Shown here one piece after another: positions 1 to 64,000 of a stretch of 64,000 nt of DNA. A model generated the notes under the pieces. That model made no database searches, was not told where the DNA came from, and worked only from the letters and a program-made list of their open reading frames with translations. This DNA is from Pseudomonas lijiangensis (GTDB lineage Bacteria; Pseudomonadota; Gammaproteobacteria; Pseudomonadales; Pseudomonadaceae): positions 3,731,001 to 3,795,000 of the forward strand of contig NZ_CP076668.1 of assembly GCF_018968705.1 (NCBI RefSeq). The letters run 5' to 3'. How positions within the stretch are numbered: the stretch's first letter is position 1; each line of letters opens with the position of its first letter. The position numbers and the translations under genes are program-made.

Positions 1-222
1 CTGGTCACCGGCCTGTTGCTGATGCGTCGCCAGTCCCTGCTCGCCGTGGTCCCATGGCGCAGTCACTGGCTGCTGGCCGCATTGTTCATGTCAGTGGCGG
101 CCCTGTTGCTGCATCCCTTGCAGGATATCTGGCTGCAACTGACCCTCGGCTGCGCCTATGGCGCGGGGTTGATGGTCGGGCTGGCGTTGTGGCTGAAGCC
201 GTGGCGGGCTGTTCACGAGTAA
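1..222 (+). CDS. C-terminal end of a multi-pass membrane protein (partial)
   Basis: The frame is open from base 1 and ends with TAA at 220-222, so the gene begins outside the window. The visible 73 residues hold two hydrophobic segments (around HWLLAALFMSVAALLL and LGCAYGAGLMVGLALWL) separated by a short polar stretch and followed by a basic tail, which is typical of the last helices of a polytopic inner-membrane protein. A polysaccharide flippase-like protein is possible, but nothing visible proves it. A palindromic repeat follows 22 bases after the stop. Confidence 0.5.
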   Translation: MVTGLLLMRRQSLLAVVPWRSHWLLAALFMSVAALLLHPLQDIWLQLTLGCAYGAGLMVGLALWLKPWRAVHE

Positions 223-244
223 CACATGAAGGAAAAACATTCCT

Positions 245-336
245 GTGGGAGGGGCCTTGGCCGCGACGACCCGCTTTGCAGGCAACACATTTTCAGCGCC
301 TGAAAGCTTGGCTGTCGCGGCCAAGGCCCCTCCCAC
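245..336. repeat. Palindromic intergenic repeat, family 1, copy R1
   Basis: Two perfect 23-bp inverted arms (245-267 and 314-336) surround a core containing GGCAACACATTTTCAGCGCC. Other copies lie at 7325-7412 (core in opposite orientation), 20676-20765 and 30034-30120. The right flank (337 to about 385), read on the minus strand, matches the left flanks of the copies at 7 kb and 20 kb (CTGAT..TCAAAAAGCAGG..GATCACAATCC). The mobile unit is therefore longer than the hairpin. It resembles REP/BIME or MITE-like elements of pseudomonads. Confidence 0.85.
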
Positions 337-424
337 GGATTGTGATCCAGCCACCTGCTTTTTGAATCAGGTATTCGCGAAAAGCCCCCGCACCCAAAGA
401 AAATCCATCGCCTTCAACGCCGTC

Positions 425-446
425 TCGCGAATGAATTCGCTCCTAC
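425..446. repeat. Single arm of palindromic repeat family 3
   Basis: TCGCGAATGAATTCGCTCC and its next bases match one arm of the complete inverted element at 42380-42469. The partner arm is absent here. It lies in the 223-676 gap between the membrane protein and the chemoreceptor terminator; apart from this and R1 I see nothing else in that gap. Confidence 0.7.
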
Positions 447-610
447 GCGGTCGTGAACTGTGTGGTTTCTGTTGGAGCCTGGGTAACTGCGTACTCCCGC
501 TTCCTGAACAACTTTGCGAAAGGCAAGCGCACGAATAACTTGCGGTGCTCGCCGATATCTTCCTGAATCTTCTGAATCTGCATATGACGCCAGTACCTGC
601 CCGAAATGAA

Positions 611-648
611 AAAGGGCAGTATCACTCATCTCAAGTGATACCGCCCTT
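611..648 (-). terminator. Rho-independent terminator of the chemoreceptor gene
   Basis: On the minus strand a stem of about 13 bp (GGCGGTATCACT pairing with AGTGATACTGCC) with a 7-base loop is followed by TTTTT. It lies 28 bases after the chemoreceptor stop codon. Confidence 0.85.
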
Positions 649-676
649 CGAGAGGCCTGCCGAAAATGCTAAGTCT

Positions 677-2317
677 TCAAAGCTGAAACTTGGCTACCAG
701 CACGTTAAAGGACGTGGCCAGACGCGAAAGCTCCTGACTCGACGCACTGGTCTGGTTGGCACCCGCCGCGCTCTGGGTCGAGAGGTCCTGGATGTTCAGC
801 AGGTTGCGGTCCACTTCACGGGCCACCTGAGCCTGTTCTTCGGAAGCCGAAGCAATCACCAGATTGCGCTCGTTGATGGTCGCGACACCATCGGTAATCT
901 TGACCAGCGCCGAACCTGCACGCTCTGCCAGTTCCTGAGTGTTGGTGGCCAGCGACAGGCTCTTGCCCATGGCCGCAACCGCACCGTCGGCACCCGCCTG
1001 GACAGTACCGATCATGCCTTCGATTTCCACGGTCGAAGCCTGGGTGCGATGAGCCAGGGCACGCACTTCATCGGCCACTACGGCAAAACCACGTCCCTGC
1101 TCACCGGCACGGGCTGCTTCAATGGCAGCATTCAACGCCAGCAGGTTGGTCTGTTCAGCGATGCTGCGGATCACTTCCAGCACCTTGCTGATATCACGGA
1201 CATGACCGGCCAGTTGCGCAACCGCCTCGGTCGACTGAGTAATTTCACTGACCATGGTGGTGATGCCCTTGACGGTCTGATCCACCTGGCCACGGCCCTG
1301 CACAGCATCGTCAGTCGCGGTTTTCGACGCTTCGGAAGTCGACACGGCGTTGCGGGCAACTTCTTCGACCGCTGCGGTCATCTGGTTGACGGCCGTGGCC
1401 GCCTGCTGGATTTCGTCATTCTGACGGGTCAGCCCGCGAGTGCTTTCGTCGGTGACAGCGCTCAGTTCCTCGGCAGCCGAAGCCAGTTGCCCCGAAGCGC
1501 TGGCGATCTCCTGAATGGTGTATTTGAGACCGCCCTGCATGTCGGACAGCGCATTGAGCAATTGGCCGGCTTCGTCGCCACGATCAGAAGCGATAGGTTG
1601 AGTCAGATCCCCCTTGGCGATGCGCTGGGCACTGGCGACTGCAATGGCCAGAGGACCGGTAATCATGCGGGTAATCAGGATGCCCAGAATGATGGCGACG
1701 ATAAAAGCGATAATGACGCCCGTCGACAGCATCACAATGGCGCTGGACTTGAGTTCGGCAGCAGCAATCGCACCTTCCTTGATCTGGCGATTGTTGGAGT
1801 CGATCATGATCCGCACCAGACTGCGAGCCTTGGAGAAACCCTCGCCAGAGAGTTCGTTCAGGCGATTGCGTGCCCCGGCCAGATCACCCGCTGTCATGAG
1901 CTCCGTTACTCTACTGGCACCCGCAATGTAAGCAGGCATGAGCTTCTCGAACTCATCCCCGGCGGCTCGCTCATCATCCTCCAGAGGCGTTGCGCGGTAA
2001 GTGGCAAACACCTTCTGCATACGCTCCAGATCCGACGCAATTGCCTGACGAACCCTCTCCTTGTCCGCCTCCGGTACGCCGCCATCCTGGGCATCGAGCA
2101 ACCTGTAGAGCCCACGGTTATGGGCGGTCAGGCTGGTCAGGGTTTCATTGGTGTTAGCCACCGAGACCAGATTGTTGGAAAAGGTCAACGCCAGGGCATC
2201 GGCCAATCGACTGATTCCCACCATACCCAGGCCACCTACAGACAGGGTAATCAGAGCACAGAAGATAAAAGCTGCCAGCAACTTGGTCGAAAACTTGGAC
2301 TGACTCAGAATATTCAT
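677..2317 (-). CDS. Methyl-accepting chemotaxis protein (four-helix-bundle sensor)
   Basis: Chemoreceptor of 546 aa that would signal to CheA/CheW from the inner membrane. An N-terminal membrane helix (about residues 11-33) is followed by a periplasmic, mainly helical region (about 35-190) of the 4HB_MCP type, a second membrane helix (about 193-215), a HAMP domain ending near 268 and a cytoplasmic signalling domain. The hairpin tip [20 protein letters not shown] and the adjacent [15 protein letters not shown] are intact. The periplasmic region carries no recognisable dCACHE or PAS ligand motif, so the ligand cannot be read. Monocistronic, with its own terminator. The nearest neighbour on the same strand, a LysR gene, ends 172 bases upstream. 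Confidence 0.95.
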
Positions 2318-2489
2318 GTTGCGAACTCGCAGGAAAGGAGAAGGAACCAGATGCAGAAAATTTCAGGAAGCGTTTCTGTGACATCATATTGCCTTCATTA
2401 ATTCGCAAAATTTTCACAAATTTTTATTTTTCTGCTTTTCCTTGCTGAGTTCCCTCCTGCAGGACCCCGCAAGCACGCAACATGATGAC

Positions 2490-3425
2490 TCAGAGCAACC
2501 CCTGCTCCGCACAGACCTTCACCACCTGTTCGCGAAACCAGCCATTGGCTTCGTCTTCCTCAAGATGCCTGCTCCAGACCATATCCAGAGTGAATTCCGG
2601 CAGATCAGGGGGCAGTTCAAATACAGCGACCCAGGAGGCGGTGGCCAGCAGGGTCTGGATGCGGCGTGGCATGACCAGAATGAAATCGGTCCCCTCCAGC
2701 AGTTGCAACGCTGCACGGTAACTGTTGGCGCGGGTGATGATGTGCCGCTCGCGTCCCTGGCGCTGCAACCAGCCATCCACCATATTGGTGTCGGACGTCC
2801 AGGGTGTCGGGTACACATGATGGCGTTGGGTGAAGGTTTCGAGATCGATGCTGGCGCACTGGGGCGCGAACTGTGCGTCCATGACGCAGACAAGGTCGTC
2901 TTCCAGCAGAACCTGCTTCGCCAGCCCTTCGGGAATGCGATGAAAGCCAGGGCCGAAACACAAAGCCAGATCGAACTGGCCCTCATTCAGAGCCTGGGCA
3001 GGCAGTTCCTTGTTCAGCTTCTGAACGTTGACGGTCACGGTAAATCCGGCAGCGATAAAGCTGCGCATCAGATGCGGCAGCACCAGCAGCTCGAAATACT
3101 CGGGGGCGCAGACTGTGAAGGTTGTCTGCCGGCTGCTGGGGTTGAACAGTTGCAGTCCGTCATGGCACAGATTGACTTTCTGCAGGATCTGCTGCACATG
3201 GCTGTGCATGGCAATGGCCTTGCGCGTCGGGCGCATGCCGTTGCGGGTGCTGATGAACAAATCGTCTTCGAAGTTGGCCCGCAACTTCTTCAAGCAGTAA
3301 CTGACCGTCGACTGGCTGACATGCAGTGCTTCCGACACCAGTGTCAGATTGCGCTGCTCGTAAACCGAAACGAAGACCATAAGGTCCTGCATGTCGAGCT
3401 TTCTGAGAGCATTACTGTTGAGCAT
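2490..3425 (-). CDS. LysR-family transcriptional regulator
   Basis: About 311 aa from the ATG at 3425; a GTG at 3443 would add six residues (317 aa). I prefer the ATG because MLNSNALRKLDMQDL is a normal LysR beginning. The N-terminal winged helix-turn-helix contains NLTLVSEALHVSQSTVSYCLKKL, and the rest is the periplasmic-binding-protein-like effector domain. The DNA-binding part (ALHVSQSTVSYCLKKLR, then DDLFISTRNGMRPT) resembles the NodD/LeuO/PtxR branch. No obvious target is divergent from it: the next gene is a metallo-hydrolase on the same strand ending 143 bases upstream. Ligand and regulon are unknown. Confidence 0.9.
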   Translation of the reverse strand: MLNSNALRKLDMQDLMVFVSVYEQRNLTLVSEALHVSQSTVSYCLKKLRANFEDDLFISTRNGMRPTRKAIAMHSHVQQILQKVNLCHDGLQLFNPSSRQTTFTVCAPEYFELLVLPHLMRSFIAAGFTVTVNVQKLNKELPAQALNEGQFDLALCFGPGFHRIPEGLAKQVLLEDDLVCVMDAQFAPQCASIDLETFTQRHHVYPTPWTSDTNMVDGWLQRQGRERHIITRANSYRAALQLLEGTDFILVMPRRIQTLLATASWVAVFELPPDLPEFTLDMVWSRHLEEDEANGWFREQVVKVCAEQGLL

Positions 3426-3567
3426 CGAGTTTTCTCGTGGCACTGACGGCAGATCAAGTCAGCGCTAGCAAGATAACATCAAAACACGATCACGCCGTCT
3501 CCCCCTTCAACGTCACCGGATCCTGTGAGGACTCACATCATTACAGGGTGTAACAAACCTCGATACA

Positions 3568-4668
3568 TCAGGCATTTTGCTGACGGCAGTCGCAACGCGC
3601 ATGAGGCTCCGGCCTTGTAACCACAGCCTTCGCAGGCTCATCGGTTTCCTCTACTTCCAGCCACCAGGTTTCACCACGGCACGGGTACTGGATGTAGAAC
3701 GGCTGCCCCATGAGCGGCGTGGTAATGGAGACATTCTTCTCCCAGGCCAGCGCCAGAATACGGTCGAAGGGCTCGTGCCAGGCATGCATCGCCAGATCGA
3801 AAGTGCCGTTGTGAATCGGCAGCAGCCAACGGCCACGCAGGTCGATATGCGCTTGCAGGGTCTGCTCCGGTTGCATGTGCACATCCGGCCACTGGACGTT
3901 ATAGGCACCGGTTTCCATAAGGGTCAGGTCGAAGGGGCCGTATTGCTCGCCGATGGTTTTGAAGCCATCGAAGTAGCCGGAGTCGCCACTGAAGAAGATC
4001 CGCTGCTCATCCGCCAGAATCACCCAGGAGGCCCAGAGGGTCTGATTGCTGTCGAGCAGGGTCCGCCCGGAAAAGTGCTGTGAAGGTGTGGCAACAAAAC
4101 GGATGCCCGACACTTCTGCGGATTGCCACCAGTCGAGTTGCCGCACCTTGTGCACCGGAACGCCCCACTCGATCAAGGTATCGCCCACGCCCAAGGGGGT
4201 CAGGAAGTGCTCGGTCTTGTCCATCAGGGTCTTGATGGTCATGTGATCGAGATGATCGTAGTGATTGTGCGAAAGAATGACTGCCTTGAGTGGCGGCAGA
4301 TCTTCAAGGCTGATCGGCGGTTGGTGGAAACGTTTCGGGCCGGCCCACTGCACGGGCGAAGCACGCTCGGCAAACACCGGATCCGTCAGCCAGAACTCAT
4401 TGTGCAGCTTGAGCAGCACGGTGGAGTGCCCGAGGCGATACACCGTATTGTTCGGGGCTGCCAGCAATTGCTGGCGTGACAGCGACTGGACCGGAATCTC
4501 GCCTGCTGGCCGAGTGTCACGTGGCTTGTTGAACATGGCATTCCAGAACACCCCCAGGGTGCGGACAAACCCCAGCGACTTGACCGGCGCATGGTTGCGA
4601 TAGCGCCCCTCATGACGAGACAAGACAGGCAATGAAGCGGCATCTGTTTTTGGGGGATTCATGGCCAT
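3568..4668 (-). CDS. MBL-fold metallo-hydrolase (RomA/NAPE-PLD-like)
   Basis: Protein of 366 aa with a metallo-beta-lactamase fold. Visible metal-binding elements are LSHNHYDHLDH near residue 140, GDSGY near 230 and the LPIHNGTF segment near 295. The layout (LGHSTVLLKL strand, HNHYDHLD, FSGDSGY, ETGAYN) matches the family containing outer-membrane-associated RomA and eukaryotic NAPE-phospholipase D, which cleave phosphodiester or lactone bonds. The substrate here is unknown. Start at 4668 is backed by AGGAG ten bases upstream; a second ATG lies two codons in. It is divergent from a TetR gene, with palindromes in between that suggest local repression. Confidence 0.85.
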   Translation of the reverse strand: MAMNPPKTDAASLPVLSRHEGRYRNHAPVKSLGFVRTLGVFWNAMFNKPRDTRPAGEIPVQSLSRQQLLAAPNNTVYRLGHSTVLLKLHNEFWLTDPVFAERASPVQWAGPKRFHQPPISLEDLPPLKAVILSHNHYDHLDHMTIKTLMDKTEHFLTPLGVGDTLIEWGVPVHKVRQLDWWQSAEVSGIRFVATPSQHFSGRTLLDSNQTLWASWVILADEQRIFFSGDSGYFDGFKTIGEQYGPFDLTLMETGAYNVQWPDVHMQPEQTLQAHIDLRGRWLLPIHNGTFDLAMHAWHEPFDRILALAWEKNVSITTPLMGQPFYIQYPCRGETWWLEVEETDEPAKAVVTRPEPHARCDCRQQNA

Positions 4669-4752
4669 GATGTACTGACTCCTGATAACAGGTCGAGATT
4701 CCTGCCGTGCTGAATCAAGCTATACGCACCTTGCGGAACGTGGCGTGAAAAT

Positions 4753-4784
4753 GTGTAACAGTGTTTTACACTACACGGTGTAGT
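4753..4784. promoter_or_regulatory. Overlapping palindromes, candidate TetR operator
   Basis: ACTACACGGTGTAGT (4770-4784) has perfect 7-bp arms around one base. It overlaps a second inverted pair, GTGTAA (4753-4758) with TTACAC (4766-4771). It lies between the divergent metallo-hydrolase and TetR genes and would suit a TetR dimer acting on both promoters. Confidence 0.6.
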
Positions 4785-4861
4785 TTTAAGCTTGCATGAT
4801 TGGCTACGACAAGTAAACTGCCGAGTGTAATTTTCTCTAAACGCACGTTTGAAGCGAACCT

Positions 4862-5482
4862 ATGAAAGCCCCCATGCGACTTACCGACCAGAAACGCGAA
4901 GCCATTGTCCTGGCAGCCATTGCCGAGTTTCGTGATCGCGGCTTCGAAGTCACCAGCATGGACCGCATCGCGGCACGGGCCGAAGTTTCCAAGCGCACGG
5001 TCTATAACCACTTCCCCAGCAAGGAAGAGCTCTTCGCGGAAATCATTCAACGCCTGTGGGCGTGCGCGTTCCCCTCGCCCGACGAGCCTTACAAGGCCGA
5101 TAAAGGACTGCGCGAACAACTGCGCGACTTGTTGCGACACAAGATGGACACCCTGGCAGACAGCAACTTCCTGGACCTGGCACGGGTGGTCGTGGGTGCG
5201 ACCGTTCACTCCCCAGACCGTGCCCAGACATGGATGACCCGCCTCAACGAACGTGAAGAAACCTTCTCGGTCTGGATTCGCGCCGCCCAGAAGGATGGAC
5301 GCCTGAAACCCGTCGACCCGGGCTTCGCTGCCGCCCAGATGCATGCCCTGCTCAAAGCTTTTTCCTTCTGGCCGCAACTGACCCTCAATGCCGAGATTCT
5401 CACCCCCGAGAAACAGACCGAAGTGATCGAATCGGCACTGGACATGTTTCTGGGCTGGTACGAGATCAAGCCCGCTCAGTGA
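4862..5482 (+). CDS. TetR/AcrR-family transcriptional regulator
   Basis: Protein of 206 aa. The N-terminal helix-turn-helix is clear (FRDRGFEVTSMDRIAARAEVSKRTVYNHFPSKEELF, roughly residues 22-57), followed by a helical ligand-binding domain of the AefR/YcdC type that ends with EIKPAQ. It is divergent from the metallo-hydrolase gene and separated from it by palindromic sequence, so it probably represses that gene and itself. Its 3' end overlaps the convergent inhA gene by 17 bases, a compact arrangement that may allow antisense interference. The inducer is unknown. Confidence 0.92.
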   Translation: MKAPMRLTDQKREAIVLAAIAEFRDRGFEVTSMDRIAARAEVSKRTVYNHFPSKEELFAEIIQRLWACAFPSPDEPYKADKGLREQLRDLLRHKMDTLADSNFLDLARVVVGATVHSPDRAQTWMTRLNEREETFSVWIRAAQKDGRLKPVDPGFAAAQMHALLKAFSFWPQLTLNAEILTPEKQTEVIESALDMFLGWYEIKPAQ

Positions 5483-6143
5483 TTCGCCTGACGATCTCAT
5501 GCCGCTGCTCCAGGGATGCCGCAAGACGCTGGCGGGTCATGTCCAGAACCCTCGCTGGCGCAGTGGCCGGACTGCCCGCTTCGAAAGGCGGTGCAGGAGC
5601 GTATTCCAGTTGCAGTTGAATCGCCTGGGCACTCTCGTCACCGAAGAGTTCGGCCGCCAGCGTCAGCGCAAAATCGATCCCCGCCGTCACCCCGCCGCCA
5701 GTCAACAGGTTGCCATCGCGCACCACGCGCCCTTGAGTGGCAATGACCCCAAAGGCCTCCAGCAATGAATGCGAGGCCCAATGAGTGGTTGCACGGCGTC
5801 CCTGTAAAAGCCCCGCTGCACCCAGCACCAGTGCGCCGGTACACACAGAAGTGACATAACGTGCCGTACACGCCTGATCTGCAATGAATGCCAGGGTCTG
5901 CTCGTCTTCCAGCAAGGCATTGATGCCCATGCCACCGGGAATGCAGATGACATCCAGCCGTGGGCAACCCTCGAAATCCACCGTAGGCACCAGCGTCAGG
6001 TGGGTGCTGGCCTTCAGCGGTTCCAGGGTTTTCCAGACCAGATGCACCTTGATGTCGGGCAACGAGGCAAATACTTCGTAAGGCCCGGTCAGATCCAGTT
6101 GCTGTACACCGGGAAACACCAGAAGGCCGATATGCAACGTCAT
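5466..6143 (-). CDS. inhA: Isonitrile hydratase (DJ-1/PfpI superfamily)
   Basis: Protein of 225 aa converting isonitriles to N-substituted formamides. It follows the characterised Pseudomonas putida InhA closely by my recollection of that sequence: same length class, LDLTGPYEV near residue 16, DVICIPGG near 64, and a nucleophile elbow VTSVCTGALVLGAAG with the cysteine at residue 101, the position of the catalytic Cys101 in InhA; Asp17 and Thr102 are also present. The start at 6143 is chosen because GGAG lies 8 bases upstream; a longer reading frame to 6281 lacks such support. It is divergent from a GlxA-type regulator, a likely local controller. Confidence 0.88.
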   Translation of the reverse strand: MTLHIGLLVFPGVQQLDLTGPYEVFASLPDIKVHLVWKTLEPLKASTHLTLVPTVDFEGCPRLDVICIPGGMGINALLEDEQTLAFIADQACTARYVTSVCTGALVLGAAGLLQGRRATTHWASHSLLEAFGVIATQGRVVRDGNLLTGGGVTAGIDFALTLAAELFGDESAQAIQLQLEYAPAPPFEAGSPATAPARVLDMTRQRLAASLEQRHEIVRRITERA

Positions 6144-6196
6144 CTCGATAACTCCTGCAGAAAGATGGGATGCATGAACTGTATCTGGACGGCCTC

Positions 6197-6210
6197 TGGC
6201 AGATATGCCA
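6197..6210. promoter_or_regulatory. Short inverted repeat in the inhA/glxA-type divergent promoter
   Basis: TGGCAGATATGCCA has 5-bp arms and a 4-base spacer, in the 111-bp gap between the two divergent starts. It is a possible binding site for the adjacent AraC-type regulator; short enough that chance is not excluded. Confidence 0.4.
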
Positions 6211-6254
6211 TAAACCCCACCAATTACGCCAATCATCTCGATGAAGGTTGCTCC

Positions 6255-7235
6255 ATGGCTGACAGCCAGAAAGTCATTCATATCCTTGCCTTCGCCGACG
6301 TTCAGGTCCTGGATGTCTGCGGGCCGCTGCAGGTGTTCGCCTCGGCCAACCGGCGTCTGGAAGGCTTGGGCAAACCGCTGCCTTATGCCATGAAAGTGGT
6401 AGCGGCCGAGCCCGGCAGTGTCATGTCGTCAGCGGGATTGGGGCTGCAGACATGGCCACTGCCCAGCGACGAGCCTTGCGATACGTTGATCATCGCTGGC
6501 GGTCGCGGCATCGGCGCCGCGATGGAAAATGCAGGCTTGGTGAACTGGATACAGCAGCAGGCAGCAACAGCCCGGCGCGTGACATCCGTCTGCTCGGGTG
6601 CGTTTCTCCTGGCGCAGACCGGGCTTCTGGATAATCGGCGCGTGGTCACCCATTGGGACAGTTGCGACAGGCTGGCCAAGCGTTTTCCGAGTTTACGGGT
6701 CGATCCCGATCCGATCTTCATCAATGACGGTCCGTTCTGGACATCGGCGGGCGTCACGGCGGGCATAGACCTGGCGCTGGCCCTGATCGAACAGGACCTC
6801 GGACATGCCATGGCGCTGGCAGTGGCCCGTGATCTGGTGGTTTTTCTCAAGCGCCCCGGTGGTCAGGCGCAGTTCAGCAACGCACTGTCGATGCAGCAAG
6901 CCAGCCATCCCACGCAAAACCGCTTCGCCGAGTTGCATGGCTGGCTGATGGAGAATCTGGATGACGATTTGTCGGTCACAAGCCTCGCTGCCCGGGTAGG
7001 CATGAGCGAACGCAGTTTTGTCCGCCACTACAGCGCCCAGACCGGCACGACACCGGCCAAGGCCGTCGAACAGCTTCGCGTCGAGGCTGCGCGACGCCTG
7101 TTGAGTGAGAGCACGCTGGGCATCAAACGCATCGCATCACAATGCGGTTTTGGCAGCGAAGAAACCCTGCGCCGCAGTTTTCTGCGGGCCCTGTCGGTCA
7201 CGCCCCAGGCTTATCGGGAGCGGTTCAGGCACTGA
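6255..7235 (+). CDS. GlxA-family regulator (DJ-1/PfpI domain plus AraC helix-turn-helix)
   Basis: Protein of 326 aa with an amidotransferase-like DJ-1/PfpI domain (about 1-190: VLDVCGPLQVF, DTLIIAGGRGIG, VTSVCSGAFLLAQTGLL) followed by an AraC/XylS DNA-binding domain (about 215-322: LSVTSLAARVGMSERSFVRH and the second helix-turn-helix IKRIASQCGFGSEETLRRSF). The Cys of the nucleophile elbow is kept. The start at 6255 (AAGG nearby) is preferred to far-upstream in-frame codons that would run into the inhA promoter. Divergent orientation and the shared domain with InhA suggest it senses the same class of compound and controls inhA. That is inference. Confidence 0.88.
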   Translation: MADSQKVIHILAFADVQVLDVCGPLQVFASANRRLEGLGKPLPYAMKVVAAEPGSVMSSAGLGLQTWPLPSDEPCDTLIIAGGRGIGAAMENAGLVNWIQQQAATARRVTSVCSGAFLLAQTGLLDNRRVVTHWDSCDRLAKRFPSLRVDPDPIFINDGPFWTSAGVTAGIDLALALIEQDLGHAMALAVARDLVVFLKRPGGQAQFSNALSMQQASHPTQNRFAELHGWLMENLDDDLSVTSLAARVGMSERSFVRHYSAQTGTTPAKAVEQLRVEAARRLLSESTLGIKRIASQCGFGSEETLRRSFLRALSVTPQAYRERFRH

Positions 7236-7269
7236 GGCTGCGAGAGCATCAGCCCAGCACTACACCCTG

Positions 7270-7443
7270 ATGCCGATCAGTTAAGAGGCTGATGTCAAAA
7301 AAGCAGGTGGCAAGATCACAATCCGTGGGAGGGGCCTTGGCCGCGACAGCCAGTTCAGGCGCTGAAAATGTGTTGCCTTCACGCTAGTCGTCGCGGCCAA
7401 GGCCCCTCCCACAAGTAACAGGTGTGCCTTAACTGATCGGCAT
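7270..7443. repeat. Palindromic repeat family 1, copy R2, with 16-bp outer inverted ends
   Basis: The core palindrome (7325-7412) has the same 23-bp arms as R1, with the centre inverted. Outside it, ATGCCGATCAGTTAAG (7270-7285) is repeated exactly in inverse at 7428-7443. The right tail is similar to the left flank of copy R4 (30002-30039): 34 of 38 bases match. The right outer repeat covers the last four codons and the stop of fahA. Confidence 0.85.
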
Positions 7444-8733
7444 TAGAATCACACCCCGACACTCGCCAAACCCGATCGACACCTGCCCTTCACGATGACA
7501 ACGGGCGCGCAGGATCACTTCGTCGCCCGATTCCAGAAAACGACGCTCCTCGCCGCTGGGCAATGTCACCGTTTGCTTGCCGCCTTCGGTCATTTCCAGC
7601 AGGCTGCCGAACTGCCCGGCCTGGGGGCCGGACAAGGTTCCGGTGCCGAACAGATCACCCGGTTGCAGCTTGCAGCCGTTGACGCTGTGGTGCGTGACCA
7701 TCTGCGCCACGGTCCAGTACATGTTCAGGCTGTTGCTCAGGGCCAGACGATAAGGTTCCAGGCCCTGAGCCTTCATCTGTTCGGTCAGCAGCAAGACCTC
7801 CAGTTCGATATCCAGCGCACCGTTTTCCTGATCCGCCGGATCCAGCAGGTACGGCAACGGCTGTGGATCGCCTTCGGGACGCGACGGTTGGGGGCTGCGA
7901 AACGGGGCCAGGGCTTCGGCGGTCACCACCCAGGGGGAAATTGTCGTGGCAAAACTCTTGGACAGGAACGGCCCCAGCGGTTGGTATTCCCAGGCCTGGA
8001 TATCCCGTGCCGACCAGTCGTTGAGCAGGCAGAAACCGGCGATGTGCTCGCTTGCCCGATCAATCGCAATCGATGTGCCCTGCTCATTGCCAGGCCCGAT
8101 CCACACGCCCATTTCCAGCTCATAATCCAGCCGCTTGCAGGGGCCGAAGGTCGGCACTTCCTGACCCGGAGCCAGTGTCTGGCCATTGGGGCGTTTGATG
8201 GGTGTACCGGAGATGCACAACGTTGACGCCCGACCGTGATAGGCGATGGGCACGTACTTGTAATTGGGCAGCAAAGGATTGTCCGGACGGAACAGTTTGC
8301 CGACGTTCGTGGCGTGGTGGATGCCGACGTAAAAATCCGTGTAATCCCCTACCCTCGCCGGCACATGCAGGCGGCACTCGCTCATCGGATGCAGAAGATT
8401 ACTGACGGCCTCCAGGCGGGTACGTTGCGGGCTGTCTTCTGCGAGCAAGTGCAACAAGGCATGACGCAAGGTCCTCCGCGCCGTTGCACCCAGCGCAAAG
8501 AAGTCATTCAACTGATCACGGCTGGCGACCTCGGCGACGATCTGCGCTTCGCCCTCGAAGAAACCGGCCTGCACCGCTGCTTGCAGATCGAACACAAAAT
8601 CCCCGATGGCCACGCCGCCACGAGGGCCTGTATCACCGTGGCTGAACACCCCCAGTGGCAGGTTCTGCAAGGGGAAATCGGGATGGCCGTTGGCCGAGGC
8701 AATCCAGCTGTGGCGGGTTGAAGAAGCATTCAT
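7429..8733 (-). CDS. fahA: Fumarylacetoacetase
   Basis: Protein of 434 aa, last enzyme of homogentisate breakdown, hydrolysing fumarylacetoacetate to fumarate and acetoacetate. Family landmarks are DYTDFYVGIHHATNVG, YHGRAST, KRLDYELEMGVWIG (metal and substrate ligands) and NDWSARDIQAWEYQPLGPF, consistent with the FAH fold and its N-terminal SH3-like domain. The ATG at 8733 overlaps the hmgA stop by one base (TGATG) and is preceded by AAGGA, so translation is probably coupled. The last codons (MPIS and TAA) lie inside the tail of a dispersed repeat, so the C-terminus may have been altered by repeat insertion. Confidence 0.96.
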   Translation of the reverse strand: MNASSTRHSWIASANGHPDFPLQNLPLGVFSHGDTGPRGGVAIGDFVFDLQAAVQAGFFEGEAQIVAEVASRDQLNDFFALGATARRTLRHALLHLLAEDSPQRTRLEAVSNLLHPMSECRLHVPARVGDYTDFYVGIHHATNVGKLFRPDNPLLPNYKYVPIAYHGRASTLCISGTPIKRPNGQTLAPGQEVPTFGPCKRLDYELEMGVWIGPGNEQGTSIAIDRASEHIAGFCLLNDWSARDIQAWEYQPLGPFLSKSFATTISPWVVTAEALAPFRSPQPSRPEGDPQPLPYLLDPADQENGALDIELEVLLLTEQMKAQGLEPYRLALSNSLNMYWTVAQMVTHHSVNGCKLQPGDLFGTGTLSGPQAGQFGSLLEMTEGGKQTVTLPSGEERRFLESGDEVILRARCHREGQVSIGFGECRGVILMPIS

Positions 8734-10037
8734 CAAGGCTGTTCCTTATTGAAGAGGCTGGCCATGTCATTCCAGCAAGCGTCGTAGTCGCGTTGCAGTT
8801 GCTCACAGCTCAGGGCGTGACGGCTTGGGCGCAGCACTTTGCCGGTCTCGAACATGAAGGCCAGGGTGTTATCGATCTTGTGGGGTTTGAGCTCGGCGGC
8901 GATGGCTTTTGCTGCGGTGGCATTGTCGGGGCCGTGGGCGCTCATGCAGTTATGCAGCGACGCACCGCCGGGCATGAAGCCTTCGGCCTTGGCGTCGTAG
9001 ACACCCTCGATCAGGCCCATGAATTCGCTCATCAGGTTGCGATGGAACCACGGCGGCCGGAAGGTGTTTTCCGCCACCATCCAGCGTGGCGGGAAGATCA
9101 CGAAATCGATATTGGCCTGCCCATGCACCGCGCCCGGTGCCGTGAGCACCGTGAAGATCGACGGGTCCGGGTGATCGAAACTGACCGTACCGATGGTGTT
9201 GAAACGACGCAGGTCATACTTGTACGGCACGTTGTTGCCATGCCAGCCCACCACGTCGAAGGGCGAATGATCCAGTTGCGTGGACCACAGCTCACCGAGA
9301 AACTTCTGCACCAGTTCAACCGGCGTATCGCTGTTCTCGAACCGGGCGATGGGTGCCAGAAAGTCTCGCGGGTTGGCCAGCCCGTTGCTGCCGATAGGCC
9401 CCAGATCCGGCAGGCGCAACGCACAGCCATGGTTCTCGCAGATGTAGCCTCGGGCAGTGTCGTCCAGCAGTTGCACACTGAATTTCATGCCTCGGGGCAG
9501 TACCGCAATTTCCTGAGGCTCGATGTCCAGCAGCCCAAGCTCGGTAACGATGCGCAACCTTCCCTGCTGCGGCACCACCAGCCACTCGCCATCGGCATTG
9601 AAGAATGCCCGCTGCATCGAGGCATTGGCCCGGTAAACGTAAATGCTCACGCCCTCGGCCTGATCCGCGGCACTGGTACTGGCCAGCGCAATCAGGCCGT
9701 CGATGAAGTCAGTGGGTTCTGCAGGAATGTCGAAGGCATTCCAGCGCAGTCGATTGGGCGTGATCGGCCCTTGCTCAAGCCCCGTGATCTGTCGGGCCAG
9801 GCGCTCATAGCGAGGATGAGCAGCAGAAGGTTTGATCCGGTACAGCCAGGTACGCCGGGCCTCGGAGCGCGGAACCGTGAACGCAGTGCCGGACAGCAGT
9901 TCGGCATACAGCCCTAGCGCATGTTTCTGCGGAGAGTTCTGACCGACCGGCAAAGCACCGGGCAACGCTTCACTGCTGAAGTGATTGCCGAAACCGGACT
10001 GATACACCAGGGGTTCTCTATTGGAATGAACAGGCAT
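8733..10037 (-). CDS. hmgA: Homogentisate 1,2-dioxygenase
   Basis: Protein of 434 aa that opens the ring of homogentisate to maleylacetoacetate using Fe(II). The cupin-type sequence matches the family throughout: [13 protein letters not shown] at the start, the iron-site region [16 protein letters not shown] near residue 333, and [15 protein letters not shown] near 360. Length is normal. AGAGG lies just before the ATG. First gene of an hmgA-fahA operon divergent from an IclR regulator, with a triple half-site operator upstream. The third pathway gene, maiA, is not in this operon but lies about 3 kb away. Confidence 0.97.
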
Positions 10038-10083
10038 CTGGACCTCTTGTTTTTATTGGGTCGCATAGCGGCGAATCAAAAAT

Positions 10084-10108
10084 CGTAAATCAATTACGAA
10101 TAACGTAA
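10084..10108. promoter_or_regulatory. Candidate HmgR operator, three half-sites
   Basis: CGTAA-N5-TTACG-N5-CGTAA, with half-sites beginning at 10084, 10094 and 10104, exactly ten bases apart. It sits between the divergent hmgA and hmgR genes. The same arrangement recurs before maiA at 12955-12979, which supports one shared regulator. Confidence 0.8.
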
Positions 10109-10166
10109 TTTGAGTTTGAGGTGTGGTCAAGCTATAAAGCTGCCTTTCCAGATTGGCGCCCCACTC

Positions 10167-10943
10167 ATGACCGATGAAATCGAAAACCCTGCCAGCGGGC
10201 GCCAGCAAAAGGTTCAGGCAGCCGAAGTCGGCCTTGGCGTGCTCAAGGCCCTGGCCGAACTGACACCTTCGACCTCGCTGTCAAAACTGGCCGAGCACTT
10301 GGGCATGCCGGCCAGCAAGGTACACCGCTACCTGCAAGCGCTGATTGCCAGCGGTTTTGCCGAACAGGACGGGGTCACCAACCACTATGGTCTGGGCCGT
10401 GAAGCCTTGCAGGTCGGATTGGCCTCGCTGGGCAAGCTGGACGTGCTGAAAGTCGCCGCGCCTCATTTGGCCACCTTGCGTGACGAGCTGAATCAGACCT
10501 GCTTCCTGGCAGTCTGGGGCAACAAAGGGCCGACGGTGGTGTATGTGGAGCAATCCACAGGCGCCGTCACGCTGGTGACTCAGATCGGTTCGGTATTACC
10601 CCTGCTGAGTTCATCTACTGGCCTGGTATTCGCCAGCTTTCTGGATGACCGGGAAACCGCCGCCCTGCGCGACCAGGAAACCCTGCACCTGAACACAGCG
10701 CAGCTCAAGGACGTCGAGCAACATGTCGAACAGATCCGCACCCATGGCGTGCATCAGATCCAAGGGTTGCTGATGCCTGGGGTCAACGCCGTGTCATCGC
10801 CGGTTTTTGCCATGGGCAACAAGCTGGCGGGAGTGGTGACGGTGGTGGGTTCGAGCGCGCTCCTGACGGGCAAGGCGCAGGACCTGGCGGCCGAGCAATT
10901 ACTTGCAACGGCACAGGCGATCAGTGGGAGGATGGGGGGCTGA
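10167..10943 (+). CDS. hmgR: IclR-family regulator of homogentisate catabolism
   Basis: Protein of 258 aa. The N-terminal winged helix-turn-helix (TPSTSLSKLAEHLGMPASKVHRYLQALI, about residues 30-58) and the C-terminal effector domain (about 75-255) are those of IclR proteins. Position and orientation next to hmgA match HmgR of P. putida, which represses the hmg genes and is released by homogentisate. I chose the ATG at 10167 (MTDEIENPASG) although its ribosome-binding site is weak; an in-frame TTG at 10110 would place the start on top of the operator region. The gene symbol rests on context and family. Confidence 0.85.
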   Translation: MTDEIENPASGRQQKVQAAEVGLGVLKALAELTPSTSLSKLAEHLGMPASKVHRYLQALIASGFAEQDGVTNHYGLGREALQVGLASLGKLDVLKVAAPHLATLRDELNQTCFLAVWGNKGPTVVYVEQSTGAVTLVTQIGSVLPLLSSSTGLVFASFLDDRETAALRDQETLHLNTAQLKDVEQHVEQIRTHGVHQIQGLLMPGVNAVSSPVFAMGNKLAGVVTVVGSSALLTGKAQDLAAEQLLATAQAISGRMGG

Positions 10944-10947
10944 AAGC

Positions 10948-11037
10948 AGCAAGCCATAAGCTACAAGCTACAAGTGAGAAGCAAAAGCCCACTCGGATCT
11001 GCTCTTTCTTGCAGCTTATAGCTTGAAACTTGCCGCT
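10948..11037. repeat. AAGCTACAAGC-type inverted repeat between convergent genes
   Basis: AGCAAGCCATAAGCTACAAGC on the left and GCTTATAGCTTGAAACTTGC on the right form an imperfect long inverted repeat. It fills the gap between the convergent hmgR and hpd genes and may act as a two-way terminator. Such runs are common intergenic repeats in pseudomonads. Confidence 0.6.
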
Positions 11038-11042
11038 CTCCT

Positions 11043-12119
11043 CTACTCCGCCATCAACACCCCACGCCGGATCTGATCACGTTCGATCGACTCGAACAGC
11101 GCCTTGAAATTGCCCTCGCCAAACCCGTCATCGCCCTTGCGCTGGATGAATTCGAAGAACACCGGCCCCATCAGGGTTTCGGAGAAGATCTGCAGCAGCA
11201 GACGACGCTGCCCGCCTTCGGACGAGCCATCGAGGAGGATGCCCCGGGATTTCAGCTCGGCTTCGGGTTCGCCGTGGTCAGGCAGGCGGCCTTCGAGCAT
11301 TTCGTAGTAGGTTTCCGGCGGCGCGGTCATGAAGCGCATGCCGGTGGTTTTCAGGGCATCCCAGGTCTGGATGAGGTCATCGGTGAAGAACGCCACATGC
11401 TGGATGCCTTCACCATTGAACTGCATCAGGAACTCTTCGATCTGGCCTGCGCCTTTCGAGGACTCTTCGTTCAAGGGAATGCGGATCATGCCATCGGGTG
11501 CGGTCATGGCCTTCGACGTCAGGCCGGTGTATTCCCCCTTGATGTCGAAATAGCGGATTTCGCGAAAGTTGAACAGCTTTTCATAGAAGTTCGCCCAGTA
11601 CGCCATGCGCCCGCGATAGACGTTATGGGTCAGGTGATCGATGAACTTCAGGCCTGCACCCACCGGATGCCGGTCCACGCCTTCAATGAAATTGAAGTCG
11701 ATGTCATAGATCGAAGTGCCTTCGCCAAAACGGTCAATCAGGTACAGCGGCGCGCCACCAATGCCTTTGATCGCCGGCAAGCGCAACTCCATGGGCCCGG
11801 TGGCGATTTCCACGGGCTGGGCGCCCAGCTCAAGGGCGCGGCTATAGGCCTTTTGCGCATCCTTGACCCGAAACGCCATGCCGCACACCGACGGCCCGTG
11901 CTCCGCCGCAAAGTACGACGCCAGGCTGTGGGGCTCGTTGTTGAGAATCAGGTTGATCGCGCCTTGGCGATACAGCACCACATCCTTGGAGCGGTGGGTC
12001 GCGACCTTGGTGAAGCCCATCATCTCGAAGACAGGCTCAAGGGTATTGGGGGTCGGTGAGGCGAATTCGATGAATTCAAAGCCCATCAGGCCCATCGGGT
12101 TTTCGTAGAGATCAGCCAT
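11043..12119 (-). CDS. hpd: 4-hydroxyphenylpyruvate dioxygenase
   Basis: Protein of 358 aa converting 4-hydroxyphenylpyruvate to homogentisate, the step feeding HmgA. Two vicinal-oxygen-chelate domains are present. The Fe(II) ligands of the family can be seen as His in [13 protein letters not shown] (about 161), His in GIQHVAFFT (about 240) and Glu in [12 protein letters not shown] (about 322). Length equals the P. fluorescens enzyme class. AAGGAG lies 8 bases before the ATG. The upstream region contains a perfect inverted repeat but no copy of the CGTAA triple operator, so hpd is probably controlled differently from hmgA and maiA. Confidence 0.97.
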
Positions 12120-12136
12120 GGTCTGGCTCCTTGCAG

Positions 12137-12173
12137 GAAAAGTGAGAACGCGAGACAGCTCGAATCACTTTTC
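12137..12173 (-). promoter_or_regulatory. Inverted repeat in the hpd leader
   Basis: GAAAAGTGA (12137-12145) and TCACTTTTC (12165-12173) are perfect 9-bp arms with a 19-base spacer, ending a few bases upstream of the hpd ribosome-binding site. It could be a leader hairpin or an operator. Confidence 0.45.
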
Positions 12174-12264
12174 TGCGGGCGGCGCACAGGGAACGCCCCG
12201 GACGCTGCGGGCGAGGAAGTCACCAAAAATCAGTTGCAGACCCAGTGTTTTCATAAATCTCAGT

Positions 12265-12930
12265 CTAGTCCGGCTTGTCCGGTTGTGTGTCCGGGTGGGC
12301 CTTCAGAAAGGCAGGAAATTGCAGCGCCTGCTGCTCGACCCGGGCGATACGCGGATAAGCGCTCAGGTCGACCTTGAAGCGCCGCGCCGCATAGACCTGC
12401 GGTAGAAGATACACATCTGCCACGCTGGGCACATCACCCAGACAGAACACCGTCCCGTCAATCAACTGCTCGACGGTATTGAGCCCTTCGCGTATCCAGT
12501 GGCCAATCCAGTCGGTAATGGCGGCCTCGTCATGACCCAGGCCGCGCAACCGGTTGAGCACCGAAACATTGTGCAGCGGATGGGTATCGCAACCGATCAC
12601 CGCCGCCACTGCTCGCTGCCTGGCACGCAACAGCAAATCCGTGGCAAGCAGAGGTGGCTGCGGATAGCGTTCTTCGAGGTATTCGATAATGGCGGGCGAC
12701 TGGGTAATGACTTCACCGCTCTCAAGCTGCAAGGCCGGTACGCGGCACTGAGGATTGATGGCCTTGTAGGATGGCTTGAGATGTTCGCCGCCGTCAGCCA
12801 CCAGATTGACCGGGATCGCGGTGTAATCCAGCCCCTTGAGTGCCAGGGCGATACGCACACGATAACTGGCCGTCGAGCGGTAGTAGGTAAACAGGCCAGG
12901 CCAGACGGTGTCTCGTGGGTGCGAATTCAT
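12265..12930 (-). CDS. maiA: Maleylacetoacetate isomerase (zeta-class GST)
   Basis: Protein of 221 aa that converts maleylacetoacetate to fumarylacetoacetate with glutathione, linking HmgA and FahA. The zeta-class active site (YYRSTASYRVRIALALKG, about residues 16-33), the glutathione-binding NPQCRVPALQL and ITQSPAIIEYLEERYP follow the GST N-domain; the helical C-domain contains DVPSVADVYLLPQVYAARRF. It lies downstream of hpd's start in the same orientation, but 145 bases separate it from hpd and it has its own operator (12955-12979) matching the one at hmgA/hmgR. The ribosome-binding site is weak, so the exact start is less sure. Confidence 0.93.
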   Translation of the reverse strand: MNSHPRDTVWPGLFTYYRSTASYRVRIALALKGLDYTAIPVNLVADGGEHLKPSYKAINPQCRVPALQLESGEVITQSPAIIEYLEERYPQPPLLATDLLLRARQRAVAAVIGCDTHPLHNVSVLNRLRGLGHDEAAITDWIGHWIREGLNTVEQLIDGTVFCLGDVPSVADVYLLPQVYAARRFKVDLSAYPRIARVEQQALQFPAFLKAHPDTQPDKPD

Positions 12931-12954
12931 CCGCGAATGCTCGTTATTATTTTT

Positions 12955-12979
12955 CGTAAATACATTACGTTATGCGTAA
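12955..12979. promoter_or_regulatory. Candidate HmgR operator before maiA
   Basis: CGTAA-N5-TTACG-N5-CGTAA with half-sites at 12955, 12965 and 12975: the same sequence and 10-base period as at 10084-10108. It lies 25-49 bases upstream of the maiA start. Confidence 0.8.
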
Positions 12980-13014
12980 ATTGCGGTATCGCCCGTCACC
13001 TGTCAAGCAATCCC

Positions 13015-13782
13015 TCACGTCCAGCCTTGCAGCCGCAACGTCGAGCGCACCAGTCGCTGCTCTTCGTTTTCGATCTCCCGCAGGTTTTCACTGATGCTCT
13101 GGATATGCGCGAGCGCGGCCTTGCGGGCCTGCTCCGGGAGACGGCCGGTCACGGCGTTGTACAGACGGGCATGCTGGCGGTCGATCTGGCGTTTCTGCGG
13201 TTCGCGGTGATAAAGATTGTTGACCGAGGCATAGACGGTGTTGAGCAGCAGATCGGTGAGCGAACGCAAGGTCTGCACCAGCACCGGGTTGTGGGAGGCC
13301 TCGCAAATGGCCAGATGGAAAGCATGATCGAGCCGGGCATGCTCGCTGGCTTCAAGCGCCTGGCTCTGGGCCGCGACCAGGGCGTCATAGCTGCGGGTGA
13401 TCAGGACAAAATCGGCATCGGTGCCGCGCAAGGCCGCCAATCGCGCCGATTCACCTTCCAGCAGGCTGCGCACTTCAAACAGGTCATACAGGGTGCGCGG
13501 TTGCGAACCGAACAGATGCATCAGCGGCGATACCTGCTGCTGGCTGTTCATGTGGGCGACAAACGAGCCTTTGCCCTGCTCGGTTTCGATAATCCCCCTC
13601 GCCCGCAGCAGCTTCAGCCCTTCACGCAAGGCCGTACGGGAAACGCCAAGCTTTTCGGTCAGGCGACGCTCGGAAGGCAAGAGCTGCCCGACCTTCAGGA
13701 CGCCATCGACGATCAGCCGCTCGATACGCTCACAGACCACATCCGCCACTTGTGTCGGCCGCGGCTTCGTAGAACCGTTCAT
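13015..13782 (-). CDS. glcC: GntR/FadR-family regulator of glycolate use
   Basis: Protein of 255 aa with an N-terminal winged helix-turn-helix (VGQLLPSERRLTEKLGVSRTALREGLKLL, about residues 33-61) and a C-terminal FCD helical domain (about 90-235) that binds small carboxylates, as in FadR-subfamily regulators. It is divergent from glcDEFG, the arrangement of GlcC, the glycolate-responsive activator of E. coli. The start at 13782 (MNGSTKPRPTQVADVV) is preferred; the frame stays open for another 100 codons into the glcD leader, but that part does not look like protein. Two TGGT-NNN-ACCA boxes lie in the divergent gap. Confidence 0.9.
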   Translation of the reverse strand: MNGSTKPRPTQVADVVCERIERLIVDGVLKVGQLLPSERRLTEKLGVSRTALREGLKLLRARGIIETEQGKGSFVAHMNSQQQVSPLMHLFGSQPRTLYDLFEVRSLLEGESARLAALRGTDADFVLITRSYDALVAAQSQALEASEHARLDHAFHLAICEASHNPVLVQTLRSLTDLLLNTVYASVNNLYHREPQKRQIDRQHARLYNAVTGRLPEQARKAALAHIQSISENLREIENEEQRLVRSTLRLQGWT

Positions 13783-13793
13783 CCTCGCTCCAA

Positions 13794-13806
13794 CTGGTAT
13801 GACCAG
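13794..13806. promoter_or_regulatory. Candidate GlcC box 1
   Basis: CTGGTATGACCAG: perfect 5-bp arms around a 3-base spacer, the TGGT-N3-ACCA form usual for FadR-subfamily regulators. It is 12 bases upstream of the glcC start. Confidence 0.65.
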
Positions 13807-13899
13807 ATTCAGTGAAAAACCGATGGCGAACCAGACCAATAACAACCCATTGATTAAAAATGTATTTTTCAAGATACAGCGCCACAACCTCTTGAAAAA

Positions 13900-13911
13900 C
13901 TGGTTCGACCA
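13900..13911. promoter_or_regulatory. Candidate GlcC box 2
   Basis: CTGGTTCGACCA: TGGT/ACCA arms with a 3-base spacer, about 95 bases upstream of glcD and 105 bases from box 1. Together they could let one regulator control both divergent promoters. Confidence 0.6.
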
Positions 13912-14004
13912 CTCCTGTAAAGCATGGACAGTAAGGCCCGCAGCACCAATGATGCAAGCCAGTCGCTGTACGCAAGCCCGACAAAAACAACAGTGGGTTG
14001 CACC

Positions 14005-15504
14005 ATGAATATTCTCTACGACGAACGCATCGACGGCGCCCTGCCCGAGGTCGACAAGCAGCAACTGCTTGATGATCTGCAACGGCAGTTACCCGACCTG
14101 GATATCCTGCATCGCCCCGAAGAGCTTCGGCCCTACGAGTGCGATGGCCTGTCCGCCTATCGCACCACGCCCATGCTGGTGGTATTGCCCCGGCACCTGG
14201 AAGAAGTCCAGACCTTGCTCAGGCTGTGTCACGAACGGCGTGTGCCGGTGGTGGCTCGTGGCGCAGGCACCGGTCTTTCCGGGGGCGCCTTGCCGCTGGA
14301 GAAAGGCGTGTTGCTGGTAATGGCGCGCTTCAATCAGATCCTGGAAATCGACCCCGCCGCCCGTCTGGCCCGCGTCCAGCCGGGCGTGCGCAACCTGGCG
14401 ATCTCTCAGGCAGCAGCGCCTCATGGCCTGTATTACGCGCCGGACCCTTCTTCGCAGATCGCCTGCTCCATCGGTGGCAATGTCGCGGAAAACGCAGGCG
14501 GTGTGCATTGCCTCAAGTACGGCCTGACCGTCCACAACCTGCTCAAGGTCGAAATGCTCAGCGTCGAAGGTGAACCCATGACCCTGGGCGGCGAAGCGCT
14601 GGACTCGCCGGGCTTCGATCTGCTGGCGCTGTTTACCGGCTCCGAAGGCATGCTGGGGGTCATCACCGAAGTGACGGTCAAGCTGCTCCCAAAACCGCAG
14701 GTGGCCAAAGTGCTGCTGGCGGCTTTTGATTCGGTGGAAAAAGCCGGGCGCGCCGTGGGCGACATCATCGCGGCCGGGATCATCCCCGGCGGGCTGGAAA
14801 TGATGGATAACCTGGCGATTCGTGCGGCCGAGGATTTCATCCATGCCGGTTATCCGGTCGATGCAGAAGCCATCCTGTTGTGTGAACTCGATGGCGTCGA
14901 AGCCGACGTGAACGATGACTGCCAGCGGGTCCGGGAAGTCTTGACCCGAGCCGGTGCCACCGAACTGCGTCAGGCCAGGGACGAAGCCGAACGGGTGCGC
15001 TTCTGGGCTGGGCGCAAGAATGCCTTCCCGGCGGTCGGGCGTCTGTCGCCGGATTACTACTGCATGGACGGCACCATTCCGCGCCGTGAGCTGCCCGGCG
15101 TCTTGCAGGGGATCACCCGACTGTCCGAAGAATACGGCCTGCGGGTCGCCAATGTGTTCCATGCCGGAGACGGCAATATGCACCCGCTGATCCTGTTCGA
15201 TGCCAACCGGCCGGGGGAACTGGAACAAGCCGAGAACCTGGGCGGCAAGATCCTTGAGCTGTGCGTTGCGGTGGGCGGCAGCATCACCGGTGAGCACGGC
15301 GTCGGACGGGAAAAGATCAATCAGATGTGCGCCCAGTTCAACAGCGATGAGCTGACCTTTTTCCACGCCATCAAAGCGGCTTTCGATGCCAGCGGCATGC
15401 TCAACCCGGGCAAGAACATTCCGACCCTGCACCGCTGCGCGGAATTCGGCGCCATGCATATCCACGGAGGCCAGTTGCCCTTCCCTGAACTGGAGCGTTT
15501 CTGA
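14005..15504 (+). CDS. glcD: Glycolate oxidase subunit GlcD (FAD subunit)
   Basis: Protein of 499 aa, the FAD-binding catalytic subunit of the GlcDEF glycolate dehydrogenase, which oxidises glycolate to glyoxylate. The PCMH-type FAD domain is visible in VARGAGTGLSGGALPL, PDPSSQIACSIGGNVAENAG and LALFTGSEGMLGVITE (about 90-240), and the C-terminal substrate domain in NVFHAGDGNMHPL and GSITGEHGVGREK (about 390-450). The start at 14005 (MNILYDERIDGALPE) follows the family; an in-frame upstream extension to 13924 is not needed. The stop overlaps the glcE start by one base. Confidence 0.95.
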   Translation: MNILYDERIDGALPEVDKQQLLDDLQRQLPDLDILHRPEELRPYECDGLSAYRTTPMLVVLPRHLEEVQTLLRLCHERRVPVVARGAGTGLSGGALPLEKGVLLVMARFNQILEIDPAARLARVQPGVRNLAISQAAAPHGLYYAPDPSSQIACSIGGNVAENAGGVHCLKYGLTVHNLLKVEMLSVEGEPMTLGGEALDSPGFDLLALFTGSEGMLGVITEVTVKLLPKPQVAKVLLAAFDSVEKAGRAVGDIIAAGIIPGGLEMMDNLAIRAAEDFIHAGYPVDAEAILLCELDGVEADVNDDCQRVREVLTRAGATELRQARDEAERVRFWAGRKNAFPAVGRLSPDYYCMDGTIPRRELPGVLQGITRLSEEYGLRVANVFHAGDGNMHPLILFDANRPGELEQAENLGGKILELCVAVGGSITGEHGVGREKINQMCAQFNSDELTFFHAIKAAFDASGMLNPGKNIPTLHRCAEFGAMHIHGGQLPFPELERF

Positions 15505-16565
15505 TGGCCACGCCCCATGACCGCGATGCCAGCCAGAGCCTGCTCGATCAGGTCACTCTGGCCCTGCAAGACGCTACGCCATTGAGGATTCAGGGCGGCA
15601 ACAGCAAGCATTTCCTGGGCCGCAACGTGACAGGCAAAGTGCTCGATACACGCGAACACCGGGGCATTGTCAGCTATGACCCCACGGAGCTGGTGATTAC
15701 CGCTCGCGCCGGCACGCCGTTGAGCGAACTGATGCAAGTACTCGATGACGCCGGGCAGATGCTGCCCTGCGAACCACCGGCGTTTGGCGAAGCCACCGTC
15801 GGAGGCGTCGTCGCCGCCGGGCTGTCCGGGCCGCGCAGGCCATGGTCGGGCTCGGTGCGGGATTTCATGCTGGGTACGCGGTTGATTACCGGGCTGGGCA
15901 AGCATCTGCGCTTTGGCGGCGAAGTGATGAAAAACGTCGCCGGTTACGACGTGTCACGGTTGATGACCGGCAGCCTGGGTTGCCTTGGGCTGTTGACCGA
16001 AGTCTCTCTCAAGGTCCTGCCCAAACCGCGACAGTGCAGCAGCATTGCTCTGGAAATGAACAGCGCCCAGGCTCTGCAACGTCTGGCTCAATGGGGACAG
16101 CAGCCGATGCCGATCAGCGCCGCCAGTCATGATGGCCGTGTCCTGTATCTGCGCCTTGAAGGAGGCGAAGGTTCGGTAAACGCTGCACGGGACCGACTCG
16201 GCGGTCAGGCACTGGACGCCGGTTACTGGCAGGACCTGAACGAACAGCGCCTGGACTTCTTTCTCGACAGTCGCCCGCTATGGCGCTTGTCGGTCCCCAA
16301 CAATACCGGCGTGCTGGACTTGCCCGGCGAGCAGTTGATCGACTGGGGCGGCGCGCAACGCTGGCTGAAATCCGACGCCGAAGGCGACACGATCCGCCAG
16401 ATGGTCAAGGCCATCGGCGGCCATGCAACCTGCTACCAGCCGGGTCACGAAGACAGTCCGTTCCAGCCGCTGGCCACACCGCTGCTGCGCTATCACCAAC
16501 AACTCAAGGCCCGGCTCGATCCTCATGGCATCTTCAACCCTGGCCGAATGTACGCGGAGTTCTGA
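15504..16565 (+). CDS. glcE: Glycolate oxidase subunit GlcE
   Basis: Protein of 353 aa, the second FAD-binding subunit of glycolate dehydrogenase. It is a shorter PCMH protein: ELVITARAGTPLSELMQVL, PPAFGEATVGGVVAAGLSG and GGEVMKNVAGYDVSRLMTGS (about residues 60-160) form the FAD site, and the C-terminal part is smaller than in GlcD. The ATG begins on the last base of the glcD stop codon, and the gene ends two bases before glcF, so glcDEF are translationally linked. Confidence 0.94.
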   Translation: MATPHDRDASQSLLDQVTLALQDATPLRIQGGNSKHFLGRNVTGKVLDTREHRGIVSYDPTELVITARAGTPLSELMQVLDDAGQMLPCEPPAFGEATVGGVVAAGLSGPRRPWSGSVRDFMLGTRLITGLGKHLRFGGEVMKNVAGYDVSRLMTGSLGCLGLLTEVSLKVLPKPRQCSSIALEMNSAQALQRLAQWGQQPMPISAASHDGRVLYLRLEGGEGSVNAARDRLGGQALDAGYWQDLNEQRLDFFLDSRPLWRLSVPNNTGVLDLPGEQLIDWGGAQRWLKSDAEGDTIRQMVKAIGGHATCYQPGHEDSPFQPLATPLLRYHQQLKARLDPHGIFNPGRMYAEF

Positions 16566-16567
16566 CC

Positions 16568-17800
16568 ATGCAGACCACCCTCAGCGAACACGCCAGACAA
16601 TTGCCTCGCGCCGAAGAGGCCGAGCGCATCCTGCGCAGTTGCGTACATTGCGGTTTCTGCAATGCCACCTGCCCCACCTATCAATTGCTCGGCGATGAGC
16701 TGGACGGCCCTCGCGGGCGGATCTATCTGATCAAGCAGGTGCTGGAAGGCAATGAAGTCACCGAGAAAACCCAGTTGCACCTGGACCGCTGCCTGAGCTG
16801 CCGCAATTGCGAAACCACCTGCCCGTCCGGCGTGGATTATCACAACCTGCTGGACATCGGACGAGCCGTGGTGGACGCCGCCGTGCCTCGCCCGCTGGGC
16901 CAGCGCCTGTTGCGCGACAGCCTTCGCCATGTGGTCCCCAACGCAGGGCTGTTCAAGTCCCTGACGCAACTGGGCAATACCTTTCGGCCATTGTTGCCTG
17001 ACAGCCTCAAGGCCAAGCTGCCGGTCTCGATACACCCGGCGGGCACTCGCCCGGCAAACCGCCACGAGCGTCAGGTTCTATTGCTGGAAGGTTGCGTGCA
17101 GCCCGGCCTGTCGCCCAATACCAATGCCGCGACCGCACGGGTGCTGGATCGTCTGGGCATCAGCGTGCAGCCTGTCAGCGAAGCCGGTTGCTGCGGCGCC
17201 GTGGACTATCATTTGAACGCTCAGGACACCGGACTGGATCGGGCGCGGCGCAATATCGATGCCTGGTGGCCCGCCATTGAAAGCGGCGCCGAATCCATCA
17301 TCCAGACCGCCAGCGGCTGCGGTGCCTTCGTAAAGGACTATGGTCATCTGCTGCGCCATGACCCTGAATACGCCAGCAAGGCCGAGCAGATCAGCGCCTT
17401 GAGCAAGGATCTGGTGGAAGTGCTGCGCGATGAACCGCTGCAGACGCTTGGCATCAAGAGCGACCTGCGCGTGGCGTTCCACTGCCCTTGCACCTTGCAG
17501 CATGCACAGAAACTTGGCGGCGAAGTCGAACGGGTGCTGACGCGTCTGGGCTTCAACCTCACAGCCGTGCCGGACGGGCATTTATGCTGTGGCTCGGCGG
17601 GCACCTACTCCATCACCCAGCCAGCGTTATCACGTCAATTGCGCGATAACAGAATGAACGCTCTGGAAAGTGGCAAGCCAAACGTTATAGCCACTGCCAA
17701 TATCGGCTGCCAGACTCACCTGTCGGGCGCCAACCGGACACCGGTAAGGCACTGGATCGAACTGATCGACCAGGCCCTCAACCCTGCCGAATCTCACTGA
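16568..17800 (+). CDS. glcF: Glycolate oxidase iron-sulfur subunit GlcF
   Basis: Protein of 410 aa carrying electrons from GlcD/GlcE to the quinone pool. Two ferredoxin-type [4Fe-4S] motifs are complete (CVHCGFCNATCP near residue 20 and CLSCRNCETTCP near 74), followed by two CCG-domain motifs (EAGCCGAVDYH near 213 and LCCGSAGTYS near 338). The ATG at 16568 is two bases after the glcE stop; the reading frame is open further upstream inside glcE, but those residues do not belong to the family. Confidence 0.95.
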   Translation: MQTTLSEHARQLPRAEEAERILRSCVHCGFCNATCPTYQLLGDELDGPRGRIYLIKQVLEGNEVTEKTQLHLDRCLSCRNCETTCPSGVDYHNLLDIGRAVVDAAVPRPLGQRLLRDSLRHVVPNAGLFKSLTQLGNTFRPLLPDSLKAKLPVSIHPAGTRPANRHERQVLLLEGCVQPGLSPNTNAATARVLDRLGISVQPVSEAGCCGAVDYHLNAQDTGLDRARRNIDAWWPAIESGAESIIQTASGCGAFVKDYGHLLRHDPEYASKAEQISALSKDLVEVLRDEPLQTLGIKSDLRVAFHCPCTLQHAQKLGGEVERVLTRLGFNLTAVPDGHLCCGSAGTYSITQPALSRQLRDNRMNALESGKPNVIATANIGCQTHLSGANRTPVRHWIELIDQALNPAESH

Positions 17801-17820
17801 AAACCACTCTGGAGAATCCC

Positions 17821-18228
17821 ATGAAAATCAAAGCCGTTCTGACCCAGACCGAAGTCAGCCAGATGCTGACTGCCGCCCGCAACGAGGCGCTGGCCAATGA
17901 CTGGGCGGTGTCCATTGCCGTGGTCGATGACGGTGGTCACCTGCTGGCCTTCGAGCGTCTGGACGGTGCAGCCGCGATCAGCAGTTACATCAGCATGGAA
18001 AAAGCCCGCACTTCCGCGCTGGGTCGCCGCGAGTCCAAGGGTTATGAAGAGATGGTCAATGGTGGTCGTACGGCATTTCTCAGCGCCCCTTTGCTGACAT
18101 CGCTGGAAGGCGGCGTGCCGGTGATTGTCGATGGCCAGGTCATCGGCGCCGTGGGCGTTTCCGGTGTGAAAGCCGATCAGGATGCCCAGGTGGCCAAGGC
18201 CGGGATTGCGGCGCTGAACGCCGATTGA
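17821..18228 (+). CDS. glcG: GlcG/HbpS-type protein (DUF336)
   Basis: Protein of 135 aa of the GlcG/HbpS (DUF336) family, found in glc operons; its biochemical role is not settled, and relatives bind haem or are produced with cobalamin or glycolate enzymes. The typical features are VDDGGHLLAFERLDGA, SSYISMEKARTSALGRRES and the glycine-rich end PVIVDGQVIGAVGVSG. GGAG lies 6 bases before the ATG, and the gap to glcF is 20 bases, so it is part of the operon. Confidence 0.9.
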   Translation: MKIKAVLTQTEVSQMLTAARNEALANDWAVSIAVVDDGGHLLAFERLDGAAAISSYISMEKARTSALGRRESKGYEEMVNGGRTAFLSAPLLTSLEGGVPVIVDGQVIGAVGVSGVKADQDAQVAKAGIAALNAD

Positions 18229-18241
18229 TTGCCGATTTTTC

Positions 18242-18255
18242 GCGACTGAAGTCGC
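18242..18255. repeat. Small GCGACT-GA-AGTCGC hairpin
   Basis: A 6-bp-arm hairpin 14 bases after the glcG stop. It may help end the glcDEFG transcript before the larger repeat at 18294. Confidence 0.45.
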
Positions 18256-18293
18256 TACAGAACATTGCTGATCGGTCAAGGCACACACAACAC

Positions 18294-18375
18294 TTGTGGG
18301 AGGCAGCTTGCTGGCGAAAAAGGCCCTGAAACTGGCAGAAATTCTGCGTCTGTACGCAAAAATCGCCACCCACAA
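18294..18375. repeat. Palindromic repeat family 2, copy A
   Basis: It begins with TTGTGGGAGGCAGCTTGCTG and ends in CGCCACCCACAA, with CAGAAATTCTGCGTCTGTACGC inside. Related copies are at 53017-53092, 56809-56873 and 63318-63339. Its left flank (GATCGGTCAAGGCACAC) matches the tail of family 1 copies R2 and R4, so the families share an end. Confidence 0.75.
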
Positions 18376-18440
18376 AGTAATTCATTGACCTTGACTGATA
18401 GGTATTACGCCCACAAAACCACCAGGGATGAGGCCTGACC

Positions 18441-20618
18441 ATGACTGATTTCATTAAATGCCAACGCTTGAAAGTGGCGGTCACTCTGCAACGCTTCGTC
18501 GATGAAGAAGTCCTGCCGGGCACCGGAATCGATCGTGAAGCGTTCTGGGAGGGATTCGATGAGCTGGTTCATGACCTGGCTCCGCTGAACCGCGACCTGC
18601 TGGCCGAGCGTGATCGTCTGCAAGGCGAGCTGGATAAATGGCACAAGGCACATCCCGGCCCGATCAGCAATATGTCGGCCTACCGCAGCTTTCTGCAATC
18701 CATCGGTTATCTGCATCCGGTACCGGAGCAGGTCTGCGCGACCACCTCCAATGTAGACCTGGAAATCAGCGATCAGTCCGGCCCGCAACTGGTGGTGCCC
18801 GCCAGCAACGCCCGCTACGCCCTGAATGCGGCCAATGCCCGCTGGGGTTCGCTGTATGACGCGCTGTACGGCACCGATGTGATTCCCACCAGCGAAGGTG
18901 CTGAAATCAGCGCCGGCTACAACCCTCTGCGCGGCGCCAAAGTCATTGTCTTTGCCCGCGAACTGCTGGACGAAATCGCGCCCCTCGCCCGTGGCACGCA
19001 CATCGATGCCCGGCATTACGCAGTCAACGATGGCAAGCTGGTGATCAGGCTGGCCGACGACAGCGAGACCGGTCTGCTGCAGCCGGAAAAATACCTCGGC
19101 TATCAGGGCGACCCTCAGCATCCTACTGCCGTGCTGCTAAAGAACAATGGCCTGCATGTCGAAATCCAGATCGATCACAAACACGCCATCGGCAGCAATG
19201 ATGTGGCCGGTATCAAGGACCTGCTGATCGAGTCGGCGCTGTCGACCATCATCGATTGCGAAGACTCGGTGACGGCCGTGGATGCCGACGACAAGGTGTC
19301 GGTCTATCGCAACTGGCTGGGCCTGATGAAGGGCGACCTGAGCGAAGACCTGGTAAAAGGCGGCAAGACCATCACCCGCAGCCTCAATCCAGATCGCGCC
19401 TACAAGGCAGCCAACGGCGGTGAGCTGAAACTGCCGGGCCGCTCGCTGCTGCTGATTCGCAACGTCGGCCATCTGATGACCAACCCGGCCATTCTGGATC
19501 GTCAGGAACATGAGATTCCCGAAGGCATTCTCGACGGCGTGATAACCAGCCTGATCGCTCTGCATGACCTCAAGCGCCGTGGCAATTCACGGGCAGGCAG
19601 CATCTACATCGTCAAACCCAAGATGCATGGCCCGCAGGAAGTGGCCTTTGCCGATAATCTGTTCAGCCGTATCGAGGACCTGCTCAAGCTGCCAAGACAC
19701 ACCCTGAAAATGGGCATCATGGATGAAGAGTGCCGCACCAGCGTCAACCTCAAGGCCTGTATCGAAGCGGCTTCGGCGCGGGTTGCGTTTATCAACACCG
19801 GTTTTCTGGATCGCACCGGCGACGAGATCCACAGCGCCATGCAGGCTGGCCCGGTGCTGCGCAAGGGCGACATGAAAAACACGCCCTGGATCAAGGCTTA
19901 CGAGCGTAACAATGTGCTGGTCGGTTTGAACTGCGGCCTGCGCGGACGGGCGCAGATCGGCAAAGGCATGTGGGCAATGCCTGATCGCATGGCTGACATG
20001 CTGGAGCAGAAAATCATCCATCCACAGGCAGGCGCCACTACCGCCTGGGTGCCCTCACCGACCGCGGCGACGTTGCATGCCCTGCACTATCACAAGGTCG
20101 AGGTGCGCAAGATTCAGGAAGAGCTGCAACAGATAAAACTGGCCGATATCAGCGAACAACTGCTGGATGACCTGCTAAGCATCCCGGTTGTCGACAAGCC
20201 TGACTGGTCTCTGGATCAGATCCGCGCAGAAGTCGAAAACAATGCTCAAGGCCTGCTCGGTTATGTGGTGCGCTGGGTCGAACAGGGCGTCGGTTGCTCC
20301 AAGGTGCCAGACATCCACAACGTCGGGCTGATGGAAGACCGGGCAACGCTGCGCATCTCAAGCCAGCACATGGCCAACTGGCTGCAGCATGGGGTCATCA
20401 AACGGGAGTTCGTGCTCGGCATTCTGGAGCAGATGGCCAGAGTGGTCGACAAGCAGAATGCCGGAGATTCGCACTACCACCCCATGGCGACGGACTTCAA
20501 GAAATCCGTCGCCTTCCAGGCCGCCTGTGCGCTGGTGTTCAAGGGCAGCGAACAGCCCAGTGGTTACACCGAGCCGCTGTTGCATGAGTTCCGGTTGGAG
20601 TTCAAGAAAATGAATTGA
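18441..20618 (+). CDS. glcB: Malate synthase G
   Basis: Protein of 725 aa condensing glyoxylate and acetyl-CoA to malate, so it consumes the glyoxylate made by GlcDEF. The G-isoform length and landmarks are present: [17 protein letters not shown] (about 268-284), [25 protein letters not shown] and [20 protein letters not shown] near 495. GAGG lies 8 bases upstream of the ATG. The gap of 212 bases to glcG is filled by repeats, so it may use its own promoter or be read through from the glc operon. Confidence 0.96.
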
Positions 20619-20675
20619 GCACATTCTGTAGGAGGAGGCCTGATTTCAAAAAAACGAGGGATAGGGTCACAATCC

Positions 20676-20765
20676 GTGGGAGGGGCCTTGGCCGCGACGA
20701 CTTGCTTACAGGCAACACATTTTCAGCGCCTGAAAGCTGGCTGTCGCGGCCAAGGCCCCTCCCAC
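20676..20765. repeat. Palindromic repeat family 1, copy R3
   Basis: It has the same arms and core as R1 in the same orientation. The left flank (GGCCTGATTTCAAAAAAACG, then GGTCACAATCC) is like that of R2, and the right tail begins AAGTGACAGG. It lies between glcB and the convergent gntR. Confidence 0.85.
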
Positions 20766-20797
20766 AAGTGACAGGCATGCATTATTCGCTACAGGGA

Positions 20798-21814
20798 TCA
20801 GGAGCTTTCGCGCACCACCAGTTCAAAACCCAGATCCACATGAGGTGGCTGGGCCAGCCCTTCAAGCAGGCCCAGCAGTAGTTGTGCGGCACGCTGGCCG
20901 ACCTCCTGGCGGGGGGTGCGGATCGAGGTCAGGCGCGGGACCATATGGGCCGAGCCTGGCAGATCGTTGAACCCCACCAGGGAGACCTGCTGCGGAATCG
21001 CAATGCCACGACGCAAGGCTTCCAGGGATGCGCCCTGTGCCAGGTCGTCGTTGCAGAAAAAGATCCCGTCCACATCCGGATGCCGATCCAGCAACTGAGC
21101 GAACAACTCGCTACCCAGACCGATGGAAGACGGTTGCGGCGTCGAGACTTGCAGCTCGGGGTCGAACAGCCCGGCCTCTTCCAGCACCTGCCGAAAACCC
21201 GCACCACGACGCAATACCCGTGGGTCGAGCTGAGCGGCCATATACACAAGACGCTTGCGACCGCGCCCCAGCAGATGACGCGCTGCCTGGGCTCCGGCGT
21301 CTTCCTGGGAAAAGCCGACACAGTACGCCTCGCGTTCGGTGTCCAGCTCCATCATGTGCACACAGGGAATGCCGCTGGACTCCAGCATCTGGCGCGCCGC
21401 CGGTGTGTGGTCGAAACCGGTCAGCAGGATGCCTCTGGGCCGGTTGACCAGATGGTTGCGCAGCAGTTTTTCTTCTTCGTCGGGGGAGTAGTGATAGTTG
21501 CCGATCATCACTTCCAGCCCGCGCGTACGCAGAACGCCCTGAATGGCTTCCAGGGTTTCGATGAACAACTGGTTGGAGAGCGACGGCACCAGCACCACGA
21601 CCGTCTGGCTGCAGGATGAAGCCAGGGCCCGGGCTGCGGGATTGGCGACATAGCCAAGGTTCTGCGCTGCCGTGCGAACCTTGTCCACCAGCTCCGGCGC
21701 GACAGTGGCAACACCACGCAATGCCCGTGATGCCGTGATAGGCGATACGCCAGCCAGTTGCGCTACTTCATTGAGGGTCGGACGGCCTGTCGAGCGGGAA
21801 CCAATGCGTGTCAT
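20798..21814 (-). CDS. gntR: LacI-family gluconate repressor
   Basis: Protein of 338 aa with a LacI helix-turn-helix and hinge (TLNEVAQLAGVSPITASRALRG, then NPAARALASSCSQTVVVLVP, residues 14-70) and a periplasmic-binding-protein-like sugar domain. It is divergent from gluconokinase and gluconate permease genes, the place of GntR in Pseudomonas, which represses gluconate use and is released by gluconate or 6-phosphogluconate. Three copies of a near-identical palindrome (AGACAGCGCTGTCT or a one-sided variant) lie before itself, gntK and gntP. Confidence 0.92.
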   Translation of the reverse strand: MTRIGSRSTGRPTLNEVAQLAGVSPITASRALRGVATVAPELVDKVRTAAQNLGYVANPAARALASSCSQTVVVLVPSLSNQLFIETLEAIQGVLRTRGLEVMIGNYHYSPDEEEKLLRNHLVNRPRGILLTGFDHTPAARQMLESSGIPCVHMMELDTEREAYCVGFSQEDAGAQAARHLLGRGRKRLVYMAAQLDPRVLRRGAGFRQVLEEAGLFDPELQVSTPQPSSIGLGSELFAQLLDRHPDVDGIFFCNDDLAQGASLEALRRGIAIPQQVSLVGFNDLPGSAHMVPRLTSIRTPRQEVGQRAAQLLLGLLEGLAQPPHVDLGFELVVRESS

Positions 21815-21862
21815 TTATTGCCAACTAACATAGGGGTTGCAAAAAGTGTTCATTGCCCCCTA

Positions 21863-21876
21863 AGGTAGCGCTGTCT
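21863..21876. promoter_or_regulatory. GntR operator, degenerate copy at gntR
   Basis: AGGTAGCGCTGTCT: one arm matches the perfect operator, the other is degenerate. It is about 50 bases upstream of gntR and suggests weaker self-repression. Confidence 0.65.
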
Positions 21877-22002
21877 CATGGACCGTGACAATGCTTTCTC
21901 GCGGCTGATCACTGCGCAGAACAGCCTGCAATGGCATGGCTACACCTAAAACAACGACAAGAACTGGAACAGACCAGACTGAATCTTTTGTCTACCGGAC
22001 AA

Positions 22003-22016
22003 AGACAGCGCTGTCT
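22003..22016. promoter_or_regulatory. GntR operator at gntK
   Basis: AGACAGCGCTGTCT, a perfect 14-bp palindrome, 18 bases before the GTG start of gntK. Its position supports that start, since an upstream ATG at 21936 would put the operator within the coding sequence. Confidence 0.8.
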
Positions 22017-22034
22017 CCAGATGAGGTATCTAAT

Positions 22035-22565
22035 GTGACAACTGCGAAAACTGCTATTTCCGCCATCGTGGTGATGGGTGTTTCCGGCTGCGGCAAGAGT
22101 GTGGTCGGCGCAGAAATTGCCCTCAACAGTGGTGGTCGCCTGATCGAAGGCGATGTCTTTCACCCTGCCGCCAACATCGAAAAGATGAGCGCCGGTATCC
22201 CCCTCAACGATGAAGACCGCGCCGGCTGGCTGACCCGCCTGGGCGAGGAAATGGCTGCTGCCCTGGAAAACGGCGAGCGACCGGTCCTGACCTGCTCTTC
22301 CCTCAAGCTTCGCTACCGCGAACGCCTGCGCGAAGCCGTACCGGGTCTGGGCTTTGTCTTTCTGGAGTTGAGCAAGGAAGTCGCAACCGACCGCTGTGCC
22401 CACCGACCGGGGCACTTCATGCCGGCCAGTCTGGTGGACAGTCAGTTTGCGGCACTCGAGCCACCCCATGGTGAACCCCGGACACTGATCGTCGATGCGA
22501 CTCAGTCCGTAGACACCATTGGCAAGCAAGCTGCGGCATGGTGGGAAGCCTCACGAGTCGGCTAA
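22035..22565 (+). CDS. gntK: Gluconokinase
   Basis: Protein of 176 aa phosphorylating gluconate to 6-phosphogluconate for the Entner-Doudoroff pathway. The P-loop VMGVSGCGKS is near residues 13-22, EGDVFHPAANIEKMSAGIPL and DRAGWL follow, and the CSSLKLRYRERLR and HFMPASLVDSQFAALE segments match the family. I chose the GTG at 22035 because GAGG sits 8 bases upstream, the length fits the family and the GntR operator would then lie in the promoter; an ATG 33 codons earlier gives an unusual polar N-terminus. Confidence 0.92.
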   Translation: MTTAKTAISAIVVMGVSGCGKSVVGAEIALNSGGRLIEGDVFHPAANIEKMSAGIPLNDEDRAGWLTRLGEEMAAALENGERPVLTCSSLKLRYRERLREAVPGLGFVFLELSKEVATDRCAHRPGHFMPASLVDSQFAALEPPHGEPRTLIVDATQSVDTIGKQAAAWWEASRVG

Positions 22566-22580
22566 AGGCGTGAGCGCGAA

Positions 22581-22594
22581 AGACAGCGCTGTCT
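22581..22594. promoter_or_regulatory. GntR operator at gntP
   Basis: AGACAGCGCTGTCT again, 16 bases after the gntK stop and 96 bases before gntP. The permease therefore seems to have its own repressed promoter. Confidence 0.8.
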
Positions 22595-22689
22595 CAAAAA
22601 CGGGACAGCGTCGAGTTGCAGGGCGAGATCGCTCCAAGATCACGCCATTGAATGGCTCCTAAAAACAAAGACAACCGGAGAGACCTCCC

Positions 22690-24042
22690 ATGTTCGGTAT
22701 GACCCATGAGACGTACCTGCTGATCGATGCGCTGGTAACCGTCGTCGGCCTTGTGCTGCTGATTACCAAATTCAAAGTCCACCCCTTCGTTGCACTGACC
22801 ATTGCAGCGGGCTTCCTGGGCCTGACCTCCGGGATGCCGGTGGAAAAGGTCATGAAATCGTTCCAGGACGGTTTCGGTGGCGTACTGGGCTTCGTCGGTA
22901 TCATTCTTGGCCTGGGCACCATGCTCGGCAAGCTGATGGCCGACTCGGGCGGCGCGGATCAGATCGCGCAAACGCTGATTCGCACCTTCGGCAAGCAGAA
23001 AGTGCATTGGGCGATGATGCTGTCCGCGTTCCTGGTCGGTATCCCGCTGTTCTTCGAGATCGGCTTCGTACTGCTGATCCCGCTGGTGTTCATCGTGGCG
23101 CGTCGCACTGGCGTATCGATCGTCAAGATCGGTATCCCGCTGCTGGCAGGCCTGTCGGCCGTTCACGGCCTGGTACCGCCGCATCCGGGTCCGCTGCTGG
23201 CTATCGGGATTTTCGGTGCCGACATCGGCAAGACCATTTTCTATGGCCTGATCATCGCTCTGCCGACTGCCGTCATTGCAGGTCCGATCTATGGCAAATG
23301 GATTTCCAGATACATTCCGGGCACGCCTTCCCAGGAGCTGATGGATCAGATCGCCAAGGAGTCGAGCACACAAAACCTGCCTGGCTTCGGCATCACGCTG
23401 GTGACGATCCTGCTGCCGGTATTCCTGATGCTGCTCAAGACGTTTGCCGACGTGGTATTCCCGCCGGAAAACATGTTCCGCATCTGGATGGACCTGATCG
23501 GTCACCCGATCAGCGCCCTGCTCGCAGCCCTGCTGCTGGCGTTCTACACCTTCGGTTCGGCACGTGGCTTTGACCGCACCAAGATCATGAAGCTGCTGGA
23601 CCAGAGCCTGGCACCTGTCGCGGCAATCGTTCTGATTGTCGGCGCGGGGGGTGGTTTCAAACAGATGCTGGTGGCCAGCGGCGTGGGTGATGTAATCGGC
23701 AACATGGCGGTGCAGGCGCAGGTCAACCCGCTCCTTCTGGCCTGGCTGGTGGCTGCGGTCATTCGTATCGCGACCGGCTCTGCGACTGTCGCAACCATTA
23801 CCGGTGCCGGTATCGTTGCTCCAGTAGTGGGCCTGATTCCGGGCGTCAACCGTGAACTGCTGGTATTGGCTACCGGTGCGGGTTCGTTGATCCTGTCCCA
23901 TGTAAACGATGCCGGTTTCTGGCTGGTCAAGCAGTACTTCAACATGACCGTGGCAGAAACTTTCAAGACCTGGACCGTCATGGAAACCATCCTCTCGGTG
24001 GTCGGCCTGATCTTTGTCCTGTTGCTGTCGATGGTCGTTTAA
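22690..24042 (+). CDS. gntP: Gluconate permease (GntP family)
   Basis: Inner-membrane gluconate:H+ symporter of 450 aa with about 12-14 hydrophobic segments spread over the whole length. GntP-family sequences are recognisable: FVALTIAAGFLGLTSGM, LVPPHPGPLLAIGIFGADIG near 162, and GSATVATITGAGIVAP near 365 followed by LSHVNDAGFWLVKQYF. GGAG lies upstream of the ATG. It supplies substrate to GntK and is followed by a strong terminator. Confidence 0.95.
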   Translation: MFGMTHETYLLIDALVTVVGLVLLITKFKVHPFVALTIAAGFLGLTSGMPVEKVMKSFQDGFGGVLGFVGIILGLGTMLGKLMADSGGADQIAQTLIRTFGKQKVHWAMMLSAFLVGIPLFFEIGFVLLIPLVFIVARRTGVSIVKIGIPLLAGLSAVHGLVPPHPGPLLAIGIFGADIGKTIFYGLIIALPTAVIAGPIYGKWISRYIPGTPSQELMDQIAKESSTQNLPGFGITLVTILLPVFLMLLKTFADVVFPPENMFRIWMDLIGHPISALLAALLLAFYTFGSARGFDRTKIMKLLDQSLAPVAAIVLIVGAGGGFKQMLVASGVGDVIGNMAVQAQVNPLLLAWLVAAVIRIATGSATVATITGAGIVAPVVGLIPGVNRELLVLATGAGSLILSHVNDAGFWLVKQYFNMTVAETFKTWTVMETILSVVGLIFVLLLSMVV

Positions 24043-24060
24043 CGACGTCCGATGCAATGA

Positions 24061-24093
24061 AGTCTTCGCGGACACTAGATGCCCGCGAAGACT
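24061..24093 (+). terminator. Terminator after gntP
   Basis: AGTCTTCGCGG (24061-24071) pairs perfectly with CCGCGAAGACT (24083-24093) around an 11-base loop, then GTTTCC. The following 24094-24600 stretch holds no convincing gene; a 68-codon frame near 24304 lacks family likeness and a good ribosome-binding site. Confidence 0.75.
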
Positions 24094-24600
24094 GTTTCCC
24101 TGCCCCGGCATCGTTTTCTTACATGCCGCCCAAGACCCGTCCTTTATACGAACCCCGCACTTGAGCGAGCCCCGTGAACACAAGGCTCTGGCACACTGCG
24201 CGCACCTGCATGGCGCTGTAAAACGCGCTCGGATTCAGCCTGAAATCCTATTTCCTACGCTCAACTACACGCTTTCACTTTGAAATATCAGAAAGCTCGG
24301 GCAATGTTTCAAAGTAATGCCTACGCTTACATATGTCGGGGAGTTGGCCTTCTCAACGCCCTCCTGAAAGCTGGCGGTAATGGCGAGGTACGCTGCGGCT
24401 CACGTTACTTTTTACTTTCCACCAGTAATTACGGGCATTTTCGTGCCAAAACGGGCAGAATTGGCGTACTCGTCGTATCGATGATGCAAATCTCGATGAC
24501 AAGAAAATGACCCGAGGGAATTAATTTCAACGCTGCAACGTCATACGATGGATGCATTTGGATGTACTCGGCAACAATCACCACGCAAAGGCAAACGCCA

Positions 24601-24628
24601 GCCTCTTGAGAGAGGCGTTTCAAGAGGC
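24601..24628 (+). promoter_or_regulatory. Leader hairpin before csrA
   Basis: GCCTCTTGA (24601-24609) pairs with TCAAGAGGC (24620-24628), ending five bases before the AAGGA ribosome-binding site. A smaller alternative hairpin (GCCTC with GAGGC) shares its left arm, so two folds are possible. Confidence 0.5.
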
Positions 24629-24644
24629 CATCAAGGAAAAGATT

Positions 24645-24833
24645 ATGTTGATACTCACTCGCAAAGTAGGCGAAAGCATAAACATCGGTGACGAAATCAC
24701 CGTGACGATTCTTGGCGTTCAAGGACTGCAAGTCCGGCTAGGTATCAATGCACCGAAAAATGTCTCCGTGCATCGTGAAGAGATCTACAAGCGCATCCAG
24801 GCAGAACTGGCTCCAAACCAAGACCCACAATAA
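24645..24833 (+). CDS. csrA: CsrA/RsmA-family RNA-binding regulator (RsmE-like)
   Basis: Protein of 62 aa beginning [20 protein letters not shown], the five-stranded CsrA/RsmA fold. The RNA-contact residues at both ends are present (Arg6 in LTRK and the VSVHREEIY segment near residue 44, whose Arg is essential in CsrA). The sequence is closer to what I recall of RsmE than RsmA (no charged insertion after IGD). CsrA proteins bind GGA in mRNA leaders and are titrated by GGA-rich small RNAs; two such RNA candidates occur at the right end of this window. AAGGA lies before the ATG. Confidence 0.95.
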
Positions 24834-24861
24834 TTCCCGCGACACCCTCCTCTATTCAGCT

Positions 24862-24918
24862 GATCTGCCGTCCAATCGGCAGATCGGCCATACGGCGCCT
24901 CAAGGGGCGCCGTTTTTT
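24862..24918 (+). terminator. Two-hairpin terminator of csrA
   Basis: GATCTGCCG-N6-CGGCAGATC (24862-24885) is followed by ACGGCGCC (24892-24899) pairing with GGCGCCGT (24906-24913) and a run of T. The second is a classic Rho-independent terminator; the first is an extra 9-bp stem. Confidence 0.85.
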
Positions 24919-25087
24919 CCCCCTGCCTTCAAGCCCCGCCACTCCCGGCCCTGACCACTTGTCATTCACCCGGAACATCGCTTCAACCCCGTAAGTCCAC
25001 CTCAAGCAAGCAGATCAATGCCAGCCCGTTGTACGTAGTGAGCCGCGCATTCTCTTTTACCTGACGACACGAATACGGTGAATGACG

Positions 25088-25732
25088 ATGGCAACCATCA
25101 ATGACCCCACCATCAGCGGCAGCAGACCGACAGGCCAGGAGCCTTTGTCCGGCTTGCATGACGACACGCTGAATCCTCTGGACCAAACGAAGGAGCAAGA
25201 CAACGCGCCATTCGATCAGTATCGCGACACAGCAGCGGATCAGATCGACAATCTGGCAAACGACGCCCAGTCAGCCGCAAGACAGATCTCGGACAACGAC
25301 ACCCTGGGCCTGTCCCGGTACGTCTCGGATATCGCCCAGGGTCTCAATGGCCTGGCAGAAAAGCTGCGAGGCAAGAATACCGATGAATTGTTACAGGATG
25401 CAGGAAAGCTGGCCCGTGATAATCCGATGCTGTTCATCGGCGGCAGTGTTGCCCTTGGCCTGGGGCTTTCACGGCTACTCAAGGCATCGATACCCGCCAC
25501 AGACAGCACCTCTTCGGCCAGCGACACCGCTTACGACCCCATCAGCCCGTCGACACTTGCCGCAGAAGAAATGGTCGCCACTCACCCGCACTCCGACGAT
25601 GTCCTGCACAGCGCCAGGCCCGGAATGGGCATTCCCGATAGTCCTGCTGCCACCGAGTTCAACGATGATCCTGTCGATGACCTCTCCCGTACGGGCTCTA
25701 CCGGGAATGACCTGCCGAAAGGAGGTGTGTGA
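25088..25732 (+). CDS. Nutrient-deprivation-induced-type membrane-anchored protein
   Basis: Protein of 214 aa (an ATG two codons earlier, 25082, is possible). The first 110 residues are polar and helical with repeated Asp/Gln/Ala (FDQYRDTAADQIDNLANDAQ), followed by one short hydrophobic segment (MLFIGGSVALGLGLSRLL, about 113-130) and a long acidic, Ser/Asp-rich tail. This resembles Pseudomonas proteins annotated as nutrient-deprivation-induced and the YqjD/ElaB type of inner-membrane ribosome-associated proteins. First gene of a three-gene overlapping operon; its TGA overlaps the next ATG by one base. Confidence 0.75.
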   Translation: MATINDPTISGSRPTGQEPLSGLHDDTLNPLDQTKEQDNAPFDQYRDTAADQIDNLANDAQSAARQISDNDTLGLSRYVSDIAQGLNGLAEKLRGKNTDELLQDAGKLARDNPMLFIGGSVALGLGLSRLLKASIPATDSTSSASDTAYDPISPSTLAAEEMVATHPHSDDVLHSARPGMGIPDSPAATEFNDDPVDDLSRTGSTGNDLPKGGV

Positions 25733-26145
25733 TGAAGACACCACCCGATATTCCAGAAGGGTCCGAAAACGATACTTCGGTACTGGGCCTGATCCGGCAA
25801 CTGGCGCATGAGGTCCCCGCGCTGATCAACAAGGAAATAGCGCTGGCCAAGGCTGAAATCAGGGAGTCGGTCCAGACCTCCAGGCAAGCACTCATGTCCA
25901 TCGGCATCGGTGCAATCATGATTCTGGGCGGCTTTATCGTCCTGCTGCAGGCAGTGGTCTATGTGCTGACCCACTTCATGGCCTCATGGCTGGCGGCCCT
26001 GATTGTTGCCGTGGTCGTGATGATCGTGGGTTATCTGATGATCATGGCCGGCAACAAGAAGCTCGAGCCCTCCAACCTTGCACCGGAACGTACCGCCAGC
26101 ACCTTGCAGAAAGACAAGGACGCCATCCAGAGGAAAGTCTCATGA
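25732..26145 (+). CDS. Phage-holin-like membrane protein (DUF1469/YqjE-like)
   Basis: Protein of 137 aa. After a polar N-terminus that includes VPALINKEIALAKAEIRES, two adjacent hydrophobic helices (about 62-85 and 87-110) form a hairpin, and the C-terminus is charged. This is the phage_holin_3_6/YqjE pattern; the proteins are chromosomal envelope proteins and not phage lysis genes. GGAGG stands ideally before the ATG at 25732. It sits between the other two membrane proteins of the operon and overlaps the next gene by four bases (ATGA). Confidence 0.85.
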   Translation: MKTPPDIPEGSENDTSVLGLIRQLAHEVPALINKEIALAKAEIRESVQTSRQALMSIGIGAIMILGGFIVLLQAVVYVLTHFMASWLAALIVAVVVMIVGYLMIMAGNKKLEPSNLAPERTASTLQKDKDAIQRKVS

Positions 26146-26948
26146 GCATAGACAGCAGCTTCGACACCCCGGAAAACTTTGAGGCGCAATCGCAAAAGAG
26201 TCCGGAAACCCTGGAGCAGGAAATCGATGAACAACGTTCCAATATCGGCAATATCGTCGATGCGCTCGAAAAGAAGATATCCCCTGGCCAATGGGTCGAT
26301 CAGGCCCTGGCCTACGTTCGGGAAAACGGCGGCGAGTTTGCGGGCAATCTGGGCAATAACGTCAAGGCCAACCCGGTGCCTGCCGTGCTGGCATCGGTGA
26401 GCATACTCTGGCTGATGCTGGGCAGCCGCACGCCCTCCCCCGGCCCTTCGGTGATCGATAACGCCGGCAGGAAGGTCAGCGACATCGCGGGAAGCGTGGG
26501 CGACAGCCTGAGCAGCGCAAAGGCACGGATTCAGGAAACCGCAGCCCGCATGAAAGACAAGGGTAGCCAGGTGACTGACAGTCTCGGGGAGAAATTCTCG
26601 TCCTCCTCAAGCCACGGCACAGGCGACACGCTTCAGGAAAAACGCCTCAGAATGCAATCCAGCGCCAGCACTCTGTTGCGCGAGCAGCCCATGACCGTTG
26701 CCGCCATAGGCTTGGCGGTGGGGGCGATCATTGGCGCGGCCTTGCCCGCCAGTGAGCGTGAAAAGCAGTTGATCGGTCAGGCCCGTGACAAGCTGATCAA
26801 GACACCTGCACAGCAAAATGGCCAGGAGCGGTTTTCGTCGACAGGCACTGGCCCCACTCCCGGCGGGTCGTCCTTGTCGGACCGGCATGACGGCCTTGGC
26901 GAACCCTTGCCGGGCACCTCGTCAGGAACCTCGCCCGGCCTGGGGTGA
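26142..26948 (+). CDS. DUF3618 membrane protein
   Basis: Protein of 268 aa. The N-terminal part (SPETLEQEIDEQRSNIGNIVDALEKKISP) is the DUF3618 signature, followed by a first hydrophobic stretch (VLASVSILWLMLGS, about 84-97), a long amphipathic helical region of Ala/Asp/Ser heptads with repeated GDSLSSAKARIQE and DSLGEKFSSSS units, a second hydrophobic stretch (TVAAIGLAVGAIIGAALP, about 186-203) and a Gly/Ser/Pro-rich tail. Third gene of the operon. Likely an envelope or stress protein; the function is not established. Confidence 0.8.
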   Translation: MSIDSSFDTPENFEAQSQKSPETLEQEIDEQRSNIGNIVDALEKKISPGQWVDQALAYVRENGGEFAGNLGNNVKANPVPAVLASVSILWLMLGSRTPSPGPSVIDNAGRKVSDIAGSVGDSLSSAKARIQETAARMKDKGSQVTDSLGEKFSSSSSHGTGDTLQEKRLRMQSSASTLLREQPMTVAAIGLAVGAIIGAALPASEREKQLIGQARDKLIKTPAQQNGQERFSSTGTGPTPGGSSLSDRHDGLGEPLPGTSSGTSPGLG

Positions 26949-26955
26949 GGCTCAG

Positions 26956-26987
26956 GCAAACAGCCCGGCAGAGGCCGGGCCGTTTGC
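26956..26987 (+). terminator. Terminator after the DUF3618 operon
   Basis: GCAAAC (26956-26961) and GTTTGC (26982-26987) enclose GCCCGGC-AGA-GGCCGGGC, a long GC-rich stem. It can serve the operon and the convergent YdcH gene. Confidence 0.75.
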
Positions 26988-27009
26988 AACGGTCATGGTT
27001 TAATCGCTT

Positions 27010-27246
27010 TCACTTGAGAAGACACTGCACGATTCTGTCCTTCACCAGCAGACGTCTTTCCTTGAGTTTCTTGAGTTCATCGTCAGCAATCCCACCCGCC
27101 AGTCCCTTTTCGGCATCGATCACCCGAGTGTCTGCATCGTCGTAGTCAGCGAGCAGTTGCTGCAACTTCGCATCGCCCTTGCTGCGCTGTACAACCTCTT
27201 CCCGGGTCAGTTGCAAATCCGCGAATAGATCATGTTTGACTGGCAT
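27010..27246 (-). CDS. YdcH-family (DUF465) small protein
   Basis: Protein of 78 aa, almost entirely helical, with MPVKHDLFADLQLTREEVVQ and the C-terminal LKKLKERRLLVKDRIVQCL, the usual DUF465 pattern of a small coiled-coil dimer of unknown role. I start at the ATG at 27246 because GGAG is 9 bases upstream; the ATG at 27255 would abut GGAG with no spacing. It is convergent with the DUF3618 operon. Confidence 0.85.
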   Translation of the reverse strand: MPVKHDLFADLQLTREEVVQRSKGDAKLQQLLADYDDADTRVIDAEKGLAGGIADDELKKLKERRLLVKDRIVQCLLK

Positions 27247-27307
27247 GGATGACATCTCCTGTAAAACGACTGAATCATGAGCCTAGCATCTAGACTCCAG
27301 GCACGAC

Positions 27308-28744
27308 TCAGCCCTGAAAGTTCAGGACAAGCGACGTCTGGGGCGCCCATACGGGAGCGCGTTCTTCCCGTTGCAACACATGGCTCTGACGGGAAGGTTC
27401 GAGGGACAGGGTCTTGTCCTGCAACCTCGCCAGTACGGCGTCGATCACCGCCCGGCTGGCATCATGGTGAAACTGCCAGACGCCATAGATACGCCCATCG
27501 AAAGAGGGTTCGCTGCCCAGTTTCGGGTCAGCTTTCAGGCCAGCGCCTATGCCGAACAGATGCAGCCCCTTCAGGCGACGGCCGAACTGATCAAGCGGAC
27601 AGCCCGATGCATCGGAATCCAGCCCGCCCTTGGTCTCAGACAGACGCAAGGCACGACCGTCCGGGTCAGTAAGGGACGGCAAGCGTGGCTGATACCCCGT
27701 GCACTGCACCACCACCCCGGACTCGGCCAATGCCTGCTCCGCTTTTTCATAGTGCCCGTCAGGCCCGCCGTTGGTCTGCAGCAATTGCACGCGAACGCCC
27801 GTCTTGCCGATCCGTCCGTTCCTGAGCGCTTCGCAGCCGATATCCAGCGCTCTGTAGCGCAAGCCACCGGAGCGGTTGATACGGCCCGATATCGGACAGA
27901 TATCGGATTGCGGATCAAACTCATAACCGGCCGCCACGGCCTGCTCGGCACTTTCATAGAACAGACGAATTCGCGTGCGGTGGATCAGAGTCACTTCCTG
28001 CAGACCGGCGAACTCCAGGGCATCGGCCAGGTTCTCCAGGACCGAAAAGGCACTGTGGGAACCTCCGACCACTGTTATTCGTCTGCCACTGGCCAAAGCC
28101 GGCGCGAAGACTTCACGCAGTTGAATGGCGTTCATGCGAAGGAGCTGGTCAGAGCTCTGGATATTCATGGAAGTCGACAACACCAGCCCATCCTCGGCCA
28201 GACCACGAACCAGATGCCGGGGATCCTGACGACCACCCAGGTTGAGCACCAGGGTTCGGCAATGGATCAGGCGCATGCAGCCTTCGGTTTCCACCTTGAG
28301 GCAGAACCCGTCTTCTTCACAAATCACCTCGGTAATAGTCGTGCAACGCCAGATCTTCGCCCCGTAATGACGAACGATATGGTTCAACAGCAGGCTGGAT
28401 GCCTCAGCCATCAACTGGCCGACATCTGACAACTGCGGAGCACTCTGGGCCTGGCCTCTGATGCGCCAGTAGGCCGGTGAAGACTCCAGAGGCTTGAACA
28501 CCTCACTCAATGCAGGGTCTCGCAGGCAATCAATGAAGACATCCCCAACCGAGTTGGCCGTGATGCGGTACTGCCCCAACATCCCCGTTCCGGGATTGTC
28601 GCTGGCATCGACCACGATCAGGCCATTGCGCGCAATATCGGCCAACGTACCACTTTTCAACGCGTTGAATAAAAAGCCCATGCCCGCGAGCCCGGCGCCT
28701 CCTACAACACATCCACATGCTGTTTCCAACTGTTCTTCAAACAT
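27308..28744 (-). CDS. FAD/NAD(P)-binding oxidoreductase, unassigned
   Basis: Protein of 478 aa. A dinucleotide-binding motif opens the protein (CVVGGAGLAGMGFLFNAL, about residues 12-29) and a second lies near 218 (RRITVVGGSHSAFSVLENL). The C-terminal half has a conserved VVVQCTGYQPRLP segment, the ATG-type motif common in flavoprotein monooxygenases of the lysine/ornithine N-hydroxylase group, and a final GLHLFGIGAG. Two nucleotide folds and this layout suggest a class B flavin monooxygenase or related reductase. No siderophore or other biosynthetic gene is next to it. Start supported by GGAG at 7 bases. Substrate unknown. Confidence 0.75.
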   Translation of the reverse strand: MFEEQLETACGCVVGGAGLAGMGFLFNALKSGTLADIARNGLIVVDASDNPGTGMLGQYRITANSVGDVFIDCLRDPALSEVFKPLESSPAYWRIRGQAQSAPQLSDVGQLMAEASSLLLNHIVRHYGAKIWRCTTITEVICEEDGFCLKVETEGCMRLIHCRTLVLNLGGRQDPRHLVRGLAEDGLVLSTSMNIQSSDQLLRMNAIQLREVFAPALASGRRITVVGGSHSAFSVLENLADALEFAGLQEVTLIHRTRIRLFYESAEQAVAAGYEFDPQSDICPISGRINRSGGLRYRALDIGCEALRNGRIGKTGVRVQLLQTNGGPDGHYEKAEQALAESGVVVQCTGYQPRLPSLTDPDGRALRLSETKGGLDSDASGCPLDQFGRRLKGLHLFGIGAGLKADPKLGSEPSFDGRIYGVWQFHHDASRAVIDAVLARLQDKTLSLEPSRQSHVLQREERAPVWAPQTSLVLNFQG

Positions 28745-29382
28745 GATGAGGCTCCATCGTCATATAAATACGTTGGTGCAATCCAGAAGTTCTGGAAGTT
28801 CTACGCAGGGCACAACGCTCAAGAAAAAGAGCTTGAGCAAAAGAATGCTTGTTATTTATTCATGAGTCGCGCATCACGGCATTGATACAGAAGCGAGATT
28901 CAAAAACCCTTGGCTCAGCATAAATAATTTCATATTCAATAAAATTGAACATAAAGCTACCGCCAGCCCGTTAAATGGACAGGGATCGAACACTCAAGAA
29001 ACCTGGGACATATCCAGCCGAAACCGGATAGAAGAGAAAGGGTTGAATGAATATTTGCAAAGAACCGGCAAAGTGTCAAATAATCCGCAAAGCCCGCTTA
29101 CAAAATGACAATTTTCTATTAACTACATGATAAATATGGGGATATTTTTTTGACACCTCGACAGGCAGCCCATGAAGACCATTTTCCCGGCAATTCATGC
29201 CGTTTTATTTTTACATCGCATGGCTGAAAATCCGCAAAAGACCAACGCCAGCAAATTGACCCTTCGCAAGAACATGCGTGTGTCATACGAAAAGACTCAA
29301 TAAACGCCCACACTGAAACGCCCCGGTCATTGATGAACGAGGCGTTGTGAGAATATCGCGTTACGAGGGAGCCTGAGACGAC
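28745..29382. other. AT-rich intergenic region of 640 bases
   Basis: There is no convincing gene; a 64-codon frame on the minus strand (29119-29313) has an unlikely composition. The region is more AT-rich than its neighbours. Close to its right end AACGCC...GGCGTT (about 29315-29345) forms an imperfect hairpin that could terminate the DUF1652 gene. Confidence 0.5.
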
Positions 29383-29664
29383 TCAGGCTATGTGATAGTG
29401 GGGTTGAAGCTGTGCGTGGTGAGCATGCTCATCGCGCAGCTCAGCGACCAGATCGGAAATATCACGGCTGGTCTTGAGCCTTTCCAGAGAAATTCCGGTT
29501 ACTGAAAGCTCTATACGTCCGGTGGATGGGTCAGTGATCTGCACCGACAGGGTGGTCCTTGCGGGCGAAAGGCCCGGCACCACCGTACAGGTACAACTCA
29601 ACGGTAAAAAAGCAACTTCAATGATATTTCGCAATTCCAGCGTAGACAGTCCACAAGCGATCAT
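29383..29664 (-). CDS. DUF1652 protein
   Basis: Protein of 93 aa beginning MIACGLSTLELRNIIEVAFL, with ITDPSTGRIELSVTGIS and LKTSRDISDLVAELRDE, the hallmarks of the small DUF1652 family that is frequent and nearly confined to pseudomonads; its function is unknown. The C-terminus ends in a histidine-rich stretch (HAHHAQLQPHYHIA), longer than usual, which might bind metal. The ATG at 29664 is preferred since GGAG lies 7 bases upstream; upstream in-frame residues do not fit the family. The 466-base gap to the next gene holds repeat R4. Confidence 0.85.
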   Translation of the reverse strand: MIACGLSTLELRNIIEVAFLPLSCTCTVVPGLSPARTTLSVQITDPSTGRIELSVTGISLERLKTSRDISDLVAELRDEHAHHAQLQPHYHIA

Positions 29665-30001
29665 TTGCCATCTCCTTATTTTCAAGCGCTGCAGGTTTCA
29701 GCAGTTTGCCAATGCTTTTTTAGTTTCCCGCCCAAGCAAGACATTCCATTGCCCGCCAACTAATTACTGACACTTACTGCATATAAACCTGTTTATACGC
29801 CTCTCCTTTCTGCCAGGCAAATGTCTCACCTGCACACCAATATAGCACCTCACTGGAATTATTCAGGATAATTGGCAGAAAAAACGTTTCACTACAGCAC
29901 TTCAGCGCTTTTATGCTCACGCCCGCCAGAAAAACAACTTATTTATCCATTGAAAAGACTGACAGACGGTTCAGGAACCGACGAAAAACAACAGCAGGCG
30001 T

Positions 30002-30120
30002 AATGCCGATCAATCAAGGCACACCGGTCACTTGTGGGAAGGGCCTTGGCCGCGCCGACTTGCTTACAGGCAAAACATTTCAGCGCCTGAACGGGCTGTC
30101 GCGGCCAAGGCCACTCCCAC
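30002..30120. repeat. Palindromic repeat family 1, copy R4 with shared tail
   Basis: Degenerate arms (30034-30056 and 30098-30120) surround the family core. The left flank 30002-30039 matches the right tail of R2 (34 of 38 bases), including ATGCCGATCA and AAGGCACACC. Confidence 0.8.
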
Positions 30121-30130
30121 GAACAGAGTA

Positions 30131-30613
30131 TTAATCCGGTGTTCTGGGCAAACGCAGGTGGATCAGGGCCACACGCGCCCCATGCTTGTCTCTGCGCTCT
30201 TCAATGGCAAAGGGTCGAAAACCCATGCGCGGATAAAACAACAGGCCTGGAACATTGTGGTTGAAGCATGACGCCGTCAGCTCGGTGGCCTCGTGCTTGT
30301 CGAACGCGATATTCATCATGCAATTGATCATATAGCGCCCGACCCCCTTGGCGCGGGCCTTGGGAGCAATGATCACATTGCCCAGCGAGCAGCGGCCCCG
30401 AAAGTCCGAACGGGAAAAATTGGCAAAACCGACCACCTCGCCATTCATCTCGATAACGGTGGAGTCAAAACGATTCTCCATGGCTTCTTTGAGCTGAGGC
30501 GCTGTCAATGGATAGACCGCCCGGGGAAACATGTAAAACAACTCGTCGGCATTCTGAGGCAGCTCACACACGATAGGGATGTCTTTCTCTTCCATGGGAC
30601 GGTGATGGAACAT
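30131..30613 (-). CDS. GNAT-family N-acetyltransferase
   Basis: Protein of 160 aa. The acetyl-CoA fold is clear: EVVGFANFS (strand 4), then LGNVIIAPKARAKGVGRYMINCMM (about 77-100) holds the pyrophosphate-binding loop R/Q-x-x-G-x-G/A as ARAKGVG, followed by TELTASCFNHNVPGLLFYPRMGF with the Asn and Tyr typical of the acetyl-transfer site. Substrate unknown. AGAGG is 11 bases upstream of the start, slightly long. Confidence 0.88.
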   Translation of the reverse strand: MFHHRPMEEKDIPIVCELPQNADELFYMFPRAVYPLTAPQLKEAMENRFDSTVIEMNGEVVGFANFSRSDFRGRCSLGNVIIAPKARAKGVGRYMINCMMNIAFDKHEATELTASCFNHNVPGLLFYPRMGFRPFAIEERRDKHGARVALIHLRLPRTPD

Positions 30614-30847
30614 TGAGCGGTAACCTCTCGGAGAATGTGAATGACAAGCGATAAGACTCTATACGACCCGACAGATTCCGCACCGCCGTATGACAGAATC
30701 AAGACATAAAGTCCTGCCGGACGCTACTACTAAGACTATCGGCTCTCTGACGGGGCAATATTCTGTAACCGATTTTCCCCGCACCGGCTTGCAAGGCGAT
30801 GGCAGAACCGGCATTTATTTCACTTTTGTTGATCGGACGTCGCTCTC

Positions 30848-31792
30848 ATGCCGATATTCTCTCTTGCCCGCATCAAGGCCCGCCGATTTACGTGGGCATG
30901 CATGGCGGCCCTCATCATCGGCTTGCCCGTAGGCTGTGCGGTACTGGAGCACAAGGAGCGCGAACTGGTCTTTCGCATCGAGCCCGGCAATGCCAGCTGG
31001 TACAGCGGCCTGCCTGCCGACGTGCAGGAACTGGAGCTCAATACGCCCTCCTTTGGCACATCGCAGAATATCCACGCCTGGTGGTGGCCTGCGACGCGCA
31101 AGGATGCTCCGGCGATTCTGTACCTGCACGGCTCACGCTGGAACCTTACCGGCCAGTTGTTCCGCATCGAACAATTGCGGGCACTGGGCTTCTCGATTCT
31201 GGCCATCGACTACCGGGGCTTTGGCCAGAGCATGGGCCAACTGCCGTCTGAAGACACCGTCTATGAAGACGCGCGAATTGCCTGGGATCGCCTCAAGCAG
31301 TTACAACCAGACCCACAGCGCAGGCTGATCTACGGCCATTCCCTGGGCGGTGCCGTGGCCGTGGACCTGGCTGCCGAACTGGGGCGTGACGCCAGGAAAG
31401 ACGATACACCGACCCAGGCTCGAGGACTGATCATCGAATCCACCTTCACCAACCTGGCCGACGTGGCCGCTGCCATCGCCAATACCTCGCTGCCGGTACG
31501 CTGGCTGCTTTCCCAGAAATTCGATTCGCTGGACAAGATCGCAGACATTCACATGCCGGTGCTGATCGTACACGGCACCGACGACCGCTATGTACCGGCA
31601 CGTTTCAGCGAGGAGTTGTTCGAGGCGGCACAAGAGCCGAAAAACCTGTTGCTGGTGCCAGGCGGCACTCACAACAACAGCATGCGGCTGGGCAGACAGG
31701 CTTACAGTCAGGCCATCCAGACATTGCTGAAGGCGACGGCATCACCGGAGCAGGCGAAGAAAGAAGAGAACAGGCAGAAGCAGGCGGGGTGA
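30848..31792 (+). CDS. Alpha/beta hydrolase, probable lipoprotein
   Basis: Protein of 314 aa. A basic N-terminus and hydrophobic helix are followed by a lipobox-like LPVGC (Cys near residue 30), so it is probably lipidated and faces the periplasm. The alpha/beta hydrolase domain is complete: LYLHGSRWN oxyanion loop, IDYRGFGQS, nucleophile elbow YGHSLGGAVA (Ser about 163), VHGTDDRYVP with the acidic residue and GGTHNNSM with the catalytic His. This BEM46/YqiA-like pattern fits an esterase or peptidase; the substrate is unknown. Shares a two-way terminator with the convergent lipoprotein genes. Confidence 0.88.
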   Translation: MPIFSLARIKARRFTWACMAALIIGLPVGCAVLEHKERELVFRIEPGNASWYSGLPADVQELELNTPSFGTSQNIHAWWWPATRKDAPAILYLHGSRWNLTGQLFRIEQLRALGFSILAIDYRGFGQSMGQLPSEDTVYEDARIAWDRLKQLQPDPQRRLIYGHSLGGAVAVDLAAELGRDARKDDTPTQARGLIIESTFTNLADVAAAIANTSLPVRWLLSQKFDSLDKIADIHMPVLIVHGTDDRYVPARFSEELFEAAQEPKNLLLVPGGTHNNSMRLGRQAYSQAIQTLLKATASPEQAKKEENRQKQAG

Positions 31793-31797
31793 AGGTT

Positions 31798-31823
31798 GCC
31801 GTGCCGAATTGCTTCGGCACGGC
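31798..31823. terminator. Two-way terminator hairpin
   Basis: GCCGTGCCGAA (31798-31808) pairs perfectly with TTCGGCACGGC (31813-31823) around TTGC. It lies between convergent genes ending at 31792 and 31833. Confidence 0.75.
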
Positions 31824-31832
31824 ATCGATCGG

Positions 31833-32411
31833 TCAGATCAGCCCTTTGCCGGCGGCTTCTTCAAGAGCGCTACGTGCCAGTTGCTTGACCAGCAGGTCCG
31901 TGGACTCGTTGAAAGGCACCGCAAAGATCAGGAGCAACTGAACCCAGGTCGTCAATTTCTCTTGTTTACGTACCTGGCCCAGCTTCTTGCCGTCCTTGTC
32001 ACGGAAGGTCAGCTCAAGCGACAAGGTGTTATCAAACGTATTGGGGATCAGGAAAAGAGTGAAACCTGTCAGAAAAGCGCCTGCCAGATTACCTTCCTCA
32101 TGATTGCGCAGCGTCGCGGTGACGTACACATCGGATGATTGCTGCTCGGTTGTAACCCCGGAAAAACGCTGGCTATCCTTGAACTCCTGAAGCAACAGCT
32201 TTTCCAGACCTGCGATATTGGTATTCGTGTTCATCGCATTGTCGTTATGAGCATACTCGGCAAGCACTTTGAGGTAGACGGCAGGCTTTTCCTGCTTGGC
32301 CGCAGCAAGCGGCCACTGCCCTGCTGGTGTCAACTCGTGATGGGAATACGTCATGCAGCCTTGCAGGCTCAGGGAAAAAACAATGGCCAGCAACGCAAGA
32401 AACTTGTTCAC
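31833..32411 (-). CDS. Outer-membrane-type lipoprotein, paired
   Basis: Protein of 192 aa. I start at a GTG (32411) preceded by AGGA at 8 bases; it gives the signal sequence VNKFLALLAIVFSLSLQGC with lipobox LQGC. The mature part has alternating strands (VYVTATLRNHEEGNLAGAFL) and a hydrophobic segment FTLFLIPNTF. Not assigned to a named family. It follows another lipoprotein gene by only 10 bases and has the same general build (LTFRDKDGKKLGQVRK here, LAGELSITDRTGKQLASS there), suggesting two related proteins working together at the cell surface. Confidence 0.75.
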   Translation of the reverse strand: MNKFLALLAIVFSLSLQGCMTYSHHELTPAGQWPLAAAKQEKPAVYLKVLAEYAHNDNAMNTNTNIAGLEKLLLQEFKDSQRFSGVTTEQQSSDVYVTATLRNHEEGNLAGAFLTGFTLFLIPNTFDNTLSLELTFRDKDGKKLGQVRKQEKLTTWVQLLLIFAVPFNESTDLLVKQLARSALEEAAGKGLI

Positions 32412-32421
32412 GGAAATATCC

Positions 32422-33030
32422 TTATTCTTTCGGAAGTTGTTGAGTGGCATCTTTGAGCAGGATGTTGACCAGCTCGGTCAACTGATGGGAACCCAGGGTC
32501 ATGTTGTAATAGTCGTTATCCCAGAACCCCGTGTTCTGATCGCGCTTGACCACCTGCCGTGAAGACGCCAGTTGCTTGCCGGTGCGATCCGTGATGCTCA
32601 GTTCACCTGCAAGATCATAGGTATCGACATAGATAGGGCCGTTGACCCAGATCCAGACCGTCAACGTCAGCAAGGCACCAGGAAAGTAGCCAGGGTGAGG
32701 CGCACGCTTGCCCTTGAGAGAGGTGAAGTTGAATGTCAGCTCGACATCCTTCTCGCCGACCTTGGCCGGGAAGACGATCATTTTCTGGAAGAACTCGCCT
32801 CGCTCGATGTAGGTATTGATCTGGCTGGTCAACTGAACGCCGATATTACGGCGTACGTCAGCTTTGATGCTCTCATCAGAAACCTGTACATCCTTGACCG
32901 AGGCCCCCACAGGCAAGGTGTGTTCAGCCACTTCAATGGGAGGGGCAATCGGGCCAGCAGGCGTGAAGGAGACACACCCCGTCAACATCAGCCCCACGAA
33001 GCCGATCACCGCGCACTGCAACTTATTCAT
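32422..33030 (-). CDS. Outer-membrane-type lipoprotein, paired
   Basis: Protein of 202 aa with a type II signal peptide ending LMLTGC (Cys 19). The mature protein begins with a Pro-rich linker (TPAGPIAPPIEV) and continues as a beta-rich domain with VELTFNFTSLKGKRAPHPGY and a hydrophobic LTLTVWIWVNGPIYVDTY. No named family recognised. AAGGA is 10 bases upstream of the start. First gene of the two-lipoprotein operon; its upstream region contains repeated AGCGCCATCT boxes and stem-loops. Confidence 0.75.
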   Translation of the reverse strand: MNKLQCAVIGFVGLMLTGCVSFTPAGPIAPPIEVAEHTLPVGASVKDVQVSDESIKADVRRNIGVQLTSQINTYIERGEFFQKMIVFPAKVGEKDVELTFNFTSLKGKRAPHPGYFPGALLTLTVWIWVNGPIYVDTYDLAGELSITDRTGKQLASSRQVVKRDQNTGFWDNDYYNMTLGSHQLTELVNILLKDATQQLPKE

Positions 33031-33060
33031 TTAACGAACATCCTTGAGATGTAGCCGAAA

Positions 33061-33144
33061 AGCGCCATCTGACCTTGAAAAAGTAAGGGTATGCCACAGG
33101 CTCTCGCCTGTCCGTGGCACGCAAAAGATGGCTAAGCGCCATCT
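33061..33144. promoter_or_regulatory. Upstream region of the lipoprotein pair with repeated boxes and hairpins
   Basis: AGCGCCATCT occurs at 33061-33070 and 33135-33144. The second copy forms a hairpin with AGATGGC (33126-33132), and between the copies lies GCCACAGGC..GCCTG..GTGGC (about 33093-33118). It could be a regulator-binding array or a structured leader. The rest of the 33031-33336 gap shows nothing else clear. Confidence 0.45.
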
Positions 33145-33305
33145 AGGGCGGCGATTGTAACCACTCCGTATCAGGCTTGCTAATCAATTGATGCTGCGAG
33201 GAAAGGTGCGACAGCGGGATGCGAGGGGGGAGGAAGAAGCTTTACGGGGCGATGCTTACGCCAGGCGAATTCATATAAGCATCTCGGGGACAGTTACAAA
33301 ACCAA

Positions 33306-33323
33306 CGCTCCGACCCTGGAGCG
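33306..33323 (-). terminator. Terminator of the DUF3237 gene
   Basis: On the minus strand CGCTCC-N6-GGAGCG is followed by TTGGTTTTGT. Confidence 0.6.
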
Positions 33324-33336
33324 GCAATTCTGCACT

Positions 33337-33864
33337 TCAGTATTTGATTCGATAAATATTCAACAAGGTTTCATTGGCATATATATATTCCACCTTGCCG
33401 ATAAAGGCGCTGTGCTCCAGCCAGTCATTGGGGCCCATGGCGACCTGGAATCGCGGAGTGCAGGTACATTCATAATGACCGGCAGTAACAGGCCATACAC
33501 CGTCCTGAATTTCCTGCTGACCGGTTTCATCCAGAACGAGCACGCCTTCATTGATGACGTTGATCAACTCACCCAGGTCCGTGCGCAAGGTAAAACGTGC
33601 ATTCAAGCGGGCAACTTCGCCAGAATTCTCGATAAAGAAATCGGAACCGCCCGGCAGCACCACGCCTTGAAACTGCTGGCCGAAGAACTCACCGCCCACA
33701 ATGGAAGTATTACTGCGAAGACCGTCACTGCATATGCCCAGAAACGTCGGGGCATCGGTGCGCAATGTGATAGTGAGAACCTTTTCCAACAAAGGAACCT
33801 TTGTTGTTGCAGTCAGGGCGCGCTCGGTTCTCTTGCGAGAGTCGTTAAAGTCAATGACATTCAT
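33337..33864 (-). CDS. DUF3237 protein
   Basis: Protein of 175 aa. The DUF3237 pattern is recognisable: GEFFGQQFQGVVLPGGSDFF, then ARLNARFTLRTDLGELINVINEG and the C-terminal KVEYIYANETLLNIYRI. The family is a beta-barrel of unknown function, often near catabolic or secondary-metabolism genes. GAGG lies just before the ATG. Single gene; the 291 bases upstream are AT-rich with no further gene seen. Confidence 0.75.
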   Translation of the reverse strand: MNVIDFNDSRKRTERALTATTKVPLLEKVLTITLRTDAPTFLGICSDGLRSNTSIVGGEFFGQQFQGVVLPGGSDFFIENSGEVARLNARFTLRTDLGELINVINEGVLVLDETGQQEIQDGVWPVTAGHYECTCTPRFQVAMGPNDWLEHSAFIGKVEYIYANETLLNIYRIKY

Positions 33865-34155
33865 ATATACCTCTCGCTTTGTCTATGTGCGTAAGTCAGC
33901 ACATATCATCATTACATTTTCAAGTCATTAAACTATCAGGAATTTACCAAGTTTCTGCTCATCCCAGTTTGCTTGTCAAGATAATTGTACTGGCCAGTTT
34001 ACTTAATATGATAAAGGTCACATTAACGATCCCGGCAACAAATCCTTGCCATCCTTCTAAAAAAGACTAAGTTGTACGATGACGGATGAGATCTGGAGAT
34101 CCACTCGCCAGACCGATCGTCCGCCCTACTCTAACTACAAGAAAAGGACCTGTTC

Positions 34156-34587
34156 ATGAAAAAGCTCAAACTGCTTGTGGGTTTTCTGTGTCTCTTTACG
34201 GGATTCGTATCCGCCGCACCCTCCTCCGATGAAAACGATGTGGCGGCTGCCGTGGACAAACTGACCCAGGCCATGTGGCACAAGGATATCGGGCAACTCA
34301 AGGCGCTGACCGCAGACAACCTCTCCTACGGCCACTCCAGCGGTAATATCCAGGACAAGCAGGCATTCATTGCCGACATCGAAACCGGGAAAAGTGCTTT
34401 CAACGAGCTGAAAATGCTCAATCAGAAAATCATTCTATCCGGCGATGTCGCCATGGTCCGCAATCACTTCTCGGCTCAGGCGGTGAACAGCGGCAAAGTG
34501 GTGCCGACTGAAATCGAGAACTTCCAGATCTGGCAGAAACAGAACGGCCAATGGCTGTTGATTGGCAGACAAGCGTTCCGTTTCTGA
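34156..34587 (+). CDS. Secreted SnoaL/NTF2-like protein (DUF4440 type)
   Basis: Protein of 143 aa with a Sec signal peptide (MKKLKLLVGFLCLFTGFVSA, cut near residue 20). The mature part is an NTF2-like fold: an N-terminal helix (AVDKLTQAMWHKDIGQLKAL), LSYGHSSGNIQDKQAFIADI, and the strand FQIWQKQNGQWLLIGRQAFRF. Such small periplasmic proteins may be binding proteins or isomerase-like enzymes; no catalytic role can be read. AAAAGGA is upstream of the ATG. Confidence 0.8.
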   Translation: MKKLKLLVGFLCLFTGFVSAAPSSDENDVAAAVDKLTQAMWHKDIGQLKALTADNLSYGHSSGNIQDKQAFIADIETGKSAFNELKMLNQKIILSGDVAMVRNHFSAQAVNSGKVVPTEIENFQIWQKQNGQWLLIGRQAFRF

Positions 34588-34611
34588 TTCAGGCCATACG
34601 GACGGCTGTGT

Positions 34612-35454
34612 TCACTGCGAACCGAACATGGCCGTCCAGTAAATCCCCGCATCGCTCTTGGGATCTATGGCATAAGCGGCGCCCAACTCCCGGAAGCCCG
34701 GATTCATCAGGTTGGCGCAGTGACCGGGGCTGGCCAGCCAGCCATCGACAACCTTGCGTGTGGTGTCCTGGCCAGCGGCGATGTTTTCGCCGATCTGCTG
34801 GGCGATGTAACCGGCAAGCTCCGCCCGGTCTCCCGGCGTACTGCCGTCGCGGCCCTTGTGATCGAAGAAACTGTTATTGGCCATGGACCGTGTATGCCCT
34901 TCGGCCGCCGTCGCCAAGGTAGCGTTCCAGGTCAGCGGCGTCGTGGCATTGAAGGCCTGGGTGCCACATTGACGTGGCTGGTTACGGGCCGTATTGATCA
35001 GTTCAAGCAGCTTCTGACCTTCGGCCTGCCAGTCTCCCAAACGCGCAGCCAGCAGCGAGCGCGCCAGTACGATGCGCCACTCCCGCCCTTCACGACTCAC
35101 ACCAATATCGACGAATTGCGGGTCCAGCACCACCTGACAAAAACTTTCCTGCACCGCTTTCATCGCAGACTGCGCATCTCGCGGCCCGGACAGGCTGATG
35201 GCCTGCACTGTCACCATCGGATAGGACGCACGCGCCAGCGCCTGCTGCAAATCGCCCGAACCGGTGGCAGGCAAGACCAGTCGCGAATCGCTGACCAGTG
35301 GCGGCAGCTCCATGGAAACCTGCCCCCCACAGCGCTGAACCTGACTGCGATAGAGATTGATCGATTCTGCCAGTTGCGTTTCTTCGGTAGCCAGCGCATC
35401 GACGGAAGACAACGACACCACAGCAATAAGGAAAAGGGATGACAAGACGCGCAT
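34612..35454 (-). CDS. CAP-domain (SCP/PR-1) secreted protein
   Basis: Protein of 280 aa with a signal peptide (MRVLSSLFLIAVVSLSSVDALA). An N-terminal region of about 130 residues without recognised family (contains two Cys) precedes a CAP domain (about 145-280): LLELINTARNQPRQCG, WNATLATAAEGHTRSMANN with the His, FFDHKGRDGSTPGDRAELAGY, GENIAAGQDTTRKVVDGWL and SPGHCANLMNPGFRELGAAY carry the conserved His/Glu cleft. The start at 35454 is the beginning of a normal signal peptide. Confidence 0.87.
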   Translation of the reverse strand: MRVLSSLFLIAVVSLSSVDALATEETQLAESINLYRSQVQRCGGQVSMELPPLVSDSRLVLPATGSGDLQQALARASYPMVTVQAISLSGPRDAQSAMKAVQESFCQVVLDPQFVDIGVSREGREWRIVLARSLLAARLGDWQAEGQKLLELINTARNQPRQCGTQAFNATTPLTWNATLATAAEGHTRSMANNSFFDHKGRDGSTPGDRAELAGYIAQQIGENIAAGQDTTRKVVDGWLASPGHCANLMNPGFRELGAAYAIDPKSDAGIYWTAMFGSQ

Positions 35455-35598
35455 GAAAGAGCCTACCTTTGGACCGGACCTGCACATGATGCGCGATTTG
35501 CCCGGCAAATTGCACTCTGCCGGGTACAGCCTGACTCATCGCGAATAAAGTGCAGTCACCTCCTGGGCAGGCAATGGCTTTCTACAGGGGAAATCAGC

Positions 35599-35621
35599 CA
35601 GCCAGGCGGCGTGCCTGGCTG
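35599..35621 (-). terminator. Hairpin after the SDR operon
   Basis: AGCCAGGC (35600-35607) pairs with GCCTGGCT (35613-35620), 11 bases after the SDR stop on the minus strand. The T-run is poor. Confidence 0.5.
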
Positions 35622-35631
35622 CCGAAAAAGC

Positions 35632-36447
35632 TCAGGCATCCAGTTGCAGGTTCTTGCGAATGCCAGCATCCAGCACACTCGCGGGCGCGAATCGACGCAG
35701 GAACTGCAACTGTCTGGCGGTCTTCCCGGAGGTATAGCGAAGCTTCGGCCGCTCGGCCTTTGCGACCTGCAACACGACGTCGGCAACAACCGAAGGATCG
35801 TCAGCATTCGCCATCGCCTGCCTGATCACCGTCATCATTTTTGCGCGAATCGACTCATATTCCTTGAGCGGTGCATCCGGCTTGATGGTGTTGGCATCGA
35901 ACTGTGTCTTGGTATAGGCAGGTTCGATAACCGAAACCCTGACCCCACGGGTCCGCAATTCATGATCCAGTGCCTGGGAATAGCCCTCTACCGCATGCTT
36001 GCTGGCGGCGTAAAGCGCAACATAAGGCATGGGAACCACGCCCAGAATCGAGCCTATGTTGATGATCCGGCCACTGCCCCGCTCAATCATGTGCGGGACA
36101 ATTGCACGGGTCATGCGCACGATGCCCAGAAAGTTGGTATCGAAAACCGCTTTGGCCTGCTCGATCGAGCTTTCCTGCGCAGCCGCTGGGGCAATGCCGA
36201 TCCCCGCATTATTGACCAACAGATCAATACGCCCTTCCAGTCTCAACAACTCGCTGACCGCCGCATCGACGGAGGCATCGTCAGTCACGTCCAGCGCCAG
36301 TAACGGGAAACGCCGCTGACCCGCATGATCGGCGCGTCGGCTCGTGCCATAGACCGTGTAGCCCGCGGCCAGGAGTGCATCAGCCGTGGCTTCGCCGATA
36401 CCTGAAGACGCGCCCGTCACAAGTGCCACTGGTTTATTGGCTTTCAT
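35632..36447 (-). CDS. Short-chain dehydrogenase/reductase
   Basis: Protein of 271 aa, classical SDR: VALVTGASSGIG nucleotide motif (residues 7-18), NNAG near 88, IINIGSILG strand with catalytic Ser, and YAASKHAVEG (Tyr and Lys near 154-158). The start at 36447 is chosen because an SDR begins with a strand shortly before the glycine motif. It follows a second SDR gene (10 bases) and an old yellow enzyme gene, all on the same strand; substrate unknown. Confidence 0.88.
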   Translation of the reverse strand: MKANKPVALVTGASSGIGEATADALLAAGYTVYGTSRRADHAGQRRFPLLALDVTDDASVDAAVSELLRLEGRIDLLVNNAGIGIAPAAAQESSIEQAKAVFDTNFLGIVRMTRAIVPHMIERGSGRIINIGSILGVVPMPYVALYAASKHAVEGYSQALDHELRTRGVRVSVIEPAYTKTQFDANTIKPDAPLKEYESIRAKMMTVIRQAMANADDPSVVADVVLQVAKAERPKLRYTSGKTARQLQFLRRFAPASVLDAGIRKNLQLDA

Positions 36448-36457
36448 GAAAGCACCT

Positions 36458-37249
36458 TCAGCGCGAAACAGTCTGATAACGTTCTGCGGCATGCGCCTGC
36501 CTGATCTCCGACAACAGGCCTTGCCGCGCAGCATCCAGAGCGTCCCAGCGTGCAGCCTCGTGCAAGGGCGGAATCGTCACCCCTTCACGCCGGTCAAAGC
36601 CGACCAGAGCGGCATCTACCAGTTCGCCCACTTCCATCACTTCAGGCAGCGTATTGATATCAATGCCTGCACGCTCCCAGATCTCGGTGCGGGTTGAAGC
36701 TGGAAGAACGGCCTGTACATAAACCCCTTTGGGGCCAAGCTCCAGACTCAGGCCTTGAGAAAGGAAGAGCACGAAAGCCTTGGTCGCGCCGTACACCGAC
36801 ATGCCGAATTCCGGTGCAAAACCGACCACCGAGCCGATATTGACGATGGAACCTTCACCCGCTTCTACAAGCCTTGGAGCGATAGCACCAGCGAGGCGGA
36901 CCAAGGCCATTGTATTCAATCCAACCATTCGGTTGAGGTCGTCGGCAGTCTGGTTGAGGAAACCTCCGGACTGGGCGATACCGGCATTGTTGATGAGGAT
37001 TCCGATGCGGGTGTCATCGCGCAGACGCTCCTCGACGGCACTCAGATCCTCGGCGCGAGTGAGGTCGGCCTGAAGAATGTCGATGGTGACGTCATGTTCC
37101 TGGCGAAGATTCGCGGCAAGGGTTTCCAGCCGTCCCTTGTCGCGGGCGACCAGTACGAGGTTGTGGCCACGGCGTGCGAAGCGTTCGGCGTAGGTTGCAC
37201 CGATGCCGGAGGAAGCGCCGGTGATGAGGACTGTCGAAAGGCTGGTCAT
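36458..37249 (-). CDS. Short-chain dehydrogenase/reductase
   Basis: Protein of 263 aa of the DltE-like SDR type: TVLITGASSGIGATYAERFA, NNAG near 92, IVNIGSVVGFAPEFGMSVYGATKAFVLFL with catalytic Ser, Tyr and Lys, and a C-terminal extension with ARWDALDAARQGLL. Only weakly similar to the neighbouring SDR. It stands 76 bases after the old yellow enzyme gene, so the three genes probably form a reductive operon under the divergent TetR. Confidence 0.88.
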   Translation of the reverse strand: MTSLSTVLITGASSGIGATYAERFARRGHNLVLVARDKGRLETLAANLRQEHDVTIDILQADLTRAEDLSAVEERLRDDTRIGILINNAGIAQSGGFLNQTADDLNRMVGLNTMALVRLAGAIAPRLVEAGEGSIVNIGSVVGFAPEFGMSVYGATKAFVLFLSQGLSLELGPKGVYVQAVLPASTRTEIWERAGIDINTLPEVMEVGELVDAALVGFDRREGVTIPPLHEAARWDALDAARQGLLSEIRQAHAAERYQTVSR

Positions 37250-37325
37250 GGGGTTGCTCTCTTGAGTGAGGGGAACGAGTACCGGAAAAGATGCCGGGCC
37301 ACGTCAATCCGTGGCCCTGCCGGCT

Positions 37326-38420
37326 TTACTGCGCTTGAGAATCTGCGAAGGTCGGATAGTCGATATAGCCCGCCGCACCACCGCCATAGATCGTGGCCGG
37401 ATCGGGCGCAGCCAGAGGCGCTCCGCTGCTCAATCGCTCGACCAGATCCGGGTTGGCAATGAACGGACGTCCAAAGGCGAACAGGTCGGCCTGATCCTGG
37501 TTGAGCCGGGAAGTGGCGAGGTCCAGGTCATAGCCGTTATTGGCGATGTAGGTGTTCTTGAAGCGCCGACGCAGGGAGTCGAAATCGAACGGTGCCACGT
37601 CACGAGGCCCGCCGGTCGCACCCTCGACCACATGCAGATAGGCAATGCCCAGAGCATCGAGCTGATCGACGATGTAATCGAACTGAGCCTGCGGATCGCT
37701 GCTTGAAACCCCGTTGGCTGGCGAAACCGGCGAAATACGAATACCGGTACGTTCAGCGCCGATCTCGGCGACCACTGCCTGGGTCACTTCCAGCAACAGC
37801 CGCGCACGATTTTCGATGGAGCCGCCATAGGCATCGGTGCGCAGGTTGGAGCCATCTTTGACGAACTGATCCAGAAGATAGCCATTGGCACCGTGAATCT
37901 CGACGCCATCGAAACCCGCAGCGATGGCGTTTGCCGCAGCCTGGCGGAAATCATTGACGATGCCCGGCAGCTCATCGAGCTCCAGAGCACGGGGCTCGGA
38001 AACATCCACAAAGCTGTTGTTGACGAAGGTTTTGGTCTGGGCACGGATCGCAGACGGCGCAACCGGAGCAGCGCCATTGTTCTGCAGATCGACGTGGGAA
38101 ACACGTCCGACATGCCACATTTGCAGGAAGATGCGCCCACCCTGGGCATGCACGGCATCGGTGACCTTGCGCCAGCCGTCGATCTGGGCCTGCGAGTAAA
38201 TGCCCGGCGTGTCCTGATAACCCTGCCCTTGCTGGGAGATTTGCGTGGCCTCTGAAATCAGCAGACCGGCCGACGCCCGCTGGCTGTAGTAAGTCGCGGC
38301 AAACTCGCTTGGCACAAACCCGGCACCGGCGCGATTGCGCGTAAGCGGCGCCAGAACGATCCGGTTGGAGAGCGTCAGGGAGCCAAGGGTGTAAGGCTCG
38401 AACAAAGTCTTGTCGGTCAT
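37326..38420 (-). CDS. Old yellow enzyme-type alkene reductase (NemA/XenB-like)
   Basis: Protein of 364 aa, FMN-dependent TIM barrel reducing activated C=C bonds, N-ethylmaleimide or nitro compounds. Landmarks: NRIVLAPLTRNRAG at the N-terminus, QMWHVGRVSH, and GFDGVEIHGANGYLLDQFVK with the His/Asn pair that binds the substrate, DAYGGSIENRARLLLEV, and FGRPFIANPDLVERL at the C-terminus. The start at 38420 has AGGA three bases upstream of the ATG. It is divergent from a TetR regulator, as is usual for nemA-type genes. Confidence 0.92.
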   Translation of the reverse strand: MTDKTLFEPYTLGSLTLSNRIVLAPLTRNRAGAGFVPSEFAATYYSQRASAGLLISEATQISQQGQGYQDTPGIYSQAQIDGWRKVTDAVHAQGGRIFLQMWHVGRVSHVDLQNNGAAPVAPSAIRAQTKTFVNNSFVDVSEPRALELDELPGIVNDFRQAAANAIAAGFDGVEIHGANGYLLDQFVKDGSNLRTDAYGGSIENRARLLLEVTQAVVAEIGAERTGIRISPVSPANGVSSSDPQAQFDYIVDQLDALGIAYLHVVEGATGGPRDVAPFDFDSLRRRFKNTYIANNGYDLDLATSRLNQDQADLFAFGRPFIANPDLVERLSSGAPLAAPDPATIYGGGAAGYIDYPTFADSQAQ

Positions 38421-38525
38421 GTTTCCTGCTTCCACGTCGATTGGGAGAGTTGCTACAGGAGCAGCGTCGATTCCTGTAGCGAGCCGCCACAATGATGATG
38501 ATCATAATCTTAATCGTCAACAGTT

Positions 38526-38545
38526 TTGATGATGAACGACATCAA
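38526..38545. promoter_or_regulatory. Candidate operator between old yellow enzyme and TetR genes
   Basis: TTGATG-N8-CATCAA, 44 bases upstream of the TetR start. ATGATgATCAT lies nearby (about 38496). Chance is not excluded. Confidence 0.4.
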
Positions 38546-38588
38546 TGTATAGTGACCACCTGAGCGTCAGCAAAAAAGGCATCCGGAT

Positions 38589-39164
38589 ATGAGAGTCAGC
38601 AAAGCACAGGCACAGGCGAATCGGGCGCACATCGTCGAGACGGCTTCCAGACTGTTTCGTGAACGGGGTTATGACGGCGTGGGCGTCGCGGATCTGATGG
38701 CGGCGGCAGGCTTCACCCATGGCGGGTTCTACAAACACTTCGGCTCCAAGGCCGACCTGATGGCAGAAGCCGCTGCGAGCAGTTTTGCCAAGAGCGTGAG
38801 CAATAGCGAAAACATGAGCGTTGAAGAGTTCTTCACGCTTTATCTGTCTCGCCAGCACCGCGATGCGAGGCATGTGGGCTGCACGATGGCAGCGCTCTGC
38901 GGAGATGCGGCGCGCCAAACCCCGGAAGTCAGGACCACGTTCGCCGAAGGGATCGAAAACATGCTCGAAAAAGCCGGTTCCGAAGGCTCGGACACCAGCG
39001 ATGCAGACCAGCAGCGAACCCGAATGGTCAGCATGCTGGCCCACGCTGTAGGCGCAATCGTATTGTCACGCTCCTGCCCGGATGACTCACCGCTGGCGGA
39101 TGAGATTATCGATGTGTGCCGGGCGGAGATACTTGCGAACTTTTCGACGGACGTTAAAGCCTAG
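38589..39164 (+). CDS. TetR/AcrR-family regulator
   Basis: Protein of 191 aa. Helix-turn-helix: ASRLFRERGYDGVGVADLMAAAGFTHGGFYKHFGSKADLM (about 19-58), the GFYKHF form seen in regulators of the NemR/YcfQ type. A helical C-domain with two Cys residues follows (HVGCTMAALCGDA near 96, and RSCPDD near 161), which could sense electrophiles as NemR does; this is inference. It is divergent from the old yellow enzyme/SDR operon and ends 4 bases inside the convergent GNAT gene. Confidence 0.9.
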   Translation: MRVSKAQAQANRAHIVETASRLFRERGYDGVGVADLMAAAGFTHGGFYKHFGSKADLMAEAAASSFAKSVSNSENMSVEEFFTLYLSRQHRDARHVGCTMAALCGDAARQTPEVRTTFAEGIENMLEKAGSEGSDTSDADQQRTRMVSMLAHAVGAIVLSRSCPDDSPLADEIIDVCRAEILANFSTDVKA

Positions 39165-39898
39165 GCTTGCGAGCCACTCACCAGTACAGGCCCACGCCCG
39201 CCACTGCGCAATGCGCCCTCACCCAGGCGTTCCACCACCAGCGCTGCGGCGTGACGGGTCATCTCGTCCAGATGCCGATCGCGCTTTTTCTCGGCGTCCA
39301 CCATGGCCCTCTTCCCGTGTTGCTTGAGCAGGTACGCATGAATCTGCTGCACCTCCACTGAGCGATAGATGGGTGCGACATCCAGCACGGCCAGCAGGCC
39401 ATCCGTGCCATGGTCCCGGGTGTTCATGATGACTTGGGGCCCACGCGCGCCAATCACCTGAAAACCCAGCGACTCGAAACACGGCACCTTGCCAGTGACA
39501 CAGCAGAGTTCCGCATGCGGGTAACGGCCAAGCATTTTCTGCAGCATGGCTCGTGCGATGCCACGGCGGCGGTGGTTTTCCCGTACGGCCATATACGCCA
39601 CGGCACAGGCCTGAGGATCATCCTTGACCGGCAAGTACAGGACAAAGCCGGTCACGATGGAGGGATCCTCTTCATCCAGCGCCACGATCAGCTCCACCGC
39701 AATGCCTTTGGAGCCGTCCATCCCATCCAGGTAGAGATGGACCTCGTAGCCGATGCCGTATTGATAAAGGTTGTAGAGCGGGTTGCTCGGGGCGATGGCG
39801 ACCATGCTGATGTCGGTGACGTAATCGACCACCATCTGCAGAATCTGGCTTTTGATGGCTTCGGGAGGTGTGGCTTCAAGCAGGGTGACAATGGACAT
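39161..39898 (-). CDS. GNAT-family N-acetyltransferase with C-terminal extension
   Basis: Protein of 245 aa from the ATG at 39898 (GGAG at 11 bases). The acetyltransferase core is in the middle: VTGFVLYLPVKDDPQACAVAYMAVRENHRRRGIARAMLQKML (about 95-138; the RRRGIAR is the acetyl-CoA loop), then CFESLGF. About 80 further residues, helical and charged (KQHGKRAMVDAEKKRDRHL), have no recognised domain. In-frame residues upstream (to 39970) are less likely. The gap 39899-40234 to katB is AT-rich, with GATAGCCACTATC at 40016-40028. Confidence 0.82.
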   Translation of the reverse strand: MSIVTLLEATPPEAIKSQILQMVVDYVTDISMVAIAPSNPLYNLYQYGIGYEVHLYLDGMDGSKGIAVELIVALDEEDPSIVTGFVLYLPVKDDPQACAVAYMAVRENHRRRGIARAMLQKMLGRYPHAELCCVTGKVPCFESLGFQVIGARGPQVIMNTRDHGTDGLLAVLDVAPIYRSVEVQQIHAYLLKQHGKRAMVDAEKKRDRHLDEMTRHAAALVVERLGEGALRSGGRGPVLVSGSQA

Positions 39899-40234
39899 CA
39901 AGCGTGTGGCTCCGGGGCTTACCCATGACAATGTGGCAGCGCCATCATAACGCGCCAGAGCCTGAAGCACGGAAGAATAAAACGCCTACCCGAAAGCACA
40001 CTTGCCCGACATACAGATAGCCACTATCTTAACATCATCGCAAAAAGAGAAACTTCAAGAAACATATTAACAGCGACATACAAATAACAGTTCTCATCTA
40101 CGCCTCATTGTGTCCCCCTTATGTACGTCATTCACATTTATCTCAATCGCCCCGATTAGTTTTTACGATTACAGATAAATGCTCAGCGGCCTAGGATAAG
40201 TCCGCTGAATACAAAAATATGAGGGATTCAAAAA

Positions 40235-41767
40235 ATGCCGTTTTTAAACTGGTCTGGCCAAGTGCTGCGTTTGACTGCTGTCGGCTTAATGGTTATTCCG
40301 ACCGCTTATGCAGCTGATACATTAACCCGCGACAATGGTGCCCCGGTGGGCGATAACCAGAACTCACAGACTGCCGGTCCTCAAGGGCCTACGCTGTTGC
40401 AGGATGTGCAGTTGCTGCAGAAACTCCAGCGTTTCGATCGCGAGCGCATCCCTGAGCGTGTGGTTCACGCCCGTGGTACAGGGGTTCGTGGTGAGTTCAC
40501 CGCCTCGGCCGACATCAGCGACCTGAGCAAGGCCAAGGTGTTCAAGTCGGGTACAGCGACCCCGGTTTTCGTGCGTTTCTCTTCCGTCGTGCACGGCAAC
40601 CACTCGCCTGAAACATTGCGCGACCCCCATGGTTTTGCTACCAAGTTCTATACCGCCGATGGTAACTGGGACCTGGTGGGTAATAACTTCCCCACCTTCT
40701 TTATTCGCGATGCCATCAAGTTTCCCGATATGGTTCACGCCTTCAAGCCTGATCCTAGAACCAACCTGGATAACGACTCGCGCCGTTTCGACTTCTTTTC
40801 CCACGTCCCGGAAGCAACTCGCACTCTGACACTGCTGTACTCCAATGAAGGGACACCTGCGGGTTACCGCTTCATGGACGGCAACGGTGTACACGCCTAC
40901 AAACTGGTGAATGCCAAGGGCGAAGTGCATTACGTGAAGTTCCACTGGAAATCGCTGCAAGGCATAAAGAATCTTGATCCGGCACAAGTGGCTCAAGTGC
41001 AGTCCAAGGACTACAGCCACCTGACCAACGACCTGGTTGGCGCGATCAAAAAAGGCGATTTCCCGAAATGGGACCTCTACATTCAGGTGCTCAAACCAGC
41101 CGATCTGGCGAAATTCGAGTTCGATCCGCTCGATGCCACCAAGATCTGGCCTGACGTACCTGAGCGCAAGATCGGTCAGATGGTCCTGAACAAGAACGTC
41201 GATAACTTCTTCCAGGAAACCGAGCAGGTCGCCATGGCTCCGGCCAACCTGGTACCGGGTATCGAGCCTTCCGAAGACCGCCTGCTGCAGGGTCGCGTGT
41301 TCTCCTATGCCGATACGCAGATGTATCGTCTGGGCGCCAATGGCCTGAGCCTGCCGGTCAACCAGCCGAAAGTTCCGGTCAACAACGGCAACCAGGATGG
41401 CGCGATGAACACTGGCCACACCACCAGTGGCGTCAACTACGAGCCAAGCCGTCTGAGCCCGCGTCCGTCCGATACTCAGGCTCGCTACAGCCAGTCTCCA
41501 GTAAGCGGCACCACCCAGCAGGCGAAGATCACCCGCGAGCAGAACTTCAAGCAGGCTGGTGATCTGTATCGCTCTTACAGCGCCAAGGAACAGACCGATC
41601 TGGTCCAGAGCTTTGGCGAGTCGCTGGCTGACACCGACACCGAAAGCAAGAACATCATGCTCTCGTTCCTCTACAAGGCTGATCCAACCTACGGCACTCG
41701 GGTAACCGAAGTGGCCAAAGGCGATCTGGCCAAGGTCAAGGCCCTGGCTGCAAACCTCAAAGACTGA
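40235..41767 (+). CDS. katB: Periplasmic catalase
   Basis: Monofunctional haem catalase of 510 aa with a signal peptide (RLTAVGLMVIPTAYA, cut near residue 27), so it acts in the periplasm. Catalytic His lies in RVVHARGTG (about 78), Asn in LVGNNFPTFFIRDAIKFPD (about 151) and the proximal haem Tyr in RVFSYADTQMYRLG (about 361). It corresponds to the small-subunit KatB found in P. aeruginosa and P. syringae beside ankB. GAGGG precedes the ATG. An intergenic hairpin separates it from the ankyrin gene. Confidence 0.95.
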   Translation: MPFLNWSGQVLRLTAVGLMVIPTAYAADTLTRDNGAPVGDNQNSQTAGPQGPTLLQDVQLLQKLQRFDRERIPERVVHARGTGVRGEFTASADISDLSKAKVFKSGTATPVFVRFSSVVHGNHSPETLRDPHGFATKFYTADGNWDLVGNNFPTFFIRDAIKFPDMVHAFKPDPRTNLDNDSRRFDFFSHVPEATRTLTLLYSNEGTPAGYRFMDGNGVHAYKLVNAKGEVHYVKFHWKSLQGIKNLDPAQVAQVQSKDYSHLTNDLVGAIKKGDFPKWDLYIQVLKPADLAKFEFDPLDATKIWPDVPERKIGQMVLNKNVDNFFQETEQVAMAPANLVPGIEPSEDRLLQGRVFSYADTQMYRLGANGLSLPVNQPKVPVNNGNQDGAMNTGHTTSGVNYEPSRLSPRPSDTQARYSQSPVSGTTQQAKITREQNFKQAGDLYRSYSAKEQTDLVQSFGESLADTDTESKNIMLSFLYKADPTYGTRVTEVAKGDLAKVKALAANLKD

Positions 41768-41777
41768 TCAAGTCGAT

Positions 41778-41807
41778 AGCCGGCCCCGCAAGGGGCTGGC
41801 TGTTTTT
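41778..41807 (+). terminator. Hairpin between katB and ankB
   Basis: AGCCGGCCCC-GCAA-GGGGCTGGCT and then GTTTTT. It ends only 13 bases before ankB, so it probably limits ankB expression relative to katB. Confidence 0.75.
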
Positions 41808-41820
41808 CAGGAGAACGCCC

Positions 41821-42354
41821 ATGCGAACCTTACTTTTCGGGTTGGTGCTGTTTGCCGCCGTCGCTCAGGCAGAAACACCTTCGGACCAGACAACCAACCA
41901 GTTACGCACTCTGTTTTTCGACGCTTCCCGTGAGGGAAACAGCGAGATGATGACCACCTTCATCGACGCTCACTACGACCTGAACATCCAGGATGAGAAA
42001 GGCTATACCGGGTTGATTCTGGCGGCCTATCACGGCCACGAACAACTCGTTACCCAATTGATCGATGCCGGTGCGGATCCCTGCACCAAAGACAAACGCG
42101 GCAATACCGCCTTGATGGGCGCCATTTTCAAGGGCGAACTGAGTATCGCCAAACGCCTGGTCGAAGCCGATTGCGCACCCGACCAACGCAATAACGCCGG
42201 TCAGACGGCTTCAATGTATGCCGCGCTGTTCAAGCGCACCGAAATTCTGCAGGCCCTGGCAGCCAAAGGCGCCGACCTGAGCCTTCGCGACAGCATGGGC
42301 AATGATGTGAACAACCTGTCCAGAGGTGAGTTCCAGGCACCGGCAGTCCAGTAG
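41821..42354 (+). CDS. ankB: Ankyrin-repeat periplasmic protein
   Basis: Protein of 177 aa with a signal peptide (MRTLLFGLVLFAAVAQA) and four to five ankyrin repeats (DEKGYTGLILAAYHGHEQLV, DKRGNTALMGAIFKGELSIA, NNAGQTASMYAALFKRTEIL). In P. aeruginosa AnkB is needed for full KatB activity; the same partnership is likely here. GGAG lies 7 bases before the ATG. Confidence 0.93.
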   Translation: MRTLLFGLVLFAAVAQAETPSDQTTNQLRTLFFDASREGNSEMMTTFIDAHYDLNIQDEKGYTGLILAAYHGHEQLVTQLIDAGADPCTKDKRGNTALMGAIFKGELSIAKRLVEADCAPDQRNNAGQTASMYAALFKRTEILQALAAKGADLSLRDSMGNDVNNLSRGEFQAPAVQ

Positions 42355-42379
42355 GAGCGCCGCCCGATTTGACCATCCC

Positions 42380-42469
42380 GTGGGAGCGAATTCATTCGCG
42401 AGAGGCCATTCCAGGCGATGCATTTTCTGTGGATGTACCGCCCCGCTTCGCGAATGAATTCGCTCCCAC
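42380..42469. repeat. Palindromic repeat family 3, complete copy
   Basis: Perfect 22-bp arms (42380-42401 and 42448-42469; GTGGGAGCGAATTCATTCGC and complement). Just after it CCCACAGAGACTGG is repeated directly at 42466-42479 and 42484-42497. A single arm of the family lies at 425-446. Confidence 0.8.
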
Positions 42470-42501
42470 AGAGACTGGTTTTCCCACAGAGACTGGCTTG
42501 C

Positions 42502-44145
42502 TTACCCCACCTTGAAAAACGCAACCTTCCCGGTCAGTCGATCAGCCAGCTCCGCCAGCTCTTCACTGGAACTCGCCACTTCCCGTGACCCGGCAGCCGA
42601 TTCAAGGGTGGAGCTGTGGATGCGGTTGATGTTCTGTGCAACATCATCCGCCACGGCATTCTGCTGAATCGAGGCGCTGGCGATCTGGGCATTCATGCCA
42701 TTGATGGCACCGACCTCTTCGCGAATCCGGCTCAATGCCGCCTGGGCATCACGGGTCTGCTCGACAGTCGTGCGGGCCAGCTCACAGCTCTGCTGCATGA
42801 TCCGCGTCGCGCCTTGCGTGCCGCCCTGAAGCTTGCTGATCATCTCGCGGATTTCCTGGGTGGACTCCTGAGTCCGTGTCGCCAGGGAGCGCACTTCATC
42901 GGCCACGACCGCAAAGCCGCGCCCATACTCACCGGCGCGAGCAGCCTCGATGGCAGCGTTGAGCGCCAGCAGGTTGGTTTGCGCGGCGATGGAGTTGATC
43001 ACCTCGATCACGGTTTCAATGTTCTCGCTGTCCTTGGAAACCTGATCCACCGTCTGGGTAGCCTGTTCCAGAATGGTCGCCAGTTCCTGAATGGTCGTGG
43101 CGGCCTCCCCAACCATGCGATGGCCACTTTCGACCTGAACGTCGGCAACCTTGGTCGCCTCGGAAGCCTGGGAAGCATAGCCCGACACCTGGCTGACCGA
43201 ACCCGCCATCTGGTTGATAGCCGTCGCGATATGCTGGGCTTCATTGGTTTGCAGACTGATCTGGCGATTGTTGTCGGCCGAAGTAGACAACAGTCGCACC
43301 GAAGAATCGGTGACATGGGCCGCCGCAGCCCGCACTTCACTGATGGTCTGGGACAGATTCCCCAGAGTGCTTTTCAGGGTGCCCATGACGCTATCGGGGT
43401 AATCCGACTCGATCTTCTGATTCAGATCGCCACCCGCCAGCCGACGAATCACCTCGGCAACCTCTGCGGGCTCAGCGCCCAGCGTGGACCTCACAGAGCG
43501 AATGATCGTCATAGACACACCGATGCTGAGCAAAACCGCGACCGTGGTCGCAATCACCATCAGCAACATGAAGCCGCCAGCGGCTGCCTGCACCTTGTCG
43601 AGCAGACCCTTGATCTGCGCTTCTTCATGATCGATCAATGCATTGATGCGCTTGAGCCATTCGCTGTAATCGGCAGAGGTCTGGGCCAGCAACATGGCCT
43701 GCGCACCCGCCACGTCGTTGTTGCGACGCAACTCCAGCACCTTGTCAGTCGAAGCCAATGCCTTGCGCTCGATATCCTTGATGTCCTGCAGCAAACGTTT
43801 CTCTTCGCTGGAAACGTTCCTTTTCTCGTTGAACAGACGATCCATCGGCTCGGCCGAATCGTCATAGTCCTTGCGCAGGCGCACGATTTCGTTCAAATGC
43901 CGATTGAGGTCCTGATCGCTATTGACCAGCACGGCATCGCGAATGGAAATGGCGCGGTTATGCACACTGCCACGGAAGTTGATGGCATAGCGTTGGATCA
44001 GCGCAGAATTGTCGCTGACATACTTCAAGCTATCGTCAATAAACCCGACACGCTGAATGCCCACAGCGGTCACCAGCACCAACAAGGACAACACAGACGC
44101 AAAGCCCAAGCCGATGCGTTTGGCCAATGAAACGGGTTTACTCAT
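42502..44145 (-). CDS. Methyl-accepting chemotaxis protein
   Basis: Chemoreceptor of 547 aa: N-terminal membrane helix (about 12-30), a mostly helical periplasmic domain to about 190 with the 4HB layout ([18 protein letters not shown]), second helix ([21 protein letters not shown]), a HAMP domain ([27 protein letters not shown]) and a signalling domain with [20 protein letters not shown] and [15 protein letters not shown]. The HRDAV-like motif [11 protein letters not shown] near residue 63 is seen in TLpQ/NIT-like receptors; the ligand cannot be given. Monocistronic. GATAGCCA palindrome lies 35 bases upstream. Confidence 0.95.
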
Positions 44146-44179
44146 GACACACCCCAGCGAGAGTGAAAGTTGCAGAACA

Positions 44180-44196
44180 GATAGCCAGTGGCTATC
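44180..44196. promoter_or_regulatory. Perfect palindrome before the chemoreceptor
   Basis: GATAGCCAGTGGCTATC: 8-bp arms about one base. The first half recurs in GATAGCCACTATC upstream of katB (40016-40028). Confidence 0.5.
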
Positions 44197-44312
44197 AACG
44201 AACGCAATCTACTCCCACTCAGGCTATGGGCACAATTGAATCTGGAGTTATTACTCCATAAATATTCTTAATGCAGGAAAAGGCCCGGCGACACGAGGGA
44301 TCGCCGGGGCAA

Positions 44313-46412
44313 TCAGTCTTCCAGATTGAGCATTTCATGGATGCGACTGGCAAAGGCTTCCATGGTAAATGGCTTGGTCAACACCCACATGCCCGGCTCC
44401 AGATGGCCGTTGCCGATAATCGCGTTTTCCGCGTAACCGGTGATGAACATCACCTTCAGATCAGGCCGAAGAATGCGGGCGGCATCAGCCAGTTGCCGAC
44501 CATTCATACCACCAGGCAAGCCGACATCGGTCACCAGCAAGTCCACCCGCATGTCGGTGCTCAGCAGTTCCAGCGCCGTCGCCCCTTCTGCTGCTTCCAC
44601 CGATCTGTAGCCGTGATCTTCGATCACTTCGCTGACCAGCATGCGAATGGTCGGCTCGTCATCAACGATCATGATCGTCTGGGTAGACTCGGCGCGGATG
44701 TTTTCTGCAGGCTCCAGCTCCGGGTCGTACAACTCCTGCGGCGCGCCCAGATAATGCCGAGGCAGATAGAGACACATGGTCGTGCCCTGATCCTTCTCCG
44801 AATAGATACGCACCTGACCACCGGACTGCCGCACGAAGCCATAGACCATCGAAAGCCCGAGCCCCGTGCCCTGCCCCAGCGGCTTGGTGGTGAAAAACGG
44901 ATCGAAAGCGCGATTGATCACTTCCGGCGTCATGCCCGTACCGGTGTCGGTGACGCAGAGGGAAAGATATTGCCCGGGAGGCATATCCCGCGCCACACAA
45001 GCGCGCTCGTCGATCCACTTGTTGGCGGTTTCAATGGTGATGCGACCGCCTCCAGGCATGGCATCACGCGCATTGAGGCACAGATTCAACAGGGCATTTT
45101 CCAGCTGGGGCGCGTCGATAAAAGTCGACCACAACCCCACTGCCGTCACCACTTCCACCGTGATATGCGGCCCCACGGAACGACGAATCAGCTCTTCCAT
45201 GCCGATCACCAGCCGATTGATATCGACCGGCTTGGGATCAAGGGTCTGGCGTCGTGAAAAGGCCAGCAGACGATGAGTCAGCGACGCCGCACGCTTGGAA
45301 GCATCACGGGCAGCAGCGACATAACGATCAATCTCGTTATAGCGCCCCTGGCTCAGGCGCGTCTTGAGCAGTTCCAGCGAACCGGTAATGCCCGTCAGCA
45401 GATTGTTGAAATCGTGTGCAATTCCGCCCGTAAGCTGGCCGACGGCCTCCATCTTCTGCGACTGGCGCAAGGCTTCTTCGGCCTGAGTCAGACGAGCCTG
45501 CTCCTGAAGACGCTCACTCACGTCATAGGCAAACAGGTAAGCGCCGATCTGCTTGCCATCGACGTTACGCAGAATGCTGTAGCGAATCTCATAGTGTCGG
45601 GTGTCATCCGCCGAATCGCCAAAACGGGTGACCTCGACGAACTCCTCCCCTGCCAGCGCCCGCTCCCAGAAGCCACGAACGACCTCCTGGCTGTCAGGCC
45701 GATGCTTGAGCAACTCAAGCATGTTGTCGCCAACCTTGGGCGTGACACCGAACAGACGCTGAAACTCTCGCTCGGCAGAAGCGTTGATCGCCAGCCAGCG
45801 GTACTCGGGATCAATGACATGAATGAACGCATTGGTCCCGTTAACCACATCGGACAACACCTTACGCTCGGTAACCGCCTCGATGATGCGCGCTTCCAGC
45901 GTCTCGTTCAGTTGCCGCAAGGCCTCTTCGGCACGCTTGCGCTCGGTAATGTCCTGGAACAGCACCGCTACCTGGTTGCGACTGGCCGGCTCGATACGAA
46001 AAGCCGTCAGCGCCAGATAACGCCCGGTCGCCACCAGCTCCCGCTCAAAGCGGATCGGCTCACCGGTGCGCAGCACCTTGCCATAGAACTCGACCCAGCC
46101 ATCGGCCTCGTCGGGGACCATCTTGCGAAGCGTCTGCCCGACGACATTGGGAATACCGGCATGAAAGGCATAGGCCGGATTGGCCTCGATATGGATGTAG
46201 TCACTCAAAGGGCCGTGCGGACCATCGAAAAACTCAATGATGCAGAAACCTTCATCCATGGCATTGAACAGGAAACGGTAGCGCTCCTGAGACGACGCCA
46301 ACTCCAGCTCGGCTTTCTGCCTGTTGGTGCACAGCTGATCTTTGAGGCTCAGGTTTTCCTGTTCAAGCGCCTTCAACTGGCTTTTCAGGCTTTCAATCTC
46401 GGTCGGAGTCAA
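44313..46412 (-). CDS. Hybrid sensor histidine kinase (two PAS domains plus receiver)
   Basis: Protein of 699 aa without membrane segments, so cytoplasmic. A short coiled coil (1-40) is followed by PAS 1 (about 45-165: [16 protein letters not shown] .. [18 protein letters not shown]) and PAS 2 (about 190-310: [17 protein letters not shown]), then HisKA ([18 protein letters not shown], His about 332), an HATPase domain ([27 protein letters not shown]) and a C-terminal receiver domain ([12 protein letters not shown], phospho-Asp in [14 protein letters not shown] about 636). The start codon may be TTG at 46412; no better start is visible. No cognate regulator is adjacent. Confidence 0.92.
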
Positions 46413-46613
46413 TGCTGCTGTACCTGGAGGTATTGATTACGCTGTTTCACATTCCGCAGAAATGCATGCACACGCTACGAAAAAACGGCTATTACCAAAA
46501 AAATTAGTGGCGCTTTGAAATCATTAGAGCACTGAGATCTCAGCAAATTCCATCGCAACTCCATGAAAAGAGCGTTGGGCGATAAAAAATATCCAAACAG
46601 ATGTACGAAAGAT

Positions 46614-46844
46614 TTAAAAAGCCTCCTGACGAGTGAGTTTCTGATGCCTGCGCAACCACTCATCCACCAGATCCCCCATGGTCTTCGCCGTACCATCGCC
46701 AATCCAGGCCATGAACGGGCGGTCGAACCTGAAATCCGGACCGCAGTGCTCCGTCATGAAGCGCCGGACATTCTGGGTGTTCTTGTAGGTGGCGGTGACG
46801 GGGGTGGATTGGGTGATGGGGTCGGAGTGCCAGTTGAAGGGCAT
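46614..46844 (-). CDS. DUF6434 protein
   Basis: Protein of 76 aa with the DUF6434 hallmarks FNWHSDPITQSTPVTATYKN, QNVRRFMTEHCGPDFRFDR and FMAWIGDGTAKTMGDLVDEW. A small domain of unknown function, sometimes linked to SAP-like DNA-binding parts. The ribosome-binding site is weak (AGG). The gap 46845-47195 shows no further gene. Confidence 0.75.
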   Translation of the reverse strand: MPFNWHSDPITQSTPVTATYKNTQNVRRFMTEHCGPDFRFDRPFMAWIGDGTAKTMGDLVDEWLRRHQKLTRQEAF

Positions 46845-47195
46845 GGGAGTGGCCTGTGTGAATAATGGGGCGTTGTGCCAGGTGGCAATGTTTCATGCTA
46901 CCCCACATTCAATCCAAGTGCTGGCTTGGGCCAATAACCCAAGAGCAACAGCGCACGAGTTTGCTGCCTGGTTTTATAAGACTTTCGCCGAATAGCGGAA
47001 ACTGTTTAGCTGCCCTATCGGTTTTCGACTAAAAGTGGCTGTATAAAATGAGCACTAAAATTTATTCAGCTGATCGATTTATCCAGATTGACGCCCCCAG
47101 TTCACTACCGATATCAAGTCACTCTTGACGATCTTTGAGTTATTACACGGATCGCACAAATCAACATTAACCACACAGATCAAGAGTTAACAAGC

Positions 47196-47975
47196 ATGCA
47201 TAAGAATATCCGTCTAGGTCACATCAGTTTAAGTTTTCATGCGGCAAGCGCAGCACTTGTTCAGCGTGTCCTTGAACGGCACGGTTATCAGGTTGATGTC
47301 CGGTCGGCACCTCACGAGGAGATGTTCAAGCGGCTCAATGAAAGGCATATAGATATGCTGGTCTCCGCCTGGTTGCCTGCCAGTCATGGTGCTTACCTCG
47401 CAGCCTGTGAAGTACCCACTACTCGCCTCGCAACTCTTTACGAGCCCTACTGTATCTGGGGAGTGCCGGATTACATACCCCATGATGTGGTAACTTCTGT
47501 TGCTGACTTGCTTCGACCTGATGTCGCAATGCAGATGAGTAAACGCATCCAGGGAATCAATCCTGGTGCCGGTATCAGTCGCTTCTCGAAAGAGATCATA
47601 AAAAACTATAACCTTGACGATCTGGGCTACTATTTTTCGGAAGGTACCGAAGCTGATTGCTTCAACCGTTTTGAAGAGTCTTATGCGAGGAAAGAATGGT
47701 TTGTCATCCCTTTATGGCAACCCCAGTACCTCCATCATGGGTACAATATTCGGGCCTTACATGAGCCTCTGGGGCTTTTAGGCGGGACGGATCAAGCCAC
47801 TCTCATCGCCATCAGTGATGTCGTACAGTCGATGCCCGAGCAACTGGTTGAGGAGCTGACTTCCTTGAATCTGGGTAACACTGCAATCAGTGAAATTGAC
47901 TATTTGATCAATAAAGACAAGCGCTCGCCTCTTGAGGCAGCAGATATCTGGCTGAGCAGCTTTTCCAATCAATGA
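47196..47975 (+). CDS. OpuAC/ProX-like glycine-betaine-type substrate-binding protein without signal peptide
   Basis: Protein of 259 aa with the type of the glycine-betaine/proline-betaine ABC substrate-binding domain: LGHISLSFHAASAALVQRVL, VDVRSAPHEEMFKRLNERHID, AWLPASHGAYL, and the central WFVIPLWQPQYLHHGYNIR with aromatic residues like those that hold quaternary amines. The family is normally secreted or membrane-fused, but this protein has no signal peptide, and no permease or ATPase gene is nearby. It could be a sensory or storage protein. Codon choice is more AT-rich than in neighbours to the left. Confidence 0.72.
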   Translation: MHKNIRLGHISLSFHAASAALVQRVLERHGYQVDVRSAPHEEMFKRLNERHIDMLVSAWLPASHGAYLAACEVPTTRLATLYEPYCIWGVPDYIPHDVVTSVADLLRPDVAMQMSKRIQGINPGAGISRFSKEIIKNYNLDDLGYYFSEGTEADCFNRFEESYARKEWFVIPLWQPQYLHHGYNIRALHEPLGLLGGTDQATLIAISDVVQSMPEQLVEELTSLNLGNTAISEIDYLINKDKRSPLEAADIWLSSFSNQ

Positions 47976-48012
47976 ACACTCATCAAAACAAGGAGCAAAC
48001 TCCTCGCCACGA

Positions 48013-48960
48013 CTAGTTCGCCATAAAAGTTTCAAGGCGAGAAGAAAGAAAGCTTTTAAGAACCTGGACTGCCGGAGTGATAGATGTTCGGTGGGCGCAA
48101 ACCAGCTGAAGAGGTGCAGGCTGCCCGTAATTTTCCGGAAAAACTTCAACCAGACGCCCATTGCGCACATCATTAACCACATCAATCCTGGATTTATAAA
48201 TTATCCCGAAACCCGCCACAGCCCAGCGACGAACTATATCAGCGTCGTCACTGACACGGTCACCACTTACCTGCACGGTTTGTACACCTTCAGAAATATT
48301 GAAACTCCAGCGCTCGTGAGTTTGCTCGCCCATGACGTATCTCAAGCAGTTGTGACTGGCCAGTTCTTCCGGAGACTTCGGGGTGCCGTGCCTTTTTAAA
48401 TAGGCGGGCGATGCGCATACTGTTCTTCGGTTCAAGGGAGCGAGTGACAAGGAGACTAAACTTGAATCGGCTAATTGGCCATATCTGATGCTGGCATCAA
48501 GATGCTCGCTATAAAGGTCCGCTACCTGATCGCTGATGCGCAATTGAAGTTGGACTTTCGAATGCATCTCCTTGAACTCGTCAAGCCAGGGCAGCAAAAC
48601 ATTTCTTCCCAAGTCTGAAGGCATCGACAATCGTATGGTCCCGGCAATTTCCTGGCGATCCTGTATCAATAAATGCTCTCCCTTCTCCAGGGCCTCCAGT
48701 GCCTGTTTAGCATGGGGCAGGTATCTTTCTCCATCATCAGACAGTCTCAACCGCCTTGTAGAACGTATAAATAACCTGACACCTAGAGAACTCTCCAAGC
48801 GGTGTACAGCGCTGCTGGCCAAAGCCGGAGAGATTGAGAGCAAACGGGCAGCCGCTGAGAGGCTTCCCGCAGTTGCTGTGGTCACGAAAATCTGTAAATC
48901 ATCGAGTCGAACGATTTTCTTCACTTTGACGAAATTCTTTATGTGTCCATGGCGTTTCAC
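48013..48960 (-). CDS. LysR-family transcriptional regulator
   Basis: Protein of about 315 aa from the GTG at 48960, or 303 aa from an in-frame GTG at 48924; neither has a clear ribosome-binding site. The winged helix-turn-helix (IFVTTATAGSLSAAARLLSISPALASSAVHRLESSLG) and the effector domain are as in the CrgA-like LysR branch, with RRLRLSDDGERYLPHA and a C-terminal SRIDVVNDVRNGRLVEVFPE. Divergent from the MRJP-like gene and convergent with the OpuAC-like gene; it may control the former. Confidence 0.9.
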   Translation of the reverse strand: MKRHGHIKNFVKVKKIVRLDDLQIFVTTATAGSLSAAARLLSISPALASSAVHRLESSLGVRLFIRSTRRLRLSDDGERYLPHAKQALEALEKGEHLLIQDRQEIAGTIRLSMPSDLGRNVLLPWLDEFKEMHSKVQLQLRISDQVADLYSEHLDASIRYGQLADSSLVSLSLAPLNRRTVCASPAYLKRHGTPKSPEELASHNCLRYVMGEQTHERWSFNISEGVQTVQVSGDRVSDDADIVRRWAVAGFGIIYKSRIDVVNDVRNGRLVEVFPENYGQPAPLQLVCAHRTSITPAVQVLKSFLSSRLETFMAN

Positions 48961-49010
48961 ATCATAAGCGTAACAACGATGATTGCCTAGTATTCAAACA
49001 GGAGCTGGCA

Positions 49011-50096
49011 ATGAATATTGTAAAACGCTTTACGCTGTCTGCCATTATGTCCGCCATCATGGTTACGGCGCACGCTGATACACAGAATAATCTGCATGTA
49101 GTTGCTCAATCAGATACCGCTGTATGGAATGCGGTTGCCGTGGATCACAGCGGTTCGCTTTATGTGTCAGGACCGAAATGGATGGGCTCACAAGCTCCGT
49201 CTGTTTCGAAGTTGGATGGTAACGGTCATCCCCAGCCGTTCCCGAACGCTCAGTGGAATAGTGACGACTCGAAAGTTCCCGCCAAACAGCGCTTCATCAA
49301 TGTTAACGCTATGCGAGTCGATGAGCAGAATCAACTCTGGATAGTTGATGCCGGAGTGACTGGCTTCGGGGGCAAGGTTATTCCTGGCGGAGCAAAACTG
49401 GTGGTTATCAACTTGTCAACTGGCCAGGTTGATCAGGTCATCATCTTTGATGAGAAAACCGCTTTGGCAGGTAGCTATATCGATGATGTCCGCCTCAATG
49501 GTAAGCACGCCTATCTGACAGATGCCGGCGTGCCTGGAATTGTTGTGGTGGATATTGAGACAAAAAAATCTCGTCGAGTGCTTTCCAATAGCCAGGCAGT
49601 CCGTGCTCCAGAAGATCGGGATATCATTGTAGAGGGCAAAGTACTTCGGGCACCTGACGGTAGCGCTTTAAGGGTACATGCTGATCCGCTCGAAGTTTCG
49701 AGCGATGGTAAGTGGCTCTATTTCGCGCCTTTGGAAGGGCCCTGGTATAAGATCGAGACTCGCTGGCTGGACGATTCCAGCTTATCGGCAGAAGCCCTTG
49801 CTCAAAAAGTTGAGTTTTGGCGGGACCTTCCACCCGTGGGAGGCACTGTCATGGACAAGAGCGGTAATTTCTACTTCAGCGACTTGGCGGAAAACAGCGT
49901 CAAACGCATAACCAAGTATGGTGCGATCGAGACTGTTGTAGTTGATAGCCGCCTCCACTGGGTTGATGCCCCCGCTTTTGATAGTCAAGGAAGGCTGTAT
50001 CTCCCTGCTGCGCAAGTCGACCGTGTTGCCTTGTTTAATGGCGGAACTTCGAAAGTCGAACGTCCACTCAAGATATACCGCCTGGATCCCAAGTAG
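49011..50096 (+). CDS. Secreted major-royal-jelly/Yellow-like protein (beta-propeller)
   Basis: Protein of 361 aa with a signal peptide (MNIVKRFTLSAIMSAIMVTAHA). Blocks such as FINVNAMRVDEQNQLWIVDAG, PGGAKLVVINLSTGQVDQVI, SYIDDVRLNGKHAYLTDAG and GNFYFSDLAENSVKRI are typical of the six-bladed MRJP/Yellow propeller, a family also called L-dopachrome-tautomerase-related. Bacterial members are secreted; activity not known. GGAG lies 7 bases upstream. Third codon positions are unusually AT-rich, pointing to acquisition. Confidence 0.8.
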   Translation: MNIVKRFTLSAIMSAIMVTAHADTQNNLHVVAQSDTAVWNAVAVDHSGSLYVSGPKWMGSQAPSVSKLDGNGHPQPFPNAQWNSDDSKVPAKQRFINVNAMRVDEQNQLWIVDAGVTGFGGKVIPGGAKLVVINLSTGQVDQVIIFDEKTALAGSYIDDVRLNGKHAYLTDAGVPGIVVVDIETKKSRRVLSNSQAVRAPEDRDIIVEGKVLRAPDGSALRVHADPLEVSSDGKWLYFAPLEGPWYKIETRWLDDSSLSAEALAQKVEFWRDLPPVGGTVMDKSGNFYFSDLAENSVKRITKYGAIETVVVDSRLHWVDAPAFDSQGRLYLPAAQVDRVALFNGGTSKVERPLKIYRLDPK

Positions 50097-50279
50097 GCTT
50101 TAGAGGGTTCATCAGGGCTTAAACTTATTCAGATAAGCCCTGATGCGAGGATTTAGATTGAGACAGGGGTATGCCGACACTATTTAATTGCAATGACAGG
50201 TTGATCCGTCACGGCAAAAAAATCTTGCGGGCGTAAGTTTAAAATAAAATGCTTTTCATAAGCGCATCAGCGCCTCAAT

Positions 50280-50627
50280 TCAGGGCAAACCATTACCCAC
50301 CCAGAATTCTGGATCAGCGTTTGTGGATGGTTGCTCTGAATATACGGGCAAGAGCCTGTGCACTATCAGCTTTGCTTTACCTTCAATATTACGTTTCAAG
50401 GTCCTGAACGCTATTCCTCCAGCATGCTTGACAAGAGCCTGCTCGGACTTCCATATCTCAAGTATTGTCCATTGATTGAAGTTGTCTGCATTCTGAAACA
50501 ACTCGTACTGGAGGCATCCTTCTTCGCATTGCGTCGCATCGACCGCCTTTAATAAAGCCTCTTGCACTTCCTTTAAATAAGGCTCTTCTGCGATGACGTG
50601 AGCAACAATATATATTATCTCGACCAT
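50280..50627 (-). CDS. Antibiotic-biosynthesis-monooxygenase (ABM) domain protein
   Basis: Protein of 115 aa. The ABM dimeric alpha/beta fold can be read: IIYIVAHVIAEEPYLKEVQEAL, EGCLQYELFQNADNFNQWTILEIW with the CxxYxL motif, and the final segment. YgiN-like quinol monooxygenase is the closest type. A C-terminal tail of about 20 residues (PSTNADPEFWVGNGLP) is longer than usual. The ribosome-binding site is poor. It follows the MRJP-like gene in opposite orientation and may belong to the same acquired group. Confidence 0.75.
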   Translation of the reverse strand: MVEIIYIVAHVIAEEPYLKEVQEALLKAVDATQCEEGCLQYELFQNADNFNQWTILEIWKSEQALVKHAGGIAFRTLKRNIEGKAKLIVHRLLPVYSEQPSTNADPEFWVGNGLP

Positions 50628-50873
50628 ACGCGATTACTCTGGCTGTGATATTCAGAGTCTGCATGAACTGCATGCCGGACGATACCCGGGTTTTCGAAGA
50701 AACAGTTTATTCAAAACGGACTTAATCATCTCAGACCTGAGTTGCATAAAATACGACCTTGAGCGAACCAGCCTCTGCCTACGGGGGCAAGCAACAGTCG
50801 CCGCAGAGCGGCTACCCCATCAGGGCTTCATGTGAGTATTGTGCCGACCTGGCATTTTCAAGGAAAAATTTTG

Positions 50874-52976
50874 ATGTCTGTTAAAGGGAAGCTCCGCTTA
50901 TCCACTCGTGTTGCGGCGGCGCCTGATGCCTTGTCCAGCCTGTTTATCAAGCAGGTCGTAGTCCGCAATAAAATGGCGCTTGGAATCATCATGGCTACCT
51001 TGTTGCCTGCCGCAGCCCCAGGCTTTGCTGCCACTAGAGAGCCGCAGGAGCTTGAGCCCATGGAGGTCGTTGCTCAGGCGGACGACGAGGTCGATCAGGC
51101 ACGCAAGCAACTGGAAAGACGAGCCGCCAGCACTGCACTGGTTGATGGTGAGCGTTATCGTGACGGTCGTGCCAGTACTGTGGTCGATGCCATGAGTTAC
51201 GCCCCTGGCGTGCTGGCTCAGAGTCGGCATGGCGACGAAGCCCGTTTCTCGATTCGTGGCTCGGGTATTCAGCGCGGTTTCCTGATGCGTGGAATCCAGC
51301 TCTATCAGGACGGGATACCGCTTAATCACGCCGACGGCAGTGGTGATTTCCAGTCCATCGAGCCGTTGGCAGCACGTTACATCGAGATTTGGCGCGGCGC
51401 GTCGGGCCTGGAGTATGGTGCCAATGGTCTGGGCGGAGCAGTGAACTTCGTCTCGCCGACCGGCCGTGACTATCCAGCGCTTTTATTACGTGCCCAGACC
51501 GGTTCTTACGACCTGCGACGAAACCAGCTTGCCATTGCTGGCGCTGATGAGGTGTTCGATGGTTTCCTGAGCATCACCGACAGCCATCAGGATGGTTACC
51601 GCCATCAGTCCGCAAGCGACTCTACCCGCTATTTCGGCAATATTGGCGCACGTCTGTCCGAGGTGCTGGAGGCCCGACTCTATTTGACGCATCTGGAAAG
51701 CAAGCTGGAAATGCCCGGCAGTATTTCCGAGGCGACGATGCGCGATGATCCACGTTCGGCTGCTGCGAACTATGAGCGACTCGATGCACATAACGACTAT
51801 CGAATGGATCGTGCGGCATTGAAATTGAACTGGCAGGCCAGTGACCGCACCAGGATCGAGAGTTCGATCTATCTGGCCGACCGCAAGCGTGACCACGCCA
51901 TGACCTACGCTGTGCTGCAACAAGACTTGCAGGACGTGGGCCTCGGGCTACGTAGCGTTACCGAATTCGGCTCACCGGAACTTACCCGAGAGCTGGTTCT
52001 GGGGGCCAATATCTCGCGCCTGACGGGTAATGAAAAACGCTTCACCAATGTCAATGGCAAACCGGGAGGCCTGCCCCGTCAAAGCGACCTTGAGGCCAGC
52101 GACAGTTCGTTCTTTGTCCAATATAGCCATGGGCTGACCGAAGCCTGGACCTTGCAGATCGGAGCCCAGACCGTACGTGCGACGCGCAAGACCGACTACA
52201 AAGGATTTCCGGCCACCAGTTATGACGAGCGTTATGAGGGGCTGAGTCCGAAAGTGGGCGTACTTTTCGAGCCCACTGCGCATAGCCAGTGGTACGCCAA
52301 TGTCAGCAAGGGCTACGAGGCGCCTCCGTTCGGGGAAATCGTCGTCAATACGCAACCCATCGCTGAAGATCAGGAGTCCACCACATTGGAGATCGGCTAC
52401 CGCCATCGCGTCGGTGATCTGCAACTGGACGCGGCGGTATACCGCTCCTGGATCGACCGTGAACTGCTTTCATTGACCGACAGCCAGGGCAATGCACTGG
52501 GCACGGTGAATGCTGGCAAAACCATTCATCAAGGCATCGAGCTCTTCGCCAGCATGCCCATCAACGATCAGTTGCTGATGCGGATGAACTACCTGTTCAA
52601 CGACTTCCGCTTCGATGGCGATTCAGCATTCGGAGACAACCGTCTGGCCGGCGTTCCACGACAGATGCTGCGTGGCGAGCTGAAATGGTCACCCAGTCGC
52701 TGGATTTACGTCGCGCCTTCGGTGGAGTGGCTACCCGGGAAAACCTACATCGACCATGCCAACACGCTGTCCAGCAACGGCTACAGTTTGCTCAACCTGA
52801 CCGTGGGCGGGGAGCTCGACGTACATACCCGCTGGTTCGTCGAAGGTCGCAATCTGGGTAACCGCACTTATGCCGCATCCACTGCCGTACAGGCCAACGT
52901 GCGTGGTCAGGATGGTAATTACTATTTCCCCGGCGATGGACGCAGCTTGTACCTGGGCATCGAGTGGCGCCTTTGA
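50874..52976 (+). CDS. TonB-dependent outer-membrane receptor
   Basis: Receptor of 700 aa from the ATG at 50874, chosen because AAGGA lies upstream. A long N-terminal leader (about 55 residues, hydrophobic segment MALGIIMATLLPAAAPGFAA) precedes EPMEVVAQ (TonB box region), the plug domain (DGRASTVVDAMSYAPGVLAQ, RFSIRGSGIQRGFLMRGI, YIEIWRGASGLEYGANGLGGAVNFVS) and a 22-strand barrel ending in YLGIEWRL with a terminal aromatic-Leu signature. No STN signalling domain. It is FecA/iron-siderophore-like by plug type; ligand unknown. No ECF sigma gene is adjacent to it. Confidence 0.9.
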   Translation: MSVKGKLRLSTRVAAAPDALSSLFIKQVVVRNKMALGIIMATLLPAAAPGFAATREPQELEPMEVVAQADDEVDQARKQLERRAASTALVDGERYRDGRASTVVDAMSYAPGVLAQSRHGDEARFSIRGSGIQRGFLMRGIQLYQDGIPLNHADGSGDFQSIEPLAARYIEIWRGASGLEYGANGLGGAVNFVSPTGRDYPALLLRAQTGSYDLRRNQLAIAGADEVFDGFLSITDSHQDGYRHQSASDSTRYFGNIGARLSEVLEARLYLTHLESKLEMPGSISEATMRDDPRSAAANYERLDAHNDYRMDRAALKLNWQASDRTRIESSIYLADRKRDHAMTYAVLQQDLQDVGLGLRSVTEFGSPELTRELVLGANISRLTGNEKRFTNVNGKPGGLPRQSDLEASDSSFFVQYSHGLTEAWTLQIGAQTVRATRKTDYKGFPATSYDERYEGLSPKVGVLFEPTAHSQWYANVSKGYEAPPFGEIVVNTQPIAEDQESTTLEIGYRHRVGDLQLDAAVYRSWIDRELLSLTDSQGNALGTVNAGKTIHQGIELFASMPINDQLLMRMNYLFNDFRFDGDSAFGDNRLAGVPRQMLRGELKWSPSRWIYVAPSVEWLPGKTYIDHANTLSSNGYSLLNLTVGGELDVHTRWFVEGRNLGNRTYAASTAVQANVRGQDGNYYFPGDGRSLYLGIEWRL

Positions 52977-53016
52977 AGCAGCTTTCAAACCGTTTCTGCG
53001 CCTTTGCAGGGGTTGG

Positions 53017-53092
53017 GTGGGAGGCGCTTGCTGGCGCCTTCAGTCTACAGACGCAGAAAATCTGTCAGCTTTCAGGCCTTTTCGCCAGCAGG
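53017..53092. repeat. Palindromic repeat family 2, copy B
   Basis: GTGGGAGGCGCTTGCTGGCG on the left and TTCGCCAGCAGG on the right, with ACAGACGCAGAAAATCTG inside, similar to the interior of copy A in reverse. Confidence 0.65.
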
Positions 53093-53140
53093 TTCTTGGG
53101 CGTACGTTTCTCACCCCCCAAATGCGAACAAGCTGATAGT

Positions 53141-53180
53141 TCTGCGAGGGCGTTGCATGTTTTACAACGCCCCGCTTATT
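53141..53180. repeat. 40-bp hairpin repeat, copy 1
   Basis: It begins TCTGCGAGGGCGTTG and contains GGGCGTTG and CAACGCCC as 8-bp arms. The second copy at 54798-54837 agrees at 37 of 40 bases in the same orientation. The two copies bracket the DUF1348 and TetR genes. Confidence 0.8.
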
Positions 53181-53215
53181 CCCTTTCCAGCCCGAACACC
53201 ACGCTCGAACAATCT
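53179..53215 (+). pseudogene. 37-bp fragment of a DUF3077-type gene
   Basis: It matches 55851-55887 inside the DUF3077 gene at 36 of 37 bases (SLSSPNTTLEQS in the same frame sense). Nothing else of that gene remains here, so it is a remnant of recombination or of a lost duplicate, directly joined to the 40-bp repeat. Confidence 0.65.
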
Positions 53216-53229
53216 GGTTGTGGAGGTAT

Positions 53230-53706
53230 TTACAGACCGAGGTCAGACAGGCTTGGGTGGTCATCCGGGCGGCGTCCCAGAGGCCAGTGGAACTTGCGCT
53301 CGCTCTCTTTGATGGGCATGTCGTTGACGCAGGCGAAGCGACGGTGCATCAGGCCATCCGCTTCGAATTCCCAGTTTTCGTTGCCGTAAGAGCGGAACCA
53401 GTTACCCGAATCATCATGCCACTCGTAGGCGTAACGTACGGCGATGCGATTGTCGGTGAAGGCCCAAAGCTCTTTGATCAGGCGGTAATCAAGCTCTTTT
53501 TTCCATTTGCGAGAGAGGAAACCTTTGGCTTCTTCGCGATTGGTCGCAAATTCGGCGCGGTTACGCCATTTGGTATCCAGCGTATAGGCAAGCGAGACCT
53601 TTTCGGCATCGCGGCTGTTCCAGCCATCTTCAGCGAGTCGGACTTTCTCGATTGCCGTTTCACGGGTGAACGGAGGAAGTGGCGGGCGAGTTTGTGCATT
53701 GGACAT
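53230..53706 (-). CDS. DUF1348 protein (NTF2-like)
   Basis: Protein of 158 aa. The pattern [75 protein letters not shown] and [10 protein letters not shown] is that of the DUF1348 NTF2-like family, small cytoplasmic proteins of unknown activity often controlled by TetR genes. GGAGG lies ideally before the ATG. It follows the TetR gene on the same strand at 270 bases, which contain a strong inverted repeat. Confidence 0.85.
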
Positions 53707-53808
53707 GGTAGTGCCTCCAGGAGAATTGGATGTGTCGTTTATTTAACGTTTTTGGAACTCAAGCGCCTGCAAAGAGGACTCTTTAAACAAGAGCCGTACA
53801 ACTTTCTC

Positions 53809-53849
53809 AGCGATTATCGTCACAACATAAATGCGTCACGATAATCGCT
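53809..53849. promoter_or_regulatory. 12-bp inverted repeat between TetR and DUF1348 genes
   Basis: AGCGATTATCGT (53809-53820) and ACGATAATCGCT (53838-53849) are perfect arms with a 17-base spacer. It is about 100 bases upstream of DUF1348; a hairpin in the transcript or a binding site. Near 53942-53957 CACGTC-TTGC-GACGTG is a smaller hairpin that may terminate the TetR gene. Confidence 0.55.
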
Positions 53850-53976
53850 ACCTACATCAAAGTCTTAAATGATCCAGTTTATTCGAACGGGTGCAGGGCA
53901 GCCACGCGGTCCAATGAGCGTTAACGTCATCTTTTAAATCGCACGTCTTGCGACGTGTCATTTTTTAAAGCGATGC

Positions 53977-54522
53977 CTATTTAATCAATAGTCGTGCAAC
54001 TTCCCTTGCGTCATCGACGGCGTTGTAATCGCCCATCACGCGTGCCATCGTGATTGCACCTTCGATCAATATCAGCAGTTGTCTCGCCAGGACAAAGGGT
54101 TGCTCTGCATTCAACGGCTCGGTCAGTTCGAGCGTGTAATCCAATAATTTCTGCTTATGCAGCTTGGCGATATGGCGAACAGGATCATCGGGATCTCCAA
54201 CTTCTCCGGCTGTATTAATGAATGCACAGCCTCGAAATCCGTCTGACTCGAACCATCCCTTAAGCACCGTAAAGATGTTGAGGATACGGTCTTGCGGAGT
54301 ATCCGCTTTATCACACTCCGTTCTGAACCACTGCATCCAGCGAACATCTCGTGCGTTCAACGCTGCCGCCGCCACTTCATCTTTGGTCGCGAAATAGCGA
54401 TAAATGCTTTTACGAGCTACGCCCGAGGTTTTCACCAAAAGGTCCATACCTGTCGCATGAATGCCGTTCTGATAAATAAGTTGCTCGGCGGTCGCAATAA
54501 TCTTTTCTCGAGTGTCTGTCAT
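53977..54522 (-). CDS. TetR/AcrR-family regulator
   Basis: Protein of 181 aa. The helix-turn-helix IYQNGIHATGMDLLVKTSGVARKSIYRYFATKDEV (about 15-50) and C-terminal domain with FEGAITMARVMGDY-like end are typical. I start at 54522 because GGAG is six bases before that ATG; an ATG at 54534 gives four more residues. A perfect 14-bp palindrome 24 bases upstream is the likely self-operator. It probably controls the DUF1348 gene downstream. Confidence 0.9.
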   Translation of the reverse strand: MTDTREKIIATAEQLIYQNGIHATGMDLLVKTSGVARKSIYRYFATKDEVAAAALNARDVRWMQWFRTECDKADTPQDRILNIFTVLKGWFESDGFRGCAFINTAGEVGDPDDPVRHIAKLHKQKLLDYTLELTEPLNAEQPFVLARQLLILIEGAITMARVMGDYNAVDDAREVARLLIK

Positions 54523-54545
54523 TTGGGTCTCCATGGACTCAATGT

Positions 54546-54559
54546 AGAACGATCGTTCT
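54546..54559. promoter_or_regulatory. Perfect palindrome, likely TetR operator
   Basis: AGAACGATCGTTCT. It is 24 bases upstream of the TetR start, the expected place for autorepression. Confidence 0.75.
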
Positions 54560-54797
54560 CCATGGTCAAGCACCAATTGGAAATCTCCATGATCAACTGA
54601 GGTCATCAAGCCTCAAGGCCGCGGCGAGCCTGGGCTTACGGTTGAATGAGCAGGCGCAGATCCGAACTCAATCGCTGTGAAAGCTACGCTTCTGGGGGGA
54701 ATGGGATAGTCAATTCGGAGCACGCTGGCATGCTATGAAAATGGCACCAGGAGCGGTTTTGGGGCAGAGGGAGGGGTCGACGCGGATTTGCTGAAAC

Positions 54798-54837
54798 TCT
54801 GCGAGGGCGTTGCCTATTTTACAACGCCCCGCTTATT
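54798..54837. repeat. 40-bp hairpin repeat, copy 2
   Basis: Same orientation as copy 1 (53141-53180), 3 mismatches, all in the loop. In the 54523-54893 gap no further gene is visible. Confidence 0.8.
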
Positions 54838-54893
54838 GCTTGGTCAAGGGTTTAGTGCATGCGTCTTAACGAGTGCAAAAACCCTCTACTCGA

Positions 54894-55076
54894 TCAACCA
54901 TTGCCGCCACCTCCACAAGAAATCAACTCGATGAGCCCCATTTGGTACCACTTGTTCTGGCAACTCCAGCCGTGTTCAAAAGTAAAGGCACTTGCGGTGC
55001 CGCTAAACGCGAGCCCCACTGAAAGGGCGAGCGCCGTTCCAATTGTCAAACGTGCTTTCTTCAGTCTGTTTTTCAT
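54894..55076 (-). CDS. Small secreted protein with two cysteines and glycine-rich end
   Basis: Protein of 60 aa, shorter than most gene finders accept by default. The N-terminus is a textbook Sec signal (MKNRLKKARLTIGTALALSV .. FSGTASA, cut near residue 30). The mature 30 residues begin FTFEHGWSCQNKWYQMGL and end CGGGGNG, with Cys39 and Cys54 able to form a disulfide. AGGA stands 8 bases before the ATG. No family recognised. No export or immunity gene is adjacent, so toxin or signal roles are speculation. Confidence 0.65.
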   Translation of the reverse strand: MKNRLKKARLTIGTALALSVGLAFSGTASAFTFEHGWSCQNKWYQMGLIELISCGGGGNG

Positions 55077-55609
55077 GGAGACTTCCTCTATCACTCGGTT
55101 GCTGTGCGGTCTAGCAGGTGAAGGGGCGGCGGTGTCAGAACCAGCCGCTATTCCTGTGGCAAAGCTGCCACTCTTTGCTTTATCGAACTGCGTCTGAACA
55201 AAGACAGCCGAGGAGTGGCTACTACTGAAACAGCGTTGGTTCAACGACACACTCCTCAGGTCCATTTGATTACGCAGAGCCAGCGGTATCAATAGTACAA
55301 GTGAGCTATTTACTCATTCTGAAGAGACACTACATATTCCACAGAGAAAGGCTGCTGATCCGGACTGACGCGCCGAAAATGGCAGGCAGCTTCTGGCCGA
55401 TTACTGCCTCGTCGCCAACAGGTCAGCAAGTTGAAACACCGACAATTTCACCATCCCAGACGCCTCTACCAAAGACAATCTGTACTACACCCACCACAGC
55501 CACAAACGACTTTTCCCTTTCTCTTGAACGAAATTTCCTAGAAAATCCCACCCCCTTGCGCCCACCCATACAGGCCACTAATGTGCGCCGGTCGCTGCAT
55601 CGCAGTGAT
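55077..55609. other. Gene-poor interval
   Basis: No reading frame here resembles a protein family; a 105-codon frame at 55301-55618 is rich in Thr/Pro/Ser with no ribosome-binding site and is likely random. The last part leads into the structured leader. Confidence 0.45.
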
Positions 55610-55812
55610 CGGGTTTAGTCGCCCAATTGTGTTAGGCGCATGGCGTCGCCAGAGTCAGATGATTTTTTCGTCTGCACTTTATGGTGGCCGTGCCCAGGGC
55701 ACCTTCGGGTGCGCCGGATCCTAACGCCCGGTCGACTAACCTGTGCACGGCTGCCACCTTTCGTTTAGTCGCGACAGGAGACAGCATTCCCTTAGCGTTA
55801 GGAATCTCCAAC
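55610..55812 (+). promoter_or_regulatory. Structured 5' leader of the DUF3077 gene
   Basis: A closing stem pairs GGTGGC (55684-55689) with GCCACC (55753-55758) and CGTGC with GCACG inside it. Within lies GGCACC-TTCG-GGTGC, a UUCG-capped hairpin. TCCTAACGC (55719-55727) is perfectly complementary to GCGTTAGGA (55795-55803), which overlaps the likely ribosome-binding site; the upstream GTTAGG at 55631-55636 can compete for CCTAAC. GTTTAGTCGC is repeated at 55613-55622 and 55764-55773. I recall similar leaders before DUF3077/DUF6124-type genes of other pseudomonads. Confidence 0.6.
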
Positions 55813-56052
55813 ATGCTCAATGCAGAACCCGCTTTACCTATTGACCACCCTTCCCTTTCCAGCCCGAACACCACGCTTGAACAATCTCTGTGCTATGCCT
55901 CGGAACTGCTCAGTTGCGCGGCCGCCACGGCTTATGAAAGCAGTGACCATCTGAATGGAACGCAACGGCATCTGGCACTTTCCGTTGTGCATCTGGTGGA
56001 AATGGCCAAAACCGTGGTTGATCGTTCGCTGAACGGGATTGAAGCACGCTGA
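55813..56052 (+). CDS. DUF3077-like small protein
   Basis: Protein of 79 aa from ATG 55813. The conserved C-terminal half is ASELLSCAAATAYESSDHLN and RHLALSVVHLVEMAKTVVDR, the helical pair that marks this Pseudomonas family; function unknown. An in-frame ATG at 55681 would add 44 residues, but that stretch is the structured RNA region and reads like random protein (Pro/Ala/Arg). The ribosome-binding site AGGA (55800-55803) lies in the element that can be sequestered by the leader. Confidence 0.7.
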   Translation: MLNAEPALPIDHPSLSSPNTTLEQSLCYASELLSCAAATAYESSDHLNGTQRHLALSVVHLVEMAKTVVDRSLNGIEAR

Positions 56053-56188
56053 ACCGGACTGGTCTTGAAAACGTCGAGATGACATTTAAGTATTCAGCGT
56101 TTCTCAGCTCGCAAGACAGTGCTCTACCAACGCCTTTGCCATATCTTGCTGACTATTCGCGTAACAGCCGCCCAACTGCCAGAAACAA

Positions 56189-56211
56189 AAAAGCCCGGCG
56201 AACCGGGCTTT
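56189..56211 (-). terminator. Terminator of the lipoprotein gene
   Basis: AAGCCCGG-CGAA-CCGGGCTT (56191-56210); on the minus strand a T-run follows (TTTTTTG). Confidence 0.85.
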
Positions 56212-56228
56212 CTCATACCAAGCGCTGC

Positions 56229-56564
56229 TTATTTAGCAGTTTTCAGCTTGATGACATCACCGGATACGGTGGTGGTGTAGCCGTTCAGGACCCAGGCCCA
56301 GAACCATTTTTCCTGCACTTGAGTATTGATCAGCGCATCTCCGCCTTTCGCCTGGATAGCAGAATTCTGAGCGCGAACAAAACGATCATTCTGACGAATA
56401 GGGATCAGACCGAAAAGCATCAGGCCTGTAGCACTTGCTTCACTGTGACCAACGACAGTGTACTGGTTGCTATCGTATTGCTGAGTTTTCATAGCGGTGC
56501 CGGTGCAACCCGCCAGAACCAGACCACATACTGCAGAAGCGATGACTTTACTAAACGACTTCAC
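56229..56564 (-). CDS. Small lipoprotein (TRL-like)
   Basis: Protein of 111 aa from a GTG at 56564, preceded by GGGGA. The signal VKSFSKVIASAVCGLVLAGC ends in lipobox LAGC. The mature part (YTVVGHSEASATGLMLFGLIPIRQND, then AIQAKGGDALINTQVQEKWFWAWVLNGYTTTVSGDVIK) resembles small TRL-type lipoproteins with an NAAxxAxxxxGADxLI-like motif. Upstream frames add only residues without signal-peptide character. Role unknown. Confidence 0.75.
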   Translation of the reverse strand: MKSFSKVIASAVCGLVLAGCTGTAMKTQQYDSNQYTVVGHSEASATGLMLFGLIPIRQNDRFVRAQNSAIQAKGGDALINTQVQEKWFWAWVLNGYTTTVSGDVIKLKTAK

Positions 56565-56776
56565 GATGTTTCCCCATGCGATATAACCCGAATCCAATTT
56601 TCGGGCGGCGCCACTTTACCTGAAGTGCTCAAACTTTTGATGTTTTTTACACCCATGCCTGAACACACGCCGTTCTCGTATTGGTATACATCGCTCTTGG
56701 GTAAAGTTGTCTATTAGTATCCAGGCAGGATTCGATCGGTAAGCACTAGTGTTGTATTTCAAAGTCACGCACTTGA

Positions 56777-56795
56777 CGCTCGTGCTGCACGAGCG
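56777..56795. repeat. CGCTCGTG-CTG-CACGAGCG hairpin
   Basis: Perfect 8-bp arms around CTG in the 56565-56901 gap; next to repeat copy C. Confidence 0.5.
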
Positions 56796-56808
56796 ACCGA
56801 GGCGAGAA

Positions 56809-56873
56809 TGTCTTCTGAACCGGCAGATATTATGCGTCTGTACGCTGCAGTCGCCAGCAAGCTGCCTCCCACA
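56809..56873. repeat. Palindromic repeat family 2, copy C
   Basis: TCGCCAGCAAGCTGCCTCCC (56851-56870) is the complement of the arm of copy A, preceded by ATTATGCGTCTGTACGC, matching the interior of copy A (18348-18357). Confidence 0.65.
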
Positions 56874-56901
56874 ATGTGTGATCGGCGCAAGAAGCCCCGG
56901 T

Positions 56902-57399
56902 TTACGGAGTGAGAGCCACGTCTGAAAGCTTGACCCCACACATCTCGGCAAGCACCTGCACCACCAGCGCATGATCCTGTCTCTGAGGCAGACCCGACAC
57001 AGTCACGACGCCTATGAATCCAACACCTTCGACCTGTAAGGGGAAGCTGCCGCCGTGGCATGCATAGTCGCGTGGAGAGAGAGCCATGGAAGACTCCAGC
57101 GAGTGACCGTCTTCAAATGACAAGCCCACTCGATAAGAACTCTGGCCCATCAACTCCACCACATTTCTTTTTCGGCGGGCCCAGTCAGCATTGCATGAAG
57201 CGGTTCCGGGCATTGCGTAGAAAAACACCGTCTCGCGAGCAAGTCTGATTTCAATCGTCGTACCCACCCCCGCCTCTTCGCACAGGGTCTTCAGCCTGAG
57301 CCCAAGTGCCCATGCTGCAGCGTTGTTGAACGCTTTGAACTGGAGAACCTTTTCCTGAACCGCGATACGCTGCAGATCTTCCTGTCGCTCAATATTCAT
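56902..57399 (-). CDS. UPF0303/HbpS-like protein
   Basis: Protein of 165 aa: FNNAAAWALGLRLKTLCEEA, TIEIRLARETVFFYAMPGT, ADWARRKRNVVELMGQSSY, and ALSPRDYACHGGSFPLQVEG followed by IGVVTVSGLPQRQDHALVVQ. This is the UPF0303 family, structurally related to GlcG/HbpS (haem-degrading or binding proteins). Another GlcG-type gene lies at 17.8 kb. Function not proven. The repeat and hairpin downstream may end transcription. Confidence 0.85.
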   Translation of the reverse strand: MNIERQEDLQRIAVQEKVLQFKAFNNAAAWALGLRLKTLCEEAGVGTTIEIRLARETVFFYAMPGTASCNADWARRKRNVVELMGQSSYRVGLSFEDGHSLESSMALSPRDYACHGGSFPLQVEGVGFIGVVTVSGLPQRQDHALVVQVLAEMCGVKLSDVALTP

Positions 57400-57491
57400 C
57401 GAATGTAAGTCCGGTGTTCTGACGTCTGCGAAAGACTCGCTTTGAGATATGCGGGTAACAATACAACACCCATCCAGTGATTACAGGACTA

Positions 57492-59906
57492 TCAAAACTC
57501 CAACTGCGCCGAAAAAGCCACAGTCCGCGGATCCCCCAGATAGTTGCTGTTGAGCCAATACTTCTTGTCAGTCAGGTTGCTCACGTTCATGCGCAGGGTC
57601 AGGTCATTGTTGCCCAGCGCCATGCGGTAGCGGGCGCCGGCATCGAAGGTGGTGAAGGATGGCAGGCTGTAGTTGTTGGCTTCGTCTGTGTATTGCTTGC
57701 CGGTGTAGAACGCTCCGCCAGTCACTGCAAAGCCTGGCGCGGAGGCAATGTCGTATTCGGCATAGACCTTGGCCAGTTGCTTGGCGACGTTGATGGGCGT
57801 GTTGCCGTCGTTGGCCGCTACGGCGCCCTTTTTCACTTTGGGATCGAGCAGGGTCAAACCGCTGACCAGCGTCAGTTGCGGGGTGACTTTTCCAGTAACG
57901 CTGAATTCCAGGCCATTGTTTTCCTGGCGACCGTCCTGAACGTAGACCCGGGCGCTGTTGGTGTAGGCGTTGGGTTTGTCGATGTTGAAGGCTGCCAGGG
58001 TGATCAGTGTGTCGCCGATGCTGGCCTTGGCTCCGATTTCATATTGTTTGCTGATCTGGGGGGCCAGGCCGGTGCCCGAGTTGATTGCTCGCGAGGGTGC
58101 TATGCCGCCGCTTTGCAGCCCTTCGATATAGGTGGCGTAGGTGGTCAGCCAAGGCACGGGCTTGTAGATCAGCGACACGCTGGGTGAAGTCGTGCTTTCG
58201 TCATATTCGGTTTTGCGCGGGATGGCGGAGTTGACGAAGTCGTTGTTGTAGGTCTGGATCCGGGTGTGGGTGACGCCGAGGATCGTCGACCACTGTTCGT
58301 TAAAGGTGATGATGTCGCCGATCAGCAGGTTGTGGGTGTCACTGGTGCTGGAGAGGTGCTGGGCGCCGTGACCGATGGAGTAACCCGGCTTGCCGACTTG
58401 CGGTTGTTCATCGAGCGACACGGCCGGGCCGGTGACCGAGCTGTATTGCTGGCTCGGGATATGGTCCTGGTGCATCAGGGTACGTGCGGTATTGCCCTGA
58501 TAGCCCAGCGTCAGCTTGTGATCGAGGGTGCCTGTCGCGAACTGCGAATCAAGGAACAGATAGCCGGAGTACTCCCGGGTTTCAAGGGGCGCAAACGCAT
58601 ACAAAGGCTGGGTGTACACGCCCGGCGCATCGATCTGCGGGCCGGTGTAGGTGTATTCCTGGGTGTATTGCTGTGCCGCAACCGCCCCACGCAGACTGAA
58701 CGTGTCATTCAAACGCCATTTGGCCCGCACGCCCGCCTTGTCGGTCTGGTTGTCGGTGAACCCCCATCTCTGGCTGTAGAGCTTGTCGGTGTCCAGTGAT
58801 GAGGCACTTGGCCGGAAGGCCTGATTGGCGAAGAACCAATAGCTGGTGAGGCCGCGGGTCTGGCTTTCCTTGTGGGAGGCGTCGAATTGCACTTGCAGGT
58901 CGTCGCTGATGTTCCAGTCCAGCGCCAGGCTGATCATCTGCCGACGACGCTTCTGCAGATCGATGGCGGTTTCGCCATCCTGAGTCAGGAGGTTGAGTCG
59001 GTAGGCAAACTTGCCTTCGCTGTCGATCGGGCCGCCGAAGTCGCCGTGCAGGTAGTAGTTCTCGCCGCCGGCATTACCAAGGGTGACGCTGTTGTAGCGC
59101 TGGTAGGTCGGACGCTTGAGCACGTAGTTGGCCAGGCCGCCAGGAGACGCCGGGCCATACAGAAAGCCCGTGAGGCCGGTGATCACTTCCAGTTGTTCGG
59201 TGTCTTCTATGAAGTTGCCAGCATCGGCGAGTGTGCTGAAACGCAGGCCATCGTTGGCGATGTTCAGGCTGGCGGAGCTGCTGAAACCCCGCACGTTCAC
59301 AGCACTGGCGTAACCGGCACTTTTGGGGGAGTAAAGCTGGGTGAAGGGGTTGCGCTTGAACACATCGTCGAGGGACGTGGCCTGCATGTTCTTGAGCAAT
59401 GCCTGAGACGTCACGCTCATGGAATAAGGCGTGTCCTGCAGTTTCATGCCGCCCAGAGCGCCGACATTGTTGATGCTGTCGCTCACATAACCCGCCGCTT
59501 CCGAGCCTTGCAAGGCGGCGCTGCTGGCATTGATATCGACATTCGGCATGGTCAGCGTGCCTGCCTCGGTACTGACTTTGACCAGCCCATAAACCCGATC
59601 CCCCAGTTGCACCGCCTCAAGCCCGGAACCGGCCAGCAGTCTGGCGAGGCCTTGCTCCGCGCTGTAGTCACCCTCCAGTCCCGGCGAGTTCAAGCCCTGA
59701 GTCAGGGCCGGGGCGAACTGCACGGTGATTTTCGCCTGCGAGCTGAAGCCGGCAAGCGCCTGGGACAGGCTCGCTGCCTGGACGGTGTAATGCCGGGTCG
59801 CTCCGTCTGCCAGAGCACACAGCGGCTGAGCGGCCAGAGCCAGAGTCAGCAATGACAAAGCGAGCCTGTTGCGTGTGGTTGCACACGGGATACGAAGATG
59901 AGCCAT
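57492..59906 (-). CDS. TonB-dependent siderophore receptor with signalling (STN) domain
   Basis: Receptor of 804 aa. Signal peptide (LALSLLTLALAAQPLCALA), STN domain (about 38-115: HYTVQAASLSQALAGFSSQAKI), plug (DTPYSMSVTSQALLKNMQA, NVRGFSS, EDTEQLEVITGLTGFLYG) and barrel ending VAFSAQLEF. The STN and C-terminal Phe are those of transducing receptors that talk to FecR. The start at 59906 gives a normal signal peptide. It is the last gene of a sigma-FecR-receptor operon with a Fur box. Ferric siderophore is the likely ligand, type unknown. Confidence 0.93.
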   Translation of the reverse strand: MAHLRIPCATTRNRLALSLLTLALAAQPLCALADGATRHYTVQAASLSQALAGFSSQAKITVQFAPALTQGLNSPGLEGDYSAEQGLARLLAGSGLEAVQLGDRVYGLVKVSTEAGTLTMPNVDINASSAALQGSEAAGYVSDSINNVGALGGMKLQDTPYSMSVTSQALLKNMQATSLDDVFKRNPFTQLYSPKSAGYASAVNVRGFSSSASLNIANDGLRFSTLADAGNFIEDTEQLEVITGLTGFLYGPASPGGLANYVLKRPTYQRYNSVTLGNAGGENYYLHGDFGGPIDSEGKFAYRLNLLTQDGETAIDLQKRRRQMISLALDWNISDDLQVQFDASHKESQTRGLTSYWFFANQAFRPSASSLDTDKLYSQRWGFTDNQTDKAGVRAKWRLNDTFSLRGAVAAQQYTQEYTYTGPQIDAPGVYTQPLYAFAPLETREYSGYLFLDSQFATGTLDHKLTLGYQGNTARTLMHQDHIPSQQYSSVTGPAVSLDEQPQVGKPGYSIGHGAQHLSSTSDTHNLLIGDIITFNEQWSTILGVTHTRIQTYNNDFVNSAIPRKTEYDESTTSPSVSLIYKPVPWLTTYATYIEGLQSGGIAPSRAINSGTGLAPQISKQYEIGAKASIGDTLITLAAFNIDKPNAYTNSARVYVQDGRQENNGLEFSVTGKVTPQLTLVSGLTLLDPKVKKGAVAANDGNTPINVAKQLAKVYAEYDIASAPGFAVTGGAFYTGKQYTDEANNYSLPSFTTFDAGARYRMALGNNDLTLRMNVSNLTDKKYWLNSNYLGDPRTVAFSAQLEF

Positions 59907-59993
59907 GGAGCAAAATGTCCTTTGGTGATTTACAGATTCACAACCAAGGACGAGCACCGCAGAAAAACGGGCCAAAAAAGACGGTGTGAAAAA

Positions 59994-60926
59994 TCACGTT
60001 TTGCTCACCGTCACCCAATAACGGGTTCGATAATTCACGGTAACCGGGAGCGTGATCGGCAGCGCGGCGAGGATGGCGTCGCTGTTGTCGAGCTGGAAGC
60101 CACCGCTGATACGCAAGGCCGATGCGCTTTCGTCACAGTGCAGCCGACCCGGTCGATAGCGGGTCAGCTCCTGAAGGAAATCCCCCAGCGGCATGTTCTC
60201 GGCCACCAGCTCGCCTTGTGTCCAGCGGGTAGCCAGCTCGCTGGCCGGACGCAAAGGGCCGAAGGCATCTGCGCTGAAAGACACTTGTTCTCCGGCTTCC
60301 ACGACCTGTGGCGCTGCCTGCTCGGGCGTGGCCCGAACCCGGCCCTGGAGCACCGCAAGTTGTGTGGTGCCACTGAGTTGACGCACGCTGAAGCGCGTCC
60401 CCAAGGGTTCCATGAGCCCTTGTGCGCTGGCCACTCGCAGAGGACGGGCATCGACGCCGGTACGGATCAATATCTCCCCGCGCACCAGACGGATCAGCCG
60501 CTGCCCGGCATCGAATCGCACGTCGATGGCGCTGTCGGTGTTCAGGTCGACCACGCTTCCGTCAGCGAGTGTCAGTTGCTGCCGTTCGCCTGTGCGGGTT
60601 CGGTAGTCGGCCATCCAGCCCTGGTCGGAGCCAAAGCGATAGCCAAGGTAGCCAGCGGGCGCAATGGCAGCCAGCACCAGCAGCGTCTTCAAGACCTGAC
60701 GTCGTTCGCGGTTGAGAGTGCCCATGGCAATGGAAGGCGGCAGACCACCCAATTGCTGTTGCACATGCTGCACCCGCTGCCAGGCACGCTCATGCTCCGG
60801 GTCGGCCGCACGCCACCGCGCACAGGCCTGCTGTTGCGCGGGGCTCAGTGACTGCTCATGCATCAGCACAAGCCAATGGGCGGCCTGACGGGCAACATCG
60901 CGACTGATCGGTGCCTGTGCGGACAT
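59994..60926 (-). CDS. FecR-family anti-sigma/sigma regulator
   Basis: Protein of 310 aa. The N-terminal cytoplasmic DUF4880 (ARQAAHWLVLMHEQSLSPAQQQ .. RWRAADPEHERAWQRV) binds the sigma factor, one membrane helix (TLLVLAAIAPAGYLGYRFG, about 85-103) follows, then the periplasmic FecR domain (YRTRTGERQQLTLADGSVVDLNTDSAIDV) and a C-terminal STN-like part that would meet the receptor. Start ATG overlaps the sigma stop (TAATG). Note that FecR (87 bases) separates sigma and receptor. Confidence 0.93.
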   Translation of the reverse strand: MSAQAPISRDVARQAAHWLVLMHEQSLSPAQQQACARWRAADPEHERAWQRVQHVQQQLGGLPPSIAMGTLNRERRQVLKTLLVLAAIAPAGYLGYRFGSDQGWMADYRTRTGERQQLTLADGSVVDLNTDSAIDVRFDAGQRLIRLVRGEILIRTGVDARPLRVASAQGLMEPLGTRFSVRQLSGTTQLAVLQGRVRATPEQAAPQVVEAGEQVSFSADAFGPLRPASELATRWTQGELVAENMPLGDFLQELTRYRPGRLHCDESASALRISGGFQLDNSDAILAALPITLPVTVNYRTRYWVTVSKT

Positions 60927-61432
60927 TAAAACGTCACGTCGCTCAGGATGCAGGCTTCAAAGGCAGTGGCCATATGACGCTTGACCGTGCGCTCGCCAAT
61001 GCCCAACTCCCGGGCGATCTGCACATAAGTCAGGCCATCGATCTGCGCCAGCAGAAATACCGCGCGCACGACGGGCTTCAAGCGGTCGAGCAAGGCGTCG
61101 AGCTGGAACAGGGTTTCGCGCATGTGGCATTGCTCTTCCGGCGACAAGGCAAAAGCCTCGGGCACCTGGGCGAGCATGTCGAGATAGGCCCGCTCCAGGG
61201 ACTGGCGCCGAAAGTAGTCGCAAACCAGCCGTTGCCCCACCGTCGCCAAATAGGCCCGTGGACGGTCCAGGGTCAGGGTTTCGCCGGTTTTACGCTGTGA
61301 AGTGAGGATGCGCAGAAAAGTATCCTGCGCCAGATCCGCCGCCTGGCTGGTGCAACCCAGACGATGATAAAGCCAGCCCGTCAGCCAGCTGTTGTGCTCT
61401 GCATAGAGAAGCCCTATACGATCCTCGCCCAC
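60926..61432 (-). CDS. ECF sigma factor (FecI type)
   Basis: Protein of 168 aa. Region 2 (HNSWLTGWLYHRLGCTSQAADLAQDTFLRIL) and region 4 (EQCHMRETLFQLDALLDRL .. IDGLTYVQIARELGIGERTVKRHMATA) are complete. I prefer the GTG at 61432 since GGAGG is six bases upstream; a TTG at 61447 would overlap that ribosome-binding site. Iron-starvation control is shown by a Fur box 35 bases upstream. It should direct RNA polymerase to the receptor gene's promoter. Confidence 0.92.
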   Translation of the reverse strand: MGEDRIGLLYAEHNSWLTGWLYHRLGCTSQAADLAQDTFLRILTSQRKTGETLTLDRPRAYLATVGQRLVCDYFRRQSLERAYLDMLAQVPEAFALSPEEQCHMRETLFQLDALLDRLKPVVRAVFLLAQIDGLTYVQIARELGIGERTVKRHMATAFEACILSDVTF

Positions 61433-61466
61433 GACGCGCCTCCCCAAAGAAGCGGCGATAATAATT

Positions 61467-61484
61467 GATAATGATTCTCATATC
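61467..61484. promoter_or_regulatory. Fur box before the ECF sigma gene
   Basis: GATAATGATTCTCATATC agrees well with the GATAATGATAATCATTATC consensus and sits just upstream of the ECF sigma gene. Confidence 0.85.
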
Positions 61485-61556
61485 AATGCGAGTCCATACG
61501 GGCCAAAGTGGCCGAACTCTCAGCCTGCCTGCTCGTCCTCGAAACCTGTATGAAGT

Positions 61557-61607
61557 AGCGGCCAAGCCCCCTACCACACGTGACAGTCAGGCCTTGACTG
61601 GTCGGCC
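61557..61607. repeat. Degenerate half copy of repeat family 1 with tail (R5)
   Basis: TAGCGGCCAAG..CCCC then CACACGTGACAG and GGCCTTGACTGGTCGGC resemble the right arm and tail of R2/R3. It ends three bases before the DUF2269 stop codon. Confidence 0.5.
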
Positions 61608-61609
61608 AC

Positions 61610-62101
61610 TCACCCAAACATCCCCACCACCTGCCATGGCGTCATCTTCGTCACCATGATCAGCACGATAACGAACATGCCCGCAAAACCCGGCACGCCC
61701 AGCCAGAACCACTTGCGATAAACGGACTGGTACTCGGCGCCCAGTTCTGCGCCCGAGTGAACCGCCGTCAGAGCCATCGTCTGCAATTGCTTCTGCAGTA
61801 CCAGCACCGGCAGCCAGAGTGAGCCGACGCACAGGAAAATCACCAGTGAGGTCAATACCCATTCCGTGGTCAGGGGCAGGCCCATGATTCGGGTCAGCAG
61901 GTAGCCGGTAATGATCTGGAGAAAACCCGCCGGGGTGGTAATCCAGGTGTCGAAGCGCACCACCATTCTGGCGACATGGGCGATGACGTGGGGGTTTCCG
62001 GTGCGGCTGGCGGCGATGAGGTACAGGTAAGACCCCATGCCGAAACCAAACAGGAAAATCGCCGCGATGATATGGGTGTATTTCAGAAGAAGGTAAGTCA
62101 T
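61610..62101 (-). CDS. DUF2269 membrane protein
   Basis: Protein of 163 aa with four hydrophobic helices (about 5-28, 52-72, 82-104, 135-156) and the family start YLLLKYTHIIAAIFLFGFGMGSYLY with conserved His. An inner-membrane protein of unknown role. Its ATG lies three bases after the preceding gene's stop (TGACCGATG), so both are translated together. Confidence 0.85.
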   Translation of the reverse strand: MTYLLLKYTHIIAAIFLFGFGMGSYLYLIAASRTGNPHVIAHVARMVVRFDTWITTPAGFLQIITGYLLTRIMGLPLTTEWVLTSLVIFLCVGSLWLPVLVLQKQLQTMALTAVHSGAELGAEYQSVYRKWFWLGVPGFAGMFVIVLIMVTKMTPWQVVGMFG

Positions 62102-62104
62102 CGG

Positions 62105-63232
62105 TCAGCGCTGCGCGTCGGAAAACTGTACTGACAGATGAATATTCAACGGCTCGTTGATCGCCGCCAGGTACTCGTCAACGGTGATTTCGCCCACGCA
62201 GGCTCGGGCACCGGGCTCAGGCGTGTAGCCGCGATTGACCTTTTCCATCAGGGCGACGGCTGCGCAACTGGGGATTTCCGGGCCTTTGTCATTAGAGGCC
62301 GTCAATTGCACTGTCATCAATAGCGGCCTTGCGTCATGGTCAAGGCCGTGGACATCGATGAACATCGCACTTTTGCCATCCCCGAAACGCTCGAACCAGG
62401 TTCCCCAGCGATGCAGCCTCGCAGCCCATGCTGGAACGGAACGGATCAAACCCACCTTTACCGCCAGAGCCAGCAAGTAATTAGCGACGCCTCCGAGTTT
62501 CAAACCCGATCCCGCCTTGAAGCTCAGGTTGCGGGCACCATAGCGCCCGGCAAAGATATCCATATCGGGCACATCGACATTGGCCAGGAGCCGGGTGCCC
62601 ATCATCGGCATCTTGCGCAGGACAAGCCCCTGCCAGCCGGAAACCGCATGCACCCGCCCTTCCTTGAGCTGATTGATCGGCTTGCCGGCATAGGCCAGTA
62701 CCCCTTCGATGGTCGACAGACCGGGCATTTTCGCCGACGAAGAAATGCCGTGGTTGATGGTGTCGATGCGGGTAAAGCGATGACGATGCTGATCGATGAT
62801 GGCCGAAGACAGCGAAGGCACGGAACTGCAACCGCTGAAGATCGCCACGCCTGCTGCTCTGGCCCGGGCATCGAGCACGGAAATACCGTTGACGAAATGG
62901 CGACAGTCGGACAAATCGCAGTAATTGACCCCGGCATCGATGCAGGACTCGGCAATGGCATAGGATTGCCCCTGAAACGGGCCAGCCGTATGAATCACCC
63001 AATCAATGCCCATTTGCGCCAGGACCGGTTTCAGCTCTGCGCCCATGGCGTTGCCACACCAGCCTTGCACCGCCTTGCCAGACTGCCGCCCAAGCGCCTC
63101 GACCTTTTGAGAGAGCTTTTGCGCATCACGCCCTGTAATGACCAGTTCGATATCGGGAACGGCTGCGAGATGCCGGCAAATGATGCTGCCGAAATTTCCA
63201 TAACCGCCGACCACCATCACCCTGAGCGTCAT
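62105..63232 (-). CDS. Saccharopine-dehydrogenase-like NAD(P)-binding protein
   Basis: Protein of 375 aa. An N-terminal Rossmann fold (VMVVGGYGNFGSIICRHLAA, residues 5-24; ELVITGRD) and IDWVIHTAGPFQGQ .. GVNYCDLSDC are characteristic of the saccharopine dehydrogenase/trans-acting enoyl reductase family. The C-terminal two-thirds are less conserved. It forms a two-gene operon with the DUF2269 protein; together they may reduce a lipid or polyketide-like substrate at the membrane, which is inference. GGGAAGA precedes the ATG. Confidence 0.85.
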   Translation of the reverse strand: MTLRVMVVGGYGNFGSIICRHLAAVPDIELVITGRDAQKLSQKVEALGRQSGKAVQGWCGNAMGAELKPVLAQMGIDWVIHTAGPFQGQSYAIAESCIDAGVNYCDLSDCRHFVNGISVLDARARAAGVAIFSGCSSVPSLSSAIIDQHRHRFTRIDTINHGISSSAKMPGLSTIEGVLAYAGKPINQLKEGRVHAVSGWQGLVLRKMPMMGTRLLANVDVPDMDIFAGRYGARNLSFKAGSGLKLGGVANYLLALAVKVGLIRSVPAWAARLHRWGTWFERFGDGKSAMFIDVHGLDHDARPLLMTVQLTASNDKGPEIPSCAAVALMEKVNRGYTPEPGARACVGEITVDEYLAAINEPLNIHLSVQFSDAQR

Positions 63233-63317
63233 TCACATCTTCCCGATATTCATTGATTCATGCGGCGGCAGCTTCGCTGATATGCGGCAGGCGTTCAAGT
63301 TGAGTCATGCATCACGT

Positions 63318-63339
63318 GTGGGAGGCAGCTTGCTGGCGA
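63318..63339. repeat. Repeat family 2, single arm (copy D)
   Basis: GTGGGAGGCAGCTTGCTGGC plus two bases as in copy A; the partner arm is absent. It lies 29 bases before the first small-RNA gene. Confidence 0.65.
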
Positions 63340-63367
63340 CAGGGCCGATGAGTTTTATGGAAAACCC

Positions 63368-63571
63368 GGCTCGACGTATAGCCAAAGGCTTACACGAGCC
63401 AAGGACAATTCGCTCTTTCTGCCCTTCGAGAAGGCTCGTAAGATTGGATCCAACAACTGATGAACAGGAAGTTCATCAGGATCAAGGATGATCGACCATG
63501 GCTCGGATGGCTGCCGACAGGGAGTTGGAATGGTCTTTGGAAAAGGAAAAAACCCGCTTCGGCGGGTTTTT
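63368..63571 (+). ncRNA. GGA-rich small RNA, copy 1 (candidate CsrA/RsmA-binding sRNA)
   Basis: About 200 bases, non-coding, with ten GGA trinucleotides. A 5' hairpin (GGCTCG 63368-63373 with CGAGCC 63395-63400, apical AGCC-AAA-GGCT), a central hairpin with perfect 9-bp arms and loop AGGAA (63457-63479), an outer stem GACCAT/ATGGTC (63494-63499, 63540-63545) and terminator AACCCGC-TTCG-GCGGGTT plus T-run (63551-63571). GGA in the hairpin loop is the CsrA/RsmA target form. The 119-base 5' part recurs 510 bases downstream. Exact RNA ends and promoter are not visible. RgsA or an RsmX/Y/Z-like RNA are possible names. Confidence 0.65.
63551..63571. terminator. Two-way terminator between sRNA 1 and DUF2986 gene
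   Basis: AACCCGC-TTCG-GCGGGTT with T-run on the plus strand and, read from the other side, TTTTTTCC after the stem. It can serve both convergent units. Confidence 0.85.
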
Positions 63572-63617
63572 ATTTGCCCGCAGAAAAGTGAACCAGACGG
63601 CTCAGCGCCTCATCTCT

Positions 63618-63779
63618 TCAATTGGAATCTGCAACAGTCCCCTCTTGAGCGGCTTCGGCAGCCATCTTCAATCGGTCAGCCTTGCAAATGTATTTAGGCT
63701 TGCTCTTGGGTGCCAGTTTGGCACTGGCCTTCTTGGCGTGTGCCTTCAACAGCTGCTGGATCTTTTTACGGCGATTCAT
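63618..63779 (-). CDS. DUF2986 small basic protein
   Basis: Protein of 53 aa beginning MNRRKKIQQLLKAHAKKASA and containing KPKYICKADRLKMAAEAAQ; strongly basic first half, acidic end. This is the DUF2986 family of small Gammaproteobacterial proteins of unknown role. Upstream GTGGGA. It is below the usual size limit of gene callers. It lies between the two sRNA copies on the opposite strand. Confidence 0.8.
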   Translation of the reverse strand: MNRRKKIQQLLKAHAKKASAKLAPKSKPKYICKADRLKMAAEAAQEGTVADSN

Positions 63780-63877
63780 GTTTCCCACTCACCTTGCGAA
63801 TGCCTGGATGATATCAGCTTGAGATAGCGAGCCAGAGCCCTGAAGAGCCGGTTGATCAGAGGCCATGGAAAATTTCA

Positions 63878-64000
63878 CAGCCGACGTATAGCCAAAGGCT
63901 TACACGAGCTGAGGACAATTCGCTATTTTTGCCCTTCAAGAAGGCCCGTAAGATTGGATCCAACAACTGGTGAACAGGGAGTTCGCCAGGATCAAGGACG
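63878..64000 (+). ncRNA. GGA-rich small RNA, copy 2 (partial, runs off the window)
   Basis: 63882-64000 matches 63372-63490 without gaps (about 11 mismatches in 119). The GGA hairpin is kept at 63967-63989 with loop AGGGA; a base pair changes on both sides (A-T to G-C), and another becomes G-T, so the fold and not the sequence is conserved. The 3' part lies outside the window. Confidence 0.65.

Follow-up and report, generated by a model that had tools for sequence, protein, structure and literature searches.

What are the two similar stretches of DNA that enclose a small gene at the end of the window, the 64,000-nucleotide stretch of Pseudomonas lijiangensis analysed here, and how did they come to stand side by side at this locus? 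The original prediction read them as tandem small RNAs titrating CsrA/RsmA, which might resemble RsmX or RgsA or belong to a family not yet named. Both repeats are rsmX genes, two of five in the genome. We regard it as highly probable that this pair comprises predicted GacA-activated sponge RNAs for RsmA/RsmE with flanks that suggest recombination between the repeats.

Identity and extent of the two repeats

The direct repeat was located where it had been predicted, at 63372-63488 and 63882-63998 (117 bases, 91% identity, spacing 510 within the 64-kb window). Its description as free of indels held inside the window and failed in the genome, where the match between the copies was gapless to about 63540 and then broken by an 8-base indel ahead of the terminator, so that the matched RNAs comprised 121 bases (copy 1) and 113 bases (copy 2). 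The genes on which the argument turns are as follows.

62105-63232: Sacchrp_dh-family neighbour gene (protein identity comparison)
63452..63572, + strand: rsmX RNA, copy 1 (Rfam RF02144, 109.5 bits, cut-off 56)
63618..63788, - strand: DUF2986 gene, flanked by the two copies and regarded as a bystander (PF11661, 67.1 bits)
63962..64000, + strand: rsmX RNA, copy 2, first 39 bases (RF02144, 31.6 bits as a cut fragment)
24645..24800, + strand: csrA-family gene, encoding a possible target protein of the sponge RNAs (PF02599, 92.2 bits)

When the whole window was searched against all Rfam families, copy 1 was matched with an E-value of 7.9e-20, which excludes a chance match. Copy 2 extends beyond the window end to G000:C1:3795074 and, complete in the genome, scored 112.6 bits with RF02144; both window copies surpassed the rsmX cut-off about twofold. 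Over the whole rsmX unit, the identity of the pair was 88.8%. The ten GGA motifs reported for 63368-63571 were counted correctly; eight of them fall within the copy-1 RNA, and the copy-2 RNA contains six. The DUF2986 gene and the csrA gene named in the original prediction were also confirmed as listed above. A plasmid search gave no match.

The pair might instead be RgsA (P16) or an unnamed family, and its size near 120 bases is indeed that of RgsA (PMC2375449, accessible part). We give this reading next to no credence, as the rsmX scores are 109.5 and 112.6 bits, the two RNAs carry eight and six GGA against one in RgsA, and no other Rfam family exceeded its cut-off in the repeat stretch. RgsA itself gave no match at its cut-off in the window scan, and copy 1 combines eight GGA with the upstream palindrome described below. 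According to the accessible text of PMC2375449, RgsA is like the window copies in its length of about 120 bases and in being influenced by GacA, and differs from them in its single GGA, its RpoS dependence, an unrelated upstream motif in place of the GacA palindrome, and the lack of a titration effect there. What stands of the earlier interpretation is the RsmX-type pair, a predicted CsrA/RsmA titrator to which the Rfam scores, GGA loops, covariation and GacA-box-like sites point; the likeness to RgsA and the unnamed family fall away, only rsmX having reached its Rfam cut-off in this stretch. Since the pair is rsmX, no new RNA family is required, and as RNA it is ordinary, representing a known family and a known Pseudomonas small-RNA gene.

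RNA structure, upstream sites and Gac/Rsm complement

The elements in and around the two RNAs are listed below.

63377..63394, + strand: GacA-box-like palindrome TATAGCCAAAGGCTTACA, copy 1 (genome pattern match; 75 bases upstream of the RNA)
63439..63444, + strand: possible -10 element TAAGAT, copy 1 (putative, chosen by eye)
63457..63479, + strand: hairpin 1, loop AGGAA (Rfam structure; five of nine pairs changed on both sides among 32 distinct relatives)
63480..63493, + strand: hairpin 2, loop AAGGAT (Rfam structure, covariation, loop count)
63501..63511, + strand: hairpin 3, loop CGGAT (Rfam structure, covariation, loop count)
63514..63528, + strand: hairpin 4, loop AGGGA (Rfam structure, covariation, loop count)
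63550..63569, + strand: terminator hairpin, copy 1 (Rfam structure, covariation; kept in 33 of 33 aligned rows)
63887..63904, + strand: GacA-box-like palindrome, copy 2 (genome pattern match; 74-75 bases upstream of the RNA)

The structural alignment comprised 33 of 55 rsmX units: 18 from the P. cichorii clade, eight from G191, G055 and G065, which we take to be P. syringae-like, and seven from G049 and G148. Divergent single copies (among them the fifth copy of this genome), G093, G113, G021 and some G049/G148 units were left out. Over the 32 distinct rows, the Rfam structure paired in 95.0% of cells, and eight of 36 pairs were changed on both sides, compared with a shuffle mean of 2.7 and with none of 500 shuffles as high. 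When the partners were slid by one to three columns, at most two both-side-changed pairs remained. Two pairs were weakly kept, columns 49/78 being unpaired in 20 of 32 rows and columns 6/28 in 10 of 32. The differences between the window copies in the first stem keep pairing, as had been claimed (63460/63476, A-T to G-C; 63461/63475, T-A to T-G), and copy 1 ends in the expected terminator hairpin; copy 2 also has a terminator, past the window end. GGA was present in all four loop regions in every one of the 33 rows, three of the four regions being taken one column wider than the loop, and the comparison with other Pseudomonas found the four GGA loops and the terminator kept in all 33 chosen relatives. 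The RNA structure is backed by compensatory changes.

Related copies of the repeat do occur at several loci, and the modules between them vary, which would suit a dispersed intergenic DNA element with no RNA function. This explanation is nevertheless very improbable, as the conserved unit spans from palindrome to terminator, compensatory changes keep the stems, and the GGA loops persist throughout the 33 chosen rows.

The 18-bp palindrome pattern TATAGCCNNNNGCTTACA had exactly five matches in 5.87 Mb and its reversed control none; all five lie 74-75 bases upstream of the five rsmX genes, one each. The GacA-box consensus is TGTAAG-N6-CTTACA, from which the left half of the palindrome departs here. 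Among the 55 rsmX units compared, a site T-N11-CTTACA was found upstream of 43 and was absent from 12. A palindromic upstream sequence, a potential GacA site, precedes rsmX, rsmY and rsmZ in the accessible part of PMC2375449, and the 18-bp palindrome of this genome may be read as that site. Transcription of copy 1 would be expected to start near 63449-63450.

The genome, one contig of 5.87 Mb, contains five rsmX above cut-off (RF02144). Besides the window pair, there are two at C1:5679122 and 5679360, which form the second tandem pair, and one divergent copy that stands singly at C1:1758923. The genome also encodes one rsmY above cut-off (124.8 bits; RF00195, cut-off 57), one rsmZ away from the window pair (137.3 bits; RF00166, cut-off 44), three csrA-family genes (PF02599) and one gacA-family gene (314.5 bits with NF007018, cut-off 280), NF007018 being the UvrY/GacA family. 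Membership of the window copies in RsmY was rejected at 33 and 32.2 bits, below the cut-off of 57, and membership in RsmZ was rejected with the only RF00166 match of the genome lying elsewhere.

A candidate sixth rsmX at window 56309-56188 (-) reached 35.4 bits, below cut-off. The match overlaps a 122-aa reading frame at its 3' end and the terminator that follows, its alignment to the model has a large insert and gaps, and it has none of the five palindromes nearby. We take it as a likely chance match, which is a matter of judgement, the E-value of 3.7e-05 in a 401-base search being not poor. Elsewhere in the window, an ECF sigma factor, a FecR-type regulator and a TonB-dependent receptor stand in a row at 57492-61447 (-), an ordinary-looking uptake signalling set.

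In the proposed role, phosphorylated GacA would switch on each rsmX at the palindrome 75 bases upstream. An RNA of 113-121 bases would then be made, and RsmA/RsmE-type proteins would be bound and sequestered by the GGA loops of its hairpins. Target messages would thereby escape these repressors, in keeping with the established role of the family. Titration of RsmA/RsmE is a family property, given the published work on rsmX kin, and is expected in this strain by analogy. More sponge RNA would be expected from several rsmX genes than from one.

The locus in the P. cichorii clade and its exchanged flanks

The Sacchrp_dh protein was 94% identical to that of P. cichorii MAFF 302096, 93% to that of P. 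capsici Pc19-1 and 87% to that of P. cichorii ICMP 3353, and 71-75% identical in 13 other loci; the genome of the window was placed in the P. cichorii clade on the basis of these values. In an Rfam scan of 15 of the 16 Sacchrp_dh loci, rsmX adjoined the gene in the three P. cichorii-clade loci, and no rsmX was found beside it in the DNA examined of the 12 others scanned, which for L023 and L028 covers only about 440 bases on that side. The locus holds two rsmX here, three in P. capsici, three in MAFF 302096 and one in ICMP 3353, out of five, seven, five and five genome-wide, respectively (for P. capsici Pc19-1, L118-L121, the seven are above cut-off). A tree of 55 units placed 11 copies belonging to the four P. 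cichorii-clade genomes in a group of their own (support 95/88), consisting of the nine at this locus, P. capsici C1:92287 and ICMP 3353 C44:90185. The divergent single copy clustered with those of P. syringae-like genomes (100/100), and the second pair of this genome with its P. cichorii-clade counterparts; many forks of this tree are open and its bootstrap had not settled. Variation at this locus from one to three rsmX across the four P. cichorii-clade genomes, which have five to seven genome-wide, is new.

The content between the Sacchrp_dh gene and a LysR-type gene varies among the four genomes (unscanned module genes were named by eye). Here the order is rsmX, DUF2986, rsmX. In P. capsici it is rsmX, DUF2986, rsmX, a metallophosphoesterase-like gene, an FG-GAP-like gene, a second LysR-type gene and rsmX; in MAFF 302096, rsmX, a small lipoprotein-like gene, rsmX, DUF2986, metallophosphoesterase-like, FG-GAP-like, second LysR-type and rsmX; and in ICMP 3353, a C4 RNA with a small gene, and rsmX. 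The window has a C4 antisense RNA of its own at 55677-55761 (+) (RF01695, 74.6 bits), which precedes a small reading frame inside 55681-56052; by eye, a like protein stands behind the C4 RNA beside rsmX in ICMP 3353 (L029).

The DUF2986 family is present in 361 of 398 genus genomes, and its gene lies between rsmX copies here and in P. capsici and outside the nearest pair in MAFF 302096. This distribution and position do not support a functional link between rsmX and DUF2986, which looks like a bystander.

Flanks of nine copies were compared, taking 220 bases ahead of the palindrome and 245 bases past the terminator; only pairs that scored well above the best among 20 shuffles are reported. The upstream flank of copy 2 matched that of the middle P. 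capsici copy (score 330, best shuffle 20). Its downstream flank did not match that copy in this comparison, but matched the outermost copies of P. capsici (272, best shuffle 24) and MAFF 302096 (108) and the ICMP 3353 copy (149). Copy 1 matched the first MAFF 302096 copy upstream (211) and the second one downstream (92). This joint is shared with P. capsici, since copy 1 is colinear with the first P. capsici copy on both sides (234 and 369). At each window copy, the two flanks correspond to those of two separate rsmX copies in a relative, which is likewise new.

When the middle and outermost P. capsici copies were taken as sources of copy 2, its five informative sites within RNA bases 46-80 agreed with the middle copy, and those at base 87 and base 122, the latter nine bases beyond the RNA, agreed with the outermost copy. 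Across the 90 upstream bases the count was mixed, five to four. No switch was seen at sites within the RNA when MAFF 302096 or ICMP 3353 served as the downstream (3') source. Local flank scores were used in place of downstream site counts because gap columns blur those counts where the flanks are unrelated. The first and last copies of MAFF 302096 are 96.8% alike, against 90.5 and 91.5% for each with its positional P. capsici counterpart, which fits gene conversion between them; the window pair (88.8%) bore no sign of conversion.

Exchanged flanks are what recombination between rsmX repeats would be expected to give, and such recombination between direct repeats may have moved the gene-module boundaries, by loss or by gain. 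The 13 other Sacchrp_dh loci do not tell the two directions apart, since in the DNA examined they share no neighbours with this locus on the rsmX side. The copies likely sit at junctions where neighbouring gene blocks were lost or gained. The wider proposal is that P. cichorii-clade rsmX acts as a recombination joint, with direct rsmX repeats on either side of gene modules and crossing-over within the RNA gene that removes or adds modules and sets the number of Gac-controlled sponge RNAs at once, both window copies being such joints; we advance it tentatively, at a little short of an even chance. Separate insertions, transfers or rearrangements that ended beside rsmX would also leave two rsmX genes with exchanged flanks. 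Only four genomes were compared, the repeat itself offers few informative sites and those are mixed, the 13 other loci give no order of events, and at this site ICMP 3353 has the C4 RNA module but a single rsmX, all of which leave room for this account, while the change of flank identity coincides with rsmX at both window copies and counts against it; we hold it possible, on the doubtful side of evenly balanced.

Under crossing-over between repeats, regulator dosage and local gene content would change together, and the flank evidence suggests that the rsmX copies themselves may drive variation in their number. The analysis contributes a lineage whose rsmX array varies, from one to three copies at one locus and from five to seven per genome, and makes testable the idea of rsmX dosage as an evolving control knob of the Gac/Rsm cascade in plant-associated bacteria. 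The pair is mildly interesting as a regulatory RNA gene at joints of local rearrangement.

Comparison with known rsmX systems

Among 199 genus genomes, an rsmX match with E <= 0.001 was found in 171 and one above cut-off in 116. Tandem rsmX (above cut-off, same contig and strand, less than 1.1 kb apart) occurred, counted by eye, in at least 20 of the 199, this one included. The genus genome G148 (C1, L147-L150) carries eight rsmX above cut-off, three of them within about 2 kb, which is more than the five reported for P. syringae.

Five rsmX and tandem rsmX pairs are already published for other Pseudomonas. A literature search, with most subscription papers outside its scope, found no description of this rsmX locus. 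According to the accessible parts of PMC7911923 and PMC6715622, P. syringae has five rsmX, of which rsmX-3 and rsmX-4 are close neighbours, and Table 1 of the former places this tandem pair of DC3000 about 292 bases apart. In P. amygdali 1448A, rsmX1-5 were expressed and were reduced in a gacA mutant (PMC7600136, accessible part), and RsmX1 and RsmX5 of kin bind RsmA proteins (PMC6715622, likewise).

As far as these excerpts go, P. syringae pv. tomato DC3000 and its kin share with this genome the five rsmX, rsmY and rsmZ, a tandem pair and GGA hairpins; GacA dependence was demonstrated there and is predicted for this strain. Unlike theirs, the window pair occupies a different locus, where it adjoins a Sacchrp_dh gene and encloses DUF2986, and in the tree its copies belong to a group made up entirely of P. 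cichorii-clade copies. It is the second pair of this genome, not the window pair, that has a flanking gene family in common with the tandem pair of G191. The rsmX-1 and rsmX-2 genes of P. brassicacearum NFM421 are likewise a tandem duplication, with copies of about 110 bases that are GacA-dependent there, according to the accessible part of PMC7911923. That pair is about 75% identical and about 210 bases apart, whereas the window pair is 88.8% identical and 510 apart, with a gene between.
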